The notes under the pieces are model-generated. The model ran no database searches and was not told the origin of the DNA. It saw nothing but the letters and a program-made list of their open reading frames with translations. This document shows positions 1 through 64,000 of a DNA stretch of 64,000 bases, in pieces (the first letter of the stretch is position 1; every line of letters begins with the position of its first letter). The stretch is from Methanolobus sp. WCC4. GTDB taxonomy: Archaea; Halobacteriota; Methanosarcinia; Methanosarcinales; Methanosarcinaceae. The DNA lies in assembly GCF_038022665.1 (NCBI RefSeq), contig NZ_CP150629.1, positions 310,001 through 374,000 of the forward strand. Direction: 5' to 3'. Made by a program: the position numbers and the translations under genes.

Positions 1-1772
1 ACCTCTATCTTTTCGAACATATCATCGAGGGTATCGCAGGATACGGCAATTGTATAGGAGTTCCTGTAGTACGTGGTGAGGCTTACTTTGACAGTTCATA
101 CAGCGGAAACCCACTGGTCAACGTTGTTGCTGTCGGTCTTGCACGTGAGAAGGACGTTGTTACAGCATGTGCACAGAAGGCAGGTAACAAGCTCGTGCTC
201 ATGGGATCCACAACAGGAAGGGACGGACTTGGCGGAGCATCCTTCGCGTCAAGGGACCTCTCAGAGGACTCCGAAGCAGAGGACAGGCCAAGTATCCAGA
301 TCGGTGATCCGTTCACAGAGAAGCTCCTTATCGAAGCTACACTTGAAGCGATCGGTAAAGGCTATGTGAAGTCATGCAGGGACCTTGGTGCAGCCGGACT
401 TGCAGGTGCAAGTTCAGAGATGGCATCCAAAGGTGACCTGGGAATGAGGATCATCGCTGATAATGTGGTCCTTCGTGAGACCGGAATGACACCTTACGAG
501 ATACTTATCGCAGAATCACAGGAACGTATGCTCCTTGAAGTAGAACCGGAGAATGTCGATGCTGTCCTTGATATCGCAAAGAAGTACGACCTCAACGGCA
601 GCATGATAGGAGAGCTCACCGAGGAACTGAACTACACAGTAGAGTTCAAGGGCGAGGTTGCTGCAGATATACCAGTAAAACTACTCACAGAAGGAGCACC
701 AACATTCGAGCGTCCTTCAACTGCACCTGAAGAGAGGGACATCGGCGAGAAACCGGAACTTCCTTCAGACATGAAGAAGGCAGTGCTCGATGTACTTTCC
801 TCACACAACGTGGCATCAAAGAGATGGATCTACAGGCAGTACGACCATGAAGTTCAGGTACGCACTGTAAGAAAACCGGGCGATGATGCAGGTATACTTC
901 GCATCGACGGAAATGAGGGAATAGCACTCTCCTGCGGATGCAATCCAAGACACACACTCCTTGACCCATATGCAGGCGGAAAGGGAACAGTCATCGAGAA
1001 TGCCATGAATCTCGCGGTCAAGGGAGCACGCGGACTTGCGATCGTGGATTGTCTTAACTTCGGAAATCCGGAGAGACCTGACATATACTGGCAGTTCAAA
1101 CATGCAATTCTCGGACTCGGTGATGCTTCAAGGGACCTGACAATACCAGTAGTAGGTGGAAACGTATCACTATACAATGAGAGTGGCGAGTTCAAGACAG
1201 CTATCGCACCAACTCCATCCATCGGACTTGTAGGTCATATAGAGGATGTTAACAAGGCACCAGCCGGAGTGTTCATACAGGACGGCGACACCATCATCCT
1301 CATAGGTGCAACATCTGACGAACTTGGTGGCTCTGAATACTACAACATCATCGGAAAGGAAATGGACGGAAAGGCTCCACAGCCACCGGAGAATGTTGTA
1401 AAGGTGATCGACACGCTCATCGACCTTGCAAAGAGTGGAAAGCTCACTGCATCCCATGACGTATCAGTCGGTGGAATTGCTGCCGCGATCAGTGAGATGT
1501 GCGAGAACTACGGTGCTGACATCGACCTGAGCAACATCGCAGAAGGCTTAAGGGCAGATGATGTCCTGTTCTCCGAATCCTATGCAAGGGCACTGGTAGC
1601 AACATCCGAGCCTGATGCAGTAAAAGAGATGCTCAAGGATGTACCATACACAGTAATAGGTACTACAGGTGGAAATGTCCTGAACATCCAGACAGGCGAT
1701 TCTAAGATCGAGCTGACACTTGAAGAGATAGAAGAAGCAAGGGACAGTTTAATGGCATTGATGATGGAATAA
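1..1772 (+). CDS. purL: Phosphoribosylformylglycinamidine synthase subunit PurL, 3' part
   Basis: This is the C-terminal part (about 590 residues) of PurL, the large subunit of FGAM synthase, which amidates FGAR with ATP and glutamine-derived ammonia in purine synthesis. The window opens inside the gene: frame 3 is open from base 3, and the first ATG (195) is internal. Visible family features are the glycine-rich segment around [14 protein letters not shown], a substrate-like EITLGTG-type core, and the second AIRS-like half with [14 protein letters not shown]-type sequence near 1150-1190. The end is followed by a T-rich run suited to termination. The neighbour on the other strand is convergent. 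PurQ and PurS are not in the window. The identification is secure; only the N-terminus is missing. Confidence 0.93.
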
Positions 1773-1782
1773 CCATCATCAC

Positions 1783-1795
1783 ATTACTTTTTTTT
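1783..1795 (+). terminator. T-rich terminator after purL
   Basis: An uninterrupted run of eight or so T residues begins within 20 bases of the purL stop codon and precedes the convergent flavodoxin-like gene. Archaeal RNA polymerase terminates at such U-tracts without needing a strong hairpin. No clear stem is seen. Confidence 0.45.
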
Positions 1796-1834
1796 ATTAG
1801 TATATTTTAGTTTTAACCTTACTTTAGAGCGTCA

Positions 1835-2485
1835 TTAATCGCTTTCCTTCACAGCGTCCTCATAAAGCTTGTTTATGTTAGTTGGGATAGGATTATCCTT
1901 CAGAAGTTTTGCAAAGAATGCAAGGTTGTTGACCATATACCTGATGGTCTTATTGGTGTAGAGATGCCTCTCGCCTCCGGCATCGATATAACTCGGACCC
2001 GGACCTGCCGGACCTACCCAGTAGCTATCAACGTTCGGTGGCACGGTGCAGCCCAGATGGGTCAGATTGAACAATGTATTGGCAGCAATGTTGTGAGCTC
2101 CATCCTCATTGCCGGTGATAACAACACCAGCTACCTTTCCATATAGGGGGAACTGGCCGGTCTCCTTATCATATTCCTCATAGGTACCATCCAGTCTTTC
2201 GAGTACCAGTTGTGTTACTGAGGAACGTACACCGAACCATATTGGTGAACCTATTATGAGAATGTCACATGCCTTGATCTTTTCCAGTATCAAAGGCCAT
2301 TGGTCGCCTTCGCCCTCATCGGAGGAAACACCGAACTTAACGTTATAGTCCGTTACCCTCACGACCTCGCTTTCAACCCCAAGCTCCTCAAAAAGTTTAA
2401 CCGCTTTGTCAATAAGGACCCTGGTGTTAGAGATCTCAGGCGAATACTTCAAAGTACAGTTCAAAAATAATGCTTTTAACCCCAT
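1835..2485 (-). CDS. Flavodoxin-fold NADPH-dependent FMN reductase-like protein
   Basis: A 216-residue protein with the flavodoxin-like Rossmann fold of the NAD(P)H-dependent FMN reductase family. The N-terminal strand ALFLNCTLKYSPEISNT is the phosphate-binding loop for FMN, and the central IIGSPIWFGVRSSVTQLVLERL segment forms the second flavin loop and the dimer helix. GNEDGAHNIAANTLFNLTHLGC follows, as in multimeric flavodoxin WrbA-like oxidoreductases. It is soluble, with no signal peptide. It probably passes electrons to quinone-like or iron substrates, but the true substrate cannot be read from sequence. It is monocistronic and convergent with purL. Confidence 0.8.
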   Translation of the reverse strand: MGLKALFLNCTLKYSPEISNTRVLIDKAVKLFEELGVESEVVRVTDYNVKFGVSSDEGEGDQWPLILEKIKACDILIIGSPIWFGVRSSVTQLVLERLDGTYEEYDKETGQFPLYGKVAGVVITGNEDGAHNIAANTLFNLTHLGCTVPPNVDSYWVGPAGPGPSYIDAGGERHLYTNKTIRYMVNNLAFFAKLLKDNPIPTNINKLYEDAVKESD

Positions 2486-2634
2486 ACAAAAAGATGGATC
2501 TGCAACACATAAAAAGATATCTTAGGTCAGAAGATAGGATGAGAACACTATAACTCGCAGGAACGATCAAAGTAATAGAAATGAAACAAAAAAGAGTTTG
2601 GAAGAATGGTCACAATGAACCATTCTTTGAAGAA

Positions 2635-2847
2635 TTACTCTTCCTTCTCTCCAAAAGCAAATTTACGCAATACTCTTGTGATCTTGATGTTCACGGTGTC
2701 GCCGACCTGAGTTCCAGGCACGAAGATGACAAAACCCTCTACTCTGGCAATTCCGTCTCCTTCTCTTGCAATATCCTCGATCGTTACTTCGTAGGTCTCT
2801 CCAACATCTACAGGAGCTGTTGATTCTCTGTCATTGTTGTTAAACAA
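2635..2847 (-). CDS. Small TRAM-domain RNA-binding protein
   Basis: A 70-residue protein that is essentially one TRAM domain (a beta-barrel of the OB type) after a short polar N-terminus. Key residues are VGETYEVTIEDIAREGDGIARVEGFVIFVPG followed by GDTVNIKITRVLRKFAFGE. Stand-alone TRAM proteins are abundant in methanogens and halophiles and bind RNA; cold-adapted methanogens have been reported to use them as RNA chaperones that substitute for bacterial Csp proteins. It is transcribed alone, leftwards, from the AT-rich spacer shared with cdc48. Confidence 0.88.
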   Translation of the reverse strand: MFNNNDRESTAPVDVGETYEVTIEDIAREGDGIARVEGFVIFVPGTQVGDTVNIKITRVLRKFAFGEKEE

Positions 2848-3047
2848 AATAATGCACGTCCTTTAATTAAACTTAAGATCCAAAACCATAATGAAAAACA
2901 TCAAGATAAAATCCACTAATATGAATCCCAGAATAGCACCGAATCTTACATCGATTAGTACACATAGCAGATATTTAAATCTTCTCAGCAGATCATAAGC
3001 GACCCGATAAAATGGATAACTGAAAAGAATGCGGAGACCATATCTTA

Positions 3048-3065
3048 TTTATTCTTTAGAATAAA
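3048..3065. promoter_or_regulatory. Palindromic operator candidate ahead of cdc48
   Basis: An 18-bp inverted repeat with perfect 8-bp arms (TTTATTCT, two-base spacer, AGAATAAA) lies immediately upstream of an A/T-rich TATA-like box (tagatataaa, 3071-3080), about 70 bases before the cdc48 start. The position just upstream of TATA suits a transcription regulator. The regulator is unknown. Confidence 0.4.
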
Positions 3066-3134
3066 ATAGGTAGATATAAATTACAGTCATACTCTAACGT
3101 ACTGTTTGCTAATAATGACCAGAGGGATGAAAAT

Positions 3135-5372
3135 ATGGATGAAGTACAGATCAAAGTAGAAAAGGCGCACCCTAATGATTTTGGCAGGGGTATTATCCGC
3201 CTGGACCCCACGACCCTCCTGAGCCTGCAGCTCTCACCCGGTGATATAGTCGAAATAGAAGGGAAAAGAAAGACTGCTGCCAAGGTATGGAGAGCTGAAA
3301 GACAGGACTGGGGACAGGGAATTGTCAGGATAGACGGTTTCATAAGGCAGAACGCAGGTGTGGGCATCGGTGAAAGGATCACCGTCAGGAAGGCAGAGGT
3401 CGTGACTGCCACAAAGGTCATACTGGCACCACCTGAAGGGGTGACAATGGAATATGGCGATCACATCAGCGAGATCATCAAGCGTAATATAATGAAGCGT
3501 CCCCTTGTTGAAGGAGACATAATACCTATCATCAGTTCAATGACACAGCCCATGACATCACAGGGCGGTGGACAGGCAATCCCGCTTATCGCTGTGGAAA
3601 CTGAGCCACAGGATGAAGAGATACTCATTATCGGAGAGTTCACAGAGATAGAACTTCGCCAGAAGCCTGTCCGTGGCTATGACGGAGCCACCAGAGGTGT
3701 GACATACGAGGATATCGGCGGACTTGGTACTGAGATACAGCGTGTCAGGGAGATGATCGAACTTCCACTGAGACACCCCGAGCTATTCCAGAGACTGAAC
3801 ATCGAACCTCCAAAGGGTGTTATACTCTATGGACCACCAGGAACTGGAAAGACACTTATCGCAAAGGCAGTTGCCAATGAATCCAGAGCTAATTTCCTCT
3901 ACATCGCAGGACCCGAGATAATGGGCAAATATTACGGGGAGAGCGAGGAACGCATTCGTAAGATCTTCGAGGAGGCAGAGGATGATGCACCTTCTATCAT
4001 ATTCATAGACGAGATCGACTCGATCGCACCAAAGAGAGAGAACGTCACCGGAGAGGTAGAGCGCAGGGTCGTTGCCCAGTTGCTCACCATGCTGGATGGG
4101 CTTGAGGAAAGGGGACAGGTCGTCGTAATCGGTGCCACTAACCGTGTGGATGCCATCGACCCTGCACTTCGCAGACCAGGAAGGTTCGACAGGGAGATAG
4201 AGATAGGCGTACCTGATACAGAGGACCGTCTTGAGATCCTCCAGATCCATACAAGAGGTGTCCCGCTTGCAGATGATGTGGATGAGGATTATCTGGATCA
4301 TATCGCAAAACACACACAGGCTTTTGTGGGTGCCGATCTCCTTGCACTTGTACAGGAAGGTGCAATGCGTTCCCTGAGGCGTGCATTGCCTGATATCAAC
4401 CTGGAGGAGGAGGACATCCCACAGGAGATCCTTGATAACATCACAGTATGCAGGGACGACTTCGAGAACGCGCTTCGTGAGATCGAGCCTTCTGCAATGA
4501 GAGAGGTGCTTGTAGAGGTACCTGATGTGAAATGGAAGGATGTCGGAGGAGTTGACAAGGCCAAGCAGGAGATCAAGGAAGCTGTTGAATGGCCGCTCAC
4601 AAGACCTGACAGGTTCATCAGCATGGGTATCAAACCACCTAAAGGAGTACTGCTCTTCGGACCGCCGGGCACTGGTAAGACACTCATCGCACAGGCAGTT
4701 GCCAATGAATCCAATGCCAATTTCATCAGTGTAAAAGGACCACAGATGCTGTCCAAATGGGTAGGAGAATCCGAGAAGGCCATCAGGGAGACATTCAAGA
4801 AAGCAAGACAGGTGGCTCCATGTATCGTGTTCTTCGACGAGATAGACTCGATCGCGCCAATGAGGAGTGCCGGGTCGGATGATTCCAAAGTATCCGAGAG
4901 GGTTGTCAACCAGCTATTGACAGAGCTTGATGGTCTTGAACCACTGAAAGAGATAGTTGTGGTCGCCGCAACCAACCGACCTGACATAATCGACCCCGCG
5001 CTTTTGAGGTCCGGAAGGTTTGACAGGATGGTACTGGTAGGTCAATCCACCTATGCAGGCAGGAAGGAGATCTTCAAGATACATGCAAGGAACATACCTC
5101 TTGCCGATGATGTGACAATAGACGAGCTTGCATCCATGACGGAAGGATTCGTCGGAGCTGACATTGAAGCAGTGTGCAGAGAAGCAGTAATGCTCTCTTT
5201 GAGAGATGATTTCGACGCAGAGAAAGTTACCATGAAGTATTTCAGGGATGCTTTGAACAAGGTAAGACCAACATTGTCCGAGAACCTGATAGAATACTAT
5301 GAGAAGATACAGGCACAGTTCAAGGGCGGCATCAAGAAAGAAGAAGCAAGTTCTTATATAGGATACAGATAA
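3135..5372 (+). CDS. cdc48: Cdc48/VAT-type AAA ATPase
   Basis: A 745-residue protein with the complete Cdc48/p97/VAT layout: an N-terminal substrate-binding domain (double-psi barrel plus four-stranded barrel, residues 1 to about 190), then two AAA modules. Walker A is GPPGTGKT at about residues 233 and 509. Walker B appears as [12 protein letters not shown] and [12 protein letters not shown], and arginine-finger regions are present in both modules ([17 protein letters not shown]). It unfolds proteins for the proteasome and remodels complexes in the cytosol. The length matches archaeal VAT. The start at 3135 has a GAGGG site at suitable spacing. The C-terminus ends in a short hydrophobic-aromatic tail (YIGYR), which resembles the HbYX proteasome-docking motif region. 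A PRC-barrel gene follows 48 bases later. Confidence 0.97.
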
Positions 5373-5420
5373 ATATATGAAAAATTTAGATGTGATTTTT
5401 ATACATAGGGGCGAATGAAA

Positions 5421-5696
5421 ATGGCAAACGTCTTTGCAAAGAACCTTTCGAGCAAACAGGTAATGGCAACTGATGGAACAGAGATCGGCATTCTGTTCAA
5501 CATCGTAATGGACATCAGGACCGGAGACCTTATCGACCTGATAGTTAAACCGGACATGAGTCTTGATACATCAAAGTACAAGATCGATGAGCAGTATATC
5601 CTGTTACCCTTCGAATCTGTCAGGGCTATCAAGGACTACATAGTCGTTGATAAGAACATAGCAAGAGGAATGGGCACTGAGCCCGTCAATATCTGA
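5421..5696 (+). CDS. PRC-barrel domain protein
   Basis: A protein of about 91 residues consisting of one PRC-barrel domain (AKNLSSKQVMATDGTEIGILFNIVMDIRTGDLIDLIVKP ... ILLPFESVRAIKDYIVVDK). PRC-barrels are small beta domains found in RimM and photosynthetic reaction centre H subunits; stand-alone archaeal copies are common, and some have been linked to cell-division complexes in haloarchaea. The GGGG site lies only three bases from the ATG at 5415 but nine from the ATG at 5421, so the second ATG is preferred. The 48-base gap to cdc48 contains its own AT-rich stretch, so co-transcription is possible but not required. Confidence 0.85.
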   Translation: MANVFAKNLSSKQVMATDGTEIGILFNIVMDIRTGDLIDLIVKPDMSLDTSKYKIDEQYILLPFESVRAIKDYIVVDKNIARGMGTEPVNI

Positions 5697-5734
5697 ATAA
5701 CAGACTGCAAAGCGCATACCTGCCTTTGCGGCTC

Positions 5735-5750
5735 TGCACTCTTTTTTTAC
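5735..5750 (+). terminator. T-run terminator after PRC-barrel gene
   Basis: Shortly after the stop codon a run of seven T residues follows a GC-richer stretch containing a weak stem (gcaaagcgc ... gcctttgc). It lies before the convergent phosphatase gene. Confidence 0.4.
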
Positions 5751-5769
5751 ACCCGGCACTAAGCTGCCA

Positions 5770-6450
5770 TCATATCAGGTCGTTAGATAGAAGGAAATCT
5801 ATAGCTTCAGCGGTGCCATCGCCATATGTAGCCTCACAGACATGGTCAGCGATATCTTTCAGGAAATCATCGGCATTACCTACAGCGATTGCGAAGCCTG
5901 CTTCCTGAAGCATCTCCAGGTCGTTCACTGAATCTCCAATTGCAACGAAATCCGATGTTTCAAGTCCCATCAGTTCTGCCATCTTCTGAAGACCTGTGCC
6001 CTTGTTGATCTTCCTGCTCTTTATATGGATGGCAAAGTGTGTATCAATTATCTCAACACCGGGGAAACGGTCAGCAAGGAGTTCCCTTGCCTCATTGATA
6101 TCGAAGGTGCTTCTCAGGACGATCTCGGTCTTCCTGTGAACCGAATCCAGTTTTTCCATATCATACACGGTTGACAGAAACTCGTATGCTTCCTCACACT
6201 CATGGACAACGTCTGAGACTATAGGCTCGTTGTCAAATCCATCGACTATGACACCACCATTCTCGGCTATGATATTGCAGCATACACCGACAAGTTTTGA
6301 CACTGCCTTTGCATAACACAGTACGTTCCCGGTTGCTATTATCACAGGAATATCCAGTGAGCGCAACTTTGCAGCAGCTTCAAGACTGAGCCTGCGGTCA
6401 CTATGAGTTATAGTCCCATCAACGTCGATTGCAAGAGCCTTGTACTTCAT
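5770..6450 (-). CDS. Phosphoglycolate phosphatase, archaeal HAD type
   Basis: A 226-residue HAD-superfamily hydrolase of the archaeal TA0175 phosphoglycolate phosphatase type (Cof-like, subclass IIB). Motif I is ALAIDVDGTITHSD at the N-terminus with the nucleophilic and general-acid Asp residues. Motif II lies in IIATGN, and motif IV is the acidic GDSVNDLEMLQEAGFAIAVGNA near the C-terminus. The enzyme clears 2-phosphoglycolate. An upstream in-frame ATG would add 13 unrelated residues (MKTLLSISLHLVH); the start at 6450 places MKYKALAIDVDGT as expected for the family. Confidence 0.88.
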   Translation of the reverse strand: MKYKALAIDVDGTITHSDRRLSLEAAAKLRSLDIPVIIATGNVLCYAKAVSKLVGVCCNIIAENGGVIVDGFDNEPIVSDVVHECEEAYEFLSTVYDMEKLDSVHRKTEIVLRSTFDINEARELLADRFPGVEIIDTHFAIHIKSRKINKGTGLQKMAELMGLETSDFVAIGDSVNDLEMLQEAGFAIAVGNADDFLKDIADHVCEATYGDGTAEAIDFLLSNDLI

Positions 6451-6521
6451 ATGCACTAGATGAAGAGAAATGGATAAAAGTGTTTTCAATACCGTATTTA
6501 AAGGTTAAAAAGAGAGGAAGA

Positions 6522-6539
6522 GATCCCCATATGGAGATC
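6522..6539 (-). terminator. Hairpin terminator after radA
   Basis: An inverted repeat (GATCtCCAT / ATGGgGATC, nearly perfect and read either way) lies 20 bases past the radA stop. On the minus strand it is followed by a pyrimidine/T-rich tract (cttcctctcttttt). Confidence 0.5.
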
Positions 6540-6561
6540 CCTGTTGTAAAAGAATAAAATA

Positions 6562-7539
<978 letters not shown>

Positions 7540-7699
7540 TTATCTTAACTCCTGGGTGCACATGTTTTCTTCTGGTGCACAATTCGATTACTAATTGGTC
7601 TCTGAGTATATATACCTGAATAGAGCGGGGTGAAAGTATTATTCCAGCATAAAACACCGGTACACAAGACTTATCACCGAACATACGTATTAGAGAACG

Positions 7700-8170
7700 A
7701 TGCCCAGAGTAGTAGTAGGCGGAACATTCGAATGCCTTCATGACGGACACAGGGAACTCCTGCAAAAAGCATTCGGGCTTGCCGGAGACGGATCAGTGGA
7801 TATCGGCCTGACATCCGATGAGATGGCAAACAAACGTCCACGCAATGTTCCTGACTATGAGACCCGAAAAGGAATGCTCATTGAGTATATCAATGAGATA
7901 ATAGAAGCTCATGAATATGCCATCATAGAACTCTCAGACCCCTATGGCAAAACACTTACCGAGAACTACGACTACATTATTGTGTCCCCGGAAACATATC
8001 CTGTCGCCCTGAGGATCAACGAACTCAGGAAGGAGAAGGGACTCAGGGAAATAGATATCGTCAAAGTGGAATACGTACTTGCCGATGATGAAAGGCCGAT
8101 CTCATCAACAAGAATAGTACAGGGCGAGATAGATATTCACGGACACCTGAAAGCCGGTCGTGGAACATAA
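7700..8170 (+). CDS. coaD: Phosphopantetheine adenylyltransferase, archaeal type
   Basis: A 156-residue nucleotidyltransferase of the archaeal PPAT type. It transfers AMP to 4'-phosphopantetheine to make dephospho-CoA. The HxGH motif appears as CLHDGHRELL near residue 14, and the second signature is ISSTRIVQGEI near the C-terminus. The length matches archaeal and eukaryotic-like PPAT rather than bacterial CoaD. The start follows a purine-rich leader (gagaacg). A small protein gene and an endonuclease IV-like gene follow on the same strand. Confidence 0.9.
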   Translation: MPRVVVGGTFECLHDGHRELLQKAFGLAGDGSVDIGLTSDEMANKRPRNVPDYETRKGMLIEYINEIIEAHEYAIIELSDPYGKTLTENYDYIIVSPETYPVALRINELRKEKGLREIDIVKVEYVLADDERPISSTRIVQGEIDIHGHLKAGRGT

Positions 8171-8201
8171 TTTTATAAACTATTTTTTACAACTTAGGTC
8201 C

Positions 8202-8534
8202 ATGGGAAGAGTATTCAACGAAATGGACAATCAGATATTCAACAAGCTTGCACCTGAACTCAGCGGGAACACGATGTCCAATGCAGGACATAACTATCCT
8301 TTTATCCTCAGGCCAATATCCCACAAGATAGCAGAGGACGGAGTAGATTTCAGGAACAGGATGGAAAAACTGGATGCAGAGGAGATGGAATATCTTTTCC
8401 AGATGGCAATGGAAGGTAAAGAGGACATCAGGTCACTCGAAGAGGATGATGTTGACACGTTCCTCGAACTTGTCGAAGAGAAGCTTTCAACAGAGAAACT
8501 GAAAGAACTCAAAGCAAAATTAGGCATGGCATAA
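8202..8534 (+). CDS. Conserved small acidic helical protein, unrecognised
   Basis: A 110-residue protein starting MGRVFNEMDNQIFNKLAPELSG. The sequence is strongly acidic and helical in its C-terminal half (EEMEYLFQMAMEGKEDIRSLEEDDVDTFLELVEEKLS). No family is recognised. An ATG at 8160 would overlap the end of coaD and add residues encoded by a TATA-like stretch (ttttataaac, 8171-8180); that box is about 25 bases before 8202, so a leaderless or near-leaderless transcript from 8202 is more likely. The stop overlaps the start of the next gene (TAATG), so it is translationally coupled to the endonuclease IV-like gene. Confidence 0.75.
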   Translation: MGRVFNEMDNQIFNKLAPELSGNTMSNAGHNYPFILRPISHKIAEDGVDFRNRMEKLDAEEMEYLFQMAMEGKEDIRSLEEDDVDTFLELVEEKLSTEKLKELKAKLGMA

Positions 8535-9370
8535 TGAAGCCTGCAAAACTCCTTTTTGGTACCGCCGGCACACCCAAGAGCTCTAAGAAAAGGAACAGCA
8601 TATCCGGCATCGAAAGAGTGAAGGAACTGGGACTTGACTGCATGGAACTTGAGTTCGTCCGTGGGGTCAAGATGGGCGAATCCACTGCAGGAGATGTTCT
8701 CAAAAAGTCCGAAAGAGAGGATATAGCCCTGAGCGTGCATGCTCCATATTATATCAACCTCAATTCCCTTGAGCCTGAAAAGGTCGATGCGAGCATAGAA
8801 CGTATCCATAGGTCCTCACGGATCGGAAGCCTTTGCGGTGCAAGGAACATCGTATTCCATCCAGCCTATTACCAGAAAGATACACCTGAGAAGGTCTACG
8901 ATAAAGTTTCCGGACTACTGAAAGAGCTCAGTTCCCGGTTGACCGACGAAGGAATAGAAGTGATACTCCGGCCCGAGACCACAGGTAAAGGAACCCAGTT
9001 CGGAAGTCTGCAGGAGAATGTCAGGCTTGGTGCTGAACTTGATAATGTGCTCCCATGCATTGATTTTGCTCACCTGCATGCAAGGAGCAACGGTGCTGAG
9101 AACAGTTATGATGAGTTCGCTTCCACGCTGGAATTCATGGAGAACGAACTTGGCAGGGAAGGACTGGATGATATGCACATGCATGTATCAGGCATCGAAT
9201 ACGGAGATAAGGGAGAAAGGAAACATCTTAACCTTGATGATTCGGACCTGCAATATGCAGAACTGATGCAGGCCCTGAAGGATTTCAAGGTCAAAGGACT
9301 CCTGATATGTGAGAGTCCCGATAATGAGGGCGATGCCCTCCTGCTGAAAAGAACATATGAGGGTCTGTAG
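8534..9370 (+). CDS. Endonuclease IV-like TIM-barrel protein
   Basis: A 278-residue protein of the AP endonuclease family 2 (Nfo, COG0648-like), which cleaves abasic sites 5' to the lesion with a trinuclear zinc centre. Probable zinc ligands are visible in order: H of SVHAPYY, H of IVFHPAYY, E of RPETTGK, D and H of CIDFAHLHA, H of MHVSGIEY, H of ERKHLNL and E of LICESP. The Asp of the usual DxH motif is not present (RKH is read instead), so one ligand may be replaced. The start codon overlaps the preceding stop. It is probably a DNA-repair enzyme, but a related sugar-isomerase fold role is not excluded. Confidence 0.8.
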   Translation: MKPAKLLFGTAGTPKSSKKRNSISGIERVKELGLDCMELEFVRGVKMGESTAGDVLKKSEREDIALSVHAPYYINLNSLEPEKVDASIERIHRSSRIGSLCGARNIVFHPAYYQKDTPEKVYDKVSGLLKELSSRLTDEGIEVILRPETTGKGTQFGSLQENVRLGAELDNVLPCIDFAHLHARSNGAENSYDEFASTLEFMENELGREGLDDMHMHVSGIEYGDKGERKHLNLDDSDLQYAELMQALKDFKVKGLLICESPDNEGDALLLKRTYEGL

Positions 9371-9380
9371 ACCCTCTCAC

Positions 9381-10067
9381 TCATATATGAAGAACAGGTG
9401 CCGCATGCTCCAGGACCGGATGGAGCAATGTGAACAGACCTATTGCAACAATAACAGTACCACTCACAAGCGGAAGCTTGTTGATCCTCGTGCTGCTTAC
9501 GTAGCTCTCAATGAAGCTTTTACTCTTGACGAATATAACTGACAGTGAAGTAATGGCTATTGCAAGACCTGCACTGAATATCAGTACATATATCAGGCCG
9601 TTGTAGACCTGGTTGTTCGCGATGCTGAACAGCAATACTGCAAGTGCTGCAGGACATGGAATAAGTCCTGTGGAAAGCCCTATGGCGATCACACCTTTTT
9701 TCGTATCTATGGCATGTTCGTGTGGACGATAGAATTTTCTCAGTATCCATACACCAACGGCTACTAGAATGACCCCTCCTACCACACTCATGATATCATG
9801 CGTCATATCGACATTCAGAGCTTCCACCAGATAGATGGATGCAACTCCCAGCGCCAGCACCACAACAACGTGAGATACGACAATTGTGATTCCCAGAGTA
9901 AGTGCATCTTTCATATCTGCATCCGTACCCATGACAAAAACTGCCATTATCGATTTTCCGTGACCGGGCTCAAGTGCATGCAATGCTCCCAGAAGGAAAG
10001 CCGAGATCACTATCAAAAAGCTAAGTTCCGAGGAAAGGGCTTCTGACCCCAGTGAAAGAATGTCCAT
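9381..10067 (-). CDS. NicO/RcnA-like nickel or cobalt permease
   Basis: A 228-residue membrane protein with six predicted helices and the NicO/UreH/RcnA signature HALEPGHGKS near residue 28, followed by a second helix pair with HEHAIDTKKG in the central loop and a GLIPCPAALAVLLFS segment typical of the family. It moves nickel or cobalt across the cytoplasmic membrane. Import versus efflux cannot be told from sequence, but placement next to the cbi cluster suggests cobalt handling. The upstream in-frame extension to 10208 is promoter DNA. An AGGAGATATCATC site precedes the chosen ATG. Two copies of the TTNGTANTACNAA-type palindrome flank its TATA box. Confidence 0.85.
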   Translation of the reverse strand: MDILSLGSEALSSELSFLIVISAFLLGALHALEPGHGKSIMAVFVMGTDADMKDALTLGITIVVSHVVVVLALGVASIYLVEALNVDMTHDIMSVVGGVILVAVGVWILRKFYRPHEHAIDTKKGVIAIGLSTGLIPCPAALAVLLFSIANNQVYNGLIYVLIFSAGLAIAITSLSVIFVKSKSFIESYVSSTRINKLPLVSGTVIVAIGLFTLLHPVLEHAAPVLHI

Positions 10068-10120
10068 GATGATATCTCCTTTAATCCCAATAACAAAGTG
10101 CAAATATGTGTTAGTTGTTG

Positions 10121-10133
10121 TTCGTAATACTAA
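10121..10133. promoter_or_regulatory. Metal-gene palindrome, nicO-proximal copy
   Basis: TTCGTAATACTAA fits the palindrome TTNGTANTACNAA exactly. It lies just downstream of the nicO TATA-like box (the agtatataag stretch, 10143-10152), where the transcript should begin, the classical place for a repressor. The same palindrome occurs ahead of cbiQ. Confidence 0.55.
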
Positions 10134-10142
10134 TTTGTAGTG

Positions 10143-10152
10143 AGTATATAAG
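10143..10152 (-). promoter_or_regulatory. TATA-like box of nicO
   Basis: On the minus strand the box reads cttatatact, A/T-rich and 75 bases before the nicO ATG, enclosed by two copies of the palindrome. The expected transcription start is near 10120. Confidence 0.45.
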
Positions 10153-10186
10153 TAAGTTATGAATAAATATGCTACTAAAACATTAT

Positions 10187-10199
10187 TTCGTATTACTAG
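10187..10199. promoter_or_regulatory. Metal-gene palindrome, nicO-distal copy
   Basis: TTCGTATTACTAG matches TTNGTANTACNAA with one end mismatch and lies upstream of the nicO TATA-like box. The two copies have the same orientation and are 66 bases apart. Confidence 0.45.
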
Positions 10200-10429
10200 A
10201 TTATTCAATAATACGCATCAAGCCACACAATTACAGAAAAATGAACAAATACATAATGATAAGTACGTTTATAGTATTAAGAAAATACACAATAATAGCA
10301 GGAAAAGTATGACACATAAGTGAAATTACACAAACAATGAAGATTTTGCAGATTCAAAAGATAAAACATACTAATAACATATATTTGAAGAATAAAGTAA
10401 CATATTATGCGTTAGTCTTGCAGAAACAA

Positions 10430-10650
10430 ATGCAAAATAGTGATCGAACTAAAGGCAACGATCCTGCCAGAATTTCAATTGATAATTTGACAGATATACT
10501 TCAAGATTTCAGCCGGGCAACTGCAATGCAGAGAAGTGTACAATTTGTGGTCACCCATCCGCCGTCACTTCAGAAAAAGACTCCAAGGTACCCATCTGTG
10601 ACACAGAATACTTGGCAGACCCATCTTTATACTCCCGTAATACCAGATAA
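10430..10650 (+). pseudogene. Frameshifted small zinc-ribbon-like reading frame
   Basis: From the ATG at 10430, frame 2 reads MQNSDRTKGNDPARISID then NLTDILQDF. Near 10508 the protein-like signal moves to frame 1, giving QPGNCNAEKCTICGHP and then a segment with VPICDTEYLADPSLY before TAA at 10648. The four Cys and one His resemble a zinc-binding knuckle. The frame 1 part alone has no start codon after the TAA at 10483. A single extra base around 10507-10510 would explain both halves. This could be a real frameshift, a sequencing error or coincidence. No family is recognised. Confidence 0.35.
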
Positions 10651-10704
10651 ATAAGAAGGAATCATTATCTATTTAGAATATAGATATTATCAAATACTTT
10701 ATTT

Positions 10705-10830
10705 TTATTTCACGGAAGAGTCCTTGATCTCCAGTCCAGAATTCACGCGGACGTTTAAATCACGGAGTTAGTCTGCTGAAACCGGAATAACTCGCTGCGC
10801 CCCATAATTCAAGATAATGGGCCTGAACAT
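10705..10830 (-). pseudogene. Short interrupted reading frame
   Basis: On the minus strand ATG at 10830 opens MFRPIILNYGAQRVIPVSAD, then TAA at 10770-10768, then in the same frame LRDLNVRVNSGLEIKDSSVK and a stop at 10705. Residue composition on both sides of the stop is protein-like. It may be the remnant C-terminus of a lost gene. The family is unknown and the call is tentative. Confidence 0.22.
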
Positions 10831-10955
10831 AGAAAAGAGTGTCTTGAACAGTCAAAAATGAGCATTGCCAGAGTAAACAAAGAATAAAAGGCCAGCGATC
10901 TGGCAATCAGCTTGCAGATGTACCGACCTCATCATTTCAAGCAATTTCCTGTGTA

Positions 10956-12281
10956 TCATATATTTTTATCCTTATCCTTTGGATTCACAACAGACACTGA
11001 AATATCGATCCCACTTTTTTCCACATAACTACGGATCCTGCTAAGAGCATGGCAGACCATACCACCATGGGTCAATATCAGACATCTCTGCCCTGCAAGA
11101 GAATTAAGGATCGAGCGGTCAACAACTCCTGCATTCACGTCAAGATTGATCTCATCCTTTTCAGCAATTAACTTGCTCTTCTTACCCATGGCACCAATAC
11201 TATCGATCTCATCCCGGCGTATTATCTCCAGAAGATCCTCTTTGGAATAGCGTTCCATATCATAGATACCTACAGAACCTGCCCTGTAGGGTTTTACATC
11301 CATGACCACAATCGCAAGTCCGTCATCATGAATATGAAGTACTTTCCCGTTTGCGGCTGCAAAGGAAGAATCCGGTGCATAATCCCCATACAGTACTCCA
11401 AGGTTGACGTAATCCCCTTCTTTGACCTCAGAGGACACTTTAGCCCACAACAATTGCTGCGAACGTAAGGAGTGCATCAGGTCAGGAATATCCCTGGGAC
11501 AGCATTCTGGCTTTACAAGACCTCTTCTTTTGATCTCCTCATAGATCTCAAGAGTAGCAGGTCTTCGAAGATAAGCAGCCTTAAGGTTCTCACTTTCATT
11601 GAAGATCTTTTCAGGACTGCCTTCACTGATGATCTTGTGCTCATTCATCAGGAACACATGATCTGCCCATCCATATGCCAGATCTACGTCATGGGTGGAT
11701 ATTATGATGGTCTTGCCAAAGTAATTCAGTTCATTGAGAAGGTCCATTACCTCATCAGCACCCACAGGATCCAGATTTGCAAGAGGCTCATCCAGAATGA
11801 TAACCTCAGGGTCCATTGCAACTATACCTGCAACTGCAACCCTCTTTTTCTGACCGCCACTCAGGTGATGGGGGGGTTTGTCCTTAAGATGGGTCAGGCC
11901 TACGTACTCAAGGGTCTTATTGGTAATGTCCTCAACCTTGTCCTTTGAATAACCAAGATTGGTCGGTCCGAAAGCTACATCCTGATAAATAGTAGGAGCA
12001 AATATCTGGTCATCGGAACTCTGGAAGACGATACCGACGTTCTTTCTTATTTCCCTCAGGGACTTTGAATCATATTTCATGGGTTTTCCATGGAAGAGGA
12101 TCTCGCCCTTCTGAGGACGGTGAGTGCCGTTCATTGAGAGGAACAGCGTGGATTTTCCCGACCCGTTACGACCAACGAATGCTATCTTCTTACCTTTTTC
12201 AATAGTAACACTAATATCATCGAGGGCAAGAGTACCATCTGGATAGGAAAAACTAAGATTCTTTGTTTCTAATATAGCCAT
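10956..12281 (-). CDS. cbiO: Cobalt ECF transporter ATPase CbiO with C-terminal extension
   Basis: A 441-residue ABC ATPase that powers the CbiMNQO uptake complex. The N-terminal 270 residues are a standard EcfA/CbiO domain: Walker [10 protein letters not shown] (37-45), Q-loop VFQSSDDQ, signature [10 protein letters not shown], Walker [13 protein letters not shown], and the switch His in [13 protein letters not shown]. The remaining 170 residues are an additional domain ([18 protein letters not shown], then [13 protein letters not shown] and [19 protein letters not shown]) not found in ordinary CbiO. It starts nine bases after cbiQ with a GAGGTGAGAAA site, so cbiQO is one operon. The extension is not recognised; it might sense the metal or couple to cobalamin synthesis. 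Confidence 0.9.
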
Positions 12282-12290
12282 TTTCTCACC

Positions 12291-13073
12291 TCAAAGAACG
12301 GATGCACCCCTGGTAAAGTAAAAGGTCAGTATGACCAGCGTAAAGTAGACCAATGTCAATATGGCCTCGGGAAACTTAACAGGTCTCTTTTCTTCAAGAA
12401 TTATCAACTTTCCATCGTAACAACGTGCGTTCATTGATACGAATATCTTCTCACCCTGCTCCCAGGACCTTATGAAGAGATTGGTACCCAGCATGACCAT
12501 TGACCTGAAAGATGTCCTGAAATCCTTGTATCCGAGCCTTACCGACTGGGCGTACCTTACACCTATTGCCACATCAAGGAAGACAAAGATATAGCGATAC
12601 ATCATCATCGCTATCTCAAGGAAAGAGTCAGGAAGTCTTGTGGCCTTGAGGACCGAGAACAGCTCGATCATAGGAGTTGTAAGAGAAAGGAAGAACAGAC
12701 ATGACATACCCCCCAATGTCCTCGCCAGCACCAGCAGGGCCATATCAAGTCCTGCCTGGCTTACACCAAGAGTAAAGCCAAGAACATCAAAAGAGAACAA
12801 TTTGGCACCTTCACCAAAGAAGAAAGCTATGATAACAGCACTAACAAGAACAAAGCCTGCCGGAGCACCCAATATCCTCAGGTAGAACGAGGCAGGAATC
12901 TTCCCAAAGTAGATGGTTGCAAAACTCATACAGATCGCTATGAGAAATGGGACCAGTGGGGAAAAGGAAGATACACCTACAAGAAGGCCAAAAGTCACTA
13001 TTGCTATTTTTAACCAGTTGTTCTTGTACCTGAGTGGGCTCAGCACTGCATAGTCATCAAGTATATGTGCCAT
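12291..13073 (-). CDS. cbiQ: Cobalt ECF transporter transmembrane protein CbiQ
   Basis: A 260-residue T-component of the cobalt energy-coupling factor transporter with five to six membrane helices. It couples the CbiO ATPase to the CbiM substrate-binding membrane subunit. The cytoplasmic coupling region contains YAQSVRLGYKDFRTSFRSMV and an A-R-G/C-type motif as SMNARCYDGK near residue 222, typical of EcfT/CbiQ. The start at 13073 lacks a strong Shine-Dalgarno site, and the upstream 258 bases contain its own promoter and a terminator for cbiMN, so cbiQO is a separate transcript. Confidence 0.9.
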   Translation of the reverse strand: MAHILDDYAVLSPLRYKNNWLKIAIVTFGLLVGVSSFSPLVPFLIAICMSFATIYFGKIPASFYLRILGAPAGFVLVSAVIIAFFFGEGAKLFSFDVLGFTLGVSQAGLDMALLVLARTLGGMSCLFFLSLTTPMIELFSVLKATRLPDSFLEIAMMMYRYIFVFLDVAIGVRYAQSVRLGYKDFRTSFRSMVMLGTNLFIRSWEQGEKIFVSMNARCYDGKLIILEEKRPVKFPEAILTLVYFTLVILTFYFTRGASVL

Positions 13074-13199
13074 TTTTTAAACCTACAAATATAAAACAAC
13101 TAAAATTGACGATAATAGTTGCTACCAGATGTGTAAGGAAATAAGATATAGAGCTTTATACATAAGTATTTCGTTTTTCAGTAAAAGATAACAGAAGCG

Positions 13200-13212
13200 T
13201 TAGTACTACGAA
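13200..13212. promoter_or_regulatory. Metal-gene palindrome ahead of cbiQO
   Basis: TTAGTACTACGAA fits TTNGTANTACNAA exactly, the same palindrome seen twice at nicO. A TATA-like stretch on the minus strand (ttatatgttc, about 13226-13236) lies about 20 bases upstream, so the palindrome again falls near the expected transcript start. Confidence 0.5.
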
Positions 13213-13305
13213 ACACAAGTATCGTATCACTGAACATATAACTTTAAGATAATACTTCAAATAAAGAATAATTGATTGAAAAACAGATCAAAACAAAAAG
13301 GAGAT

Positions 13306-13323
13306 GTGCTCCTCCAGGAGCAC
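13306..13323 (-). terminator. Hairpin terminator after cbiN
   Basis: GTGCTCCT and AGGAGCAC form a perfect 8-bp stem with a two-base loop, eight bases beyond the cbiN stop. On the minus strand it is followed by a T-rich tract (ctttttgttttg). It separates cbiMN from cbiQO. Confidence 0.7.
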
Positions 13324-13331
13324 GGCAGGAA

Positions 13332-13625
13332 TCAATTATTCTCGCCTTTTCCTCTATAGTAACCAATTGTGTAACCTATGATAATAGCACCAAATGCTGC
13401 CTGAAGTGCGAAGAGCAGACTCTCGGTCTCTCCACCAGGTGGTTCAAAGAGATACTTCTGGAACCATGGTTCTGCAGGTTCATAATCAGGATTCATCTCG
13501 GAAACAAGATCTCCTGCTGCACCGTCTGCACCACCGAACTCAGAATCGGGATTTGCTGCTACTCCATAAAAGAACTGTCCTGCAAAGAGCAGCACTACGA
13601 TAGCGACAATATATTCCAGTTTCAC
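13332..13625 (-). CDS. cbiN: Cobalt transport protein CbiN
   Basis: A 97-residue protein with one helix at each end and an extracytoplasmic loop between them, the CbiN layout. N-terminal helix: [19 protein letters not shown]. The loop carries the family-typical GGADGAAG and PEPWF-like region ([22 protein letters not shown]). C-terminal helix: [21 protein letters not shown]. CbiN is needed for metal insertion into CbiM and its presence points to cobalt rather than nickel. The ATG overlaps the cbiM stop by four bases, showing translational coupling. Confidence 0.93.
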
Positions 13626-14317
13626 TGCATTGCCTCCTTGAGTTTTGCAACCGCTGAAGTCGTAAGGACATCCAGATCCACAAGTACGTCACTCTTGATC
13701 TGAACCACATATTTCATGATCAGTGCTGTAAGAGCACCTTCAAGTATAGCAAGTGGCACCTGGGTTGTTGCAAAGATACCGGCAAATGCTGCAAAAGAGG
13801 CGATCACACCACCACTTGCCGAGGGGAATGCCAGCGCCAGTTGTAAAGATGTTATGACATATGTCACCCAGTCAGCAATAGCTGTTGCAAGGAAGACATT
13901 CAGATAGAAGTTCATACCAGCTTTGGATGCTGCCTTGTAGAACATATAAGCCACAAGAGGACCGATCACTGCCATGGATGCTGCATTTGCACCAAGGGTT
14001 GTTATACCTCCGTGTGCAAGGAAAACTGCCTGATAGATAAGTACTATCACACCAAGGACCGCTGTAATTGCCGGTCCGAAAAGGATAGCTGCCATTCCGG
14101 TACCGGTAGGATGAGAAGAACTTCCGGTAACAGAAGGAAGCTTCAATGAAGAAAGAACGAATATGAAAGCACCGGCAACTGCCAGTAAAGGAACAACCTC
14201 ACGTCTTTCGCTGACAAGTTTGTTCAATTTATACATACCATACAATATCACAGGAATGGAGATTACAAACCATGCCTGCCACCAGGGAGAAGGAAGAAAA
14301 CCTTCGAATATGTGCAT
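13622..14317 (-). CDS. cbiM: Cobalt transport substrate-binding protein CbiM
   Basis: A 231-residue membrane S-component with about seven helices. The start must be at 14317 so that the protein begins Met-His (MHIFEGFLP), because His2 and the free N-terminus bind the metal in CbiM/NikM; the GTG at 14326 would add three residues and bury this site. A GGAAGGTGAT site lies at good spacing for 14317. Other family features are [19 protein letters not shown], with the conserved His that completes the metal site. It is co-transcribed with cbiN and separated from cbiQO by a terminator. Confidence 0.94.
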
Positions 14318-14326
14318 TATTATCAC

Positions 14327-14615
14327 CTTCCATTTTTATAACGATAATAAACTAATGTACCATCCATAATCAACTTAATTTGTTTTGGATACAGGATGTA
14401 ATATGTTATGGTACATAAACATAACGATTTACAACAAGAGATAGTATTGTTATTCATAATGATAATAAACATACCACAATGCAAATATAAACATATATGT
14501 TTACAGAAACTAATGTCACCGTATCTGATTTTAAAAACCTGATATAACGCACCCAGGATGGAAGTCAAAATTAATGGTCTTATTATAAAAAAATAAAGTA
14601 AAATTGAGATAATAG
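14327..14615. other. 289-base AT-rich spacer upstream of cbiM
   Basis: No convincing gene. It holds a perfect 16-bp palindrome at 14488-14503, an imperfect one at 14406-14418 (TTATG, GTA, CATAA) and many A/T tracts. The TTNGTANTACNAA palindrome of nicO and cbiQ is not seen here. On the minus strand it serves both as cbiM promoter region and as the downstream region of cbiE. Confidence 0.55.
14488..14503. promoter_or_regulatory. 16-bp palindrome upstream of cbiM
   Basis: TAAACATATATGTTTA is a perfect palindrome about 170 bases before the cbiM start. It may be an operator or part of a promoter. Its A/T richness means chance occurrence is not excluded. Confidence 0.3.
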
Positions 14616-15197
14616 CTACTTAACGACTACGATACAGTACATATCCGAATGATTTTCAGGTGGCTCTGCCACTGTACCACATACCGCACGTTCATGAGGA
14701 TAACCGATATCCTCGTAAATGCAGATACGAGCATCAACGTCCATCTCCCGGAGAACTGCCGCAACTTCCTTAGGACCAAAACTACCTGCTGGCAGAAGGA
14801 AGATATTCTTACCAAGACCAATTTCCCTGATGAAAGCCTCCTTTGCAGGTGCAGGGTCCCGTCCATGGGCCGTGATCATAGCCAGAGTGGACATATCCAC
14901 ATGGAAGCGTGCACATGCAGCCTGTATGGATGACACACCTGTAACTACCCTATCCTTTTCCGTGGCGAACTTGCCAAGACCGGAGAACATAGGATCACCT
15001 GTGGAAAGTATGACAGCATCATCAGGCAAAAGATGGAGATTCTTGTAATCCTTAATTAAGTGCGCCTCGCATTTAATGAACTCCTCAGCGATCTCAATAG
15101 AGCGCTTTGAACCATAGACCACCGGAGCATTGCTTATTACCTCTATGGCTTCCAGGGTCAGCATCTTAGGCCCTACACCGACACCCACCACGATCAT
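14616..15197 (-). CDS. cbiE: Cobalt-precorrin-7 C5-methyltransferase CbiE
   Basis: A 193-residue SAM-dependent tetrapyrrole methylase of the anaerobic cobalamin pathway. N-terminal VVGVGVGPKMLTLEAIEVI is the glycine-rich SAM/tetrapyrrole motif, and LSTGDPMFSGLG, then GVSSIQAACAR and ITAHGR, are characteristic of CbiE. It lacks the CbiT decarboxylase half, so it corresponds to stand-alone CbiE. It begins two bases after the cbiD stop and uses the GGGGAATAATT sequence at the end of cbiD as ribosome site. Confidence 0.92.
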   Translation of the reverse strand: MIVVGVGVGPKMLTLEAIEVISNAPVVYGSKRSIEIAEEFIKCEAHLIKDYKNLHLLPDDAVILSTGDPMFSGLGKFATEKDRVVTGVSSIQAACARFHVDMSTLAMITAHGRDPAPAKEAFIREIGLGKNIFLLPAGSFGPKEVAAVLREMDVDARICIYEDIGYPHERAVCGTVAEPPENHSDMYCIVVVK

Positions 15198-15199
15198 AA

Positions 15200-16210
15200 T
15201 TATTCCCCGCTGTCCATCAGGACCGTACCGTCCCTGTCAACAACAACGATACGGGCACCTTTGCCCTTTTCCACAGCCATGTTGAATGCCTGCTTCAAGC
15301 GGTCGTTCTCAGGGTCAAGGTCCAGCATCTCGACAACGGTCGCATAGCCGCTGTCCTTCAGCATGTCAGGATTACCCCATTTAAGCACAAGCCCGGGAAG
15401 TCCGCAGATAACAACATCACCATGGGCCGAGTCAAGAGCCTCGGAGATACGACTTCCTGCAAGAACAACAGTATGGTCCGGGAAAAGCATGGTTGAATAC
15501 CGTATACCTACCCTGCCGGTTGTGAGCACCACCTTATCAGAATGTCTGATGAGATCCCCTTTCATCTCACCCAGATGGTCATTCCATGGCTCCACAAATC
15601 CGGTGCTGCCAAGAATTGAGATACCATCGATGATACCGATACGGCTGTTCAGGGTCTCCTTAGCAGTTTCCTTACCCTTTGGAAGATAGATCGTAACCTC
15701 GGCACCTTTCAGCCCGAGCTCGTCCACAGCTTCCTGAATAGATTCCTTTATCTGCCCCATTGGTCCCGGATTGATCGCAGGATGGCCTTTCTTTGATTCA
15801 AGACCGCTTCGGGTGACGATACCTATTCCCTCACCCGCATAGATAGTGATCCCTTCTGCCTCTTTGGCATCTGCAACGAATTCAAGACCTCTTGTAATAT
15901 CAGATTCGTGATCGTTATTGACCTTCACTGCAACAGCGTGTCCTTTACTGCCCTTCACATCCGATTCGGCTCGAAGCCCTACTGGGGTTGGCACAGATAC
16001 ATGTGTCACCTCGTCTGCAAGGGAAAGAACTGCTGCCTTTGCAGCCAGCGCTGCAGTTGTCCCGGTAGTATATCCCCTCTTCAGTACGGAACCATCGCTC
16101 AGAACCACAAGAGTTCCGTTCTTTATACCTTCCATAAGCTCTTCACGTGGCATTTTAGAGCGGTCCAGCCATTCTTCAGGGATCTTGGATTTGTTTACCG
16201 GGTCGATCAT
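15200..16210 (-). CDS. cbiD: Cobalt-precorrin-5B C1-methyltransferase CbiD
   Basis: A 336-residue enzyme that methylates C1 of cobalt-precorrin-5B during anaerobic corrin ring contraction. Signature sequence [20 protein letters not shown] at about residues 65-84, then [29 protein letters not shown] and [10 protein letters not shown], matches CbiD. The length is slightly below bacterial homologues. It is first in a cbiD-cbiE operon. Methanogens need corrinoids for methyl transfer, which accounts for its co-location with cobalt uptake. Confidence 0.95.
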
Positions 16211-16251
16211 CTCAGGTCAATTGTAATTAATACTTTTAAAATCTACCGACT

Positions 16252-18279
16252 CTATCCGGTCCTCTTGAAGAGCTTCGCGAGCTCATCCATTGTGAAAGAT
16301 ATCATTGTTGGGCGACCATGCGGACAGGTGTACGGATTGTTACACTTCATCAACTGACGTATGAGTTCCTGCATCTGTGAGGTATTGCACACCGCGCCTG
16401 CCTTTATCGCTGCCCTGCATGCCATGGTGCTGCAAAGCAGGTCATACCTTTCAGTATCCTCCTTCACCCTTCCAACAGACAGCAGGTCCGAGATGATATC
16501 GTGGATAACATCAGTATCCTCCAGCTTCCCGAAGATGCTGGGAACCGTGGTCACAACATAACTCTTCGGACCAAACTCGGAAACAGAGAAACCCATCTCC
16601 TCCAGTTGCGGAATGAACTCCTCGATAATTGCTTTCTCTTTCTGGCTCAGGTCAAGAGTTACAGGAGTTATGAGTTCCTGCCAGCCAAGGTCCTGCATCC
16701 TGAGCACCTGCTCATACATAATACGTTCATGGGCAGCATGCTGGTCGATCAGCATAAGCTTGCCATCCATCTCACATATTATGTAAAGGTCGCCATATTG
16801 TCCAAATACCTTCACATCCGAAGGACTGAAAGAAGCATTGAGTTCCGGTACTTCATCCGATGTAACGTTCATCTGCAGCCTCTCACTTCTTTTCAGACGG
16901 CGCTGGGTGTCTTTTGCAGGATAATGATAAGATGCTTTTTCCTCTTTTATCACATCCTTCCTTGATGGCTCATCCGATGACCTGTCAGGAATTATGATGG
17001 GAGCAGTTGTTTCAGAATTAACAGCATTCGTGTCACCATCGGAAGATGAAGTAGAAGGGGTCGATCCATGTGACACAGATGACCCTTCACTACCTGATCC
17101 TACCGACCTTGGAACTTCTGCTGGCTCCGGAGGCTTCACTGGCCCTGCCGCTTTATAAGAATTTGATATTTCTGAGGAAGAAGGTGACATTTTAGTTTCA
17201 CGAACATTCAGCTGTGACTGAACAGGAACATCCTTTTTATTCAACTGCACTTCCGGAACAAGAGAATCCCTTGCAAGGGCTTTCTCTACAGCCGATACTA
17301 TCATGACGCTGATCTCTTTCTCGTGACTCAGTCTGACTTCCCTTTTAGCAGGATGGACATTCACATCGACGTTCTTCGGGTCTATTGTGAAATTCAGGAA
17401 GGCAGCCGGATAGCGTCCCTTCGGAAGCAGGGTATAGTAACCAAGCCTTACGGCGTTGCTTAATTGTTTTGAGAATATGGGCCTTCCATTGATAAGGAAT
17501 ACCTGGAGATCCTTTCCACTCCTTGTAAGTTCAGGTTTGGATATGTAACCTGAGATAGAGATCAGGTCAGAATCATATTCCAGGGGAACAAGGGAACGTG
17601 CAACATCGGCACCGTAAAGATGAACGATGCTATCAAGCATCTTAACGGATGCAGGTGACCTCAGTGTTACCTTTCCGTCAATCAGGAGGGTGAACGATAC
17701 ATCAGGATGTGCCAGACAGTTCCTTGTAACCACATCCACTATGTGTGCGATCTCCGTCCTTGCACTCTTGAGATACTTCTTCCTTGCAGGTGTTGTATAG
17801 AACAGATCCTCCACAAGTATACTGGTACCCACAGCAGTTCCTGCTGAAGTGATGTTCCTGATACCACTGCTGTCAACAACCACCTTCGTGCCTTCCAGTT
17901 CACCCTCCTGTCTGGTGACAAGCTCGACCTTCGCCACAGAGGCGATGGATGCCAGAGCCTCTCCCCTGAAACCCATTGTAAGTATGCTGTCAAGGTCCTC
18001 GATGGTGCTGATCTTACTGGTGGCATGTTTCTTGAACGCGAGGGAAGCATCCGTATGGCTCATTCCGACACCATTGTCAACAATTAGCATGCTTTTCGTG
18101 CCATACCCCCCTATTTCCACTCGAACATCAGTAGCACGAGCATCTATGGAATTCTCAATCAGTTCCTTGACCACAGATGCGGGGCGCTCTATGACCTCTC
18201 CTGCTGCTATTTTATTGATAGTGGACTCATCCAGCAATCTTATTCTGGAACCTCTGATATCGCATGCTTCATCCGTCAT
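16252..18279 (-). CDS. mutL: DNA mismatch repair protein MutL
   Basis: A 675-residue MutL. The N-terminal GHKL ATPase shows ENSIDA (42-47), DNGVGM and GFRGEALASIASV. A low-complexity linker rich in Ser, Pro and Glu spans about residues 350-480. The C-terminal domain carries the endonuclease motif DQHAAHERIMYE (from about 512) and the CPHGRPT zinc-site motif, so it should nick DNA as in MutH-less organisms. An AGGAAGTG site precedes the ATG. Bacterial-type MutL is limited in archaea to groups such as Methanosarcinales and haloarchaea, consistent with ancient transfer. mutS is 1.4 kb away. Confidence 0.96.
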   Translation of the reverse strand: MTDEACDIRGSRIRLLDESTINKIAAGEVIERPASVVKELIENSIDARATDVRVEIGGYGTKSMLIVDNGVGMSHTDASLAFKKHATSKISTIEDLDSILTMGFRGEALASIASVAKVELVTRQEGELEGTKVVVDSSGIRNITSAGTAVGTSILVEDLFYTTPARKKYLKSARTEIAHIVDVVTRNCLAHPDVSFTLLIDGKVTLRSPASVKMLDSIVHLYGADVARSLVPLEYDSDLISISGYISKPELTRSGKDLQVFLINGRPIFSKQLSNAVRLGYYTLLPKGRYPAAFLNFTIDPKNVDVNVHPAKREVRLSHEKEISVMIVSAVEKALARDSLVPEVQLNKKDVPVQSQLNVRETKMSPSSSEISNSYKAAGPVKPPEPAEVPRSVGSGSEGSSVSHGSTPSTSSSDGDTNAVNSETTAPIIIPDRSSDEPSRKDVIKEEKASYHYPAKDTQRRLKRSERLQMNVTSDEVPELNASFSPSDVKVFGQYGDLYIICEMDGKLMLIDQHAAHERIMYEQVLRMQDLGWQELITPVTLDLSQKEKAIIEEFIPQLEEMGFSVSEFGPKSYVVTTVPSIFGKLEDTDVIHDIISDLLSVGRVKEDTERYDLLCSTMACRAAIKAGAVCNTSQMQELIRQLMKCNNPYTCPHGRPTMISFTMDELAKLFKRTG

Positions 18280-18443
18280 ATTTCACTTCCTGTCCACGAT
18301 AAGTATATTTATGAACTCCAATCCATCAGGACAAAAATATCTGCTTGTTAGTATTTTTGTGTTTGCATTCCATAGTAACAATAGATACCCAACATAATTA
18401 TATCCGGTTGTACCGTTAGAGGCAACATAAAATTGGAAGGTTC

Positions 18444-19634
18444 ATGATGCCAGGTTCTGTAAAAATTAAGAATATAGTACCCCTGTTAGCCCTTTTGACA
18501 GCCTTCCCTGCATTTTCCACCGACATGATACTACCCGCCATACCATCCCTTGCTATCCTCTGGGACCGACCTCTGGCAGTGGTAAATCTCATACTTATCG
18601 GTTTCTTCGTGACATATGGTTTCTCTCTGCTCTTCTACGGACCTGTATCAGACAGGTACGGACGTAAGAAACCCCTGATAGCCGGGATCATACTCTACAT
18701 TTTTGCCAGTACACTCTGTGCAACGGCCAGCAATGTGACAGCACTTATTATCTTCCGAATACTGCAAGCTGCCGGGGCTGCTGCCAGCGCTTCCCTTTCC
18801 ATGGCAATGACAAAGGACATCTTTGCAGGGAATGAAAGACAGCGTATACTCGCTTACATAGCAGTGATCATGGCACTGGCGCCCATGCTCGCCCCGATAG
18901 TCGGAGGATGGATACTGGCATACCTTACATGGCCCTGGATCTTCATCGCCCAGGGAGCCATGGGACTTATCGGCCTTCTTGGAGTCATCCGCACACCTGA
19001 AACATTAAAAGAACCATCAACAGCCCCAATATCAAAAGTAATGCATTCATACGGAGAACTGCTGCTAAACAGGAATTACATAATCATGGTCCTTGTCATG
19101 TCAGTAAGCCTTTTACCCCTGTACAGTTTTATTGCCGGCTCTTCAGCCCTGTATATCAACGGTTTTGGCATGACCGAGCAGACTTTCAGCTACTTCTTCG
19201 CTTTCAACGCCCTTGCACTCATGGCAGGATCGATATCATGCTTGAAACTGACAGACAGAATAAACCCGAAGCACCTGATGACTGGAGGATTTGCAGGACT
19301 ATCTGTTGGAGCGGTCCTTATTCTCACAATCGGACATCACAGCCCATGGACTTTTGCACTACCAATGGCCCTTATAACATATTCCATAGGGATCAGCAGG
19401 CCGCCAAGCAACCATCTGGTACTGGAACAGGTCCATAAGGATGCAGGTGCTGCATCATCCCTGTTGATCTTCACATACTTCACCCTGGGAGCAGCTGGAA
19501 TGTGGCTGGTATCACAGGAATGGATGGAACGAATGCAGATATTGGGAACAATAACATTGACCTGCGGAATTCTTGTCCTGATCGCATGGATGATACTACA
19601 AAAACAGGGACTTGGTTCAGAAAGCCACCACTAG
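18444..19634 (+). CDS. MFS transporter, Bcr/CflA drug-resistance family
   Basis: A 396-residue major facilitator with twelve predicted helices. The Bcr/CflA subfamily is suggested by LTAFPAFSTDMILPAIPSL in helix 1 and by motif A GPVSDRYGRKKPLIAG between helices 2 and 3. These proteins export drugs or other small molecules by proton antiport; no substrate can be named here. A GGAAGG site precedes the ATG. It lies between mutL (divergent) and mutS (convergent), with no obvious functional link to repair. Confidence 0.85.
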   Translation: MMPGSVKIKNIVPLLALLTAFPAFSTDMILPAIPSLAILWDRPLAVVNLILIGFFVTYGFSLLFYGPVSDRYGRKKPLIAGIILYIFASTLCATASNVTALIIFRILQAAGAAASASLSMAMTKDIFAGNERQRILAYIAVIMALAPMLAPIVGGWILAYLTWPWIFIAQGAMGLIGLLGVIRTPETLKEPSTAPISKVMHSYGELLLNRNYIIMVLVMSVSLLPLYSFIAGSSALYINGFGMTEQTFSYFFAFNALALMAGSISCLKLTDRINPKHLMTGGFAGLSVGAVLILTIGHHSPWTFALPMALITYSIGISRPPSNHLVLEQVHKDAGAASSLLIFTYFTLGAAGMWLVSQEWMERMQILGTITLTCGILVLIAWMILQKQGLGSESHH

Positions 19635-19664
19635 AGATAGAGAACGAAATTGTGCATTCAGAAC

Positions 19665-22313
19665 CTATGAAAGTTTACCCTTTATCTCATTCAATTTATT
19701 CAGCGCCTCGATAGGTGTCATAGAGTTGATATCCAGTTCTTTCAGCTCCTCTATCACAGGGTCGGGTGCCGCCTCACTGTAAGTTGCATCCTGATCGAAC
19801 AATATGACCTGAGTATACTTGGCACTGCTGCGCTGTTTCTTACCAGCCTTGCGGTCTTCCCCGCTTATCATGCACTCACTCTCGATATCCTCAAGGATCT
19901 CCTTTGCCCTTGAAGTGACAGCATGTGGAACACCTGCAATCCTTGCAACATGGATACCATAACTCCTGTCCGTTGCACCCGGAACGATCTTTCGAAGGAA
20001 CACAAGATCATCACCTTCCTCCTTGACAGCAATATGGTAATTCTTCACGCGTTTGAGATTGCCTGCAACCTCCGTGAGCTGATGGTAGTGGGTGGCGAAA
20101 AGTGATCTGACACCCACACGTCCCTTGTTGTGGATGTATTCAACAACTGCCTTTGCAATGCTGTAACCGTCATAGGTACTTGTACCCCTGCCGATCTCAT
20201 CCAGCAGCACCAGACTCTTTGGTGTGGCGTTGTTCAGGATGTTGGCAAGCTCCACCATCTCAACCATGAAGGTACTCTGACCACTTGCAAGGTCATCAAA
20301 GGCTCCCACCCTCGTGAACACGCGGTCAACGATACCGATGGAAGCATGGGAAGCAGGTACAAAAGAACCTGCCTGCGCCATTATGACTATCATGGCGATC
20401 TGCCTCATATAGGTGGATTTACCGGCCATGTTCGGCCCGGTTATAAGCTGGAACTGGTTATCACTGCAATCCATATCAGTGTCGTTAGGAACGAAACCAC
20501 CGGGAACGGTGTTCTCAACAACGGGATGCCTGCCATCCCTGATAAGAAGGCGGCAGTCTGGAGTTATCGCCGGTCTTACGTAATTATTGTTTGCAGCCAC
20601 CTCCGCAAGATTCGAAAGTACATCCAGAGCACCGATCAGAGCAGCAGTTTCCTGTAACTGCCTGGAATGTGATGCTACTATGGAGTTTATCTCTGTGAGA
20701 AGTTCATATTCAAGTGCAACCATTTTCTCATCAGCGGAAAGGATGGCACTCTCACGTTCCTTTAGCTCTGGAGTGTAGAACCTCTCGGCATTGGTCATGG
20801 TCTGCTTCCTGATATAATCATCAGGGACCTGGGATATGTTTGCCTTTGTAACTTCAAGATAGTAACCGAATACCTTGTTGTAACCGACCTTCAGCGACTT
20901 GATACCGGTCCTGTCACGTTCCTTCTGCTGGAACTTAGCGATCCATTGTTTCCCGTTCTTTGACAGGTCGAACAGTTCATCAAGCTGCTCATTGTAACCG
21001 GGTTTTATCATTCCCCCGTCCCTGACGCTGAGCGGAGGTTCTTCCGTTATGGCACTGTCGATGAGTTTTGCAAGCTCATCCAGCTCACCGAATGAAGATA
21101 ATTGTGATACCAGACCTTCCAGCAGGTCAACGTTTTCGCATTCCCTGAGTGATTCCAGCAAAAGGGGAACCGATTCAAGCGACTTCTTCAAAGACACAAG
21201 GTCCCTTGCATTGGAATTACCGTACATCACCCTGCCTACAAGCCTCTCCATATCCTTTACGTAAGACAGGTGAGCACGAATATCGAAACGCACAAGAGTG
21301 TTATCATTGAGCCATGCCACCGCATCAAGACGTTCATTGATAGCATCCACCGATACCAGCGGTTTCAGGAGCCATTTCTGTAACTGCCTTCGCCCCATTG
21401 GAGTCTTTGTCTCATCAAGCACCCCGATAAGAGAGGAGTCATTACCCTCTCCCCTCACATTCCTGACGATCTCAAGGTTCCTCAGGGTGATGGCATCCAG
21501 CACCATGAACTCTGAATCGAAATAGGTCTTGAGTGTCTGCACCTGTGAGAGTTCCCTCATCTGGGTATCTGTGGCATAACGCAATGCTGCACCTGCTGAG
21601 GATACGGCCACCATCAGTTCACTGCAACCCATTCCTTCAAGGGTTGACACTTTGAAATGCTCCATGAGCGTCTTCTCTGCCATCATCCGGTCGAAGGCAT
21701 CCTCATCGAACTCATGAATGATGATCCTGAGTTCTTTCAGGCGCTCGCTGAGATGCTGGTCATTGAACAAAGAAGGCGGCATAATACATTCCGACGGACC
21801 CATGCGTGCAACCTCACTGGCGATGCGGTCATAGGGAGCAGTATCCCTGAACTGTGTCGTCAGGAACTCACCGGTAGAGATATCCAGGAACGACAGCCCA
21901 TATTCATCGTTCTCTCCATACAGTGCCATGAGATAATTGTTAGAGGAATCAGAGAACATTGAGGAATCCATCGCAGTACCGGGGGTCACAACCCTCACAA
22001 CACCACGCTTCACAACACCCTTGGCCTTCTTCGGATCCTCGAGCTGCTCACATATGGCAACCTTGTAACCCTTTTTGATGAGCCTCGGAAGATAGGTATC
22101 GATAGCATGATAGGGAATACCGGCCAGTGGCATCTTCTCCCCATCCTTACTCTTCCCACGGGTGGTCAGGGTAATCTCAAGTTCTTTAGCTATGGTCTTT
22201 GCATCCTCGCCAAAGGATTCATAGAAATCCCCCATCCTGAAGAATATGAGGGCATCCTTATGCTCTTCCTTGGCAGCATAGTACTGTTGCATGGCAGGGG
22301 TTACTTTACTCAT
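19665..22313 (-). CDS. mutS: DNA mismatch repair protein MutS
   Basis: An 882-residue MutS1-type protein that recognises mismatches. The mismatch-binding Phe-x-Glu motif is in FRMGDFYESFGEDA near the N-terminus. The core, lever and clamp domains follow. The ATPase has Walker A GPNMAGKST (around residue 625), VFTRVGAFDDLASGQSTFMVEM, Walker B VLLDEIGRGTSTYDG and ATHYHQLT. The start is set to MSKVTPAMQQYYAAKEEH; the upstream ATG at 22349 adds 12 residues without family support. The length and domain order match bacterial MutS, as expected for a MutS/MutL pair acquired by Methanosarcinales. Confidence 0.96.
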   Translation of the reverse strand: MSKVTPAMQQYYAAKEEHKDALIFFRMGDFYESFGEDAKTIAKELEITLTTRGKSKDGEKMPLAGIPYHAIDTYLPRLIKKGYKVAICEQLEDPKKAKGVVKRGVVRVVTPGTAMDSSMFSDSSNNYLMALYGENDEYGLSFLDISTGEFLTTQFRDTAPYDRIASEVARMGPSECIMPPSLFNDQHLSERLKELRIIIHEFDEDAFDRMMAEKTLMEHFKVSTLEGMGCSELMVAVSSAGAALRYATDTQMRELSQVQTLKTYFDSEFMVLDAITLRNLEIVRNVRGEGNDSSLIGVLDETKTPMGRRQLQKWLLKPLVSVDAINERLDAVAWLNDNTLVRFDIRAHLSYVKDMERLVGRVMYGNSNARDLVSLKKSLESVPLLLESLRECENVDLLEGLVSQLSSFGELDELAKLIDSAITEEPPLSVRDGGMIKPGYNEQLDELFDLSKNGKQWIAKFQQKERDRTGIKSLKVGYNKVFGYYLEVTKANISQVPDDYIRKQTMTNAERFYTPELKERESAILSADEKMVALEYELLTEINSIVASHSRQLQETAALIGALDVLSNLAEVAANNNYVRPAITPDCRLLIRDGRHPVVENTVPGGFVPNDTDMDCSDNQFQLITGPNMAGKSTYMRQIAMIVIMAQAGSFVPASHASIGIVDRVFTRVGAFDDLASGQSTFMVEMVELANILNNATPKSLVLLDEIGRGTSTYDGYSIAKAVVEYIHNKGRVGVRSLFATHYHQLTEVAGNLKRVKNYHIAVKEEGDDLVFLRKIVPGATDRSYGIHVARIAGVPHAVTSRAKEILEDIESECMISGEDRKAGKKQRSSAKYTQVILFDQDATYSEAAPDPVIEELKELDINSMTPIEALNKLNEIKGKLS

Positions 22314-22482
22314 GATGATTCCGCTTGAAGTATATCTGGTGGTTTTCATTTGTTATGAGGTATTTTTATTTAATGATTAGCAGGAATTAAAGGAAAACAG
22401 TGAATCCCACAGAACTAACCATTCCACAGTGTAGCCTTGTTAACGTCGCTAACTTTTAATACATTCCATTCCCAACCTAACC

Positions 22483-22511
22483 AAAACAGTTTATTATTTT
22501 TAAAACTGTTT
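22483..22511. promoter_or_regulatory. Inverted repeat overlapping promoter of the collagen-like gene
   Basis: AAACAGTTT and AAACTGTTT form an inverted repeat with a ten-base A/T spacer, directly before the TATA-like stretch taatataaag (22511-22520). Its position suits a repressor or a structured 5' region. The gene start is 24 bases downstream. Confidence 0.4.
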
Positions 22512-22534
22512 AATATAAAGAAGGTGGTATGAAA

Positions 22535-23347
22535 ATGGATAGAAAATTCCTATTATTAGTATCTGTAGTTCTTGCAGCTGCAATTATCTCTGTTCCGGCA
22601 TCAGCAGCAAATGACAAGGACACACCAAATAATGGACTATTTCCGAATGGTCCGTTTGCCGACATCTGGGAAAAACTGACTAGCTTAGAAACACAGATAG
22701 ACGAAATTCCAGCAGGTCCGCAAGGGCCACAGGGTGAAGTTGGTCCACAGGGACCACAAGGAGAGATAGGTCCGCAAGGGCCACAGGGTGAGATCGGGCC
22801 ACAGGGACCGCAAGGAGAAATGGGTCCGGAAGGTCCGCAGGGCATACCTGGCAGCCTTTCCGGAACTATAAACTACACAGGCGACATCCAGGTTAGCTAC
22901 ACAGGCGCAAACCAGGCCCATGAGAACAGGGCTCCCTATTTAGGAGTAAACTACATTATTGCGATCCAGGGAGTATTCCCTTCCATATCTTCAGTAGAAG
23001 ACCCGGAAATCATAACCCAATCAACTGATCCCTTACTTGGAGAGATCACACTGTTTGCCGGAAATTTCGCACCAAGAGGTTGGGCTTTCTGTAATGGTCA
23101 GCTATTACCAATCAATCAGAATCAAGCACTGTTCTCCATCCTTGGTACAACCTATGGCGGCGATGGAAGGACCACATTCGCACTCCCTGACCTTAGAGGA
23201 CGTGCTCCGGTACACGCAGGGAACGGACCTGGTCTTTCACCAGTCGTTCTGGGACAAAAAGGTGGTGCTGAGACAGTAGCTTTGAATGTTAACCAGATGC
23301 CGAGCCACACTCACACCTTGAACCACACCCACAATATATCAGTTTAA
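22535..23347 (+). CDS. Secreted collagen-like protein with phage tail-collar domain
   Basis: A protein of about 270 residues with three parts. A Sec signal peptide ([21 protein letters not shown]) is followed by a short linker. Then come about 46 residues of uninterrupted Gly-X-Y collagen repeats (GPQGPQGE units, 22715-22852). The C-terminal part is a phage Tail_Collar/microcystin-dependent protein domain: [19 protein letters not shown], then [24 protein letters not shown] and a His-rich end ([15 protein letters not shown]). Collagen stalks plus collar domains form trimeric fibres in phages and some bacteria. Here it should be extracellular. The ATG at 22529 directly abuts the GGTGGT site, so the second ATG is preferred. 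Confidence 0.85.
22715..22852 (+). repeat. Collagen-type Gly-X-Y coding repeat
   Basis: A tandem run encoding about 15 Gly-X-Y triplets. At DNA level it is an 18- to 27-base near-repeat (ggtccgcaagggccacag and variants), a likely site of slippage and copy-number change. Hydroxyproline is not expected; bacterial-type collagens of this composition are stabilised by Glu/Gln-rich triplets. Confidence 0.85.
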
Positions 23348-23621
23348 GGAAAAAATGATGGCCTGGATAGTGGCCATTTATTTATTTTTTTGTATTCTTA
23401 CTCAATATAGATCACTGTGATAAGTCTGCTAAGGATGAATTTGATATTGCAGGTTACCTGGTTGTCAGCATTTTTGTGTTTGTATTGGCAGAAGAGAATG
23501 AACTAAAGCCAGGAATCAAGCATCTGAATTATCAAATGTTCACTTTTTCCCATAACTAGATATATAGATATTACCTGATGAAACATATTCTTTTAAGTAG
23601 TACCACCCCTAATTTTTATTA
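23348..23621. other. Spacer with a possible gene remnant
   Basis: After the collagen-like gene a weak stem (ggcc ... ggcc) and T-rich tract (ttatttattttttt, near 23380) act as a likely terminator. From about 23430 to 23560 one plus-strand frame reads DEFDIAGYLVVSIFVFVLAE and on to a TAG without a start codon, as if it were the end of a lost membrane-protein gene. A 23-base segment in it (23464-23486) resembles one upstream of the MFS gene. Confidence 0.3.
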
Positions 23622-24104
23622 ATGGTTGATGAAACCGAGCAGATCCAAGACACACCTGAACAATACATTAAGAACAGGGTTGAACAATACAGAAGCTGGT
23701 ATGATGCCAAATCAGTGATTATGAAGAGGAATTATCAGAGAACTCAGGTTCTGTCAGCTTCCGGTGCCATTCTCATACCCGTTATAAATAATATTTCTAT
23801 TGTAGCACCAATTGGGAATCTGGAAGTAGATATTGGCAAATTATCCGTAACTGTAATTGGAGTGATCGTTGCACTTGCAATCGCCTTTGAAGGTGTTTAT
23901 CACTACAGGGAACAATGGAAGAACTATCGCTCAACAGAACAATACCTGGAAACACAGAAACAGCTATTCATTCACAGGATCGGAGACTATTCCGAACTGA
24001 ATGATGAGGGTGCATTCCAGCTACTTGTCAACCGCATAGAAGGTGCTATCGCAGAGGAGAACGCTGTTACCTTGAACATACTGACCAGAGTTGAGTCAGA
24101 ATAA
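23622..24104 (+). CDS. DUF4231/SLATT-like two-helix membrane protein
   Basis: A 160-residue protein with a soluble N-terminal helix (EQYIKNRVEQYRSWYDAKSVIMKRNYQRTQ), two membrane helices (VLSASGAILIPVINNISIV and VIGVIVALAIAFEGVYHY) and a cytoplasmic helical tail (REQWKNYRSTEQYLETQKQLF). This pattern is that of DUF4231, a relative of SLATT domains, which are membrane effectors in some nucleotide-signalling conflict systems. No cyclase or SLOG partner lies beside it, so a defence role is not supported here. The ATG has no Shine-Dalgarno site, so the transcript may be leaderless. Confidence 0.75.
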   Translation: MVDETEQIQDTPEQYIKNRVEQYRSWYDAKSVIMKRNYQRTQVLSASGAILIPVINNISIVAPIGNLEVDIGKLSVTVIGVIVALAIAFEGVYHYREQWKNYRSTEQYLETQKQLFIHRIGDYSELNDEGAFQLLVNRIEGAIAEENAVTLNILTRVESE

Positions 24105-24137
24105 CATTTTTAGCAGTTATTTACTTTTGTAAACCAA

Positions 24138-24821
24138 TTAATCTCTTACAATCCTCAACATAGTATTCCCACCCTTCTGGAACTCATAGTCCACCTTCTC
24201 CTCGGAAACATCGAACCCACGGGACATCAGATAACTAATGACCTCATCAAGATGTATCGACTTCCTTGAATTAAGGTCTACAAGTGGGAATATCCTGACC
24301 TCACCCGCCACCCTGAGCAGTTCATCAACAGCCTGAATATGGAAGTCGAAAGAAAGCTGCTCCGAATACAGAAACAGAAGGTGCGATACAAGTGCCAGGT
24401 CAAAGGAATTATCCTCTAAAGGTAGTTCCGGCAGTCCGCCTGATATATAGCGACCCTCTTCCTTGCCTTTCTCAAAGTCATCAAGGAACAGTTTCATGGA
24501 ATCCATACGAATTCGTCCCAGTTCCTCAACCGAGGAAATATTCTCCCATACGAACTTATCCTGATTCTCCCGGGTCTGCTCAAGCACCTCGGCATAGGTC
24601 TCATCGATCCTCTTCTCAATGGCATCCCTGTCAAGAGAATAAATTGGGTCCACAGATACCACTGATCTGCCCTGTCGGGTCATCTCGCAATTAAAACTTG
24701 CAGGCCCGTCACCACATCCAAGTATAGACCTTCCAAGGTCGCTTTCACTCAGGTCGAACATGTCAACATATTCCTGAAATGAACGACCCCAGGGGACTAC
24801 TTTCTGGTACTGCACTGCCAT
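24138..24821 (-). CDS. Class I SAM-dependent methyltransferase-like protein
   Basis: A 227-residue protein with a Rossmann methyltransferase fold. Motif I is SILGCGDGPASFN at about residues 34-46, the acidic strand end is VVSVDPIYSLD, and motif IV-like sequence is FDLALVSHLLFLYS. The C-terminal part (GEVRIFPLVDLN, GFDVSEEKVDYEFQKGGN) is consistent with a small-molecule methyltransferase. The substrate is unknown and no neighbour helps. Confidence 0.75.
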   Translation of the reverse strand: MAVQYQKVVPWGRSFQEYVDMFDLSESDLGRSILGCGDGPASFNCEMTRQGRSVVSVDPIYSLDRDAIEKRIDETYAEVLEQTRENQDKFVWENISSVEELGRIRMDSMKLFLDDFEKGKEEGRYISGGLPELPLEDNSFDLALVSHLLFLYSEQLSFDFHIQAVDELLRVAGEVRIFPLVDLNSRKSIHLDEVISYLMSRGFDVSEEKVDYEFQKGGNTMLRIVRD

Positions 24822-24893
24822 AACTGTCCCATTGTTCCTGTAAAAGATAAAGATAATGCACCTCAGTTAGTGCAATACCGGTTAAACTGATTA

Positions 24894-25277
24894 TCAGCTT
24901 TTCTGCATCAATGCATATCCGATACCTATCGTATAGATAGGCATAGCAAGATACCGCATGCCGATATCCGTGAAGTACTGCACAACTGTCATCTGGAAGA
25001 ATCCACCGGATACCATTGTCAGGTCCAGTACAAGGTTCACGACAAGCCAGATTACCCCGAGAAGTATTCCCTCGTTGACATAGTCCGTTTCTACGTCCCT
25101 GAAATACCTCACTGCAAGGACAACACCCACAAAGGCACCTGTTACTACCATGATGGACTTGAAGAATGTCTCATCTATTGTGAAATTACCCTGACTGTCA
25201 ACAAAGGCAAAACTGACCACAAAAGGCACCAGCCATAAAATAAGTCCGTAAAGGAGCATTTTCAGATATTTGTTCAT
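24894..25277 (-). CDS. Four-helix integral membrane protein, unrecognised
   Basis: A 127-residue protein with four predicted membrane helices (MLLYGLILWLVPFVVSFAFV; SIMVVTGAFVGVVLAVRYF; GILLGVIWLVVNLVLDLTMV; MPIYTIGIGYALMQ). The start at 25277 is chosen because the GGTGG site lies five bases before this ATG; the GTG at 25286 sits inside that site. Similar small membrane proteins are widespread in Methanosarcinaceae without a known role. Confidence 0.7.
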   Translation of the reverse strand: MNKYLKMLLYGLILWLVPFVVSFAFVDSQGNFTIDETFFKSIMVVTGAFVGVVLAVRYFRDVETDYVNEGILLGVIWLVVNLVLDLTMVSGGFFQMTVVQYFTDIGMRYLAMPIYTIGIGYALMQKS

Positions 25278-25400
25278 TGAAACCACCCGGAATCTATCTT
25301 ACAAAATGTTTCCACTGAAGAGTTATATTATTTCTTGTTTGATGTGGATGTAATAAAGATCGATCTAAAAAAGAAAAGAAAGGGAGAGTTAGTTCTCCCA

Positions 25401-28400
25401 TCAAACCACAGTCACATCCATTCCCTTAACCTCGGCCACAACCTCCGGATTGTAATAAGAGTATGCCTTACTCTCCGACACAACAGCTTTCACAGGGAAC
25501 AGAGCCTGCACCTGCATGCTGAAGTTGAGCACCTCACCGGGCTGCATGTCATCGATATAGAATATGACCTTCCTGCCTGCGATCTCGTAGCGGGTTATCT
25601 TATCCTCGTTATCTCTGGCAGCCTCAAGGCTTGAGGATACAGGACTGAAGCCGGTTGGAACCGCAAGGTCAACGATCATCATACCGCTGGAACTGATACT
25701 GCCATCGATACCCTGAATGCCGTTGTACTTCACCGTGGCATTCACAGTGACTATATCGTTCACAGCAACATCTGTGGAATCATAATCCACATCCAGTTCG
25801 ATCTCATTGTACTCGATAACATCCGGCAGGATGACATTGAAGCGCCTTACAAGCTGGTAGCTCAGGTCACCTGTTCCATCCATTTCAAGAGTGATACCGG
25901 ATGTACCCTCAGGGATCTCGATTATCTGGACAACATCGAAGTTCTGCTGGTTTACATCCACCGACCTGATCTCAGTTCCATCAGCGATCACATGCACCGT
26001 TGCATCGATATCCCTGCCAGCAGATGCTGCTGCACTCATCAGCGCCCTGAATGCCATTACAGTATCCTGGGTACTGGAGAATCCTCCGTTGGAATTGCGC
26101 TGTGCTGATATCCATTTCAGGGAAGAGATAGCTGTAGGGTTCTTTGCCTCGATAAGAGCAAGGGTTGCGTATGCGGTCGTCTCCACATTTTTGCTGGATG
26201 GGGCTATGTAACTGTAACCAAAGTCATCATACGGCATTGGCACTGCACCTTCACCATATCCCCAGTATGTGCCAGCGTCATCCTGCTTTGATATTGCCAG
26301 CAGGTCGTTCAGTGCCTCATCAGCGAACGGGCTGTCAAGTTTCTGCAGCGCAAGGGTGCCTATTGCCAGAGCATACGGGTCGTCCTGGTCTCCAAGGTTG
26401 TCCTCAAGGTACTTCTGGGCGTTTGCCATGACAACAGGGCTTGCTGAACCATACTCGTCCAGTGCAAGGGTCACGTAAGCTGTAAGTGCATAGGTGCCGC
26501 TGACACCACCCATCATGTCCTGATGTATCACGAAACCGACCTGCTCCCATGAACCGTCCTCCTGCTGATAGGACTCGATCCAGTCCGCAGCTTCGTACAG
26601 GATGGTCTCATCGATGGTTGTCACATCCCTTGCAGCACTGAACTGGGACAGTACGAATGAAGTAAGCCAGAGACTACCACTTTCATCACTCTCACCAAAT
26701 GCTGAGAAGGAACCATCACTGTGACGGTAGGTCAGTTCACGCTGGTAGCCTGTGATTATGTACATCTCGGCCTTTGCCCTCACCTCAGGATTATCCTGTC
26801 CTGTTGCCTTCAGGTAGCGCAATACCTCAACATCCGTGGAGAAGAGCATCATGTTCTGCTCACCACAGCCGTAAGGCATGCCGAGCAGGTCGTCCACTCC
26901 ACTTATGCTCTGTGCCACGATGCTCGGAGTGAAGCTCACAAGCACCTTCTCCGAATCGGGAACTATGCCCTCGGGCAACGTTGTGTCAAGTTCCACGGAA
27001 CCATTGCTCAGAACTCCATTATCAACAAGCTCACGGGTAGCACCCTCTGCTTCAACAATAATGTCCTTCCTGACAGCATCAGCTCTCTCTGTTGTCTGCC
27101 CGGTGATCTCAACTAATTGCTTTCCAACCTCTGTCGGGCTTATCGTAAAACTGGCATATCCAACACCGTTCGCATCCACGGTCACGGTCTGCACATCATC
27201 TCCAATGATATCGAACCACTCTGCACCGGAAAGTGTCAGTCTGACATCCTGCTCTGTGTCAAGATAATTGTAGACCTGCACCTGTACAGGGAACTCCTCG
27301 CCCCTTGTAACGGAATACGGCAGGTCCGGGTCAACAAAGAAATCCTGGAACACCGTCAGGCTGGATTCAGATATACCGATCCCCTCAGGACCTGATGACA
27401 CTGCATGCAGTCTCCATGTAGTGATGCTGTCAGGTGCAGTCAGGTCCACACTTGCAAGACCTGCATCATCAGTGAGAAGCTCAGGCATCCAGACCCATGT
27501 CTCCGGGAAGAACTGGCGCACACGCTGGACCTCTGCAAGTTCGCCACCTTCGCCCATGTCATCAGAATCTTCCTCTGTAGGGATGGCCTCCATCATTGGT
27601 GCCTCTGCAACCTCCTCATCTGCAACTTCTTCCAGGACTATACCATCCATGGCCTTGTCCACAGCCCCAGCAAAAGCAACCATCTCATATTCAGGAACAT
27701 CTGAACGTGGCACCTCAATCCCCGGTGAAGCCATCACTACCATTCCGGCATTGTCCAGCGTATCGTAGGCACCTTCAGAATACCAGTATGGATGAGACTC
27801 TGCCATTGGTTCCATGAATCTCTTTTCCAGTTCATCGAATACCTGTTTGAGGTTCAGTCTGCCTTCGCTTAGTGCATATACAGACTCGTCCACGATAGAG
27901 AATCCTATCATAGACTGGCTTCCGGCATCGAAGTCAACTGTGACATCATCTCCAGGTTCTGCCATCCCACTGCTGAATGAACTTGACAGGTCCACCTGTG
28001 TGGAGAATTCCACATCGAACGGGAGGACATCCACAGACACCTCGCTGTTGGGGTTTATCATGTAGGCAACAATCTTTGCCTGCGGGCTCATCTGTAGTGT
28101 CACCGGTATACTGATATCACTCTCATCGCTGGTAGCTGAGTAAACCGTCCTGCCGTTCGCGAAGATATCATAGTACACCGTTCCCGGATTTGTGGAGTAT
28201 ACATGGAAAGAGATAGTATCTCCAACTTCCGGCACACCATCACTTGTCTGGGAGATGTGGATGAAACTGGCACTTGGCGAATAAGCTGCGTTCAGTGACT
28301 CACTGGTCCATGCATTACCGTCATCGACATACGCATCCATGTACAGGTTGGTACTGTCGTTAGGGATATCAAGCTCAAGCATTGCGATACCGTTCTCAGT

Positions 28401-29630
28401 TACCATGTCATACTCGTCATATGTGTACTCATAGGACTCATCCCTCAGTCTGGTCTCCACTGTGACATCAGCATCTATAGGCTCACCTGCAGGATCCTTT
28501 GTGACTACAAGCACCTGCAATGGCATTCCCGGCTTGATCGTACTTGACTCAGGAATGAGCTGGAGAACTATCGGCGACTCAGAGATGGTAAGCAACTTGT
28601 TGGTGCTCTCACTATGATTTCCCGTATCCGTGACAGTCACATTTAGCATGAGACTTGCCTGACCACCTGCTCCGTATGTTCCGGCTGCATATTCAACCTC
28701 AGGAAGCTCGAACTCGATCAGGCCGTCCTCAAGTGTGCCTGAGAAAGTGGCATATTGTTCCCATTCACCAACATAGCGTGAGGCTTCAACCAGAACATCG
28801 CCCTCTACTTCCTTGCCAAAGAAATAGTTGGCTGAAACAGTACCTATGATCTCATCGGATACAAGGAACCATTCCTGTGGAGTTTCCAGTGAGACATCGA
28901 ACTTCGGAAGCACATATTTGTCAACCTGAATGTCAACATTGGAACTTGAATCACCTGCTGTTGCAACCACCTTCCATGTTCCAAGGTTCAGTTCTGATGC
29001 CAGAGGCAGGTCGAAAGAAGCTACACCATATTCATTGGAATCCAGTTCCTCTTTGAAGACCTTGATGCCTTTAGCATCGGTGATCTCCACAGTGATGTTC
29101 TCCTGCACAGGAACAAGGTTGTTGTTCAGGGAAAGAATCCTTCCATGGATTGTCTGTCCCGGTTTGTAGATCGGCTTATCGGTCTCAATGAACAAGGGAT
29201 TATTTCTTACAACTTCCACCGTTGCCTTGAACTCCGTATCAAAACCTGATGGCTTTGCAGTGAGCACATAGCTGCCCTCCTCAACATCAGGCACTTCAAA
29301 GGAAGCCACAACGTTCCCTTCCTCAGAGGTCGATGCCTGCACAAGTGCGATCTCATTGTTGTCCTCATCGGTTAGTGTATATTCCACACACCGGACCACC
29401 GGTTCGCTATCAGAGAAAGCTGCCATGGTCACTGAGCTCTCTCCCCCTGAAAAGAGCATCTTCGGTGCAAGTATCAGGAACTCATCCCCTGACGAAGCGA
29501 GCTGGTCGGTGCACGGACCGGCTATGTTGGACGAAAGTTCACCGTCATCCCCGATACAACCTGATATTATGACTGCAAACAACGATACTATTACTATGAA
29601 CGAGACTGCTTTTTTCCCTGTTAAGTTCAC
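25401..29630 (-). CDS. Alpha-2-macroglobulin family lipoprotein
   Basis: A protein of about 1409 residues. A GTG start at 29630, preceded by GGAGTGGTC, gives a lipoprotein signal (KKAVSFIVIVSLFAVIISGC) with a lipobox Cys near residue 25, so it is probably tethered to the cell surface. MG-type beta domains follow (FIETDKPIYKPGQTIHGRIL is the A2M_N hallmark), then an acidic insert near residues 680-730, the A2M core region (FPETWVWMPELLTDDAGLASV), and the thioester motif PYGCGEQNM with Cys near residue 922. The terpenoid-toroid and receptor-binding-like domains complete it. An intact thioester suggests covalent trapping of attacking proteases. No penicillin-binding protein partner is present, unlike bacterial operons. 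The ORF upstream to 29714 is spurious. Confidence 0.92.
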   Translation of the reverse strand: MNLTGKKAVSFIVIVSLFAVIISGCIGDDGELSSNIAGPCTDQLASSGDEFLILAPKMLFSGGESSVTMAAFSDSEPVVRCVEYTLTDEDNNEIALVQASTSEEGNVVASFEVPDVEEGSYVLTAKPSGFDTEFKATVEVVRNNPLFIETDKPIYKPGQTIHGRILSLNNNLVPVQENITVEITDAKGIKVFKEELDSNEYGVASFDLPLASELNLGTWKVVATAGDSSSNVDIQVDKYVLPKFDVSLETPQEWFLVSDEIIGTVSANYFFGKEVEGDVLVEASRYVGEWEQYATFSGTLEDGLIEFELPEVEYAAGTYGAGGQASLMLNVTVTDTGNHSESTNKLLTISESPIVLQLIPESSTIKPGMPLQVLVVTKDPAGEPIDADVTVETRLRDESYEYTYDEYDMVTENGIAMLELDIPNDSTNLYMDAYVDDGNAWTSESLNAAYSPSASFIHISQTSDGVPEVGDTISFHVYSTNPGTVYYDIFANGRTVYSATSDESDISIPVTLQMSPQAKIVAYMINPNSEVSVDVLPFDVEFSTQVDLSSSFSSGMAEPGDDVTVDFDAGSQSMIGFSIVDESVYALSEGRLNLKQVFDELEKRFMEPMAESHPYWYSEGAYDTLDNAGMVVMASPGIEVPRSDVPEYEMVAFAGAVDKAMDGIVLEEVADEEVAEAPMMEAIPTEEDSDDMGEGGELAEVQRVRQFFPETWVWMPELLTDDAGLASVDLTAPDSITTWRLHAVSSGPEGIGISESSLTVFQDFFVDPDLPYSVTRGEEFPVQVQVYNYLDTEQDVRLTLSGAEWFDIIGDDVQTVTVDANGVGYASFTISPTEVGKQLVEITGQTTERADAVRKDIIVEAEGATRELVDNGVLSNGSVELDTTLPEGIVPDSEKVLVSFTPSIVAQSISGVDDLLGMPYGCGEQNMMLFSTDVEVLRYLKATGQDNPEVRAKAEMYIITGYQRELTYRHSDGSFSAFGESDESGSLWLTSFVLSQFSAARDVTTIDETILYEAADWIESYQQEDGSWEQVGFVIHQDMMGGVSGTYALTAYVTLALDEYGSASPVVMANAQKYLEDNLGDQDDPYALAIGTLALQKLDSPFADEALNDLLAISKQDDAGTYWGYGEGAVPMPYDDFGYSYIAPSSKNVETTAYATLALIEAKNPTAISSLKWISAQRNSNGGFSSTQDTVMAFRALMSAAASAGRDIDATVHVIADGTEIRSVDVNQQNFDVVQIIEIPEGTSGITLEMDGTGDLSYQLVRRFNVILPDVIEYNEIELDVDYDSTDVAVNDIVTVNATVKYNGIQGIDGSISSSGMMIVDLAVPTGFSPVSSSLEAARDNEDKITRYEIAGRKVIFYIDDMQPGEVLNFSMQVQALFPVKAVVSESKAYSYYNPEVVAEVKGMDVTVV

Positions 29631-30210
29631 TTTTGACCACTCCTGACTAAGAGTACTATGTTTCTTAATACAGGGATTAGGAACAGGACTGTATATACTT
29701 TGCTTAAACTTCAAAGATGTTCGAAGTTATGTGGAGTGGTGCAGGGTGATTTTGAAAAATGGGAAAAAACAGCTCTTTGTAGAAATCATTCCAATTGAAA
29801 CTTTGGATTCAGCAATTTTCAATAACTGTAGTGACTCAATAGTCTGCAGGATAGCAGTGAAGGAAAGTACCGCCTGCGGCGGATGGTAGCGTTGTTCTTT
29901 TTCCACATAATCTTTGCAGAACTATCAGAAACACAAGGATGCGGTGGGCAATAAGTTTTACTAAACGGAATGAATAACTTTTACTACCCCGGAGGGTCAC
30001 GGCGAAGCCGGCACAATCCGAAAAGATGGAAAAATAGTATGTTGCTTAAACTCTTTTTCTGCATACCAGCAATTAAAAGTTGAGATATTTTCCATCAACT
30101 TCATAGTCGCGATTATGACAGGTATGCATAGCCACATTTGATATTCAAATGGGAATCTCTGCAGAACTATTTTTGTAGACATTTATAGAAAAAGGAATGA
30201 GCTAAGAGAT
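29631..30210. other. 580-base intergenic region with direct repeats
   Basis: No convincing gene. It contains a GC-rich hairpin (ccgcctgcggcgg, near 29870-29882), a 17-base direct repeat with one mismatch (aatctttgcagaactat at 29909-29925; aatctctgcagaactat at 30154-30170), and a spaced inverted repeat (gcatacc at 30061, ggtatgc at 30121). The composition is patchy, with GC islands in AT-rich DNA. It could be a decayed mobile element; no transposase is recognised. Confidence 0.4.
29909..30170. repeat. 17-base direct repeats 245 bases apart
   Basis: Two near-identical 17-mers with the core tgcagaactat lie at the ends of a 262-base segment. They may bound a small non-autonomous element or be a duplicated regulatory element. 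No inverted termini or target duplications are evident. Confidence 0.35.
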
Positions 30211-30828
30211 TCACTCTCCGACCAGCCTCTTAGTGATCTCAGCAACATGCCTTCCCTGGAACCTCGCAATTCCCAATTCATTCTCACTTGGATGCCTGGT
30301 GTCAGGACCACCGCCAGCAATTGTAGAAGCGCCATAGGGACTTCCACCTGTGATCTCATCAAGGACAGACTGCCTTGTTTCAGAATACGGAACGCCAACT
30401 ATGATCATACCGTGATGCAGCAGTGTCGTGTGGAAGCTCAGTATCGTTGATTCCTGACCGCCATGCTGGGTGCTGCTGGATGTGAATACACTGCCTACTT
30501 TTCCAATAAGGGCTCCTTTCACCCAGATGCCTCCTGTCCTGTCAAGGAAGGCACGCATCTGTGCGGCCATCATCCCGAACCTCGTTGGAGTTCCAAATAT
30601 AATGGCATCTGCTTCTGTAAGATCCTCTATTGTTGCAACAGGTATGTGCTCAAAGCTCTTTTTGGATTCTGTTGCACCCATCTTTTCCAGTATCTCAGGT
30701 GTGAAGGTTTCCTGGATCTGATACAGACCAACATCCGCACCTTCCACTTCCCTGGCGCCCTCTGAAACTGCTTCAGCCATTTTGTAATTGTGTCCGTAGA
30801 GACTGTAAAAAATAACATTGATCTTCAT
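30211..30828 (-). CDS. NAD(P)H:quinone oxidoreductase, WrbA type
   Basis: A 205-residue flavodoxin-like protein. The N-terminal [23 protein letters not shown] is the FMN phosphate loop, [22 protein letters not shown] is the WrbA-specific segment, and [32 protein letters not shown] and [11 protein letters not shown] complete the flavin site. WrbA enzymes reduce quinones by two electrons and protect from oxidative stress. The start at 30828 has AGGAAGTGGGATC before it; the longer frame lacks support. It is divergent from the DUF2178/XRE/ModE operon. Confidence 0.92.
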
Positions 30829-30937
30829 GATCCCACTTCCTGAACTGTAACGACCGAACATATACAGTGATGAATATGGGTCGATCACACAATAAATAAT
30901 TTATTGGTCATTCATTGAAGAATGATCTTAAATAGAT

Positions 30938-30959
30938 TATGTTAGATATACATAACATA
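30938..30959. promoter_or_regulatory. Inverted repeat 1 ahead of the XRE operon
   Basis: TATGTTA and TAACATA arms with an eight-base spacer. The left half, TGTTAGATATA, resembles the half-site found twice in the adjacent perfect palindrome, so the same regulator could bind both. Confidence 0.4.
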
Positions 30960-30967
30960 GTAATACT

Positions 30968-30992
30968 TATTTCTAACATAGTGTTAGAAATA
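30968..30992. promoter_or_regulatory. Perfect 11-bp-arm inverted repeat, likely autoregulatory operator
   Basis: TATTTCTAACA, a three-base spacer, and TGTTAGAAATA form a perfect inverted repeat ending 17 bases before the first gene of the operon. An XRE-family regulator is encoded as the second gene. Dimeric XRE proteins bind such palindromes, so autoregulation is the simplest reading. Confidence 0.55.
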
Positions 30993-31009
30993 GATATAGA
31001 GGAAGTCAA

Positions 31010-31405
31010 ATGGAAAAACTTGAAAAATATATAAAGATCAGTTACACCCTGTCATTAATATGCATCATAGCAGGTATCGTGCTGTTAGCAATGTTTGCGG
31101 ACTACCATCAAACAGGGATCAGCCTGATAAACATAGGTTCGATAATACTCTTTGTCACATTCATCCGTGCAAAGAGATATCGTAGTGGTCCTGTAAAGGA
31201 TGAGAGAACAATAAAGATAGGAGCCTACGGGCTTTCTTACTCATGGCTGGTAACATTCATCCTGATATCGCTCCTGTTCTGGGTAGAAGAATTCGAACTG
31301 GCACAACTGACAGTGAAAAATGTACTTGCAATACTGATGGTCACAATGCTGGCCACCGCAAAAGGTATCCAGTGGTATCTCTTTAGAAAAGGTGATATCG
31401 ACTGA
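31010..31405 (+). CDS. DUF2178-like four-helix membrane protein
   Basis: A 131-residue protein with two pairs of membrane helices (YTLSLICIIAGIVLLAMFA, GISLINIGSIILFVTFI, then YGLSYSWLVTFILISLLFW, VLAILMVTMLATAKGI) separated by a conserved polar segment RAKRYRSGPVKDERTIKIGAYG. The KDERT/IxxxA pattern resembles DUF2178 proteins. These are commonly encoded directly before an XRE regulator, as here (18-base gap). It may sense or respond to envelope conditions. A GAGGAAGTCAA site precedes the ATG. Confidence 0.75.
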   Translation: MEKLEKYIKISYTLSLICIIAGIVLLAMFADYHQTGISLINIGSIILFVTFIRAKRYRSGPVKDERTIKIGAYGLSYSWLVTFILISLLFWVEEFELAQLTVKNVLAILMVTMLATAKGIQWYLFRKGDID

Positions 31406-31423
31406 CAGAACAGGGATGGTAGT

Positions 31424-31630
31424 ATGAGGACAAGGATCAAGGAATTCAGGGCCAGATACGACATGACCCAGGAAGACCTTGCGAACAGGGTAGGAGTCAG
31501 GAGAGAGACTATAGGCTTTCTGGAAAAAGGGAAGTACAATCCCTCACTAAAACTTGCATATAAGGTATCAAGGGTACTGGAAACAACAATAGAGGAACTG
31601 TTCATCTTTGAAGTGTCAGACCTTGAATAA
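31424..31630 (+). CDS. XRE-family transcriptional regulator, minimal HTH
   Basis: A 68-residue protein that is one helix-turn-helix domain: [23 protein letters not shown] then [38 protein letters not shown]. Such short regulators (PbsX/YozG-like) are usually paired with small membrane proteins and control their own operon. GGGATGGTAGT precedes the ATG. It is probably the factor binding the perfect palindrome upstream of the operon. Confidence 0.9.
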
Positions 31631-31642
31631 TTGGAGATAGTC

Positions 31643-32188
31643 ATGGAAGCGAAAACAAAGGTATGGCTTGCAGAAGAAGGAAAACCGCTGATAGGTGCAG
31701 GGAAGGTAGAGCTCCTCAAGGCCATAGATGAGGAAAGGTCACTTCGAAAAGCCTGCATGAAAATGGACATATCCTACAAACATGCGTGGAACGTACTCAA
31801 CAAGATCAGTGAAAGACTGGGCAAAGACGTTGTTACAACCGTCAGGGGCGGAAAGGACCAGGGAACCTTCCTCACGGATGAAGGACGCAGGCTCATAGAA
31901 GAATACGAGATGAACAGGAAGTTCATCAACAACACCATGGAGGACGAGGGTTCATGGGAGAATCTCGGACTTGCAATATCTGCGCGTAATAAGATCCTGG
32001 GGAAAGTGATCAGTGTGGAAAAAGATGGGATCGTCGGAAAAGTCAGGATAGAGATAGAACCCACTGCACTCACATCAGTGATAACTTCAGAAGCTATCGA
32101 CAGGCTTGATATCAAAGAAGGGGACGAGGTATTCGCGATAATCAAGTCTACCGAGGTCCTTATTGGTAAAAAGATGAAAGAGGGCTAA
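31643..32188 (+). CDS. ModE-like regulator with TOBE/Mop domain
   Basis: A 181-residue protein with an N-terminal LysR-like winged helix as in ModE (GAGKVELLKAIDEERSLRKACMKMDISYKHAWNVLNKIS ... VRGGKDQGTFLTDEGRRLIEEY) and a C-terminal Mop/TOBE domain (SARNKILGKVISVEKDGIVGKVRIEIE ... ITSEAIDRLDIKEGDEVFAIIKSTEVLI). ModE senses molybdate or tungstate and represses uptake genes. Only one TOBE domain is present. The gene follows the XRE gene by 12 bases with TTGGAGATAGTC before its ATG, so it shares that operon. No molybdate transporter lies nearby. Confidence 0.88.
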   Translation: MEAKTKVWLAEEGKPLIGAGKVELLKAIDEERSLRKACMKMDISYKHAWNVLNKISERLGKDVVTTVRGGKDQGTFLTDEGRRLIEEYEMNRKFINNTMEDEGSWENLGLAISARNKILGKVISVEKDGIVGKVRIEIEPTALTSVITSEAIDRLDIKEGDEVFAIIKSTEVLIGKKMKEG

Positions 32189-32307
32189 GAGCCTTTTATA
32201 TCAGACACGGAACCTTCAAAAAAGGTATATACTTTAAGTTCCAAATATTACACTAGTATATAATTTATGATTATATATACATTGAACAATCTACAAAGTG
32301 GGACGAT

Positions 32308-32526
32308 ATGCCGGAGAAGAACGATTTTTCATGGGAGAAGGGGAAAATCAAAAACGGTAATAGCCTTGGGAAGATAGTAAGTATTCCTGTGGAAGAAGAT
32401 GTTGATATACCAGAAGATATCAAATTAGGCAGCGAGAATAAGGCAGATTTTGTCGTGGATGAGTTCAAGGAAAAGATGGCTGAAGTCCTTTCCAGAGAAC
32501 TCCATAAAAAGGAAGAAAAGATCTAA
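32308..32526 (+). CDS. Small charged protein, unrecognised
   Basis: A 72-residue soluble protein, rich in Lys and Glu (MPEKNDFSWEKGKIKNGN, IPVEEDVDIPEDIKLGSENK, DEFKEKMAEVLSRELHKKEEK). No membrane segment, no Cys. It has its own AT-rich promoter (tatataatttatgattatatata) and a purine-rich site before the ATG. Its last codons overlap the stop of the convergent permease gene by four bases. Confidence 0.6.
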   Translation: MPEKNDFSWEKGKIKNGNSLGKIVSIPVEEDVDIPEDIKLGSENKADFVVDEFKEKMAEVLSRELHKKEEKI

Positions 32527-33638
32527 GTCATTCTCAGTTTCTTTTGCTTATACACCCCATATACCATAAAAGGTATCAGGATCAGTGCAAACGCTGTTTT
32601 TACCTCTGGTGCCAGAACCTCACTTGCGCTGCCAACGATGGAACTTACCTCTATACCCAGTCTTACATAGAGCACATCAAGCAGCAGTCCGAATGCCAGT
32701 GAACACAACGCGATCATTGAAAGATAGATGGTTGCACTTCTCTTACCGAGGAACTTCGTTACCATTGTGATAGTAGCTGCATTTGTTGCCGGGCCTGCGA
32801 GCAGGAACACGAATGCAGTTCCCGGGCTCATTCCCTTTGCTACAAGAGCTGCCGCCAGTGGGGTGGAAGCTGTTGCACAGATATAGAGAGGGATACCTAT
32901 GACCAGCATTATCAGCATTGAGAACACGCCTCCTCCAAGATAACCTTCTATTATCTCATCGGGTATCATGTAGGTGATCACACCTGCAATGATGATACCA
33001 ACAACCAGCCAGCTGGCAATATCTCCCAGAAGTTCAACAAAGGAATATCTGAAAGCTTCCTTCAGTTTACGGAGCATCGAAGCATCCTCTCCCAGTGGCT
33101 CGGAGTGACATCCACAGGAGGAATCACTGCATGCGACCATGGGCTGCATCATGACCAGGTTATTCTTTGGTGCAACCGGAGCCTCCTTTCTGGCCTCTTT
33201 TTCACCCAGTATGTTCTCAGTTATTCCTGTGAGCAGAGCAGTCACCATAGTGGCTATCGGACGGAATATTGTCATTATAGGGTCAAGCAATGCATATGTG
33301 ATAGCAATGGAATCCACCCCGGTCTCAGGCGTGGATATGAGGAACGAGAGCGTTGCTCCCTTTGTGGCACCTCTGTTCTTAAGCGAAAGGGCAGTGGGAA
33401 CCACACCACAAGAACACAATGGAAGAGGGATACCGAAAAATGATGCATTCAGAGAGGATCTGAACTTTCCTGCAGAATGACCAAGGTGTTTCAATATCTT
33501 CTCATCAGGCACGAGCACATGCAAAAGACCTGCAACAGCAAAACCAAGGAACAGATATGGTGCTGCTTCCTCGAACAATTCCCATGATGCTACTGCCACA
33601 CCGATGACAAAAGATATCAGCTGATCGGACAATGTCAT
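32523..33638 (-). CDS. Permease of the ArsP/SO_0444 (DUF318) family
   Basis: A 371-residue permease with about ten helices. The conserved CSCGVVPTALSLKNRGATKGATLSFLISTPETGVDSI segment is the hallmark of the DUF318 family, which includes ArsP (trivalent organoarsenical efflux) and SO_0444-type Cu/Zn efflux proteins. A cytoplasmic loop carries a Cys/His cluster (CSDSSCGCHSE) that could capture metal. The second half repeats the helix pattern (CATASTPLAAALVAKGMSPGTAFVFLLAGPATNAA). The start is 33638, because GGAGG lies 11 bases ahead. It is co-transcribed with the ArsR gene, whose stop is five bases upstream. Confidence 0.85.
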   Translation of the reverse strand: MTLSDQLISFVIGVAVASWELFEEAAPYLFLGFAVAGLLHVLVPDEKILKHLGHSAGKFRSSLNASFFGIPLPLCSCGVVPTALSLKNRGATKGATLSFLISTPETGVDSIAITYALLDPIMTIFRPIATMVTALLTGITENILGEKEARKEAPVAPKNNLVMMQPMVACSDSSCGCHSEPLGEDASMLRKLKEAFRYSFVELLGDIASWLVVGIIIAGVITYMIPDEIIEGYLGGGVFSMLIMLVIGIPLYICATASTPLAAALVAKGMSPGTAFVFLLAGPATNAATITMVTKFLGKRSATIYLSMIALCSLAFGLLLDVLYVRLGIEVSSIVGSASEVLAPEVKTAFALILIPFMVYGVYKQKKLRMT

Positions 33639-33643
33639 TAATA

Positions 33644-34000
33644 TCATTCCTCCACGTGTTCTCTGCACATTGACATGAATGTTTCTACATGTTCGTCAGC
33701 CAGATGGTAGACTGCGAACTTTCCTTCCTTCTTCACCCTTACAAGATCTGTCTGCCTGAGGTTCTTGAGGCTATGTGATATCGCTGACTGTGATATCCCT
33801 AGTGCATCCTCTATCCCTTTAACGCACATCTCCCCCTGAAGGAGAAGGAACAGTATCTTCAGGCGTGTTGTGCACTGGAGAGCATTGAATATCTGGCACA
33901 TTGAAGAGATCGATTCCTCTGATGGCAGTTTCCTGACCTTTTCATTGATGGTGATAGTATCATCACAGGTATGTTCCGAATCCAAAACTTCCATGAACAT
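33644..34000 (-). CDS. ArsR/SmtB-family metal-responsive repressor
   Basis: A 118-residue winged-helix repressor: IFNALQCTTRLKILFLLLQGEMCVKGIEDALGISQSAISHSLKNLRQTDLVRVKKEGKFAVYHLADEHV. Possible metal ligands are Cys in EHTCDD, MCQIF, LQCTTR, EMCV and the C-terminal MCREHVEE. The full CxC of classical ArsR (ELCVCDL) is not kept; EMCVKGI has only one Cys. The gene start overlaps the 20-bp palindromic operator, indicating autorepression. Together with the permease it forms a metal or arsenical resistance operon. Confidence 0.92.
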   Translation of the reverse strand: MFMEVLDSEHTCDDTITINEKVRKLPSEESISSMCQIFNALQCTTRLKILFLLLQGEMCVKGIEDALGISQSAISHSLKNLRQTDLVRVKKEGKFAVYHLADEHVETFMSMCREHVEE

Positions 34001-34018
34001 ATGAACATATGTTCATAT
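33999..34018. promoter_or_regulatory. ArsR-type operator palindrome
   Basis: ATATGAACATATGTTCATAT is a perfect 20-bp palindrome and closely resembles known ArsR/SmtB/CzrA sites (TGAACA...TGTTCA core). It overlaps the TATA region and the start of the arsR-like gene. Confidence 0.75.
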
Positions 34019-34036
34019 AATAATATATCCCTCATT

Positions 34037-34810
34037 TCAGAGAAGCACTGATATCATTATAACAATTGCAAAAAGAACAAAAGAAAGGTAGTCGTTCCCT
34101 GAGAGATCCAGCACATGCATAGAAGTACGCCCTGTACTTCGATAACAACGACTTTCCATTGCAAGGGCCACCTCTTCCACCCTGCGGACCGAAGTGCTGA
34201 CCAGTGGAACAGCGATTGAGAATATAGCTTTTACAGGTTCCTTTTTGATATCCAGACCACGTGATATCTGTGCTTCACGGAGGCTCCTGAAACTATCATA
34301 GAACAGTGGTACGAAATATATAGACAGTGACATCATCATTGCAAGATCGTGAGAGGTGATCCCGATATACCTCAATGGGAACGGCCGAAGCAATCTCTCG
34401 ATCCCTGCTGTGATACGAGAGGGAGAGGTTGTGGCTGTGATGAGTGCTGCGAACAATAGCAGGAATACGAAGCGCAGAGTGATGATAGTACCAAGTACCA
34501 GACCTTCATAGGTCGCAGATATCAAATTGAACTGCCAGATCACCCGGCCTTTCGTGAAGAACAACTGCATCAGGAATAGTATGGCGAAAAAGAAGAGCAT
34601 TGGACGGACCGACCGTACGAAATGATTCGGTGGAAGCCTGCATGATACTACAAGTCCTGAAAAGACAAGAGCAATCAGAACCATGTCTGCAAAGGAAGAA
34701 GCGCCGAGGATGCAGAAGCTCACAAGCATAAGACCGATGATCTTTGTCCTGGGATCGAGCCTGTGGAGCAGAGAGTCACCCGGAACGAACGACATGAAAA
34801 GGTTATCCAT
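34037..34810 (-). CDS. ecfT: ECF transporter transmembrane protein EcfT
   Basis: A 257-residue T-component with about five helices. It starts MDNLFMSFVPGDSLLHRLDPRTKIIGLM, typical of EcfT. Coupling helices carry SREAQISRGLD-like sequence (LREAQISRGLDIKKEP) and the second Ala-Arg-Gly-like motif ALAMESRCYRSTGRT near residue 225. It links two EcfA ATPases to a substrate-binding S-protein. The ATG overlaps the upstream ATPase gene by eight bases, showing translational coupling in the bioY-ecfA-ecfA'-ecfT operon. Confidence 0.92.
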   Translation of the reverse strand: MDNLFMSFVPGDSLLHRLDPRTKIIGLMLVSFCILGASSFADMVLIALVFSGLVVSCRLPPNHFVRSVRPMLFFFAILFLMQLFFTKGRVIWQFNLISATYEGLVLGTIITLRFVFLLLFAALITATTSPSRITAGIERLLRPFPLRYIGITSHDLAMMMSLSIYFVPLFYDSFRSLREAQISRGLDIKKEPVKAIFSIAVPLVSTSVRRVEEVALAMESRCYRSTGRTSMHVLDLSGNDYLSFVLFAIVIMISVLL

Positions 34811-35636
34811 CCTGAGAAAACCTCCTTTTATACAATGCATCGCTTATCTGGTCAAAAGCATCATCCACAGACATTATGTCATCCCGTACATCGAAACCCG
34901 AGCTTATAAGGTCCTTCATGAGCAGGGTGATCTCAGGCAACGGAGAACAGACCGAACGGAGGTATTCCCCGGGCGTGCCATCGAAGATCACATGACCTTT
35001 GTCAAGGAGTATTACCTTTTCCGCAAGAGGAAGGAGTTCACATACCTGATGCGAGACAACGACAATTGATATTCCTGAGCGATGTAACTCCTTCAGGGTT
35101 GAAAGGAGAGATGAACGGTTCTCAGGGTCAAGACCTGATGTGGGTTCATCAAGGATAAGATACTCTGGTTCCATTGCCAGAACCCCGGCAAGAGCTACAA
35201 GCCTCATCTGCCCGCCGCTGAGACTGAATGGAGAAAGGGAAGCGATATCACCGGACAGACCTACCTGCTCCAGTGCATTTGTCACACGTTCTTCAAGAGC
35301 TTTGCCTTCTACTCCGAAATTAGAAGGGCCGAAGGAGACATCCTCGAAAACGGTCCTGCCAAATAATTGTTTTTGTGGATACTGCATCAGAAGACCGGCT
35401 TTTCTTCTTATCGCTTTATCAGTTGGGTCCAGTCCGCTCACTATTACAGAACCGGACTGCGGCCTGAGAATTCCATTGAAGTGTCGTACAAGTGTAGATT
35501 TGCCGGAACCCACCTCGCCACCGATAAGAACGAACTGACCTTTTTCAATGGACAGACTAACACTATCCAGAGCACGTTTTTCAAGAGAAGTACCCCTGTT
35601 ATAACAGAAGCACAGGTCCCTCACTTCAATTGACAT
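34803..35636 (-). CDS. ecfA2: ECF transporter ATPase EcfA'
   Basis: A 277-residue ATPase of the energy-coupling factor module. Walker A GGEVGSGKST (39-48), Q-loop LLMQYPQKQLFG, signature FSLSGGQMRLVALAG, Walker B YLILDEPTSGLD, switch VVSHQV. The YPQKQLF sequence in the Q-loop is typical of the EcfA' subunit. It forms a heterodimer with the preceding ecfA gene product. Its ATG lies inside the last 16 bases of that gene with GGGAGG ahead. Confidence 0.94.
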   Translation of the reverse strand: MSIEVRDLCFCYNRGTSLEKRALDSVSLSIEKGQFVLIGGEVGSGKSTLVRHFNGILRPQSGSVIVSGLDPTDKAIRRKAGLLMQYPQKQLFGRTVFEDVSFGPSNFGVEGKALEERVTNALEQVGLSGDIASLSPFSLSGGQMRLVALAGVLAMEPEYLILDEPTSGLDPENRSSLLSTLKELHRSGISIVVVSHQVCELLPLAEKVILLDKGHVIFDGTPGEYLRSVCSPLPEITLLMKDLISSGFDVRDDIMSVDDAFDQISDALYKRRFSQDG

Positions 35637-36442
35637 AGTGCCTCCCTGAGCTCATCCCTTGAAAGAGGGAAGGATGTAGCATCGTCTGGAATGAATCCTG
35701 AATCCCTGAGCTTCCGTGCCAACCTTATAACAGGAGGAAGGTCAAAGTCGAACTCTTCAGGATCGGCATTGCTCAGTATATCACGTGGAACTCCATCATG
35801 CCTGATACGACCATTTTCCATTACGATCAGGCGATCTGCATGTACCAGCTCTTCAAACCGATGGGTCACATATACGATGGTTGTTCCCTTCTCATGCAAA
35901 CTTTCTATCAGGGACAGAATATCCTTACGTGAGCATGGGTCCAGCATGGAAGTGACCTCATCGAACAGTATTATATCAGGCTCCATGGCAAGAACAGATG
36001 CCAGTGCAACCTTCTGCTTCTGGCCTCCGCTTAAGGAACGCGGAGTATGATACCTATGATCCTGCATACCTACCGCTTGAAGCGACCTGTCAACACGGTC
36101 ACGGATATCCTGCTGTGGAAGACCAAGGTTCTCAGGACCAAATGCAATATCCTCTTCCACTGTCATCCCTATGAACTGGGAACCGGGGTCCTGGAATACC
36201 ATACCTGCCATCTGACGTATGTCGATCAGTGATGATTGGTCTGTGGTATCCATACCATTCACTACCACCGAACCCCCGGCAGGAAGGAGAAGACCATTCA
36301 TATGACGCAGCAGGGATGATTTACCGGAACCGTTCTTTCCTGTTATGGCTACGAACTCGCCCTCGTGTATATCAACGGACAGGGAATCTATTGCCAGTGT
36401 ACCATCGGGGTACCGGTATGTCAGGTCCTTTATGCTGATCAT
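35621..36442 (-). CDS. ecfA1: ECF transporter ATPase EcfA
   Basis: A 273-residue ABC ATPase. Walker A GKNGSGKSS (35-43), Q-loop MVFQDPGSQFIGMTVEEDIAFGPENLG, signature RSLSGGQKQKVALAS, Walker B IILFDEVTSMLD, switch VTHRFEE. The Walker B acidic pair is DE followed by VTSMLDP. It is the first of two EcfA subunits in the BioY operon and begins ten bases after bioY. Confidence 0.94.
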   Translation of the reverse strand: MISIKDLTYRYPDGTLAIDSLSVDIHEGEFVAITGKNGSGKSSLLRHMNGLLLPAGGSVVVNGMDTTDQSSLIDIRQMAGMVFQDPGSQFIGMTVEEDIAFGPENLGLPQQDIRDRVDRSLQAVGMQDHRYHTPRSLSGGQKQKVALASVLAMEPDIILFDEVTSMLDPCSRKDILSLIESLHEKGTTIVYVTHRFEELVHADRLIVMENGRIRHDGVPRDILSNADPEEFDFDLPPVIRLARKLRDSGFIPDDATSFPLSRDELREALCQLK

Positions 36443-36452
36443 GATGTTTCTA

Positions 36453-36995
36453 TCATATAGAGTATCTTGAGGTAATTATGGCTGCTGCCAGCAATTTAAG
36501 TATTGATCCGGGAATGAATGGTATCAGGCCAAGTGCCAGAGCCTCGGAAAGACCAAGACTTGCAACGTTCATTAGCTGTAATATGCCCAGCAGGTAGATC
36601 ACAGCGAGCCCTGCAAACATGAAAAGTGCATTCATGTGGATCTTTTCCCTGCCATACCTGTCACAGAGATAACCGATCACCAAAGCACCGACCGCAAATC
36701 CGATGAGATAACCACCGGTAGGTCCGAAGAACATACCAAGACCGGAACTTCCTCCTGAGAATACAGGCAATCCTGCTATACCCAGAAGCAGATATACGAT
36801 CACACTTATCGTCCCCCACCTAGCACCAAGCATAGCCCCTGCCAGAAGAATGAAGAAAGTCTGGAGTGTGATAGGAACAGGACTGATGGGAACAGGTATT
36901 TTGATATAGGCACCCACTGCAATCATTGCAGCGAACATCGATGCATACACCATTTTTCTGATATTGTCATTCTGAGAATTGATATTGTCAACCAT
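36453..36995 (-). CDS. bioY: Biotin ECF transporter S-component BioY
   Basis: A 180-residue membrane protein with six helices, starting MVDNINSQND. The BioY core is clear: AAMIAVGAYIKIPVPISPVPITLQTFFILLAGAMLGARWG ... YLLLGIAGLPVFSGGSSGLGMFFGPTGGYLIGF. It binds biotin in the membrane and works with EcfA, EcfA' and EcfT encoded immediately downstream. The longer frame to 37178 reads through the thermosome terminator region and is rejected. No biotin synthesis genes are seen in the window, in keeping with uptake. Confidence 0.95.
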   Translation of the reverse strand: MVDNINSQNDNIRKMVYASMFAAMIAVGAYIKIPVPISPVPITLQTFFILLAGAMLGARWGTISVIVYLLLGIAGLPVFSGGSSGLGMFFGPTGGYLIGFAVGALVIGYLCDRYGREKIHMNALFMFAGLAVIYLLGILQLMNVASLGLSEALALGLIPFIPGSILKLLAAAIITSRYSI

Positions 36996-37104
36996 ATTGA
37001 ATTGGAGTAGTTTACAAATTATATAACCCTTATGCAAAGAACAGGTTGAAGAATGATCAAAAAAAGATAATAGTGTGCAGGAAAGACCTGCACTAAAAAG
37101 GATC

Positions 37105-38721
37105 TTACATATCCATATCAGGCTGTGGCATACCTGGTGGCATTGCGCCGCCTCTGCCGGTTGCAGCCACAACATCATCGATCCTGAGGATCATGACAGT
37201 TGCTTCGGTTGCTGCGTTGATAGCCTGGGTCTTTATCCTGAGTGGTTCAAGGACATTGTTCTCGTACATGTCAACAACCTTTCCGGTGTAGACATCGAGA
37301 CCCATGTTCTTGTTGCCCTGCTCGTGCTGTGCACGGAGGTCAATGAGCTTGTCTATTGGATCAAGACCTGCATTCTCTGCGAGTGTCTGTGGGATGATCT
37401 CAAGTGCTTCTGCGAACTTAGCGACTGCGAGCTGTTCCCTGCCCTTGAGGGTTGCTGCGTAGTCCCTGAGCCTGAGTGCAAGCTCGATCTCTGGAGATCC
37501 GCCACCTGCTACGATCTTCTTGTCCTCAAGTGCTACACCGATGACACAGAGTGCATCGTTAAGTGCGCGCTTAAGACTGTCGACGATGTGTGATGTACCG
37601 CCGTGGAGAATGAGAGATGCTGTTTTCTGCTCTTTGCAGCCGAGGAAGAAGGTCATCTTTGAACCGTGAAGTTCCTGCTCTTCTACGATCTCTGCCTCAC
37701 CAAGGTCCTCTGGCCTGATGTCAGCTGCATCCTGGAACAGGGTTGCTCCTGTTGCCTTTGAGATCTTCTTGAGGTCGCTCTTTGTGATCCTTCTGCATGC
37801 GTAGATGCCAGCCTTCTCAAGATAGTACTGTGCAAGGTCGTCAATTCCCTTCTGACAGAATACTACGTTAGCACCACTTGCAACGATCTTGTCAACCATT
37901 TCCTTGACCATTTTCTCTTCCTGCTCTACGAAGAGGTTCATCTGGTCAGGTGAGGTGATCTTGATCTCTGCACCCTTCTCGATCTTCTGGAACTCGATAG
38001 CAAAGCTTGCAAGAAGGATCTTTGCATTCTCTACCTTCTTTGGCATGTTTGGCCTTACCCTTTCCTTGTCGATGACAAGACCTTTGATAAGTTCTGTATC
38101 AAGGATGCTGCCGCCTTCACGCTTCTCGATGGTGATATCCTCTACATCTACCTTGAGGTCACCATTGCTCTCCTCCACAACTGAAAGGACTGCATCAAGG
38201 GTCTTCTCTGCAAGGAAATCCTTGTATTCGCCTGCTGCTTTGCCTGTAAGAGCGGTCTTTGCCAGCTTCATCAGGGTCTCTCTGTCATCAGTGGACACGT
38301 CGATGGTAATGGCCTTCAGGATATCGACAGCCTTCTCTGCTGCATGCCTGTATCCACTTGCAATGATAGTTGGGTGAACACCCTTGTCAATGAGTTCTTC
38401 TGCCTTTGTGAGAAGTTCACCTGTGAGTACTGCTGCGGATGTTGTACCGTCGCCAACCTCATCATCCTGTGTCTTTGAGACCTCGACCACCATCTTTGCT
38501 GCAGGGTGTTCAATGTCCATTTCCCTGAGAATGGTAGCACCGTCGTTAGTGATAACGATGTCTCCAAGTCCGTCAACGAGCATCTTGTCCATACCTTTTG
38601 GACCAAGTGTTGTCCTTACCGCTTTTGCCACTGCTTTCCCTGCAAGGATATTTATGCTCTGAGCATCCCTTGCACGAGATCTGTTCCTGTTCCCTAAAGC
38701 ATATGAAGCCTGTCCTGCCAA
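37105..38721 (-). CDS. Thermosome subunit (group II chaperonin)
   Basis: A 538-residue CCT-type chaperonin subunit that folds proteins in a double-ring cage. ATP-site motifs [22 protein letters not shown], and [16 protein letters not shown] are present, as are AGGGSPEIE and the Gly/Met-rich tail [14 protein letters not shown]. Translation starts at TTG (38721) preceded by AGGAGGT at six bases spacing; there is no ATG before residue 60. The gene is monocistronic with a long AT-rich promoter region (38722-38877). Other subunits are outside the window. Confidence 0.97.
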
Positions 38722-38877
38722 TTTGTAACCTCCTAGTAATAATGACGTTCTATAATAGATAGATATGATATTTTGTCAAATTAAGTACCTATTACTTGTA
38801 CTGCTCAATCTAGATGAGAGCAGTTCTATATAAAGATAACTGATGAGATATCTGCATATATTCAAAAAATATTAAGG

Positions 38878-38901
38878 CAGGAGATGAAAGTCCCTCTCCT
38901 G
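38878..38901 (-). terminator. Hairpin terminator downstream of the 38934 gene
   Basis: CAGGAGA and TCTCCTG arms enclose a ten-base loop, about 35 bases beyond the stop of the minus-strand hypothetical gene. An A/T-rich stretch follows. It separates that gene from the thermosome promoter. Confidence 0.5.
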
Positions 38902-38933
38902 GAAAATAGGGAGGAAAGTATCAAAAAGAGCGT

Positions 38934-39356
38934 TCAGACACCTTTACCATAACGCTCATAGAGCCTGTTCAGATGAAGACGCATCATAGAATTAACATAG
39001 GTTCTGTACCGGTCCTTATCAGGTATATCGAATATTGCTATACCACCTGCATTCCATGAGACCTTTGAAACTACCTCTTCCCTTTCCATATCATCCATCA
39101 CATGCTTCAGAAGGGAAAGGTCGTCTACGGTCCCCCTCCAGTCACCCGCATGAACTGCCGGGGAAGATGTTCCGGAAACAAGCTCAAGCTGCTGAAGGAG
39201 GAATGTATACACCTGGAACAGATGGGAATCATCCTTTGTGAATTCTATCGAGCCTCTCTTTGCATCCTGATCCAATATCCTCAGGGCCAATGGAACATCT
39301 GAAGAACTGAAAGTATTGTCGTTCACCTTTTCGATATATAGCTTGATCTCACTCAT
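38934..39356 (-). CDS. Hypothetical soluble protein
   Basis: A 140-residue soluble protein starting MSEIKLYIEKVND. It is mixed alpha/beta with no membrane segment and one Trp pair (AGDWRGTVDD, VSWNAGGIAIFDI). No family is recognised. The start at 39356 is preferred over the ATG at 39377 because GGTGTGAGAAT lies directly before it. It is a single gene between thermosome and asd, all on the minus strand. Confidence 0.65.
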   Translation of the reverse strand: MSEIKLYIEKVNDNTFSSSDVPLALRILDQDAKRGSIEFTKDDSHLFQVYTFLLQQLELVSGTSSPAVHAGDWRGTVDDLSLLKHVMDDMEREEVVSKVSWNAGGIAIFDIPDKDRYRTYVNSMMRLHLNRLYERYGKGV

Positions 39357-39510
39357 ATTCTCACACCCGGGACACATAACCCAATTAAATATAGACGTGA
39401 ATGCACATAAGAATTACCCGGATGTTTAAAATGCAAAGAGAATAAGGATAAAGTACGAAAAGAAAAAGAAGGACGATGCACTTGCTGTGCACCGAAATAT
39501 ATTGTCAATA

Positions 39511-40503
39511 TCAGAGTTTCTCAGCTATCTGAACAGCGTTCAAAGCTGCCCCTTTAAGCAACTGGTCACCGCAGACGAAGAACTCAAGACCGTGGTCGCC
39601 AAAGACAAGGTTCTGTCTTATCCTTCCAACTTCCACATCATATTTCTGTGTAGCTGTGATCGGCATTGGATAGACATTGTTCTCCAGGTCATCCTTCAGT
39701 TCCACGCCTTCTACTGAACCAAGGAGCTTCTTTGCATCATCAGGGTTAACAGGCTTCTCGGTCTCGATGATTATGCTCTCTGCATGTACCCTCATGGTAG
39801 GGATCCTTACACAGGTACAACTGATAGGCATATCAGGTTCACTGAATATCTTCCTTGTTTCCCATACGACCTTCATCTCCTCACGGGTGTAAGCGTTCTC
39901 CTGGAAACTGTCAATGTGCGGGATAGCATTGAAAGCGATCGGATAAGCGAATACCTTGTTGCCAACTTCCTTGCCATCAAGATAGTTCTGTGTCTCGGCT
40001 GCAAGTTCGCTCATACCTGCTGCCCCGGCTCCGCTGGTTGCCTGATAGGTGCTGATGAGTACCTTCTTCACACCGTATTCTTTGTGAAGCGCATACAGAG
40101 GGATAGCTGCAATGGCAGTTGTACAATTCGGATTGGCGATGAGCTTTGACTCACCAATAGCATCCGCATTGATCTCAGGAACGACAAGAGGTACATCATC
40201 ATCGTACCTGAAGGCACTGCTGTTGTCAATTACGTAGCATCCTGCACTGGTGGCCTTCTCAGCGTTCTCCTTGCTCCATCCTCCACTGATAGCAAAGAAT
40301 GCAATGTCAAGCTCGGAGTAATCTGCAAGGTCGGCATTCTCAATGGTGATCTCGCCGAATGGGGTCTCCATCTTCTTGCCTGCACTCCTCACTGATGCAA
40401 AGAGCCTTAATTGTTCCACTGGAAAGTTCCTGTTGTCCAATACTTCTATGATCTCCCTACCTACTGCACCGGTAGCACCCATGATTCCTACTTTGTAACT
40501 CAT
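39511..40503 (-). CDS. asd: Aspartate-semialdehyde dehydrogenase
   Basis: A 330-residue enzyme that reduces aspartyl phosphate to the semialdehyde on the way to Lys, Met and Thr. NADP-binding GIMGATGAVGREI opens the protein. The catalytic Cys is C127 in ANPNCTTAIAAIP, and the active-site region STYQATSGAGAAGM follows. The His base lies in IPHIDSF or a nearby conserved His. It reads as the bacterial-like branch of Asd. The start is MSYKVGIMG; the extended frame to 40602 adds unrelated residues. Confidence 0.95.
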   Translation of the reverse strand: MSYKVGIMGATGAVGREIIEVLDNRNFPVEQLRLFASVRSAGKKMETPFGEITIENADLADYSELDIAFFAISGGWSKENAEKATSAGCYVIDNSSAFRYDDDVPLVVPEINADAIGESKLIANPNCTTAIAAIPLYALHKEYGVKKVLISTYQATSGAGAAGMSELAAETQNYLDGKEVGNKVFAYPIAFNAIPHIDSFQENAYTREEMKVVWETRKIFSEPDMPISCTCVRIPTMRVHAESIIIETEKPVNPDDAKKLLGSVEGVELKDDLENNVYPMPITATQKYDVEVGRIRQNLVFGDHGLEFFVCGDQLLKGAALNAVQIAEKL

Positions 40504-40664
40504 AATTATATCATCCGCCTGGTTGCCGGGTCCTGTTGAACCCCATAATATAAATGGATCTGTGATATACCGCAAGTTAAGCGTATTTCCTGCCAGTATC
40601 ATATATATGGAATGATATGAAGATTATCCTCGGTCACGCCCTGAATTGAAAGAATTTACAGAAA

Positions 40665-40778
40665 ATGGAGCTTCTGAAGGATCAGGGCAAAATATCTAAA
40701 GAAGAAGAAGAAGAAGAAGAAGAAGAAGAAGAAAAAGAAGACAAAGCCAGCAAAAACGGAAAAATAGTAGATGGCTGA
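40665..40778 (+). CDS. Possible 37-residue acidic-lysine peptide, doubtful
   Basis: ATG at 40665 opens MELLKDQGKISK, eleven consecutive Glu codons, then KEDKASKNGKIVDG and a TGA. No clear Shine-Dalgarno site is seen. It may be a real small acidic protein or only a frame crossing a GAA repeat. Low confidence. Confidence 0.2.
   Translation: MELLKDQGKISKEEEEEEEEEEEKEDKASKNGKIVDG
40701..40733 (+). repeat. (GAA)11 microsatellite
   Basis: Eleven perfect GAA units. Such tracts expand and contract by slippage. It may encode a poly-Glu tract in the doubtful small frame. Confidence 0.9.
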
Positions 40779-40843
40779 CGCTTTGTGTGAGGATAAGGTT
40801 GCCTATTGTAGCGCTTGTAGATATATATTGTAAGTTCGTATCG

Positions 40844-40999
40844 TTAGTATGATACCAGTGTCTGGATGCAGGCACTCTTCACGAAGTTGATCATATTGCA
40901 TCTGAGCTCGAATTCCTGCTCAGTGAGCTCGTCTGTTTCCATATATCTGGAGAACATCTCCCTGAACTCGTCGAACTTCTTTGTGTCCTGTTCTTTCAT
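40844..40999 (-). CDS. 51-residue small protein
   Basis: On the minus strand ATG at 40999 is preceded by GAGGGGAAT at good spacing and opens MKEQDTKKFDEFREMFSRYM, continuing ETDELTEQEFELRCNMINFV and KSACIQTLVSY to a TAA. The sequence is amphipathic helical with two Cys (residues 34 and 44). Codon use matches neighbouring genes. No family is recognised. The good ribosome site and biased third positions make it a likely real gene. Confidence 0.65.
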   Translation of the reverse strand: MKEQDTKKFDEFREMFSRYMETDELTEQEFELRCNMINFVKSACIQTLVSY

Positions 41000-41199
41000 A
41001 GATTCCCCTCGAATTCACAGTTAGTTTATATGCAGATAAATATCTGTTTTTATTATATAAAAGTATTCTGCCATGGATTTCTATATATCAATATAGAGTA
41101 CGGGATCTATAGGAAAATTTACAGCATGCATAAGATATTCCTGCCCGGAACGATCGGATGCTTCAGAGGCATAAAAATAAAAAAGATGACAGGAGTCCC

Positions 41200-42558
41200 T
41201 CACTCACTGTCACCTGACATTATGCTGTATTCGAAATTATCAGTGTTCTCTGAGAGGATACTGAGTTCCCACTCCCCGATGACACCGGATGTTTCATAGA
41301 CCTCGGTATAGGTCGTTGAATACTGCTGGTATGCAGAAGAACCGCCTGAATACAGTATAGGATCTTCATTTCCAGAGTTCACTGAACCTTTCTTCATCGA
41401 ACCCACAAGTTCGAGTTCTACTTCCTTTCCGCCATTCTTCAGCACAAGACCGAAAGCTGGTTGCTGGTCTGCAGAGCCACCGGTGTAGCCTGCGCCTGAA
41501 TACTCATACCGAGTAGCGGTCACCTCAATCCTAATAGGTGCATCGATAGTGGTGACAAACTCTGTAACAAATGGTTCGGATGGTTGCTCCCAAACATCAA
41601 GATATAGATAGACCTGATCTTCCCACTCATTCAGAGCAGGGTCATCTATTCCCAGATCAATTGATGGTGCATAACCTCCCTGAACACCTTCCGGTACTTT
41701 CAGATGAATTGTCACAGTTCCTGTTTCGCCTGCCCTTATCACAGAAGGTGCATCAATGGTGATAGAATCCTTCATGAATACATCATTGGAAGACACACTG
41801 CCATAATCATAGAATGACCTGGCAGCTGAGATAGCACTCCCAGAAAGCTCAGGACTGATGGAGATATCCTCATCACCTGTATTCACAAGGTTTATCTCAT
41901 AATCGTATTCCTCACCGGCCTCGACCCTGTCATTAATGTAGTTGGTTGAGATCTCAACACTTGGCAGGATCCATACTTCCACGGAGAGTTCAAGGTAATT
42001 ACCATAATAATAGGAGGATATTTTAGAGTCTATTTTGTAATCTACCCCATCATCACCTGCTTCATTACCCAGGACAGACCTGTCAAAGACGATATTGGCA
42101 TTATAATATCCCAGCTCAGCATCTTCAGGGATCGATACCTCTACTGTGAATTCCTTTTTCTCATCAGTTCCCATGACCACATTAGAAGGTGTTACAGTGA
42201 CCCATTCCTCTTCAAGGAAATTCTCTGTGTATGGCTGGATCACCATTACAGGGTCAATGGTAATTTCTTCATCGGCTCTGTTGCTGATCGTGACAGTGAA
42301 AGTGTCTGTTTCGCCAGGTTGCAGTTGAAGGTAGGAATATGCCGGTCTTATCTGAAGACTTCCATATCCCATGTCAGGAATACGGATGGCTTCGACCTCT
42401 TCCATAATAGGTTCTTCGACATACACTGCTGAGACCACTGCCCTGTTAGAGAACAGCGGTTCAATTAAAGGAGTTGCATCATCTGCCACTGCCCCTGTGA
42501 TAAAGACAGCACTGACAAGCAGCAGCCCCAATGCAATATAGAGTGGAGTTCTTTTCAT
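41200..42558 (-). CDS. Secreted beta-rich protein with NEW3-like domains
   Basis: A 452-residue exported protein. The signal peptide is PLYIALGLLLVSAVFITGAVA. Three or so Ig-like beta domains follow; the first has LQLQPGETDTFTVTISNRADEEITIDP and the second EAGEEYDYEINLVNTGDEDISISPELSG, patterns typical of NEW3/CARDB adhesion-type domains. Similar phrases recur (RAGETGTVTIHLKVPEGVQGGYAP). There is no C-terminal anchor. It is probably a cell-surface or exported accessory protein. No partner gene is evident. Confidence 0.7.
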   Translation of the reverse strand: MKRTPLYIALGLLLVSAVFITGAVADDATPLIEPLFSNRAVVSAVYVEEPIMEEVEAIRIPDMGYGSLQIRPAYSYLQLQPGETDTFTVTISNRADEEITIDPVMVIQPYTENFLEEEWVTVTPSNVVMGTDEKKEFTVEVSIPEDAELGYYNANIVFDRSVLGNEAGDDGVDYKIDSKISSYYYGNYLELSVEVWILPSVEISTNYINDRVEAGEEYDYEINLVNTGDEDISISPELSGSAISAARSFYDYGSVSSNDVFMKDSITIDAPSVIRAGETGTVTIHLKVPEGVQGGYAPSIDLGIDDPALNEWEDQVYLYLDVWEQPSEPFVTEFVTTIDAPIRIEVTATRYEYSGAGYTGGSADQQPAFGLVLKNGGKEVELELVGSMKKGSVNSGNEDPILYSGGSSAYQQYSTTYTEVYETSGVIGEWELSILSENTDNFEYSIMSGDSE

Positions 42559-42772
42559 TGTAACATGCTTCCTATTTTGTTCTCAATTACCAGAATGGGA
42601 CACACATATTAAAGAATTCTCTAAACTTCAAATTGGTTTGTAGCTAAGAATGCTGCAGCATGTCGATGATAAATAATGTACGAAGTGAATATACATTGAA
42701 AAAGAGAAAAGTGGGATGAGAATATCAGGACATCCGGGTAGCTTTATATGCAAAAAATAGCAGGTTAATAGT

Positions 42773-43060
42773 ATGCAGGAAAAAAGATATCCTAAAGGCC
42801 ACTTCATGGCAAGGGGAATGATAATGGGTCTTCCATTAGGTATTCCGATAGGGATCATATTAGAAATGATAGCCATAGGACCGGCAATCGGACTGGGCCT
42901 TGGAGTTGGTATCGGCGCATATCTCGAGAGGAGATATAATCCGGATCCATTGCCGATGACACCTGAAGAGGAAGCTCAGAGAAAGAAGGTCCTGATGGCA
43001 CTTAGCGGAATATTCCTGCTTGGCATTATAATGTTCATTATTCTCCTGATGAGCACATAA
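42773..43060 (+). CDS. Small membrane protein with Gly-rich helix
   Basis: A 95-residue protein with two membrane stretches: GMIMGLPLGIPIGIILEMIAIGPAIGLGLGVGIGAYLE, which is Gly-rich and could form tightly packed helices, and VLMALSGIFLLGIIMFIILLM. A short cytoplasmic loop (RRYNPDPLPMTPEEEAQRKK) joins them. No family name is assigned. Convergent with the next gene. Confidence 0.65.
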   Translation: MQEKRYPKGHFMARGMIMGLPLGIPIGIILEMIAIGPAIGLGLGVGIGAYLERRYNPDPLPMTPEEEAQRKKVLMALSGIFLLGIIMFIILLMST

Positions 43061-43070
43061 GGTACCATCT

Positions 43071-43367
43071 TCATCCATTCAGGACCATTGCCATATTGCT
43101 CACCGTTGCGAAAAGTCCTATGCATGATACAGAGTAGCGTGTAATGTTCCAGTAGTAACGGTCCAAGTTCCTGTAAACATGATACATCAGGAATATGAAC
43201 CCGATCTTCAGGGGAATTAGAGAGATAAAACCGTATATCCCGAATATCTGGGACAGGAAGGGATTACCTTCATAGAAATTGCCTGTTTTGAGTGCGTACA
43301 ATGTTGTGAGAGTATCACCTACGACATAGAGTAGCAAGACGAGTTTGATATCTTTTACAAAAGACAT
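43071..43367 (-). CDS. DUF5658-like three-helix membrane protein
   Basis: A 98-residue protein with three helices. The first contains YVVGDTLTTLYALKTGNFYEGNPFLSQ, a sequence typical of DUF5658 proteins (D-T-x-T-T and E-x-N-P motifs). The start at 43367 gives MSFVKDIKLVLLLY. The longer frame to 43463 has no support. Function unknown. Confidence 0.7.
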   Translation of the reverse strand: MSFVKDIKLVLLLYVVGDTLTTLYALKTGNFYEGNPFLSQIFGIYGFISLIPLKIGFIFLMYHVYRNLDRYYWNITRYSVSCIGLFATVSNMAMVLNG

Positions 43368-43660
43368 TTTTTGATCACTTTCGTTTTGGTTATTTAATGA
43401 GTGTATCAACAAACAACCCTGCTGATCATGCATTTCAGTGCAATAGCCCTGATGTAACCCCATATCCTATATTCTCATCATGTGTATTAAATCTTTAGAT
43501 ATTATTTTATGAAGTTAAAATAATAATCGAATTGATATAATTCATCCAATAATTGTGAGAGTGGCTGTTTTAACGATGAACCCTACCATATCAGCTCTGA
43601 GAAAAATAAAAATGAAAAACAAAGAAGAATAGAGGATGAAAAAAAGAAAAGAAGAGACCT

Positions 43661-44542
43661 TCAGAAAGCGAAAGTCTGTCTGTTCAGATAATATTTAGCT
43701 CCGCGTGATGACCTTGTCTTCTTTTTCGCAGGAGAGTTCTTGTTTTTATTTTTAGCAGCATTCCCCTTACTTCCATTACTACCGGCTTTCTTCCTGCTCT
43801 GTATGTCGAACCTGACCTTCTTGATGGCAAGGTCCAGTGCAAGTCCCCTGAGCATCCAGCTCAGTGCCTGTGCCTGATGATGTTTGTGGCGGTCCTTTTT
43901 ACCGGGGAATGCATCAACGACCATCCTCGTGGCTTTCTCACCTGCCATCTCCTGTAACTCGAATAAGGTCCTGTCCGAGAGTATGTCCTTTGATGAGATG
44001 TGAAGACGCTTATACATGGCATTGCCAGGGAATGGGGTTGAGTTCATGGAAGCGATAATCTTCCTCAGTTTCCCTGTTGCAGGAGAATTTCTGACATCTA
44101 TGAGGAACTCCCGGTCGTTGGGATAAAGGATACGCACTTTCTGCTTTGACTTAGAGAGATGGTCAGCCTGCTTGTTCTGCATCCGCGGGACCCACCGGAA
44201 GTGTATGTCAAGCTCATACTCCCTGATGATGTTGGTAATCTCACGATGGATGTTCCAGATATCATCACCCGCGATAGGATATAGGCCGCGCATCTGGTAG
44301 ATGACGGTCTGACTGTCCCCCATTACTGAAAGAGGACCCTGACCGTCGGCTTTGACGTATTCAAGTATACCTTTCTTGAGGGCAAGGTATTCTGCAAAAA
44401 GAGCGTTATTACTGGTGTCTTTCTCAAGGCGGTCGTTTCCGAGTATTGAAAATGAGTTGTTCTGCAAGGTCACAACCCAACCCAATCCCATGCATCCACC
44501 CGGATTCGGAGTGCATGAGCCGTCGAAGGTTATTGCATCCAT
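43661..44542 (-). CDS. RNase HI-fold protein with basic C-terminal extension
   Basis: A 293-residue protein. The N-terminal 130 residues are an RNase H fold: ITFDGSCTPNPGGCMGLGWVV (first catalytic Asp), EYLALKKGILEY (Glu), VMGDSQTVIYQM (Asp), and RMQNKQADHLSK (last Asp). All four DEDD carboxylates are present. A second region (residues 150-240) is helical with a His/Lys-rich patch (GKKDRHKHHQAQALSWMLRG), and the tail is highly basic (KAGSNGSKGNAAKNKNKNS). The extension probably binds RNA or DNA. The start at MDAITFDG is preferred. Confidence 0.82.
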   Translation of the reverse strand: MDAITFDGSCTPNPGGCMGLGWVVTLQNNSFSILGNDRLEKDTSNNALFAEYLALKKGILEYVKADGQGPLSVMGDSQTVIYQMRGLYPIAGDDIWNIHREITNIIREYELDIHFRWVPRMQNKQADHLSKSKQKVRILYPNDREFLIDVRNSPATGKLRKIIASMNSTPFPGNAMYKRLHISSKDILSDRTLFELQEMAGEKATRMVVDAFPGKKDRHKHHQAQALSWMLRGLALDLAIKKVRFDIQSRKKAGSNGSKGNAAKNKNKNSPAKKKTRSSRGAKYYLNRQTFAF

Positions 44543-44751
44543 GTTTCTCGTACTGGTTAGAATGTATCTTAAGCCGTACACAGGAACTTTCCCTTGCACA
44601 ATAATATTGCCTTAGAAATATATAACAATGTAGTATAGGATATATTGATGGGTATATAGATTCAATAGAACATTAGGGCTGACGGGACGGGAGACTATCG
44701 AAAAGCCTTATGAATCACTATTGAACATAATAATTGATTGGAGATATCAAG

Positions 44752-45027
44752 ATGTACACAGTCTATATCAGAGCACTGGATGGTTCCTACATAAATGTTG
44801 ACAAGATAATTCAGATATATGCTGCTGATTTTGAGGGCGAGGAATTCATAATGGCAATGTCCACATATGAGACAGCCGACCCCATAGCAGAATGTACGAA
44901 CAACCCCGATCCGGACCAGTTGATCTCAAGCACACTTTCCGCAATAGCCAATGCGAAGATCGAGTCCAATACCATAGGAGAGGCTGTGATAGTCGATCTC
45001 GCAGAAATGGGACAGAACGTTTTTTAA
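44752..45027 (+). CDS. Hypothetical small protein
   Basis: A 91-residue soluble protein starting MYTVYIRALDGSYINVDKIIQIYA, with GGAGATATCAAG before the ATG. An alpha/beta pattern with a conserved-looking acidic run (ECTNNPDPDQL). It is not recognised. It is convergent with the first HEPN-like gene. Confidence 0.6.
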   Translation: MYTVYIRALDGSYINVDKIIQIYAADFEGEEFIMAMSTYETADPIAECTNNPDPDQLISSTLSAIANAKIESNTIGEAVIVDLAEMGQNVF

Positions 45028-45076
45028 AACCAGCTCACAACAGGCTGGTTCCCACAGGATACTAGCCTGAGAACAA

Positions 45077-45886
45077 CTAACAGAACATCAAAAAGACCAG
45101 TTCCCGCGTCTGGTCGATCAGTTCCCTTACATCATCTACCAGAGACTGCTCAGTCTCGTCAGCACTGGCACACCTGTCTCTTAAAGCCACAAGTTGCTCT
45201 AGTGTCACAAGCAGTTCCTGGTCGAACCCTTTAGCCTCATCGGATTCACGAAGTCTCTGAACTATTGCAGCCATGGTCTCTTCTGGCTCCGGTTCAACCC
45301 CATTCACCTCACACAGCATCTTCAGGTAGCTTTCGAGAGCCTCATCAGCAACAGTAGCCGCAGAACTAACATACCCCTGCTGATACAGGCTTTCTGCTTC
45401 ATCAAGCTCGGAATTTATCAGATCTGCTGCAAGCATCCTTTCATTGTTGTTCCTTGCCGAAACGACAGGAGGCTCTATTGAGTGAAGCATGCTCACCATT
45501 GGATCGAAACTGGCCCTGAACTCCTTTCTCAGTTCGCTCTTGTCATTGGAATTGCTTACAGGATCCTTCAGGCCTATGAGAGAGATAATCGTTTTATTAA
45601 GCCCTGCAAATTCCTCGCATTTTGAGTTACCAGCCCTTCCTGCATATTCCTTAAAAAGACCCAGGCAGCCTTCATACCATTCCCCGTACCTCTGGAGAAG
45701 AACACTTTGCAGAGGCTCGTTCTTTGAATTAATCACACATATGTGATATTCGACATTCTGCAATCCCGTGGAACCGTCATCCACACGCTTCATCCTCTTT
45801 TGTGTGGTGCCTTTCAGCAGGTCAATATACATCCTTTCGATAAGTTCGGCCTCTTTGATGTATGCGGTTATGTCGGGGTGATCCAT
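45077..45886 (-). CDS. HEPN-like protein, degenerate catalytic motif
   Basis: A 269-residue helical protein from ATG 45886 (MDHPDITAYIKEAELIERMY). It shares the whole layout of the gene at 48537: N-terminal IERMYIDLLKGT, central LQSVLLQRYGEWYEG, and the C-terminal HEPN-like domain with INSELDEAESLYQQGYVS ... LESYLKMLCEVNG and LVALRDRCASADETE ... VRELIDQTRELVFLMF. Where the paralogue has R-N-K-C-A-H, this has R236-D-R-C-A-S241, so the catalytic His of the Rx4H RNase motif is lost. It may be an inactive partner, inhibitor or structural subunit. HEPN assignment is by motif and helix pattern. Confidence 0.6.
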   Translation of the reverse strand: MDHPDITAYIKEAELIERMYIDLLKGTTQKRMKRVDDGSTGLQNVEYHICVINSKNEPLQSVLLQRYGEWYEGCLGLFKEYAGRAGNSKCEEFAGLNKTIISLIGLKDPVSNSNDKSELRKEFRASFDPMVSMLHSIEPPVVSARNNNERMLAADLINSELDEAESLYQQGYVSSAATVADEALESYLKMLCEVNGVEPEPEETMAAIVQRLRESDEAKGFDQELLVTLEQLVALRDRCASADETEQSLVDDVRELIDQTRELVFLMFC

Positions 45887-45954
45887 AATAATAGGATGGG
45901 GTATTTTGTATTTAAAAAGGATTGGAAAGAAGTGTGAAGTTGGCATATTAACGT

Positions 45955-46812
45955 TCAGTTGTCAGAAATTACCGAAAGAAATAGAGGAACAAATATCCCA
46001 AAAAAGTAACCTGTATAGTGACCTACGGAATTGATAATAGCACCGTCCCGTACAATCTCCGGAGGGACCAGAACAGGCAGAATGAATATGTAATCCAGAG
46101 TTACAAAGAGCAATCCCAGAAAGTACAATTGCTTTAAATTTGGGAAACATCTCCACCAATTCCTGACATCTGAATTCTGCTTGATGACCTCTACGATGAC
46201 ATCCTTTTGCATGTATACCAATATCAATGCAAATGTGATCATGAATATGTACGGGAGTATCTGGAAGGTAAGATTCCCGAGGACCAGTAAAAGGTTCATG
46301 ACAACTATCAGGGAAAGGAATGTGAGGTCAATGTCCTTGAATGAGTATTCCTTAAGGAATCTATAGACCACATATATCAGATATCCATACAGAGAACTGA
46401 CAAGTCCTGAAAAACCCTGATATGTTGTGTTAAGACCGATCATGTTCAATGATACAATTGATATCACCCAGGGCAAGAACAGAAACATGAGTGACGAGTA
46501 CACATAGAATCTACGTTTGTTTGTTTCAAAATTGAAGATCAAAAAACAAAGTGCAAGATAAGAAAACAAGTTCCCGGAAAAGTGTTGCAAATCACTATGT
46601 ACATAATTTGAGAGAAAGAGCGAATACAGTGTTATCCTTGAAGGATACATGATGAAATATGCTTCTTTAAGGCTGACCGGAAGATAAAAGATGAATATAA
46701 GTAATGCCGGAACCAGTACGAAATAGAACAGCCAGTCACTTTTTTTCCAATTTACAGCAAATAGATATGCTGAGTAAAAAGAGGCAAAGTGGCATTTAAT
46801 ACGTAATGACAT
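45955..46812 (-). CDS. Rhomboid-family intramembrane serine protease
   Basis: A 285-residue membrane protein with seven or so helices. Rhomboid hallmarks are in the right order: HFSGN (H77, N81) in the second helix, GFSG with nucleophile Ser135, and GHYTGYFFG with catalytic His265 in the last helix. The enzyme cleaves transmembrane substrates within the bilayer. It lies between the two HEPN-like genes and divergent from a secreted protein. Base use is AT-rich. No Shine-Dalgarno site precedes the ATG. The catalytic dyad identification is by motif and awaits structure. Confidence 0.8.
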   Translation of the reverse strand: MSLRIKCHFASFYSAYLFAVNWKKSDWLFYFVLVPALLIFIFYLPVSLKEAYFIMYPSRITLYSLFLSNYVHSDLQHFSGNLFSYLALCFLIFNFETNKRRFYVYSSLMFLFLPWVISIVSLNMIGLNTTYQGFSGLVSSLYGYLIYVVYRFLKEYSFKDIDLTFLSLIVVMNLLLVLGNLTFQILPYIFMITFALILVYMQKDVIVEVIKQNSDVRNWWRCFPNLKQLYFLGLLFVTLDYIFILPVLVPPEIVRDGAIINSVGHYTGYFFGIFVPLFLSVISDN

Positions 46813-46928
46813 TTAAAATGTATTTTAAGTTTAGTGTAAATATGCTTTTGGGTTGGTCGGTTACAAAACAAACTTCCACCAATGAGAATATAATTCAATA
46901 GACACAATAATATTGGGGGAGGTCCGGC

Positions 46929-46979
46929 ATGTTTTACAAAGAGTATCAACTCTGCAGTTCAATAATAGCATCTAGCTGA
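46929..46979 (+). CDS. Possible 16-residue leader peptide
   Basis: A very strong GGGGGAGGT site precedes ATG 46929, opening MFYKEYQLCSSIIASS and TGA. It lies 61 bases before the secreted-protein start (47041). It may be a translated leader or attenuator element. Only the ribosome site supports it. Confidence 0.3.
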   Translation: MFYKEYQLCSSIIASS

Positions 46980-47040
46980 GCTATTACATATTTTGCGGAT
47001 TCTGCCCATGATATTAAGATCAACAGGGAGAGGGTTGAAT

Positions 47041-47973
47041 ATGAAAGTTAAGATCACAAAAGCAGCCTTAGTGCTTGCTGCAATAATACTGATAAGCATT
47101 GTTTTTGTACCAACAGCGGCCGCCACTCCAGAGGACTCTCTGGAGAAATGGACGAAAGACCATACTGTGAAGAATGTCAAATTGACGACGACCTACAAAT
47201 ATGAAGATGGGTACCTGGAAATAAAGGAGACCTATTCCGGTAGTGAGCTGAAGAAGAAGACAGGACTCAGCAAATTCAATAAAGAGAAGAAGATCCCTCT
47301 GGAAATCGGAACTGTCATGGTGAACAAAGAGGGAGATGAACTGACCGTTACAGAGAACGAGCTCATCCTGAAAACCAAAAAAGACGGGACCATCAAGCTG
47401 GAGAAAGGAAAAGAAAATGTGTATACGACCAAAATATCACTGGTAATGACACTTGAAAGTGATCCATACCCATGGTGGATCAAGTTTGACTATCCTCAAT
47501 GGACGTGGTCAATGTCCAGCGGCTGGTATGTAAGGGAAGACCCAATCAATATGGTGTGGGAAGAGCCAGATATAGGTGAAGTGAAATATGTGGTCGTGAA
47601 TTATGAAAAGTGGACTGACAATCCATCTGAGTACACGCATTATGTCTTTGATTACCTGGATAATCGTTGGGAAGTAGGAGATGGCGTGGCTGAAAGTGTA
47701 CTTAGGATCACCGGTGGATACCATGCACGTTTGTGGACTATTTCCACTGATGAAGAGGAGGTTGTGATTGCAAATGCTCATAAAGATGATAGTGTCTTCA
47801 ATTGGCCACTAGGACATCAGGCTATTGAGTATGAAGGTGCGGAAGATGAAGTTGCTGGCATTTATTCTGATGCAGGATGGAATGTCGATTATGATGCATA
47901 TTTCCTTAAAAACAGGTACTTGAACGAATATGATGCATTTAACAACGGGAAAGCCACTGTGATTACTCCATAA
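47041..47973 (+). CDS. Secreted hypothetical protein
   Basis: A 310-residue exported protein. The signal peptide is KAALVLAAIILISIVFVPTAAA. The mature part is beta-rich and polar, with Trp-rich blocks (DPYPWWIKFDYPQWTWSMSSGWY) and a C-terminal region with GGYHARLWTIS ... ANAHKD ... NWPLGHQAIEYEGAEDEVAG. His and acidic residues in the last part could form a metal site, but no family is recognised. The upstream ATG at 46993 would put 16 residues before the signal peptide, so 47041 is chosen. Possible rhomboid substrate only by location. Confidence 0.65.
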   Translation: MKVKITKAALVLAAIILISIVFVPTAAATPEDSLEKWTKDHTVKNVKLTTTYKYEDGYLEIKETYSGSELKKKTGLSKFNKEKKIPLEIGTVMVNKEGDELTVTENELILKTKKDGTIKLEKGKENVYTTKISLVMTLESDPYPWWIKFDYPQWTWSMSSGWYVREDPINMVWEEPDIGEVKYVVVNYEKWTDNPSEYTHYVFDYLDNRWEVGDGVAESVLRITGGYHARLWTISTDEEEVVIANAHKDDSVFNWPLGHQAIEYEGAEDEVAGIYSDAGWNVDYDAYFLKNRYLNEYDAFNNGKATVITP

Positions 47974-48013
47974 TGAGGTGGACCACCCACCTTTCTTATT
48001 TTTTGGAAGAAAT

Positions 48014-48469
48014 ATGGACAAAAACAGATCCATTGTCTCAGCAGCAATTGTAGTCTTACTTCCATTATTGCCTGCATTGATAGACGTAGGATACAAGCTG
48101 TACTCGCCGATAATGGAAGATGTGATATTGCACATCCTGATGACCACCGTTATATTTGGTGTCCCGGCAGCATTCATAATCTATTATGGATACACTACAG
48201 GAGATGAGATCACTTCCACATTGTCAGGTGTCTTTTTGGTTCCCCTTTACAGCCTTTATTCAGATATCCTTCTGGAACTGCTCGACCCACATTTCATAAT
48301 ATCAGGTGCAGGTTACTGGTTGCGGATCACGACCTTTATTGATCTTGCGATCCCTGCTGTAATTTGTGGAGCAATGGGGTATTTTGCTTCAAGGAGGACG
48401 AGAAAATCTCTTTTGGTTTCGGTTTTTTTAGGGATGGTGTTTATCCTTATGTTCAGTCTAATCGATTAA
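48014..48469 (+). CDS. Membrane protein, unrecognised
   Basis: A 151-residue protein with four to five predicted helices (IVSAAIVVLLPLLPALIDVGY; ILMTTVIFGVPAAFIIYYGY; LSGVFLVPLYSLYSDILLELL; FIDLAIPAVICGAMGYF; LLVSVFLGMVFILMF). GGAAGAAAT precedes the ATG at 48014. It begins 40 bases after the secreted protein gene and is probably co-transcribed with it. Function unknown. Confidence 0.65.
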   Translation: MDKNRSIVSAAIVVLLPLLPALIDVGYKLYSPIMEDVILHILMTTVIFGVPAAFIIYYGYTTGDEITSTLSGVFLVPLYSLYSDILLELLDPHFIISGAGYWLRITTFIDLAIPAVICGAMGYFASRRTRKSLLVSVFLGMVFILMFSLID

Positions 48470-48536
48470 GGATTTAGAGTAACATCTATGTAGCAATATC
48501 GTGCAAGTCATAATAGTAGGAGAGGGAGACTTGTAT

Positions 48537-49328
48537 TTAAGAAAATGCCATGAAAGTTATTTTCTTTGTTTTGTCAATTAGCTCCCTTACTTCTTGCTTT
48601 TTAGGCTCTTCCCCAGGATGAGCGCATTTATTTCTCAGAGAACCAAGATGTTCTATTGATTTAAGCATAACTAAGTCAAAACCAGGTACTTTTTCAGATG
48701 TACGGAGTTTTTGAGCTAGGGGGTATAGCGTGTCTTTTGAATCAAGTTCTATTTCGTTTAATTCGCACAAAGTTTTCAAGTATCTTTCAAGAACAATTCC
48801 GGCAATGATACCTGCAGGTCGGATAAACTCTTTTTCATACAACAACTCTGCCCCATCAAGCTCAGAACTCAATAAATCTGCAGAAATAACTCTCTTGTAG
48901 TTGTTTTCATTCAAAGCAATAATTGGTTTTATTGTATGTAAGATATTCAGTTGGATATCAAAATATTTTATAAAGTTATTTTCCAACTGAATTTTTCTAG
49001 GAGACGATGTACCAGTCACTCTTAAATCAATCAAAGACAGTATTTCTAAGTACTGATTTACAAATTCTTCATACTTATCTGTCTCTTGAAAATCTACATA
49101 TTCTCGAACAATTCTCCTGCAAACTTCATACCATACTTCATATTTTCTTAGTATATTGCGCTGAAGTGGCTTCCTTGCTTTATTAATTTTGCAGAAATCA
49201 ATCTCAACAATCTGATTGTACTGATTTCTTCTTTTTTCTGCTTTAGCAGTGCCATTTAGCAAATCACCATATAGTTTTTCAATTTCTTCAGCTTCATTGA
49301 TATAATAATCTATATTCAAATTTTGCAT
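48537..49328 (-). CDS. HEPN-like protein with intact Rx4H motif
   Basis: A 263-residue paralogue of the gene at 45077. It has the same N-terminal IEKLYGDLLNGT and LQRNILRKYEVWYEV blocks and the same HEPN-like C-terminal domain, with LLSSELDGAELLYEKEF and LERYLKTLCELNE. The motif R232-N-K-C-A-H237 with Asn after Arg is the HEPN ribonuclease pattern. HEPN proteins cleave RNA in toxin-antitoxin, CRISPR and phage defence settings. No antitoxin-like (MNT) gene is adjacent. The gene is distinctly AT-rich and sits 113 bases from the 3' end of tRNA-Arg. Confidence 0.65.
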   Translation of the reverse strand: MQNLNIDYYINEAEEIEKLYGDLLNGTAKAEKRRNQYNQIVEIDFCKINKARKPLQRNILRKYEVWYEVCRRIVREYVDFQETDKYEEFVNQYLEILSLIDLRVTGTSSPRKIQLENNFIKYFDIQLNILHTIKPIIALNENNYKRVISADLLSSELDGAELLYEKEFIRPAGIIAGIVLERYLKTLCELNEIELDSKDTLYPLAQKLRTSEKVPGFDLVMLKSIEHLGSLRNKCAHPGEEPKKQEVRELIDKTKKITFMAFS

Positions 49329-49441
49329 ATTTTACTAAATGGTAAAAACCCTATATAACCAAAGCGAATATTAGAAGAAGTGCAAAAAGTCAAAATTACA
49401 AAATACTTCACTCTAATATTAGAAGTAAAAAAAGTAAGAAG

Positions 49442-49513
49442 CGTCCCGACCGAGGATCGAACTCGGATCTAAGGCTCCGCAGGCCTCAAGGATATCCATT
49501 ACCCTACCGGGAC
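49442..49513 (-). tRNA. tRNA-Arg (anticodon GCG)
   Basis: A 72-base cloverleaf on the minus strand. The acceptor GTCCCGG pairs with TCGGGAC (one G-U), the anticodon stem GAGGC/GCCTT encloses loop CTGCGGA, giving anticodon GCG, and the T-arm is CCGAG-TTCGATC-CTCGG. The 3' CCA is not encoded. The AT-rich HEPN/rhomboid patch begins on its 3' side. Confidence 0.93.
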
Positions 49514-49656
49514 ATTGGGGTTCATGCTCTAATGTCTTTCTGCCATATAAAGATTATTGGTTGAGGATAAATAACCATGCATTATTTGGCATCTTTACTA
49601 TCTGAAGAATGGGAACGATCAATAAAAGTTAAATGCTGCAAGGCTGATTACTAATC

Positions 49657-50841
49657 ATGTCGATGACAATAGGACTTGCAGGGAAACCCAATGCAGGGAA
49701 ATCCACATTCTTTAAGGCTGCAACACTGGCAGACGTTGAGATAGCCAATTATCCTTTCACAACCATTCACGCGAACAAGGGAGTGACCTACGTAAAGGCG
49801 GAATGCCCATGTGTCAGCCGTGACAAACGCTGTGGCAACTGTTCCGACGGCATACGTTACGTTCCGATCGAACTCATAGACGTTGCAGGTCTGGTACCGG
49901 ATGCCCACCAGGGGCGCGGACTTGGTAACACCTTCCTTGACGACCTCCGTCAGGCACAGGCCATCATCCACGTGATCGACGCCTCAGGTGCAACAGACAT
50001 CGAAGGTAATCCTGTTGACATTGGAGAGCATGACCCTCTCGGAGACATAGATTTCCTCAACCATGAGCTCACCATGTGGATCCACAGTATAATCATGAGG
50101 AACTGGGTCAAACTATCACGCAAGATACAGGCAGAAGGACTCTCCATCGAGCACACACTTGCTGACCAGCTAATGGGAGCAGGGGTTAACGAGCAACACA
50201 TCATTGAAGCACTCAACCAGTGCAAACTGGACAGGAACCACCTCACCACATGGAGCGAAGAGGATATAATCCATTTCTGTGATGCAGTCCGCGCCTTAAG
50301 CAAACCTATGATAATCGCCGCCAACAAGATGGACGTAGCACCACCTGAGAACGTAAGCAACCTTCAGGAACTGGAGCAGATAGTAGTACCCACAAGTGCA
50401 GCAGCAGAACTTGCACTGCGTTCCGCATCCAAGGGAAATGCCATCAAATACGAGCCAGGGGATGAAGATTTCACCATCACCTCAGAGGAGCTCAGCCCCG
50501 CCCAGAAGAAAGGGCTTGAGAACGTACGCGCCCTCATACAGAAGACCAACGGTACAGGAATACAGGAATGCATCAACAGCGCTGTGTTCAAGCTCCTGGA
50601 CCTCATAATAGTCTATCCGGTAGAGGATGAAGGCAAGTGGACCGACAAGAATGACCGCATGCTCCCTGATGCATTCCTCATGAAAAGAGGTTCCAACGCA
50701 CATGACCTCGCCTACAAGGTACACTCAGATATCGGTGAGAGATTCCTCTACGCAGTGGACGCGAAAACGAAGATGCGCCTCGGTGAGAAACATGAACTTG
50801 CCGATGGTGACGTAGTGAAGATCGTATCCACCGCAAAATAA
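49657..50841 (+). CDS. YchF/OBG-family GTP-binding protein
   Basis: A 394-residue TRAFAC-class P-loop protein. G1 is GLAGKPNAGKST (6-17), G2/G3 region IANYPFTTI and LIDVAGLVPDAHQGRG with G3 DxxG, and G4 AANKMD. An archaeal insert CPCVSRDKRCGNCSDG carries four Cys that could bind zinc. A coiled-coil arm and C-terminal TGS domain (SDIGERFLYAVDAKTKMRLGEKHELADGDVVKIVS) complete it. YchF proteins interact with ribosomes. The length and TGS end fit the archaeal branch. Starts near a TATA-like stretch with no strong Shine-Dalgarno. Confidence 0.92.
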   Translation: MSMTIGLAGKPNAGKSTFFKAATLADVEIANYPFTTIHANKGVTYVKAECPCVSRDKRCGNCSDGIRYVPIELIDVAGLVPDAHQGRGLGNTFLDDLRQAQAIIHVIDASGATDIEGNPVDIGEHDPLGDIDFLNHELTMWIHSIIMRNWVKLSRKIQAEGLSIEHTLADQLMGAGVNEQHIIEALNQCKLDRNHLTTWSEEDIIHFCDAVRALSKPMIIAANKMDVAPPENVSNLQELEQIVVPTSAAAELALRSASKGNAIKYEPGDEDFTITSEELSPAQKKGLENVRALIQKTNGTGIQECINSAVFKLLDLIIVYPVEDEGKWTDKNDRMLPDAFLMKRGSNAHDLAYKVHSDIGERFLYAVDAKTKMRLGEKHELADGDVVKIVSTAK

Positions 50842-50870
50842 GATCAACAAACCCAGAATACCGACCGAAC

Positions 50871-51530
50871 ATGAGCTTTGTCACATCTCTCTATGAGAAA
50901 CGTCTTCTGAAGCGGATAAAGGAATATCCCAGCCCCGGACACATTTCACTTGTGATATCCGAAGCTGACCTGCTTCAGAAGGACGGACTTAAGAAGCTTA
51001 AGGGTTACATACTCTGGTGCAGGGAGCTCGGAGTAAAGATCGTCAGCATCTACGTCGATGTCCTTGACACCGAAAAGCCGCTACGTTCACAGATGATCGC
51101 ACAGCTTACCGGGGAGATCGATGATATCCTGCAAAAAGCACCTGAACAGGTCGGTTACGAGATATTCGGGGAGAACGGTGAACCCTTCTCAAAAAGAAAA
51201 GAAAATGGGTTCAAGGTCTATGTATCCGTGGGTTTTGGAGGACGCGAAGAGGTTACAAGGGCCGTGAAGGATATACTTCAAAAGGTAAAAGATGGTGATA
51301 TCAAACCCTCGGACATCGATGAGAGTATGATCGAATCCCGCCTGCTGGTCAAACACGAACCTGACATCTTCATCCGTTCAGGAGGAAAACACCTCTCCGA
51401 TTTCCTGATATGGCAGTCCATATACTCTGAATACTACTTCACCGATGTCAACTGGCATGAAGTAAGGAAACTCGACCTCCTGAGGATCATAAGGGATTTC
51501 CAGAAGCGTCAGAGAAGATTCGGGAAGTAA
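50871..51530 (+). CDS. cis-Prenyltransferase-like protein, catalytic Asp motif missing
   Basis: A 219-residue protein of the undecaprenyl diphosphate synthase fold. The C-terminal half is clear: PDIFIRSGGKHLSDFLIWQSIYSEYYFTDVNW corresponds to the RTSGE-R-SNF-LWQ block of UppS, and the tail QRRFGK carries an RxG motif. The N-terminal half keeps the start of strand one (GHISLVISEAD) but not the D-G-N-x-R phosphate-binding motif, so the Asp that binds Mg-diphosphate is absent. This combination matches the NgBR/NUS1-type accessory subunits. A heteromeric cis-prenyltransferase has been described for Methanosarcina mazei, from memory, so a partner elsewhere in the genome is likely. It follows ychF by 29 bases. 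Confidence 0.82.
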   Translation: MSFVTSLYEKRLLKRIKEYPSPGHISLVISEADLLQKDGLKKLKGYILWCRELGVKIVSIYVDVLDTEKPLRSQMIAQLTGEIDDILQKAPEQVGYEIFGENGEPFSKRKENGFKVYVSVGFGGREEVTRAVKDILQKVKDGDIKPSDIDESMIESRLLVKHEPDIFIRSGGKHLSDFLIWQSIYSEYYFTDVNWHEVRKLDLLRIIRDFQKRQRRFGK

Positions 51531-51537
51531 CACCGGG

Positions 51538-51966
51538 TCAGATATCCTTTTCCATCACAATGGCATTGTCATCCATATAGTATCCTTCTACTTTCCCTGT
51601 GACCGCAAAACCATTGCTGGCATAGAAAAGCCGGGCATCCATATTCTTTTCCCTGACCTCAAGGATCATGCTGTTGAAGCCATAGAGTAGGGCAAGGTCT
51701 ATACACCACTCAAGAAGCTCACTTGCAATCCCCTGCCTCCTGTAGTCACGGTGTACCGCAATGCTCTGAAGATGTGCCTTTCCCCTGTCCTCGGAAGAAC
51801 TGACTATGGCATAGCCGAGTATCCTGTCCTCCTTCTCATAGACTACGAATCCGGGATTGGGGAGGTGTGCCTTGAAGAGAAAATCAGGCCATGGAACAGC
51901 AAAGGAACAATTCTCGACCTCAACCACCTCAGGGATATCCGCTTCCATTGCCCTTCTAATCACCAT
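51538..51966 (-). CDS. rimI: GNAT acetyltransferase, RimI-like
   Basis: A 142-residue GNAT protein. The acetyl-CoA site is HRDYRRQGIASELLEWCIDLA and the strand after it is LEVREKNMDARLFYASNGFAVTGKVEGYY, both typical of RimI/Ard1 N-terminal acetyltransferases. In archaea these acetylate the N-termini of many proteins. The length is slightly below bacterial RimI. Convergent with the cis-prenyltransferase gene. Confidence 0.85.
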   Translation of the reverse strand: MVIRRAMEADIPEVVEVENCSFAVPWPDFLFKAHLPNPGFVVYEKEDRILGYAIVSSSEDRGKAHLQSIAVHRDYRRQGIASELLEWCIDLALLYGFNSMILEVREKNMDARLFYASNGFAVTGKVEGYYMDDNAIVMEKDI

Positions 51967-52069
51967 ATTACGCAGCCAGCCATTGTTCTGATCATCTTTA
52001 ATTGCCCTTAATTATCTGTGAAAGTGAGCTGAGAGTAGTATTTATAGGATACATACTAAAAACTTACCG

Positions 52070-52573
52070 ATGGCATACGGCATTTTTATATGTACAAAGT
52101 GCAGGGAACAGGCACAGATAATCGAAGTTGGCAGTTCAAAGACCACACGCTGCCAGAGATGCAATGCCACCCTGTTGACAAGGAAGTTACGAATCTTCTT
52201 TTCCTCAGATGACCTTGATGAGACGATCTCTGTCAGGACACAGATACAGGCACAGATAGCTGAAAAAGGAAAGTACGGGCACCGCATGGAAGGAGAGAAT
52301 TCCACCACACAGCATCAGGTCTTTGGCACAGAGATAGACGATAAGGCAGCGTGCCTGATCGATAACAGGAAAGACCGAAAGAAGACGAAGAAACCCGATG
52401 AACTTATCCTCGGGATACTCATGTCACATGATGGAAAGATGTCACATGAGGAACTAAAAGAAGCGGCTATGACTCAGGATATGGATGGGGAACGCTTCGA
52501 GGATGTACTGAAGAAGCTCCTGCAGGAAGGAGAGGTGTATTCTCCCTCAAAGGGATCCATAAAGATAGTTTGA
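52070..52573 (+). CDS. DUF5817-type zinc-ribbon protein with winged-helix tail
   Basis: A 167-residue protein. The N-terminal zinc ribbon is GIFICTKCREQAQIIE ... RCQRCNATLLTRKLRIFFSS with two CxxC pairs. A charged linker follows, then a C-terminal winged-helix-like segment (DELILGILMSHDGKMSHEELKEAAMTQDMDGERFEDVLKKLLQEGEVYSPSKGSIKIV) resembling the end of MCM and RPA-associated proteins. It probably binds DNA. A TATA-like box about 30 bases upstream points to a leaderless or very short-leader transcript. Confidence 0.8.
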   Translation: MAYGIFICTKCREQAQIIEVGSSKTTRCQRCNATLLTRKLRIFFSSDDLDETISVRTQIQAQIAEKGKYGHRMEGENSTTQHQVFGTEIDDKAACLIDNRKDRKKTKKPDELILGILMSHDGKMSHEELKEAAMTQDMDGERFEDVLKKLLQEGEVYSPSKGSIKIV

Positions 52574-52737
52574 GTGGAACTGAGGACCGGACCAGCCAGA
52601 TTACATGTTTATCATCTTTTTGTGAATGAATGAAACATATCCACTCTGATCATACAAAAAATATATCTAAAAAGATGGATAATATGTAATGTCTGAATGA
52701 TTTGCTTCCGACCAAAAAAATCTTACCAGGTATGATC

Positions 52738-54009
52738 ATGTCCGATATAACCCTTGATATTGTGGAACTGCTACTGACAGCACAAATATATAACAAATAT
52801 CCAGAGATGGATGCAAGCGACCTGCCCAGGGATCTACGTAAATATTACTGGAGCAGGGACCACAGGAATGTTCCAAGGCCTATACGGATCACTGCGGCAG
52901 ATGTTGAGAAGATACTTGAGGAAGAGAATCTCGAAAGCAAGATCAGGGCACTACCTTTTGCGAATATCGATGATAAGGAGTTCTCAGCAAAGATAACCGC
53001 CCTTGATATCGGTGCGGAATGGTTCCAGAAAAAGGATGAGAACCGCGACAGGATATCACAGAACCCCGTCCTTGCATTCTATTACGAGAAAAAGCAGACC
53101 GAAGGTGCGGATTACAGCGAGGCTAAAACGAAGGTCAGACCAAAAGAGGTCGACAGGGAGTGGATCGAGTCCCTGATAGCTGAGATAGAGAAGGAAGAAG
53201 GCGGCTCGGACATGCTCAAGCTGGCAGAGATCTGCGCACCTGAGGATATAAAACAGACAATAAAGGACTTCGTCCTCACCCATGAGCAGGAAGAGGAAAC
53301 CAAGAAGATCGTCAAGGCCATCCAGTATCGTGATTACCTGAAGCACATCGGACTATACGATGTCGGTAAGATACTCATGGTAGGACCACCGGGAACCGGA
53401 AAGACCTCACTTGCCAAGGCGATGTCAGAGCATCTATCCATACCTTTTGTGGAGGTCAGGCTCTCAATGATAACCGACCAGTACCTCGGAGAGACAGCCA
53501 AGAACATTGACAGGGTATTCAACCTTGCCAAGAGGTTAAGCCCATGTATTCTCTTTATCGATGAGTTCGATTTCGTCGCAAAGACACGTTCATCCGACGA
53601 GCATGCAGCACTCAAGAGAGCTGTCAATACACTTCTCAAGGCTATTGATAATGTCAGCCTCACAACGGACGGCGTACTTCTCCTTGCTGCAACCAACCAC
53701 CCGAAGATGCTCGACTCCGCAGCATGGAGGCGTTTCGACGAGATTATGAAGTTCCCGCTGCCTGATGTGGACATGCGTAAGAAGATACTCGATATTGTCA
53801 CAAATGAGATCAAAGGAGAATTTGATACCGAGGAGATAGCAGCACTGACACACGGCTACAGCGGTTCCGATCTCAGGATGGTCATCCGCGAGGCTGTGCT
53901 CACCGCACTTGTGACCGAGAGAATGGAACTCACACAGAAGGACATGCTCAACGCGGTGGCAGCATTCGACGAAAGGGCCGTCATCAAGACCAACGAATAC
54001 GAAGAATAG
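52738..54009 (+). CDS. Single-module AAA ATPase
   Basis: A 423-residue protein. The N-terminal 190 residues are mostly helical and charged (YYWSRDHRNVPRPIRITAADVEKILEEEN ... AEIEKEEGGSDMLKLAEI) and are not recognised. The AAA module has Walker [10 protein letters not shown] (about 216), Walker B ILFIDEFDFVAKT, sensor 1 LLAATNHP and an arginine-finger region AAWRRFDE. It is not proteasome-activating PAN and is shorter than Cdc48. It may act on a complex specific to these methanogens. AGGT lies seven bases before the ATG at 52738; the longer frame to 52702 is less likely. The MBL gene follows 16 bases later. Confidence 0.82.
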   Translation: MSDITLDIVELLLTAQIYNKYPEMDASDLPRDLRKYYWSRDHRNVPRPIRITAADVEKILEEENLESKIRALPFANIDDKEFSAKITALDIGAEWFQKKDENRDRISQNPVLAFYYEKKQTEGADYSEAKTKVRPKEVDREWIESLIAEIEKEEGGSDMLKLAEICAPEDIKQTIKDFVLTHEQEEETKKIVKAIQYRDYLKHIGLYDVGKILMVGPPGTGKTSLAKAMSEHLSIPFVEVRLSMITDQYLGETAKNIDRVFNLAKRLSPCILFIDEFDFVAKTRSSDEHAALKRAVNTLLKAIDNVSLTTDGVLLLAATNHPKMLDSAAWRRFDEIMKFPLPDVDMRKKILDIVTNEIKGEFDTEEIAALTHGYSGSDLRMVIREAVLTALVTERMELTQKDMLNAVAAFDERAVIKTNEYEE

Positions 54010-54025
54010 TTCATCAGGTCAGCTC

Positions 54026-54769
54026 ATGAAGATCACACTTCTCGGAACAGGAGATGCCACCGGAACCCCTGTCATTGGTTGCAATTGTCCGACCTGTCAG
54101 GATGCCCATAAAGGTGGGAAGAGCCAGCGTACAAGATTTGCCATCCTGATAGAGTCATCCGAAGGTACCGTTCTTATAGACTCAGGACCTGATCTTCGAT
54201 ACCAGTTGCTCAAACAGGGAACAAGACACATAGATGGTGTGATCTGGACGCACGGTCACTACGACCATTTTGCAGGTTTTGCCGAGTTCCACAGAGTGCA
54301 ATACAACGTTGATGTCTACGGATTACCTGAGACACTTGAATATATTCTGGATTACCTGCAATTCCTTCATCCAAAGATGCACAAGCAGGAAATGTACGAA
54401 CCTTTCAATCTTATAGGTCTTGAATTCACACTTTTTGAGGTAATACATCCACCTGTCAAGAGATCGATAGGTGTCATGGTAAGGGACGGAGACACAAAAG
54501 TCGTCATCACCGGAGATACTCAGAGGGATATCCCAAAAAAGAGCATCGAAATGATAATGGAACCTGACCTGTTAGTTGCTGATGCGATCGTTCCTCCCAC
54601 GGTGGAGGTCAAAAAGCACATGAATACTGTGGAAGCCTTTGACCTTGCCAGGGAAATAAAAGCAAAGGAAGTGGTTTTCACCCATCTGAGCCATTTCTTC
54701 AAGCCACATGAAGAGGCAATAAAAGAATACCCTCTGGGTTATGATGGAATGGTATTCGAATATCCCTGA
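54026..54769 (+). CDS. PhnP-like metallo-beta-lactamase hydrolase
   Basis: A 247-residue MBL-fold enzyme. LLGTGDATGTPVIGCNCPTCQDA at the N-terminus, with three Cys, is the PhnP signature and may hold a structural zinc. The catalytic motif is HGHYDHFAGF, with VITGDTQ and the last His in VFTHLSHF. PhnP cleaves cyclic phosphate esters of ribose; whether this protein does so is inferred from family. It is 16 bases after the AAA ATPase and likely in the same transcript. Confidence 0.85.
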   Translation: MKITLLGTGDATGTPVIGCNCPTCQDAHKGGKSQRTRFAILIESSEGTVLIDSGPDLRYQLLKQGTRHIDGVIWTHGHYDHFAGFAEFHRVQYNVDVYGLPETLEYILDYLQFLHPKMHKQEMYEPFNLIGLEFTLFEVIHPPVKRSIGVMVRDGDTKVVITGDTQRDIPKKSIEMIMEPDLLVADAIVPPTVEVKKHMNTVEAFDLAREIKAKEVVFTHLSHFFKPHEEAIKEYPLGYDGMVFEYP

Positions 54770-54785
54770 GCTTTCGGTTCACTAC

Positions 54786-55700
54786 TTAGTCCTTTCCTTT
54801 CTTCTTTGGAACAGTTACCTGATCCTCGATATTCTTCCGGATATTCTCAAGTCTTTTCTTTTCATGCCTGTATCTTGAATAGACAAGCAGAGCGATCAGA
54901 CCAAGGATCCCTACAGCAATTGAAAGGTCACGTGGTGCATTTTCGGTATAGAACTTGGCAGTGATCAGCTTTGGTACCGGTTCGATATCTTCCTCATCTT
55001 CCGGTGAGAAATTACCCAGCATACTCAAAAAGCTGCTTGTTGTCACTTCGTTCGTCCACACAAGATTCTCGCGGCCCATCTCATCATAGTATACCTCATC
55101 CGGGGATGGTTTGACCTTTCCGATAAGAGAATTTCCTGTTGTGTATCCTTCCGGCAGTACGAAGCGAACAACTGAAGGTGGTGTTGTGATATAGATGAAA
55201 TCCTGCCCCGGTGGTGTTGACATGGTATAGGCTACAAACCCTGTTATCGGTTCTTCGAATGTGATGAACACATGCTTCTGTCCACTGATAACATCATCCG
55301 ATATCGTGTAATTGATGTCCGAAGCCTCATCCATGATAGAGAGGTCAGTGAAGACTTCCTGAGTTGCATTTGTCTGGTTGGCCAGACCACCCAGTACAAC
55401 GATGTTGGTAACAGGATCGTTCTGTGACGTGCTCAGATCCTCCAGAGGGATAATATCAATGACGGTCTCGTTCTCAATTATAGAAACAACCCTTGTAGAA
55501 CCGTTCCTTGAAAGATAGAACGTATGAGTAGGAATGAATGTATCTCCATCATAGCTGTTAGTGAGAAATGTCTCGAACTCGTATGCAGACAGCTCCGGCT
55601 GTGTCGTCTCATCATCTACAGGCACAAGATCATCGATGCAGCCACCTGCAAAGATCACAAGACTAAGAACACACAGCATCGGGAAAAAGTATCTTTTCAT
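54786..55700 (-). CDS. DUF5803-like membrane-anchored lipoprotein
   Basis: A 304-residue exported protein. The lipobox FAGGC (Cys at about residue 21) follows a short hydrophobic segment. A beta-rich extracellular domain spans residues 40-265, and a C-terminal helix DLSIAVGILGLIALLVYSRY is followed by a basic tail. Such lipid plus membrane-anchor arrangement and the phrase VRFVLPEGYTTGN resemble the archaeal DUF5803 family. Function unknown. Confidence 0.72.
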   Translation of the reverse strand: MKRYFFPMLCVLSLVIFAGGCIDDLVPVDDETTQPELSAYEFETFLTNSYDGDTFIPTHTFYLSRNGSTRVVSIIENETVIDIIPLEDLSTSQNDPVTNIVVLGGLANQTNATQEVFTDLSIMDEASDINYTISDDVISGQKHVFITFEEPITGFVAYTMSTPPGQDFIYITTPPSVVRFVLPEGYTTGNSLIGKVKPSPDEVYYDEMGRENLVWTNEVTTSSFLSMLGNFSPEDEEDIEPVPKLITAKFYTENAPRDLSIAVGILGLIALLVYSRYRHEKKRLENIRKNIEDQVTVPKKKGKD

Positions 55701-55803
55701 TGCTACACCAATTGACAGATCTGTTTTATCAAATTATCGTTACATGGTATTAATAATATATCACTGAGACAATGATACCCCATTCAGAACCGGGGATCCG
55801 TTT

Positions 55804-56595
55804 TCAGACTACCAGTCTCTTCTTCATCAGGTTTATAGAAAGTACCAGAAGGATCACACTCACAACAAGCACCCATACCACATCAAGAAGTATTGAAGTT
55901 CCCAATACCCCGAAAGACAGTGACCTTATGACATTCACTATGTGTGTCAGCGGAAGGAAAGCTATGGCAAAATACTGTATTGGAACAGGCAGAGCACTAA
56001 GAGGGAAGAAGGTCCCGCTGAAAAGGAACATCGGAGTGATGAACAACAATACCGGATAATTGATGGACATTATATTTGGAGTGACAGCGGTGAAGCACAT
56101 GCCTATAGCTGCAAATAGCAGACCACCCAGGAATGCAAAAGGGATTATCAGAAGTGAATATTTCATGTCGATCAATCCAAAAAGAGCTATAACCGGTATC
56201 ATCACAGTGGCATTAATCATACTTCGTGTGGCACCCCATAGAAGCTCACCCGCTATCACATCCTCTATGGTAAGAGGCGTGGCAACAATCGCATCGAAGG
56301 TCTTCTGATAGTACATCCTTACATAGGAACTGTAGCTGCACTCGAAGAAAGAGGCATACATCACCGATACAGCGATCAGTGCTGGAGCTATGAACTTTGC
56401 ATAAGGAACCCCGTCAATGCTCTCCACGAACTTCCCCAGACCAAAACCAAGAGCTATCAGGTACAGTATTGGTTCAAGGAAAGGAGGAAGGAAGTTCAGC
56501 TTTATGTCCTTCATGAAAACATCCTTGTTCCTCTGCCAGACCTTATACGACCTTGAACTTACAGAAGGTATCCTGAAATGGTCCACCAGATTCAT
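55804..56595 (-). CDS. ABC-2 type transporter permease
   Basis: A 263-residue ABC-2 permease with six helices: FLPPFLEPILYLIALGFGLG; FIAPALIAVSVMYASFFECSY; and so on to a C-terminal LDVVWVLVVSVILLVLSINLM. The segment ATPLTIEDVIAGELLWG is typical of DrrB/NodJ-like exporters. It pairs with the ATPase gene whose end it overlaps by four bases, forming an exporter of unknown substrate. Confidence 0.9.
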   Translation of the reverse strand: MNLVDHFRIPSVSSRSYKVWQRNKDVFMKDIKLNFLPPFLEPILYLIALGFGLGKFVESIDGVPYAKFIAPALIAVSVMYASFFECSYSSYVRMYYQKTFDAIVATPLTIEDVIAGELLWGATRSMINATVMIPVIALFGLIDMKYSLLIIPFAFLGGLLFAAIGMCFTAVTPNIMSINYPVLLFITPMFLFSGTFFPLSALPVPIQYFAIAFLPLTHIVNVIRSLSFGVLGTSILLDVVWVLVVSVILLVLSINLMKKRLVV

Positions 56596-57533
56596 TCTCT
56601 CAGACTCCTCCCTGTCAGTTTAAGGAATACGTCCTCAAGTGTTGCAGGCCTTGCACTTATCTTCGAGAGAGAACACTCCATAAGCAAGTACTCCGAAAGC
56701 TCCATGACGTTGTCAGGATAGATATGTACCATATCTCCGATTATCTCGTAGTTGGCATCCTTTTCCTGCAGACATGCCAGAAGTTGTGGGTTATTCTCTG
56801 CTTCTATGATATTAGAACCAATGAATTCCTCGATCACACCTGTAGGGCTGCCTTCAACCAGGATCCTGCCGTTATCCATGACCACCAGCCTGTCACAGAG
56901 TTTCTCCACCTCATCAAGATAGTGGGAGGTCAGGACGATGGTCACACCCTGTTTCTTGAGACTGCGAAGTTTATCCCATATCAGATGACGTGCCTGCGGG
57001 TCCAGTCCCACGGTGGGCTCATCGAGTATCAGAAGCTTCGGACGATTTACAAGAGACCTTGCCAGGACAAGCCTGCGTTTCATCCCGCCGGAAAGGCTCT
57101 CTGTCATTACATCCCTCTTTTCACCAAGCTGTACAAAATCCAGGAGTTCCTCTACCCTTTTTTCCGCCTCGTTCTTCGGGATGTCAAAATATCTTGAATA
57201 GACCATCAGATTCTCGTAGACTGTGAAATCACCATCAAGATTGTTCTCCTGAGGAACTACACCCATGAGAGATTTTATCTCACGATGCTGAGTGCTTACA
57301 TCCATCCCAAGTACCTCAAGACTGCCACCGGACACAGGCGATACACATTGGATCATCCTCATGGTCGTTGTCTTGCCTGCTCCATTGGGACCGAGAAAAC
57401 CGAAAACCTCACCTTCATCGATGGTGAAGTTAATGTTATTGACAGCCTGCAGGGACTTGAATGATTTTTGCAGGTCCTTTGCTATGATTATTGGAACTAT
57501 TGATGACCACCCTTTAGAAAGTTGGAAAGGCAT
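56592..57533 (-). CDS. ABC transporter ATPase for ABC-2 exporter
   Basis: A 313-residue ATPase of the DrrA/NodI type. Walker A GPNGAGKTT (about 48-56), Q-loop VVPQENNLDGDFTVYENL, signature ESLSGGMKRRLVLARSL, Walker B LLILDEPTVGLDPQARHLIWD, switch LTSHYLDE. The C-terminal domain is the usual extension of this subfamily. Its stop overlaps the permease start. The start is uncertain: MPFQLSKGWSS at 57533 is used, but a start inside the AAGGGTGGTC region is possible. The much longer frame to 58013 covers the fasciclin gene antisense and is rejected. Confidence 0.88.
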   Translation of the reverse strand: MPFQLSKGWSSIVPIIIAKDLQKSFKSLQAVNNINFTIDEGEVFGFLGPNGAGKTTTMRMIQCVSPVSGGSLEVLGMDVSTQHREIKSLMGVVPQENNLDGDFTVYENLMVYSRYFDIPKNEAEKRVEELLDFVQLGEKRDVMTESLSGGMKRRLVLARSLVNRPKLLILDEPTVGLDPQARHLIWDKLRSLKKQGVTIVLTSHYLDEVEKLCDRLVVMDNGRILVEGSPTGVIEEFIGSNIIEAENNPQLLACLQEKDANYEIIGDMVHIYPDNVMELSEYLLMECSLSKISARPATLEDVFLKLTGRSLRE

Positions 57534-57632
57534 GGTATTAATGATTGCGACTGAAAGGTGGTTTTGCGCATAGCGTGCAAACAGTATTTTAACTATTAAG
57601 GACATATGGAGTTTGGAAACAGGAGGATCAAC

Positions 57633-58040
57633 ATGACCGAACTGAAGGATCTTATCACAACAGCAAAGGAGAAGGGTTCCTTCCCAACCCTTATGAAAGC
57701 GGCAGAGAAGCTCAAGCTCGTCAATAAGTACAGCAATGAAGGTCCTTTCACTATATTCGCACCGGTGGAATCGGCTTTCGAGCCAATACCGGACGAGGTC
57801 ATCGATGAATCCTTTGATGATCACGGCTACCTTCTGGGAATAATCAACTATCACATAGTCGAAGGAAAGTACACCACCGAGGACCTTGCAGGACTCACAG
57901 AGCTCGAAACGGTAAGCGGGAACAAGCTGAAGATAACCGTCAAGGACAACATCAAGGTCGACACTGCAAATATCATTGAAGCTGACATCGAATGCAGCAA
58001 TGGCATCATCCACGCGATCGATGAGATACTGGTGCCGTAA
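57633..58040 (+). CDS. Fasciclin-domain protein
   Basis: A 135-residue protein consisting of one fasciclin (FAS1) domain: LITTAKEKGSFPTLMKAAEKLKLV, GPFTIFAPVESAFEPIPDEVIDESF with the H1-region signature, YHIVEGKYTTEDLAGLTELETVSGNKLKI, and the H2-region NGIIHAIDEILVP. FAS1 domains mediate adhesion and are normally exported, yet no signal peptide or membrane anchor is visible, so a cytoplasmic role or non-classical export is implied. A CAGGAGGATCAAC site sets the start at 57633. Divergent from the ABC exporter. Confidence 0.88.
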   Translation: MTELKDLITTAKEKGSFPTLMKAAEKLKLVNKYSNEGPFTIFAPVESAFEPIPDEVIDESFDDHGYLLGIINYHIVEGKYTTEDLAGLTELETVSGNKLKITVKDNIKVDTANIIEADIECSNGIIHAIDEILVP

Positions 58041-58112
58041 TTCAAAAACAGATCAATAAAAGATATCAATTTCTGGATTTTGTAATAGTAAGTAATAATT
58101 CAAAAAATAGAA

Positions 58113-58135
58113 AATGAAGGTTTTAAACCTTCATT
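58113..58135. terminator. Bidirectional hairpin terminator
   Basis: AATGAAGGTTT and AAACCTTCATT form an 11-bp perfect stem with a one-base centre. It lies between the convergent fasciclin and surface-protein genes and overlaps the latter's stop. A T-rich context on both sides suits termination in both directions. Confidence 0.6.
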
Positions 58136-61100
58136 CATTCCTGTTCTTCTGGCGCATTAATGCTACTACCATTGAAACACCTATAATTCCAAGGAGAATT
58201 CCAAATCCGGGAGTTCCTTTATCCTCTTCTGTATCTGGCATTTCATCTGTAGCCTCGCTTTCAGTTTGTCCGGAATCTGCATCAGAACCTGTTACATCTC
58301 CTGAAGATACATAGTCCTCTTCAGAACGGGTGCTTATTGCAAATGTGGAGAAGCTCGGAGTCCTGGCAACATAATACACGTACTCTCCGTCATCACTTGA
58401 AACACTGGTCTCAAGCTGATCCCATGCACTTCCTGTATAATGTGAAAGTACAACATCATCTGTTGAGATACCATTCTGCTCGAGCCACGATCTCTCTACC
58501 TTGAAAGTAATGCTGGCTCCGGCAATATTATCGGATTCTACATCACTTACTTCGATATTCAAGTAGCTGTGGACCTTACCTGGTGCAGAACCAGGGATAT
58601 TATCCGGCCTGGAATCAAGTTTCTGAACAGAAACAGATATCTTTTCAATATCTACTTCGGATTCAACTTCCACGCCTGTAACTTCAGTCTGAGTCAGTGT
58701 CACTGAAACAACCTTTACAGGGTCAGAAAGGACCTTTCCGGAAATGTCCTGAGTTACGATCTTTACTCCTTCGTAAGTGCTCTTTGATGCAAGGAATGAT
58801 TCACGTGTTGTTGATGAAAGACCGTCGGAACTGCTACCTGAATCTGAGCTTGGTGCTGCCGGACCAGTGTATGAAAGACTGGTATTGGTTACTGCGTTGC
58901 TTGCATTATCTGTTGCAACGACTGTTACAGTATTGGCACCATAGCCTGCAGATATTGTTCCATTCCATATATCGCTGCCCTGGTCAGTAAGTGATACACC
59001 GGCTGCTGTTACACTCTTTATGCCACTTCCACTGTCTGATACATTCACGGTGACCTCGATGCTCTCACCATATGATGTCGGATTCTCAGTGCTCAGTGTC
59101 AGATTGTTGAATACCGGATCAGTGTTGTCAATGATTACCTCAAAGGTTACTGATGAAGTACCATTGACATTGCCTGCCTGATCTGTGGCTGAAACGTTGA
59201 GCAGGTAGGTTCCGTCAGTACCAGCGATCTCAACATTGCTGTACTTCCAGTAATTGGTTGATGAAACCTGGCTCAGCGTCAGATTATCGTGTGCACTTAT
59301 ACTGCTTACATTATCAATGGACATAACACTTGAAACACCTGAAAGAGCATCAGAGACTGTTGCATTGAGCGTGATCGTTGATCCATTGTTCACTGCTGTG
59401 TAACCAGTTGCATATTCAGTCTGGGCGTCAATCACAAGCGGTTCGGTGTTATCTATCTTGATTGTAAGGTTCACTGAATTGTTCACATTACTTGCATTGT
59501 CATAGGTCACTACAGTAAGGTTAACTGTTCCTTCTGATACAGCCGAGATGAGTAGTGAATCATTGAACCAGTAGTTATTGCCCACATGCTCAAGGATTGC
59601 CAGTGATGATGCAGTCACATCTGAAACATCAACTGTAGCATTCTTCACGCCAACCCCGTCATCAACAATAGTAGCATTCAGTTCAAGGGTGTCTCCATCC
59701 TTGAACCACTGGGAACCTGTAGGGGAAACAGGATCTACGACAGGACCAACGTTGTCAATGATAACGGATATGGAACCACTGGAATTCATATTGGTTGCGT
59801 TATCAGATGCCTTTACAGGCAGAATAACTGTTCCTGAACTTGAATTGTTCACGATGACAGAAAGCGTGTAGTCATCACCACCAGCAGCTGTGAAGGTTTC
59901 CCAATCAAGGGAACTGTTAAGACCGGAAGCATTGACCATTACTGTGGATGCATTCACTCCTGAAAGGCTGCCATCGGTAACTGTGAGGTTCAGCACTACT
60001 GTTCCGCCATTGCTTACAGCATTCATACCTGCCTGATAGACAGCTTCGGCATTTGTGAAGACCGGAGCAGTGTTATCAACATTCAATGTCAGGTTGACAC
60101 TGGTATTCACATTACTGAGATTGTCATAAGCACTTACAGTAAGATTGATCGCGCCTTCGTTCGAGGTAGAGACTGAGAGTGTGTTGTTGGTCCAGTAATC
60201 TCCAACAGAGTTCGTCAGTATCGCTGTGCTTACAGACGATACATCTGATGTGTCGACAATTACTGTGTTCATTCCAACAGAAGCATCCGTACTTGAAACG
60301 TTGATGTCGATAGTTGAACCATCCTTTAACCATCCCGTACCATCAGGTGATATACCGGTGACCAGTGGGGCAGAATTGTCAAGAACAACTGAGATGGTCT
60401 GGCTGGTATTGACATTGGTCGCATTGTCTGCAACACTTACTGGAAGAATGACAGTTCCAGTACTGGAATTATTAACGATCACTGAAAGTGTATAGTCGTC
60501 GCCGCCTGCTGAACTGAGTGTTTCCCATGTAAGGGAACTGTTAAGACCAGAGACATTGATCATAACAGAAGAAGCGTTCAAACCAGATTTTGCATCGGTT
60601 GCTGTAAGGTTCAAAAGGACTGTGCCACCACTATTAACAGCGGAGTAACCGGACGGATAAGATGCAACAGCATTGCTCACGACCGGAGCAGTGTTGTCAA
60701 TCTTAATGGTAAGGTTTACCGAACTGTTCAGATTGCTTGCGTTGTCATAGGCCTGCACAGGGAGACCGATAGTTCCTTCGGAAGCTGCAACGATTGTCAG
60801 TGAGCTATTGACCCAGCTGTCACCTGCAATGTTATCAAGTATTGCGAATGTCGAGGCATTCACAGCAGAGACATTAACTGTAGCATTCTTTACACCTGAT
60901 GTTAAATCGGTAATGGTGGCATTCAACTCAAGGGTGTCCCCATCCTTGAACCACTGGGAACCTGTAGGGGAAACCGGATCAACGGAAGGACCAACATTGT
61001 CGATAACAACCGATATGGAACCACTGGAATTCATATTGGTTGCGTTATCTGAAGCCCTTACAGGTAGAACAACTGTACCTGAACTTGAATTATTAACAAT

Positions 61101-63350
61101 TACAGAGAGTGTGTAGTCATCACCACCTGCTGCAGTGAAAGATTCCCAGGAAAGGGAACTGTTAAGACCGGAAGCATTGACCTCTACAGAAGAAGCATTG
61201 ATGCCGGAGAGGACATCGGTCACAGTTACGTTCAGTACAACAGTACCGCCATCACTGACAGCACTCATACCAGCCTGGTAAACAGCTTCAGTATTGGTGA
61301 ATATTGGATCAGTATTGTCTACCTTTACAGTAAGATTGACACTGGTATTCACATTACTGAGATTGTCATAGGAACTGACAGTGAGGTTAATCGTTCCTTC
61401 ATTTGACGTCAGGATAGTGAGTGAGCTGTTGGTCCAGTAATTACCCACGGAATTGGTAAGTATCGCAGCACTGGTAGCTGAAGCATCAGAGGTATCCACA
61501 GTCACACTGCCCATTCCGGCAGAACCTACATCGGTACTGGATACGTTGATGTCAAGGGTAGAGCCATTGATAAGCCAGCCGGTACCATCAGGAGAGATGC
61601 CGGTGACCAGTGGTGCGGAATTATCAAGGACCACTGAGAATGTCTGACTGGTGTTGACATTGGTCGCATTGTCAGAGACACTTACCGGCAGGATAACAGT
61701 TCCTGTGCTGGAATTGTTAACGATGACAGAAAGTGTATAATCATCACCACCTGCTGAGCTAAGTGTTTCCCACGTAAGTGAACTGTTAAGACCGGAGACA
61801 TTGACCTGCACTGAAGAGGAATTGATACCGGAGCGAACATCGGTTGCACTAAGATTCAAAAGAACTGTGCCACTACTATTAACAGCGGAATAACCGGATG
61901 GATAAGAGACGACTGTATTGCTCACGACCGGAGCGGTGTTATCAACATTCAATGTCAGATTCACACTATTATTGACGTTGCTTGCATTGTCCTCGGATGT
62001 GATCTGAAGGTCAATGCTTCCTTCTGAAGGAGAGGCAACGGTAAGGGAACTGTTGGTCCAGTAGTCACCGGCAGAATTGGTAAGTATAGCTGTTGCACTT
62101 GCATTTACAGATGAGACATCAACTGTCACACTGCTTATGTTACTTGCATTTGAACCACCTGTGTCAACTGCACTGACATTGAGGTAAATTGTGGAACCGT
62201 TGTTCACCCATGGGTCCGAGGAGACCGGAGATATTGCAGTAACAACAGGTGCCACATTGTCCACCCATACATTGAAACTGACACTGTTGTTCACATTGCT
62301 CACGTTATCTGTGGCCGTAACAGGCACAGCAACGGAACCCTGTGTACTGGTACCTACAATCATTGTGTCATTTATCCAGTATCCTCCTGAGGATGACATA
62401 GATACTGAACCCAGAGAGTCATTCACATTGCTTCCATCAACAGAGACAGAGAGGAGACCAGAGCCTGAACCATCATCTACAGTGGTATTTAGAGTGATCG
62501 TTGTCCCATTGTTGACCCATGTAGGAGTATCTCCGAATGTATTTAGTGTGACCGTTGGTTCGGTGTTATCTACCCAAACGGTGAAATTGACACTGTTGTT
62601 CACATGGGATACGTTATCATATGAAGTGATAGGCAGGTCATGCTGACCATCGGTAGCACTTACCATGAATGAACTGTTAATCCAGTAGTTGGAGAATAGG
62701 TCAAGGTTGATCACTCCGGCACTTGCATTGACAGAAGTGATATCAACAGTTGCATTCTTCACACCTGAGGCTGCATCGGTAATTGATGCATTGAAATAAA
62801 GAGTTGTACCGTTCTTTACCCACGTCTGAGGGGACAGGGTGTAATTCACGGCAGTTACTGATGGCTCACCATCTATAGTCAGATAGATGGCCACATCGGA
62901 TGGTGTTGCACTTGTATTAAGATTGAAGGAATAAGTTGTATTGGTAAGGGAACCCCAGGAATAGCTCAAATTTGCACCGTGCAGATCGATAGAGAACACA
63001 GTTCCGCCATGAACTATTATATTAGTTCCATTAGAAATACTCAGTACATTGCCACTGAAAGATACGTTTGAGGCAGATACGTTCTCAAAACCTGTAAGAT
63101 CATAGTTGGATGCACTCGAATTATCAAAAGTGATTCCAGAAGGGAAGGTCAGATTCAATGATGTGATAGCCACACTATCATTTGCAGTGAAATTCAAGGT
63201 TGAATTTACCGAATGTTCAGTTATGTTCGACCCGTAGTCTGTTACCACACCATTCCCGGAAATGGTTATTCCACAACTGGCTGGAAATACAAAAAATGTA
63301 AAAATTATCAGAATTGTCCCTAATAGCAACAAAAATCTGTTGCAGTTCAC
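58131..63350 (-). CDS. Giant repeat-built surface protein with PGF-CTERM anchor
   Basis: A protein of about 1739 residues on the minus strand. A GTG start at 63350 with AAGGAAA ahead gives a signal peptide (RFLLLLGTILIIFTFFVFPASC). About thirteen Ig-like or cadherin-like beta repeats of 95-105 residues follow, each opening with a phrase such as VDNTAPVVS, LDNSAPLVTG, IDNVGPSVD or KIDNTEPLV. Many N-glycosylation sites (NSS, NNS, NAS) are present. The C-terminal part is a PGF-pre-PGF domain (VVSVTLTQTEVTGVEVESEVDIEKISVSVQ ... ITFKVERSWLEQNGIS), an acidic Ser/Thr linker, and the archaeosortase target PGF-CTERM (TPGFGILLGIIGVSMVVALMRQKN). It is expected to be a lipid-anchored cell-surface adhesin or S-layer-associated protein. 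Confidence 0.9.
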   Translation of the reverse strand: MNCNRFLLLLGTILIIFTFFVFPASCGITISGNGVVTDYGSNITEHSVNSTLNFTANDSVAITSLNLTFPSGITFDNSSASNYDLTGFENVSASNVSFSGNVLSISNGTNIIVHGGTVFSIDLHGANLSYSWGSLTNTTYSFNLNTSATPSDVAIYLTIDGEPSVTAVNYTLSPQTWVKNGTTLYFNASITDAASGVKNATVDITSVNASAGVINLDLFSNYWINSSFMVSATDGQHDLPITSYDNVSHVNNSVNFTVWVDNTEPTVTLNTFGDTPTWVNNGTTITLNTTVDDGSGSGLLSVSVDGSNVNDSLGSVSMSSSGGYWINDTMIVGTSTQGSVAVPVTATDNVSNVNNSVSFNVWVDNVAPVVTAISPVSSDPWVNNGSTIYLNVSAVDTGGSNASNISSVTVDVSSVNASATAILTNSAGDYWTNSSLTVASPSEGSIDLQITSEDNASNVNNSVNLTLNVDNTAPVVSNTVVSYPSGYSAVNSSGTVLLNLSATDVRSGINSSSVQVNVSGLNSSLTWETLSSAGGDDYTLSVIVNNSSTGTVILPVSVSDNATNVNTSQTFSVVLDNSAPLVTGISPDGTGWLINGSTLDINVSSTDVGSAGMGSVTVDTSDASATSAAILTNSVGNYWTNSSLTILTSNEGTINLTVSSYDNLSNVNTSVNLTVKVDNTDPIFTNTEAVYQAGMSAVSDGGTVVLNVTVTDVLSGINASSVEVNASGLNSSLSWESFTAAGGDDYTLSVIVNNSSSGTVVLPVRASDNATNMNSSGSISVVIDNVGPSVDPVSPTGSQWFKDGDTLELNATITDLTSGVKNATVNVSAVNASTFAILDNIAGDSWVNSSLTIVAASEGTIGLPVQAYDNASNLNSSVNLTIKIDNTAPVVSNAVASYPSGYSAVNSGGTVLLNLTATDAKSGLNASSVMINVSGLNSSLTWETLSSAGGDDYTLSVIVNNSSTGTVILPVSVADNATNVNTSQTISVVLDNSAPLVTGISPDGTGWLKDGSTIDINVSSTDASVGMNTVIVDTSDVSSVSTAILTNSVGDYWTNNTLSVSTSNEGAINLTVSAYDNLSNVNTSVNLTLNVDNTAPVFTNAEAVYQAGMNAVSNGGTVVLNLTVTDGSLSGVNASTVMVNASGLNSSLDWETFTAAGGDDYTLSVIVNNSSSGTVILPVKASDNATNMNSSGSISVIIDNVGPVVDPVSPTGSQWFKDGDTLELNATIVDDGVGVKNATVDVSDVTASSLAILEHVGNNYWFNDSLLISAVSEGTVNLTVVTYDNASNVNNSVNLTIKIDNTEPLVIDAQTEYATGYTAVNNGSTITLNATVSDALSGVSSVMSIDNVSSISAHDNLTLSQVSSTNYWKYSNVEIAGTDGTYLLNVSATDQAGNVNGTSSVTFEVIIDNTDPVFNNLTLSTENPTSYGESIEVTVNVSDSGSGIKSVTAAGVSLTDQGSDIWNGTISAGYGANTVTVVATDNASNAVTNTSLSYTGPAAPSSDSGSSSDGLSSTTRESFLASKSTYEGVKIVTQDISGKVLSDPVKVVSVTLTQTEVTGVEVESEVDIEKISVSVQKLDSRPDNIPGSAPGKVHSYLNIEVSDVESDNIAGASITFKVERSWLEQNGISTDDVVLSHYTGSAWDQLETSVSSDDGEYVYYVARTPSFSTFAISTRSEEDYVSSGDVTGSDADSGQTESEATDEMPDTEEDKGTPGFGILLGIIGVSMVVALMRQKNRNE
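59455..61945 (-). repeat. 1245-bp tandem duplication inside the surface protein gene
   Basis: Two adjacent copies, about 60700-61945 and 59455-60700, each encode four Ig-like repeats in the same order (VVSN, LVTG, FTN, DPVSP openings). The offset measured at three unrelated marks is 1245 bases, exactly 415 codons. Long stretches are nearly identical in DNA (for example the block ending gaaccactgggaacctg, found in both copies). This is a duplication of a four-domain block, not only single-domain repetition. Confidence 0.85.
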
Positions 63351-63601
63351 TTGTTTCCTTATCAAATGTATCCTCTCCGTCAATATGAGTAGATTATACT
63401 TAGCACATATATCTAAAGTACACAATAAAATATCGATATTAAAGCTGATAGATATTGATTATCAAAATTAAACGTATTTATTTGAATATACCTCAATTCT
63501 ATATATTCAGCATATTATATGTACATTATCAATTGTTGAGCAAGTCGATCAGATATGAAAAATATCAGTGTACAGACAAGAAGAAGATAGAATAAAATCA
63601 A

Positions 63602-63612
63602 ATCGCGGAGAT
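63602..63612. repeat. Partial copy of the tRNA-Pro 3' end
   Basis: ATCGCGGAGAT here repeats exactly the 11 bases of the tRNA-Pro 3' end at 63703-63713, and similarity continues weakly (ctgcaacccag against ttgaactccag). It lies 101 bases beyond the tRNA 3' end, where integrases leave attachment-site copies. Confidence 0.35.
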
Positions 63613-63646
63613 CTGCAACCCAGATGACGCTTCTGGAGCGCGAGAA

Positions 63647-63673
63647 GAGGTATAACGCTTCGCGTGATACCTC
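63647..63673 (-). terminator. Strong hairpin downstream of tRNA-Pro
   Basis: GAGGTAT and ATACCTC arms plus ACGC/GCGT inner pairs form an extended stem with a tiny loop. On the minus strand it lies 26 bases after the tRNA 3' end. It may be the tRNA terminator or a processing hairpin. Confidence 0.45.
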
Positions 63674-63698
63674 AAGAGTTAAGTGAACATAGAAATGG

Positions 63699-63773
63699 TG
63701 GGATCGCGGAGATTTGAACTCCAGTCGCTAGACCCCCAGCCTAACAGGATGGACCAGGCTACCCTACGATCCC
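63699..63773 (-). tRNA. tRNA-Pro (anticodon GGG)
   Basis: A 75-base cloverleaf on the minus strand. The acceptor GGGATCG pairs with CGATCCC, the anticodon loop is CTGGGGG with anticodon GGG and stem TTAGG/TCTAG (two G-U pairs), and the T-loop TTCAAAT follows. The discriminator base is A. CCA is not encoded. Confidence 0.9.
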
Positions 63774-63849
63774 GCAGGATTGTTGTTAAATAGACATTAC
63801 AGTATTTTAGTGTTTCCGAGAACAGAAGGTCAAAAAGAAGAGGAAGATA

Positions 63850-64000
63850 TCACTGGGACTTCAGCCAGATATCGTAAGCCTCAACGACTTCCTCACCCTC
63901 GACAAAGACAAGGTCATTGTCCTTACCATAATTGATAGCATCATCCTTCTCAAGAGCACGGCCTGTCTCATCATCCAGCATCTCACAGACAACCATTGCA
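63850..64000 (-). CDS. C-terminal end of an unrecognised acidic protein
   Basis: The last 49 residues of a gene cut by the window end, on the minus strand, with stop TGA at 63850. It reads AMVVCEMLDDETGRALEKDD, then AINYGKDNDLVFVEGEEVVE and AYDIWLKSQ. It is acidic with one Cys. No family is recognised from this fragment. It lies 77 bases upstream of tRNA-Pro on the same strand. Confidence 0.7.
   Translation of the reverse strand, partial: AMVVCEMLDDETGRALEKDDAINYGKDNDLVFVEGEEVVEAYDIWLKSQ

Follow-up and report, generated by a model that had tools for sequence, protein, structure and literature searches.

Ribonucleases of the HEPN superfamily (PF05168 HEPN, PF13643 DUF4145 and PF18735 RiboL-PSP-HEPN; PMC3710099) are close described relatives of two proteins, here named P1 and P2, that are encoded in a 64,000-nt stretch of the Methanolobus sp. 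WCC4 genome, referred to below as the window. The likeness lies in a C-terminal helical bundle and, for P2, in an Rx4H motif with an Asn after the Arg; it extends to solitary genes, some of them near restriction-modification genes, and to AT-richness and patchy occurrence. Unlike these ribonucleases, P1 and P2 have an N-terminal helix-hairpin-helix half of their own (about 150 aa) and score under the Pfam cut-offs, and in P1 the motif is lost. The survey of the superfamily proposes that HEPN domains devoid of the polar residues, such as those of Swt1 and of nematode expansions, are non-catalytic nucleic-acid binders (PMC3710099). P1 resembles these in having a HEPN fold lacking the catalytic residues, but it is encoded by an archaeal gene that stands alone and is retained in most of a single genus, and its conservation has moved to another part of the protein.

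Two defence-related systems and one protease family also invite comparison. The HEPN/MNT (HepT/MntA) toxin-antitoxin system (PMC7641770) likewise contains a HEPN RNase candidate; however, no nucleotidyltransferase gene adjoins P1 or P2, and no Pfam match to an MNT nucleotidyltransferase was obtained in the ten neighbouring ORFs scanned. AbiV (PDB 9bj6), the HEPN RNase of a two-component anti-phage system, is a weak fold match to P2, but P2 has no AbiV match in PADLOC and no identified partner. When the PADLOC-DB profiles of known anti-phage systems were searched, neither protein was assigned to such a system: P1 gave weak CARF-HEPN/Csx1 matches (0.0065 and 0.027) and P2 gave none. The gene lying between P1 and P2 shares HxxxxHxxxN, GxSG and GHxxG with rhomboid proteases (PF01694) and rhombosortase (TIGR03902), although it falls under both curated cut-offs (16.2 versus 22.6 bits and 24.7 versus 84 bits, respectively). 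A rhomboid of the sorting type would cleave a membrane helix at the C-terminus of its substrate, and the secreted protein encoded nearby lacks such a helix. Our literature search found no paper relevantly linking HEPN and rhomboid genes in archaea and none linking Methanolobus and HEPN, which does not prove their absence.

The features of the locus, in window coordinates, are as follows.

43661..44599, minus strand: RNase H-like (RVT_3) gene, our control neighbour; in many genomes it bounds the variable interval on the left
45077..45886, minus strand: P1, HEPN-fold pseudoenzyme, the native genus-conserved copy; motif R-D-R-C-A-S; stop codon TAG
45955..46812, minus strand: rhomboid-type intramembrane protease, canonical by its motifs; HxxxxHxxxN (72), GFSG (133, Ser135), GHYTG (264, His265)
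47041..47973, plus strand: secreted protein with a sequence-predicted N-terminal signal peptide; first gene of a two-gene unit; the ORF can be read from TTG 46993
47978..48469, plus strand: small hydrophobic, probable membrane protein; second gene of that unit
48537..49328, minus strand: P2, HEPN protein with intact R232-N-K-C-A-H237; AT-rich (GC 0.32, GC3 0.27); sporadic
49657..50841, plus strand: YGR210-like GTPase, a conserved gene that bounds the variable interval on the right

These ORFs agree with the initial annotation except at one point. The P1 ORF is open up to 45946, but its true start is probably 45886, since the P1 orthologues begin M..PDI, which makes the protein 20 aa shorter. 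The TAG stop of P1 (window 45077-45079) is found in 6 of the 19 P1 orthologues (also L042-L046), and the extensions behind it are not conserved. Methanolobus belongs to a pyrrolysine-using group, in which TAG can encode pyrrolysine. Such a reading of the P1 TAG was considered and rejected, the extension in the window being four codons long and unconserved. A 97-aa protein (MYTVYIRALDGSYINVDKIIQIYA...) encoded at window 44734-45027 on the plus strand is conserved near P1 in G002, G004, G010 and G017 and has no Pfam match.

P1 and P2 are homologous from end to end, with 38% identity over 268 aa (BLASTP, 184 bits, 7e-62), which bears out the earlier remark that the two end genes share sequence in both their N-terminal and C-terminal parts. 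Both fall slightly under the Pfam HEPN cut-off of 22 bits (P1 19.5, P2 17.1), and one P1 orthologue exceeds it (PF05168, 26.0 bits). AlphaFold2 models were built from a 19-sequence alignment for P1 and a 23-sequence alignment for P2, with mean pLDDT of 86 and 88, respectively. Both start with an N-terminal helix and a beta-hairpin, followed by two further helices, one very long helix and the C-terminal helices. The results of Foldseek against the PDB showed that solved HEPN domains were the top or near-top matches of both models (probability 0.97-1.00), and the predicted structures thus point to the four-helix HEPN bundle that the initial annotation had expected. For the P1 model the probability was 1.00 to 2hsb, 1o3u and 1wol, and for the P2 model 0.98-1.00 to 1wol, 1o3u, 1ufb, 2q00 and 3o10; the leading match was 2hsb for P1 and 1wol for P2, and 1o3u ranked third for both (probability 0.99-1.00). 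The TM score was about 0.6 over the HEPN target. The E-values were modest, all above 0.01 (best 0.014), because only the C-terminal half matches. We regard the vinculin and alpha-catenin matches as generic long-helix matches of the models. A phmmer search of P2 against PDB sequences returned COP9 matches only, which were judged to be due to chance.

The two proteins differ at the active site, in agreement with the earlier description of one intact and one degenerate copy. All P2-type copies keep R232-N-K-C-A-H237, that is, the Rx4-6H motif with a polar Asn after the Arg. P1 reads R256-D-R-C-A-S (289-aa numbering) and lacks the motif, so on its sequence it is a HEPN-fold protein that we do not class as a HEPN RNase. 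Among the 19 P1 orthologues a complete Rx4H occurs once, and in that sequence the Asn is replaced. The His column holds 10 residue types and lies at the 99th percentile of variability, the Arg column six (90th percentile) and the Asn column seven (84th percentile); the Cys amid them is invariant. Since the P1 of G022 retains both R and H, the loss of activity may have been incomplete at the base of the P1 clade.

The selection data indicate that P1 is nevertheless maintained. Its frame is open at full length in 19 of 19 genomes, and dN/dS is 0.13-0.37 among the 25 closest pairs. Mean pairwise identity is highest in residues 1-60 (0.74) and lowest in the HEPN half (0.50); the most conserved part is the N-terminal helix and beta-hairpin. 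P2 has the reverse profile, with identity of 0.86 in the HEPN half, 0.53 in residues 1-60 and 55% over the N-terminal half (three full sequences only). P1 and P2 belong to a known superfamily, and the contrast between a pseudoenzyme and a site-intact relative is real and well supported.

The occurrence of the genes was compared in 27 Methanolobus genomes, this one included. A search with the P1 alignment found orthologous loci in Methanolobus records only. P1 is present in 19 of the 27 genomes, in the same neighbourhood next to the YGR210-like GTPase gene, and its copies match the GC of their loci. P2 is present in four: here, in G005 and G023 at the same place (the G023 copy being frameshifted), and in G008 at a different site adjoining a tyrosine integrase gene. 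The GC of P2 is 32% in a 45% GC window, and its GC3 (0.27) is the lowest of the 39 window ORFs longer than 200 aa (mean 0.48, sd 0.06). A GC of 0.29-0.33 in loci of 0.37-0.46 characterises all P2-type copies, among them the more distant ones of G036 and G004. Low GC by itself is no proof of transfer; P2 was probably acquired horizontally, and probably not long ago. With its motif preserved, it is probably an active HEPN RNase of the toxin or defence type. A contig profile scan with P2 alone as query and a viral contig scan with the P2 alignment gave no match. The phage and plasmid protein searches yielded only distant HEPN/DUF4145 proteins at coverage below 80%, and so brought to light no virus or plasmid with P2 itself.

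The interval between the RNase H-like and GTPase genes has other contents elsewhere. Five genomes have Fic genes there, G007 an IS66-type transposase (identified by eye from the sequence) and G016 a Type II restriction-modification-like set. The G016 interval (L032:2088-7494) encodes a HATPase protein, a weak receiver-domain match, an HNH nuclease and an Eco57I-type methylase, and resembles a restriction cassette.

In the tree, P1 forms a single clade (support 100/99) with a long stem (0.39), and P2 is its sister (88/69); jointly they are separated from other archaeal relatives with support of 100/100. When 295 genomes of the phylum were searched with a profile, 35 contained relatives, patchily distributed and mostly with R-N-x-C-x-H. 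This wider archaeal family has no constant neighbour gene, and a few members lie near restriction-modification genes. In a second archaeal genus, g29, the Arg and/or Asn is lost and the His kept (GERCSH, VKKCCH, REKCDH; L111, L112, L113, L116, L145 and L146), so the site has eroded more than once in the family.

The initial annotation proposed that the five genes from P1 to P2 could form a regulated RNase or signalling module. The genome comparison speaks against such a unit: P1 and P2 occur together in just 3 of the 27 genomes, one of them with the frameshifted P2, and the composition of P2 is foreign. The secreted and membrane genes do exist and are conserved elsewhere, as a pair in G002 at this site and in G023 at another, whereas G036 has just a distant copy of the secreted gene; they are a separate two-gene unit that travels alone. 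What did hold is the co-occurrence of rhomboid and P1: a close rhomboid is found in 13 of the 19 genomes with P1, always near it, and in none of the 8 genomes without P1. This association, the intact active-site motifs, which are conserved in relatives, and a 4-bp overlap of the P2 and rhomboid ORFs in G005, which could mean co-transcription, favour the view that an RNase is controlled through membrane proteolysis, by which the HEPN pair (or the secreted protein) would be released or regulated. However, the RNase H-like gene, which is unrelated and has no proposed role, accompanies P1 about equally (12 of 19 loci), so that the link of rhomboid and P1 is what inheritance of the locus would produce. 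Moreover, in seven genomes 450-530 bp separate rhomboid and P1, and in several a small ORF runs antisense in this gap; the rhomboid frame is broken in G015, where P1 is intact; P2 and the secreted/membrane pair are mostly missing; and neither HEPN protein has an obvious membrane segment. We therefore consider control by the rhomboid decidedly unlikely.

Three further explanations concern the HEPN genes themselves. A view of P1 as a former toxin now decaying as a pseudogene would fit its freely drifting catalytic residues and its evolving faster than the neighbouring genes, but the open frames, the dN/dS values and the conserved N-terminal block already contradict this reading as far as the sequences tell, and its probability is very small. 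A local tandem duplication that diverged in situ into an active and an inactive copy might be expected from two neighbours on the same strand that share a joint clade; it is improbable, in that P2 stands outside the P1 clade though found in only four species, differs greatly from P1 in composition and occupies a different place in G008, and in that P1 and the rhomboid occur without P2 in G017, a close relative. Active sites of HEPN RNases are generally at the dimer interface. P1 could thus be a dominant-negative partner whose heterodimers with P2-type RNases block the composite site, a chromosomal antidote against incoming HEPN toxins; the two proteins may be similar enough to pair, P1 keeps the HEPN helices, and it persists where the toxin is missing, as would be expected of an antidote. 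Yet the HEPN half, the would-be interface, is the least conserved part of P1, and 16 of the 19 P1 genomes have no close P2, which leaves this role unlikely. Very doubtful in turn is its evolutionary extension, in which the genus turned a toxin-like HEPN RNase to its own use as an inert protein, one that would form mixed dimers with active relatives on their arrival and so neutralise them, with P2 as an example caught in the act.

Two side observations concern the rhomboid gene in other Methanolobus. The rhomboid of G022 (L033:7300-7600) has an in-frame TAG where relatives have Trp; read-through is possible there because of the use of pyrrolysine in this group. The antisense ORF of the rhomboid-P1 gap encodes a conserved 86-aa protein with a CCTPCRYxCIS motif (L029:9629-9889, L044:9132-9392, L045:8196-8456; also L040, L043 and L046) and does not occur in the window.

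The explanation that we favour, with moderate confidence, is that a HEPN pseudoenzyme, which most of the genus has fixed, and a mobile, probably active HEPN RNase meet in a variable interval. P1 would be a relative of HEPN ribonucleases whose active site was lost early, in an ancestor of Methanolobus, and which has been retained since then without catalytic function. The helical bundle of P1 probably still serves as a scaffold or dimer, while its task may be carried out by the N-terminal helix and beta-hairpin (QKRMKRxDDGSTGLQNVEYxICVINSKN), most likely by putative binding of RNA or a partner protein. P2 would be a separate member of the same archaeal family, probably gained by horizontal transfer, with R-N-x-C-A-H preserved and a probable role as an RNase of the toxin or defence type. 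We propose that the two stand side by side because P2 landed in the variable interval beside P1; the rhomboid would be a neighbour by inheritance, and the secreted/membrane pair would have been inserted independently.

The locus offers a clean natural case in which a toxin-fold protein loses its active site while the remainder is still under selection, and the same locus provides a mobile relative with an intact site for comparison. Because constraint is reversed between the halves, it is apparent which part of P1 merits testing. The locus also carries a warning: where an active and an inactive copy share a locus, the pair can be the product of an insertion into a variable interval and not a functional module.
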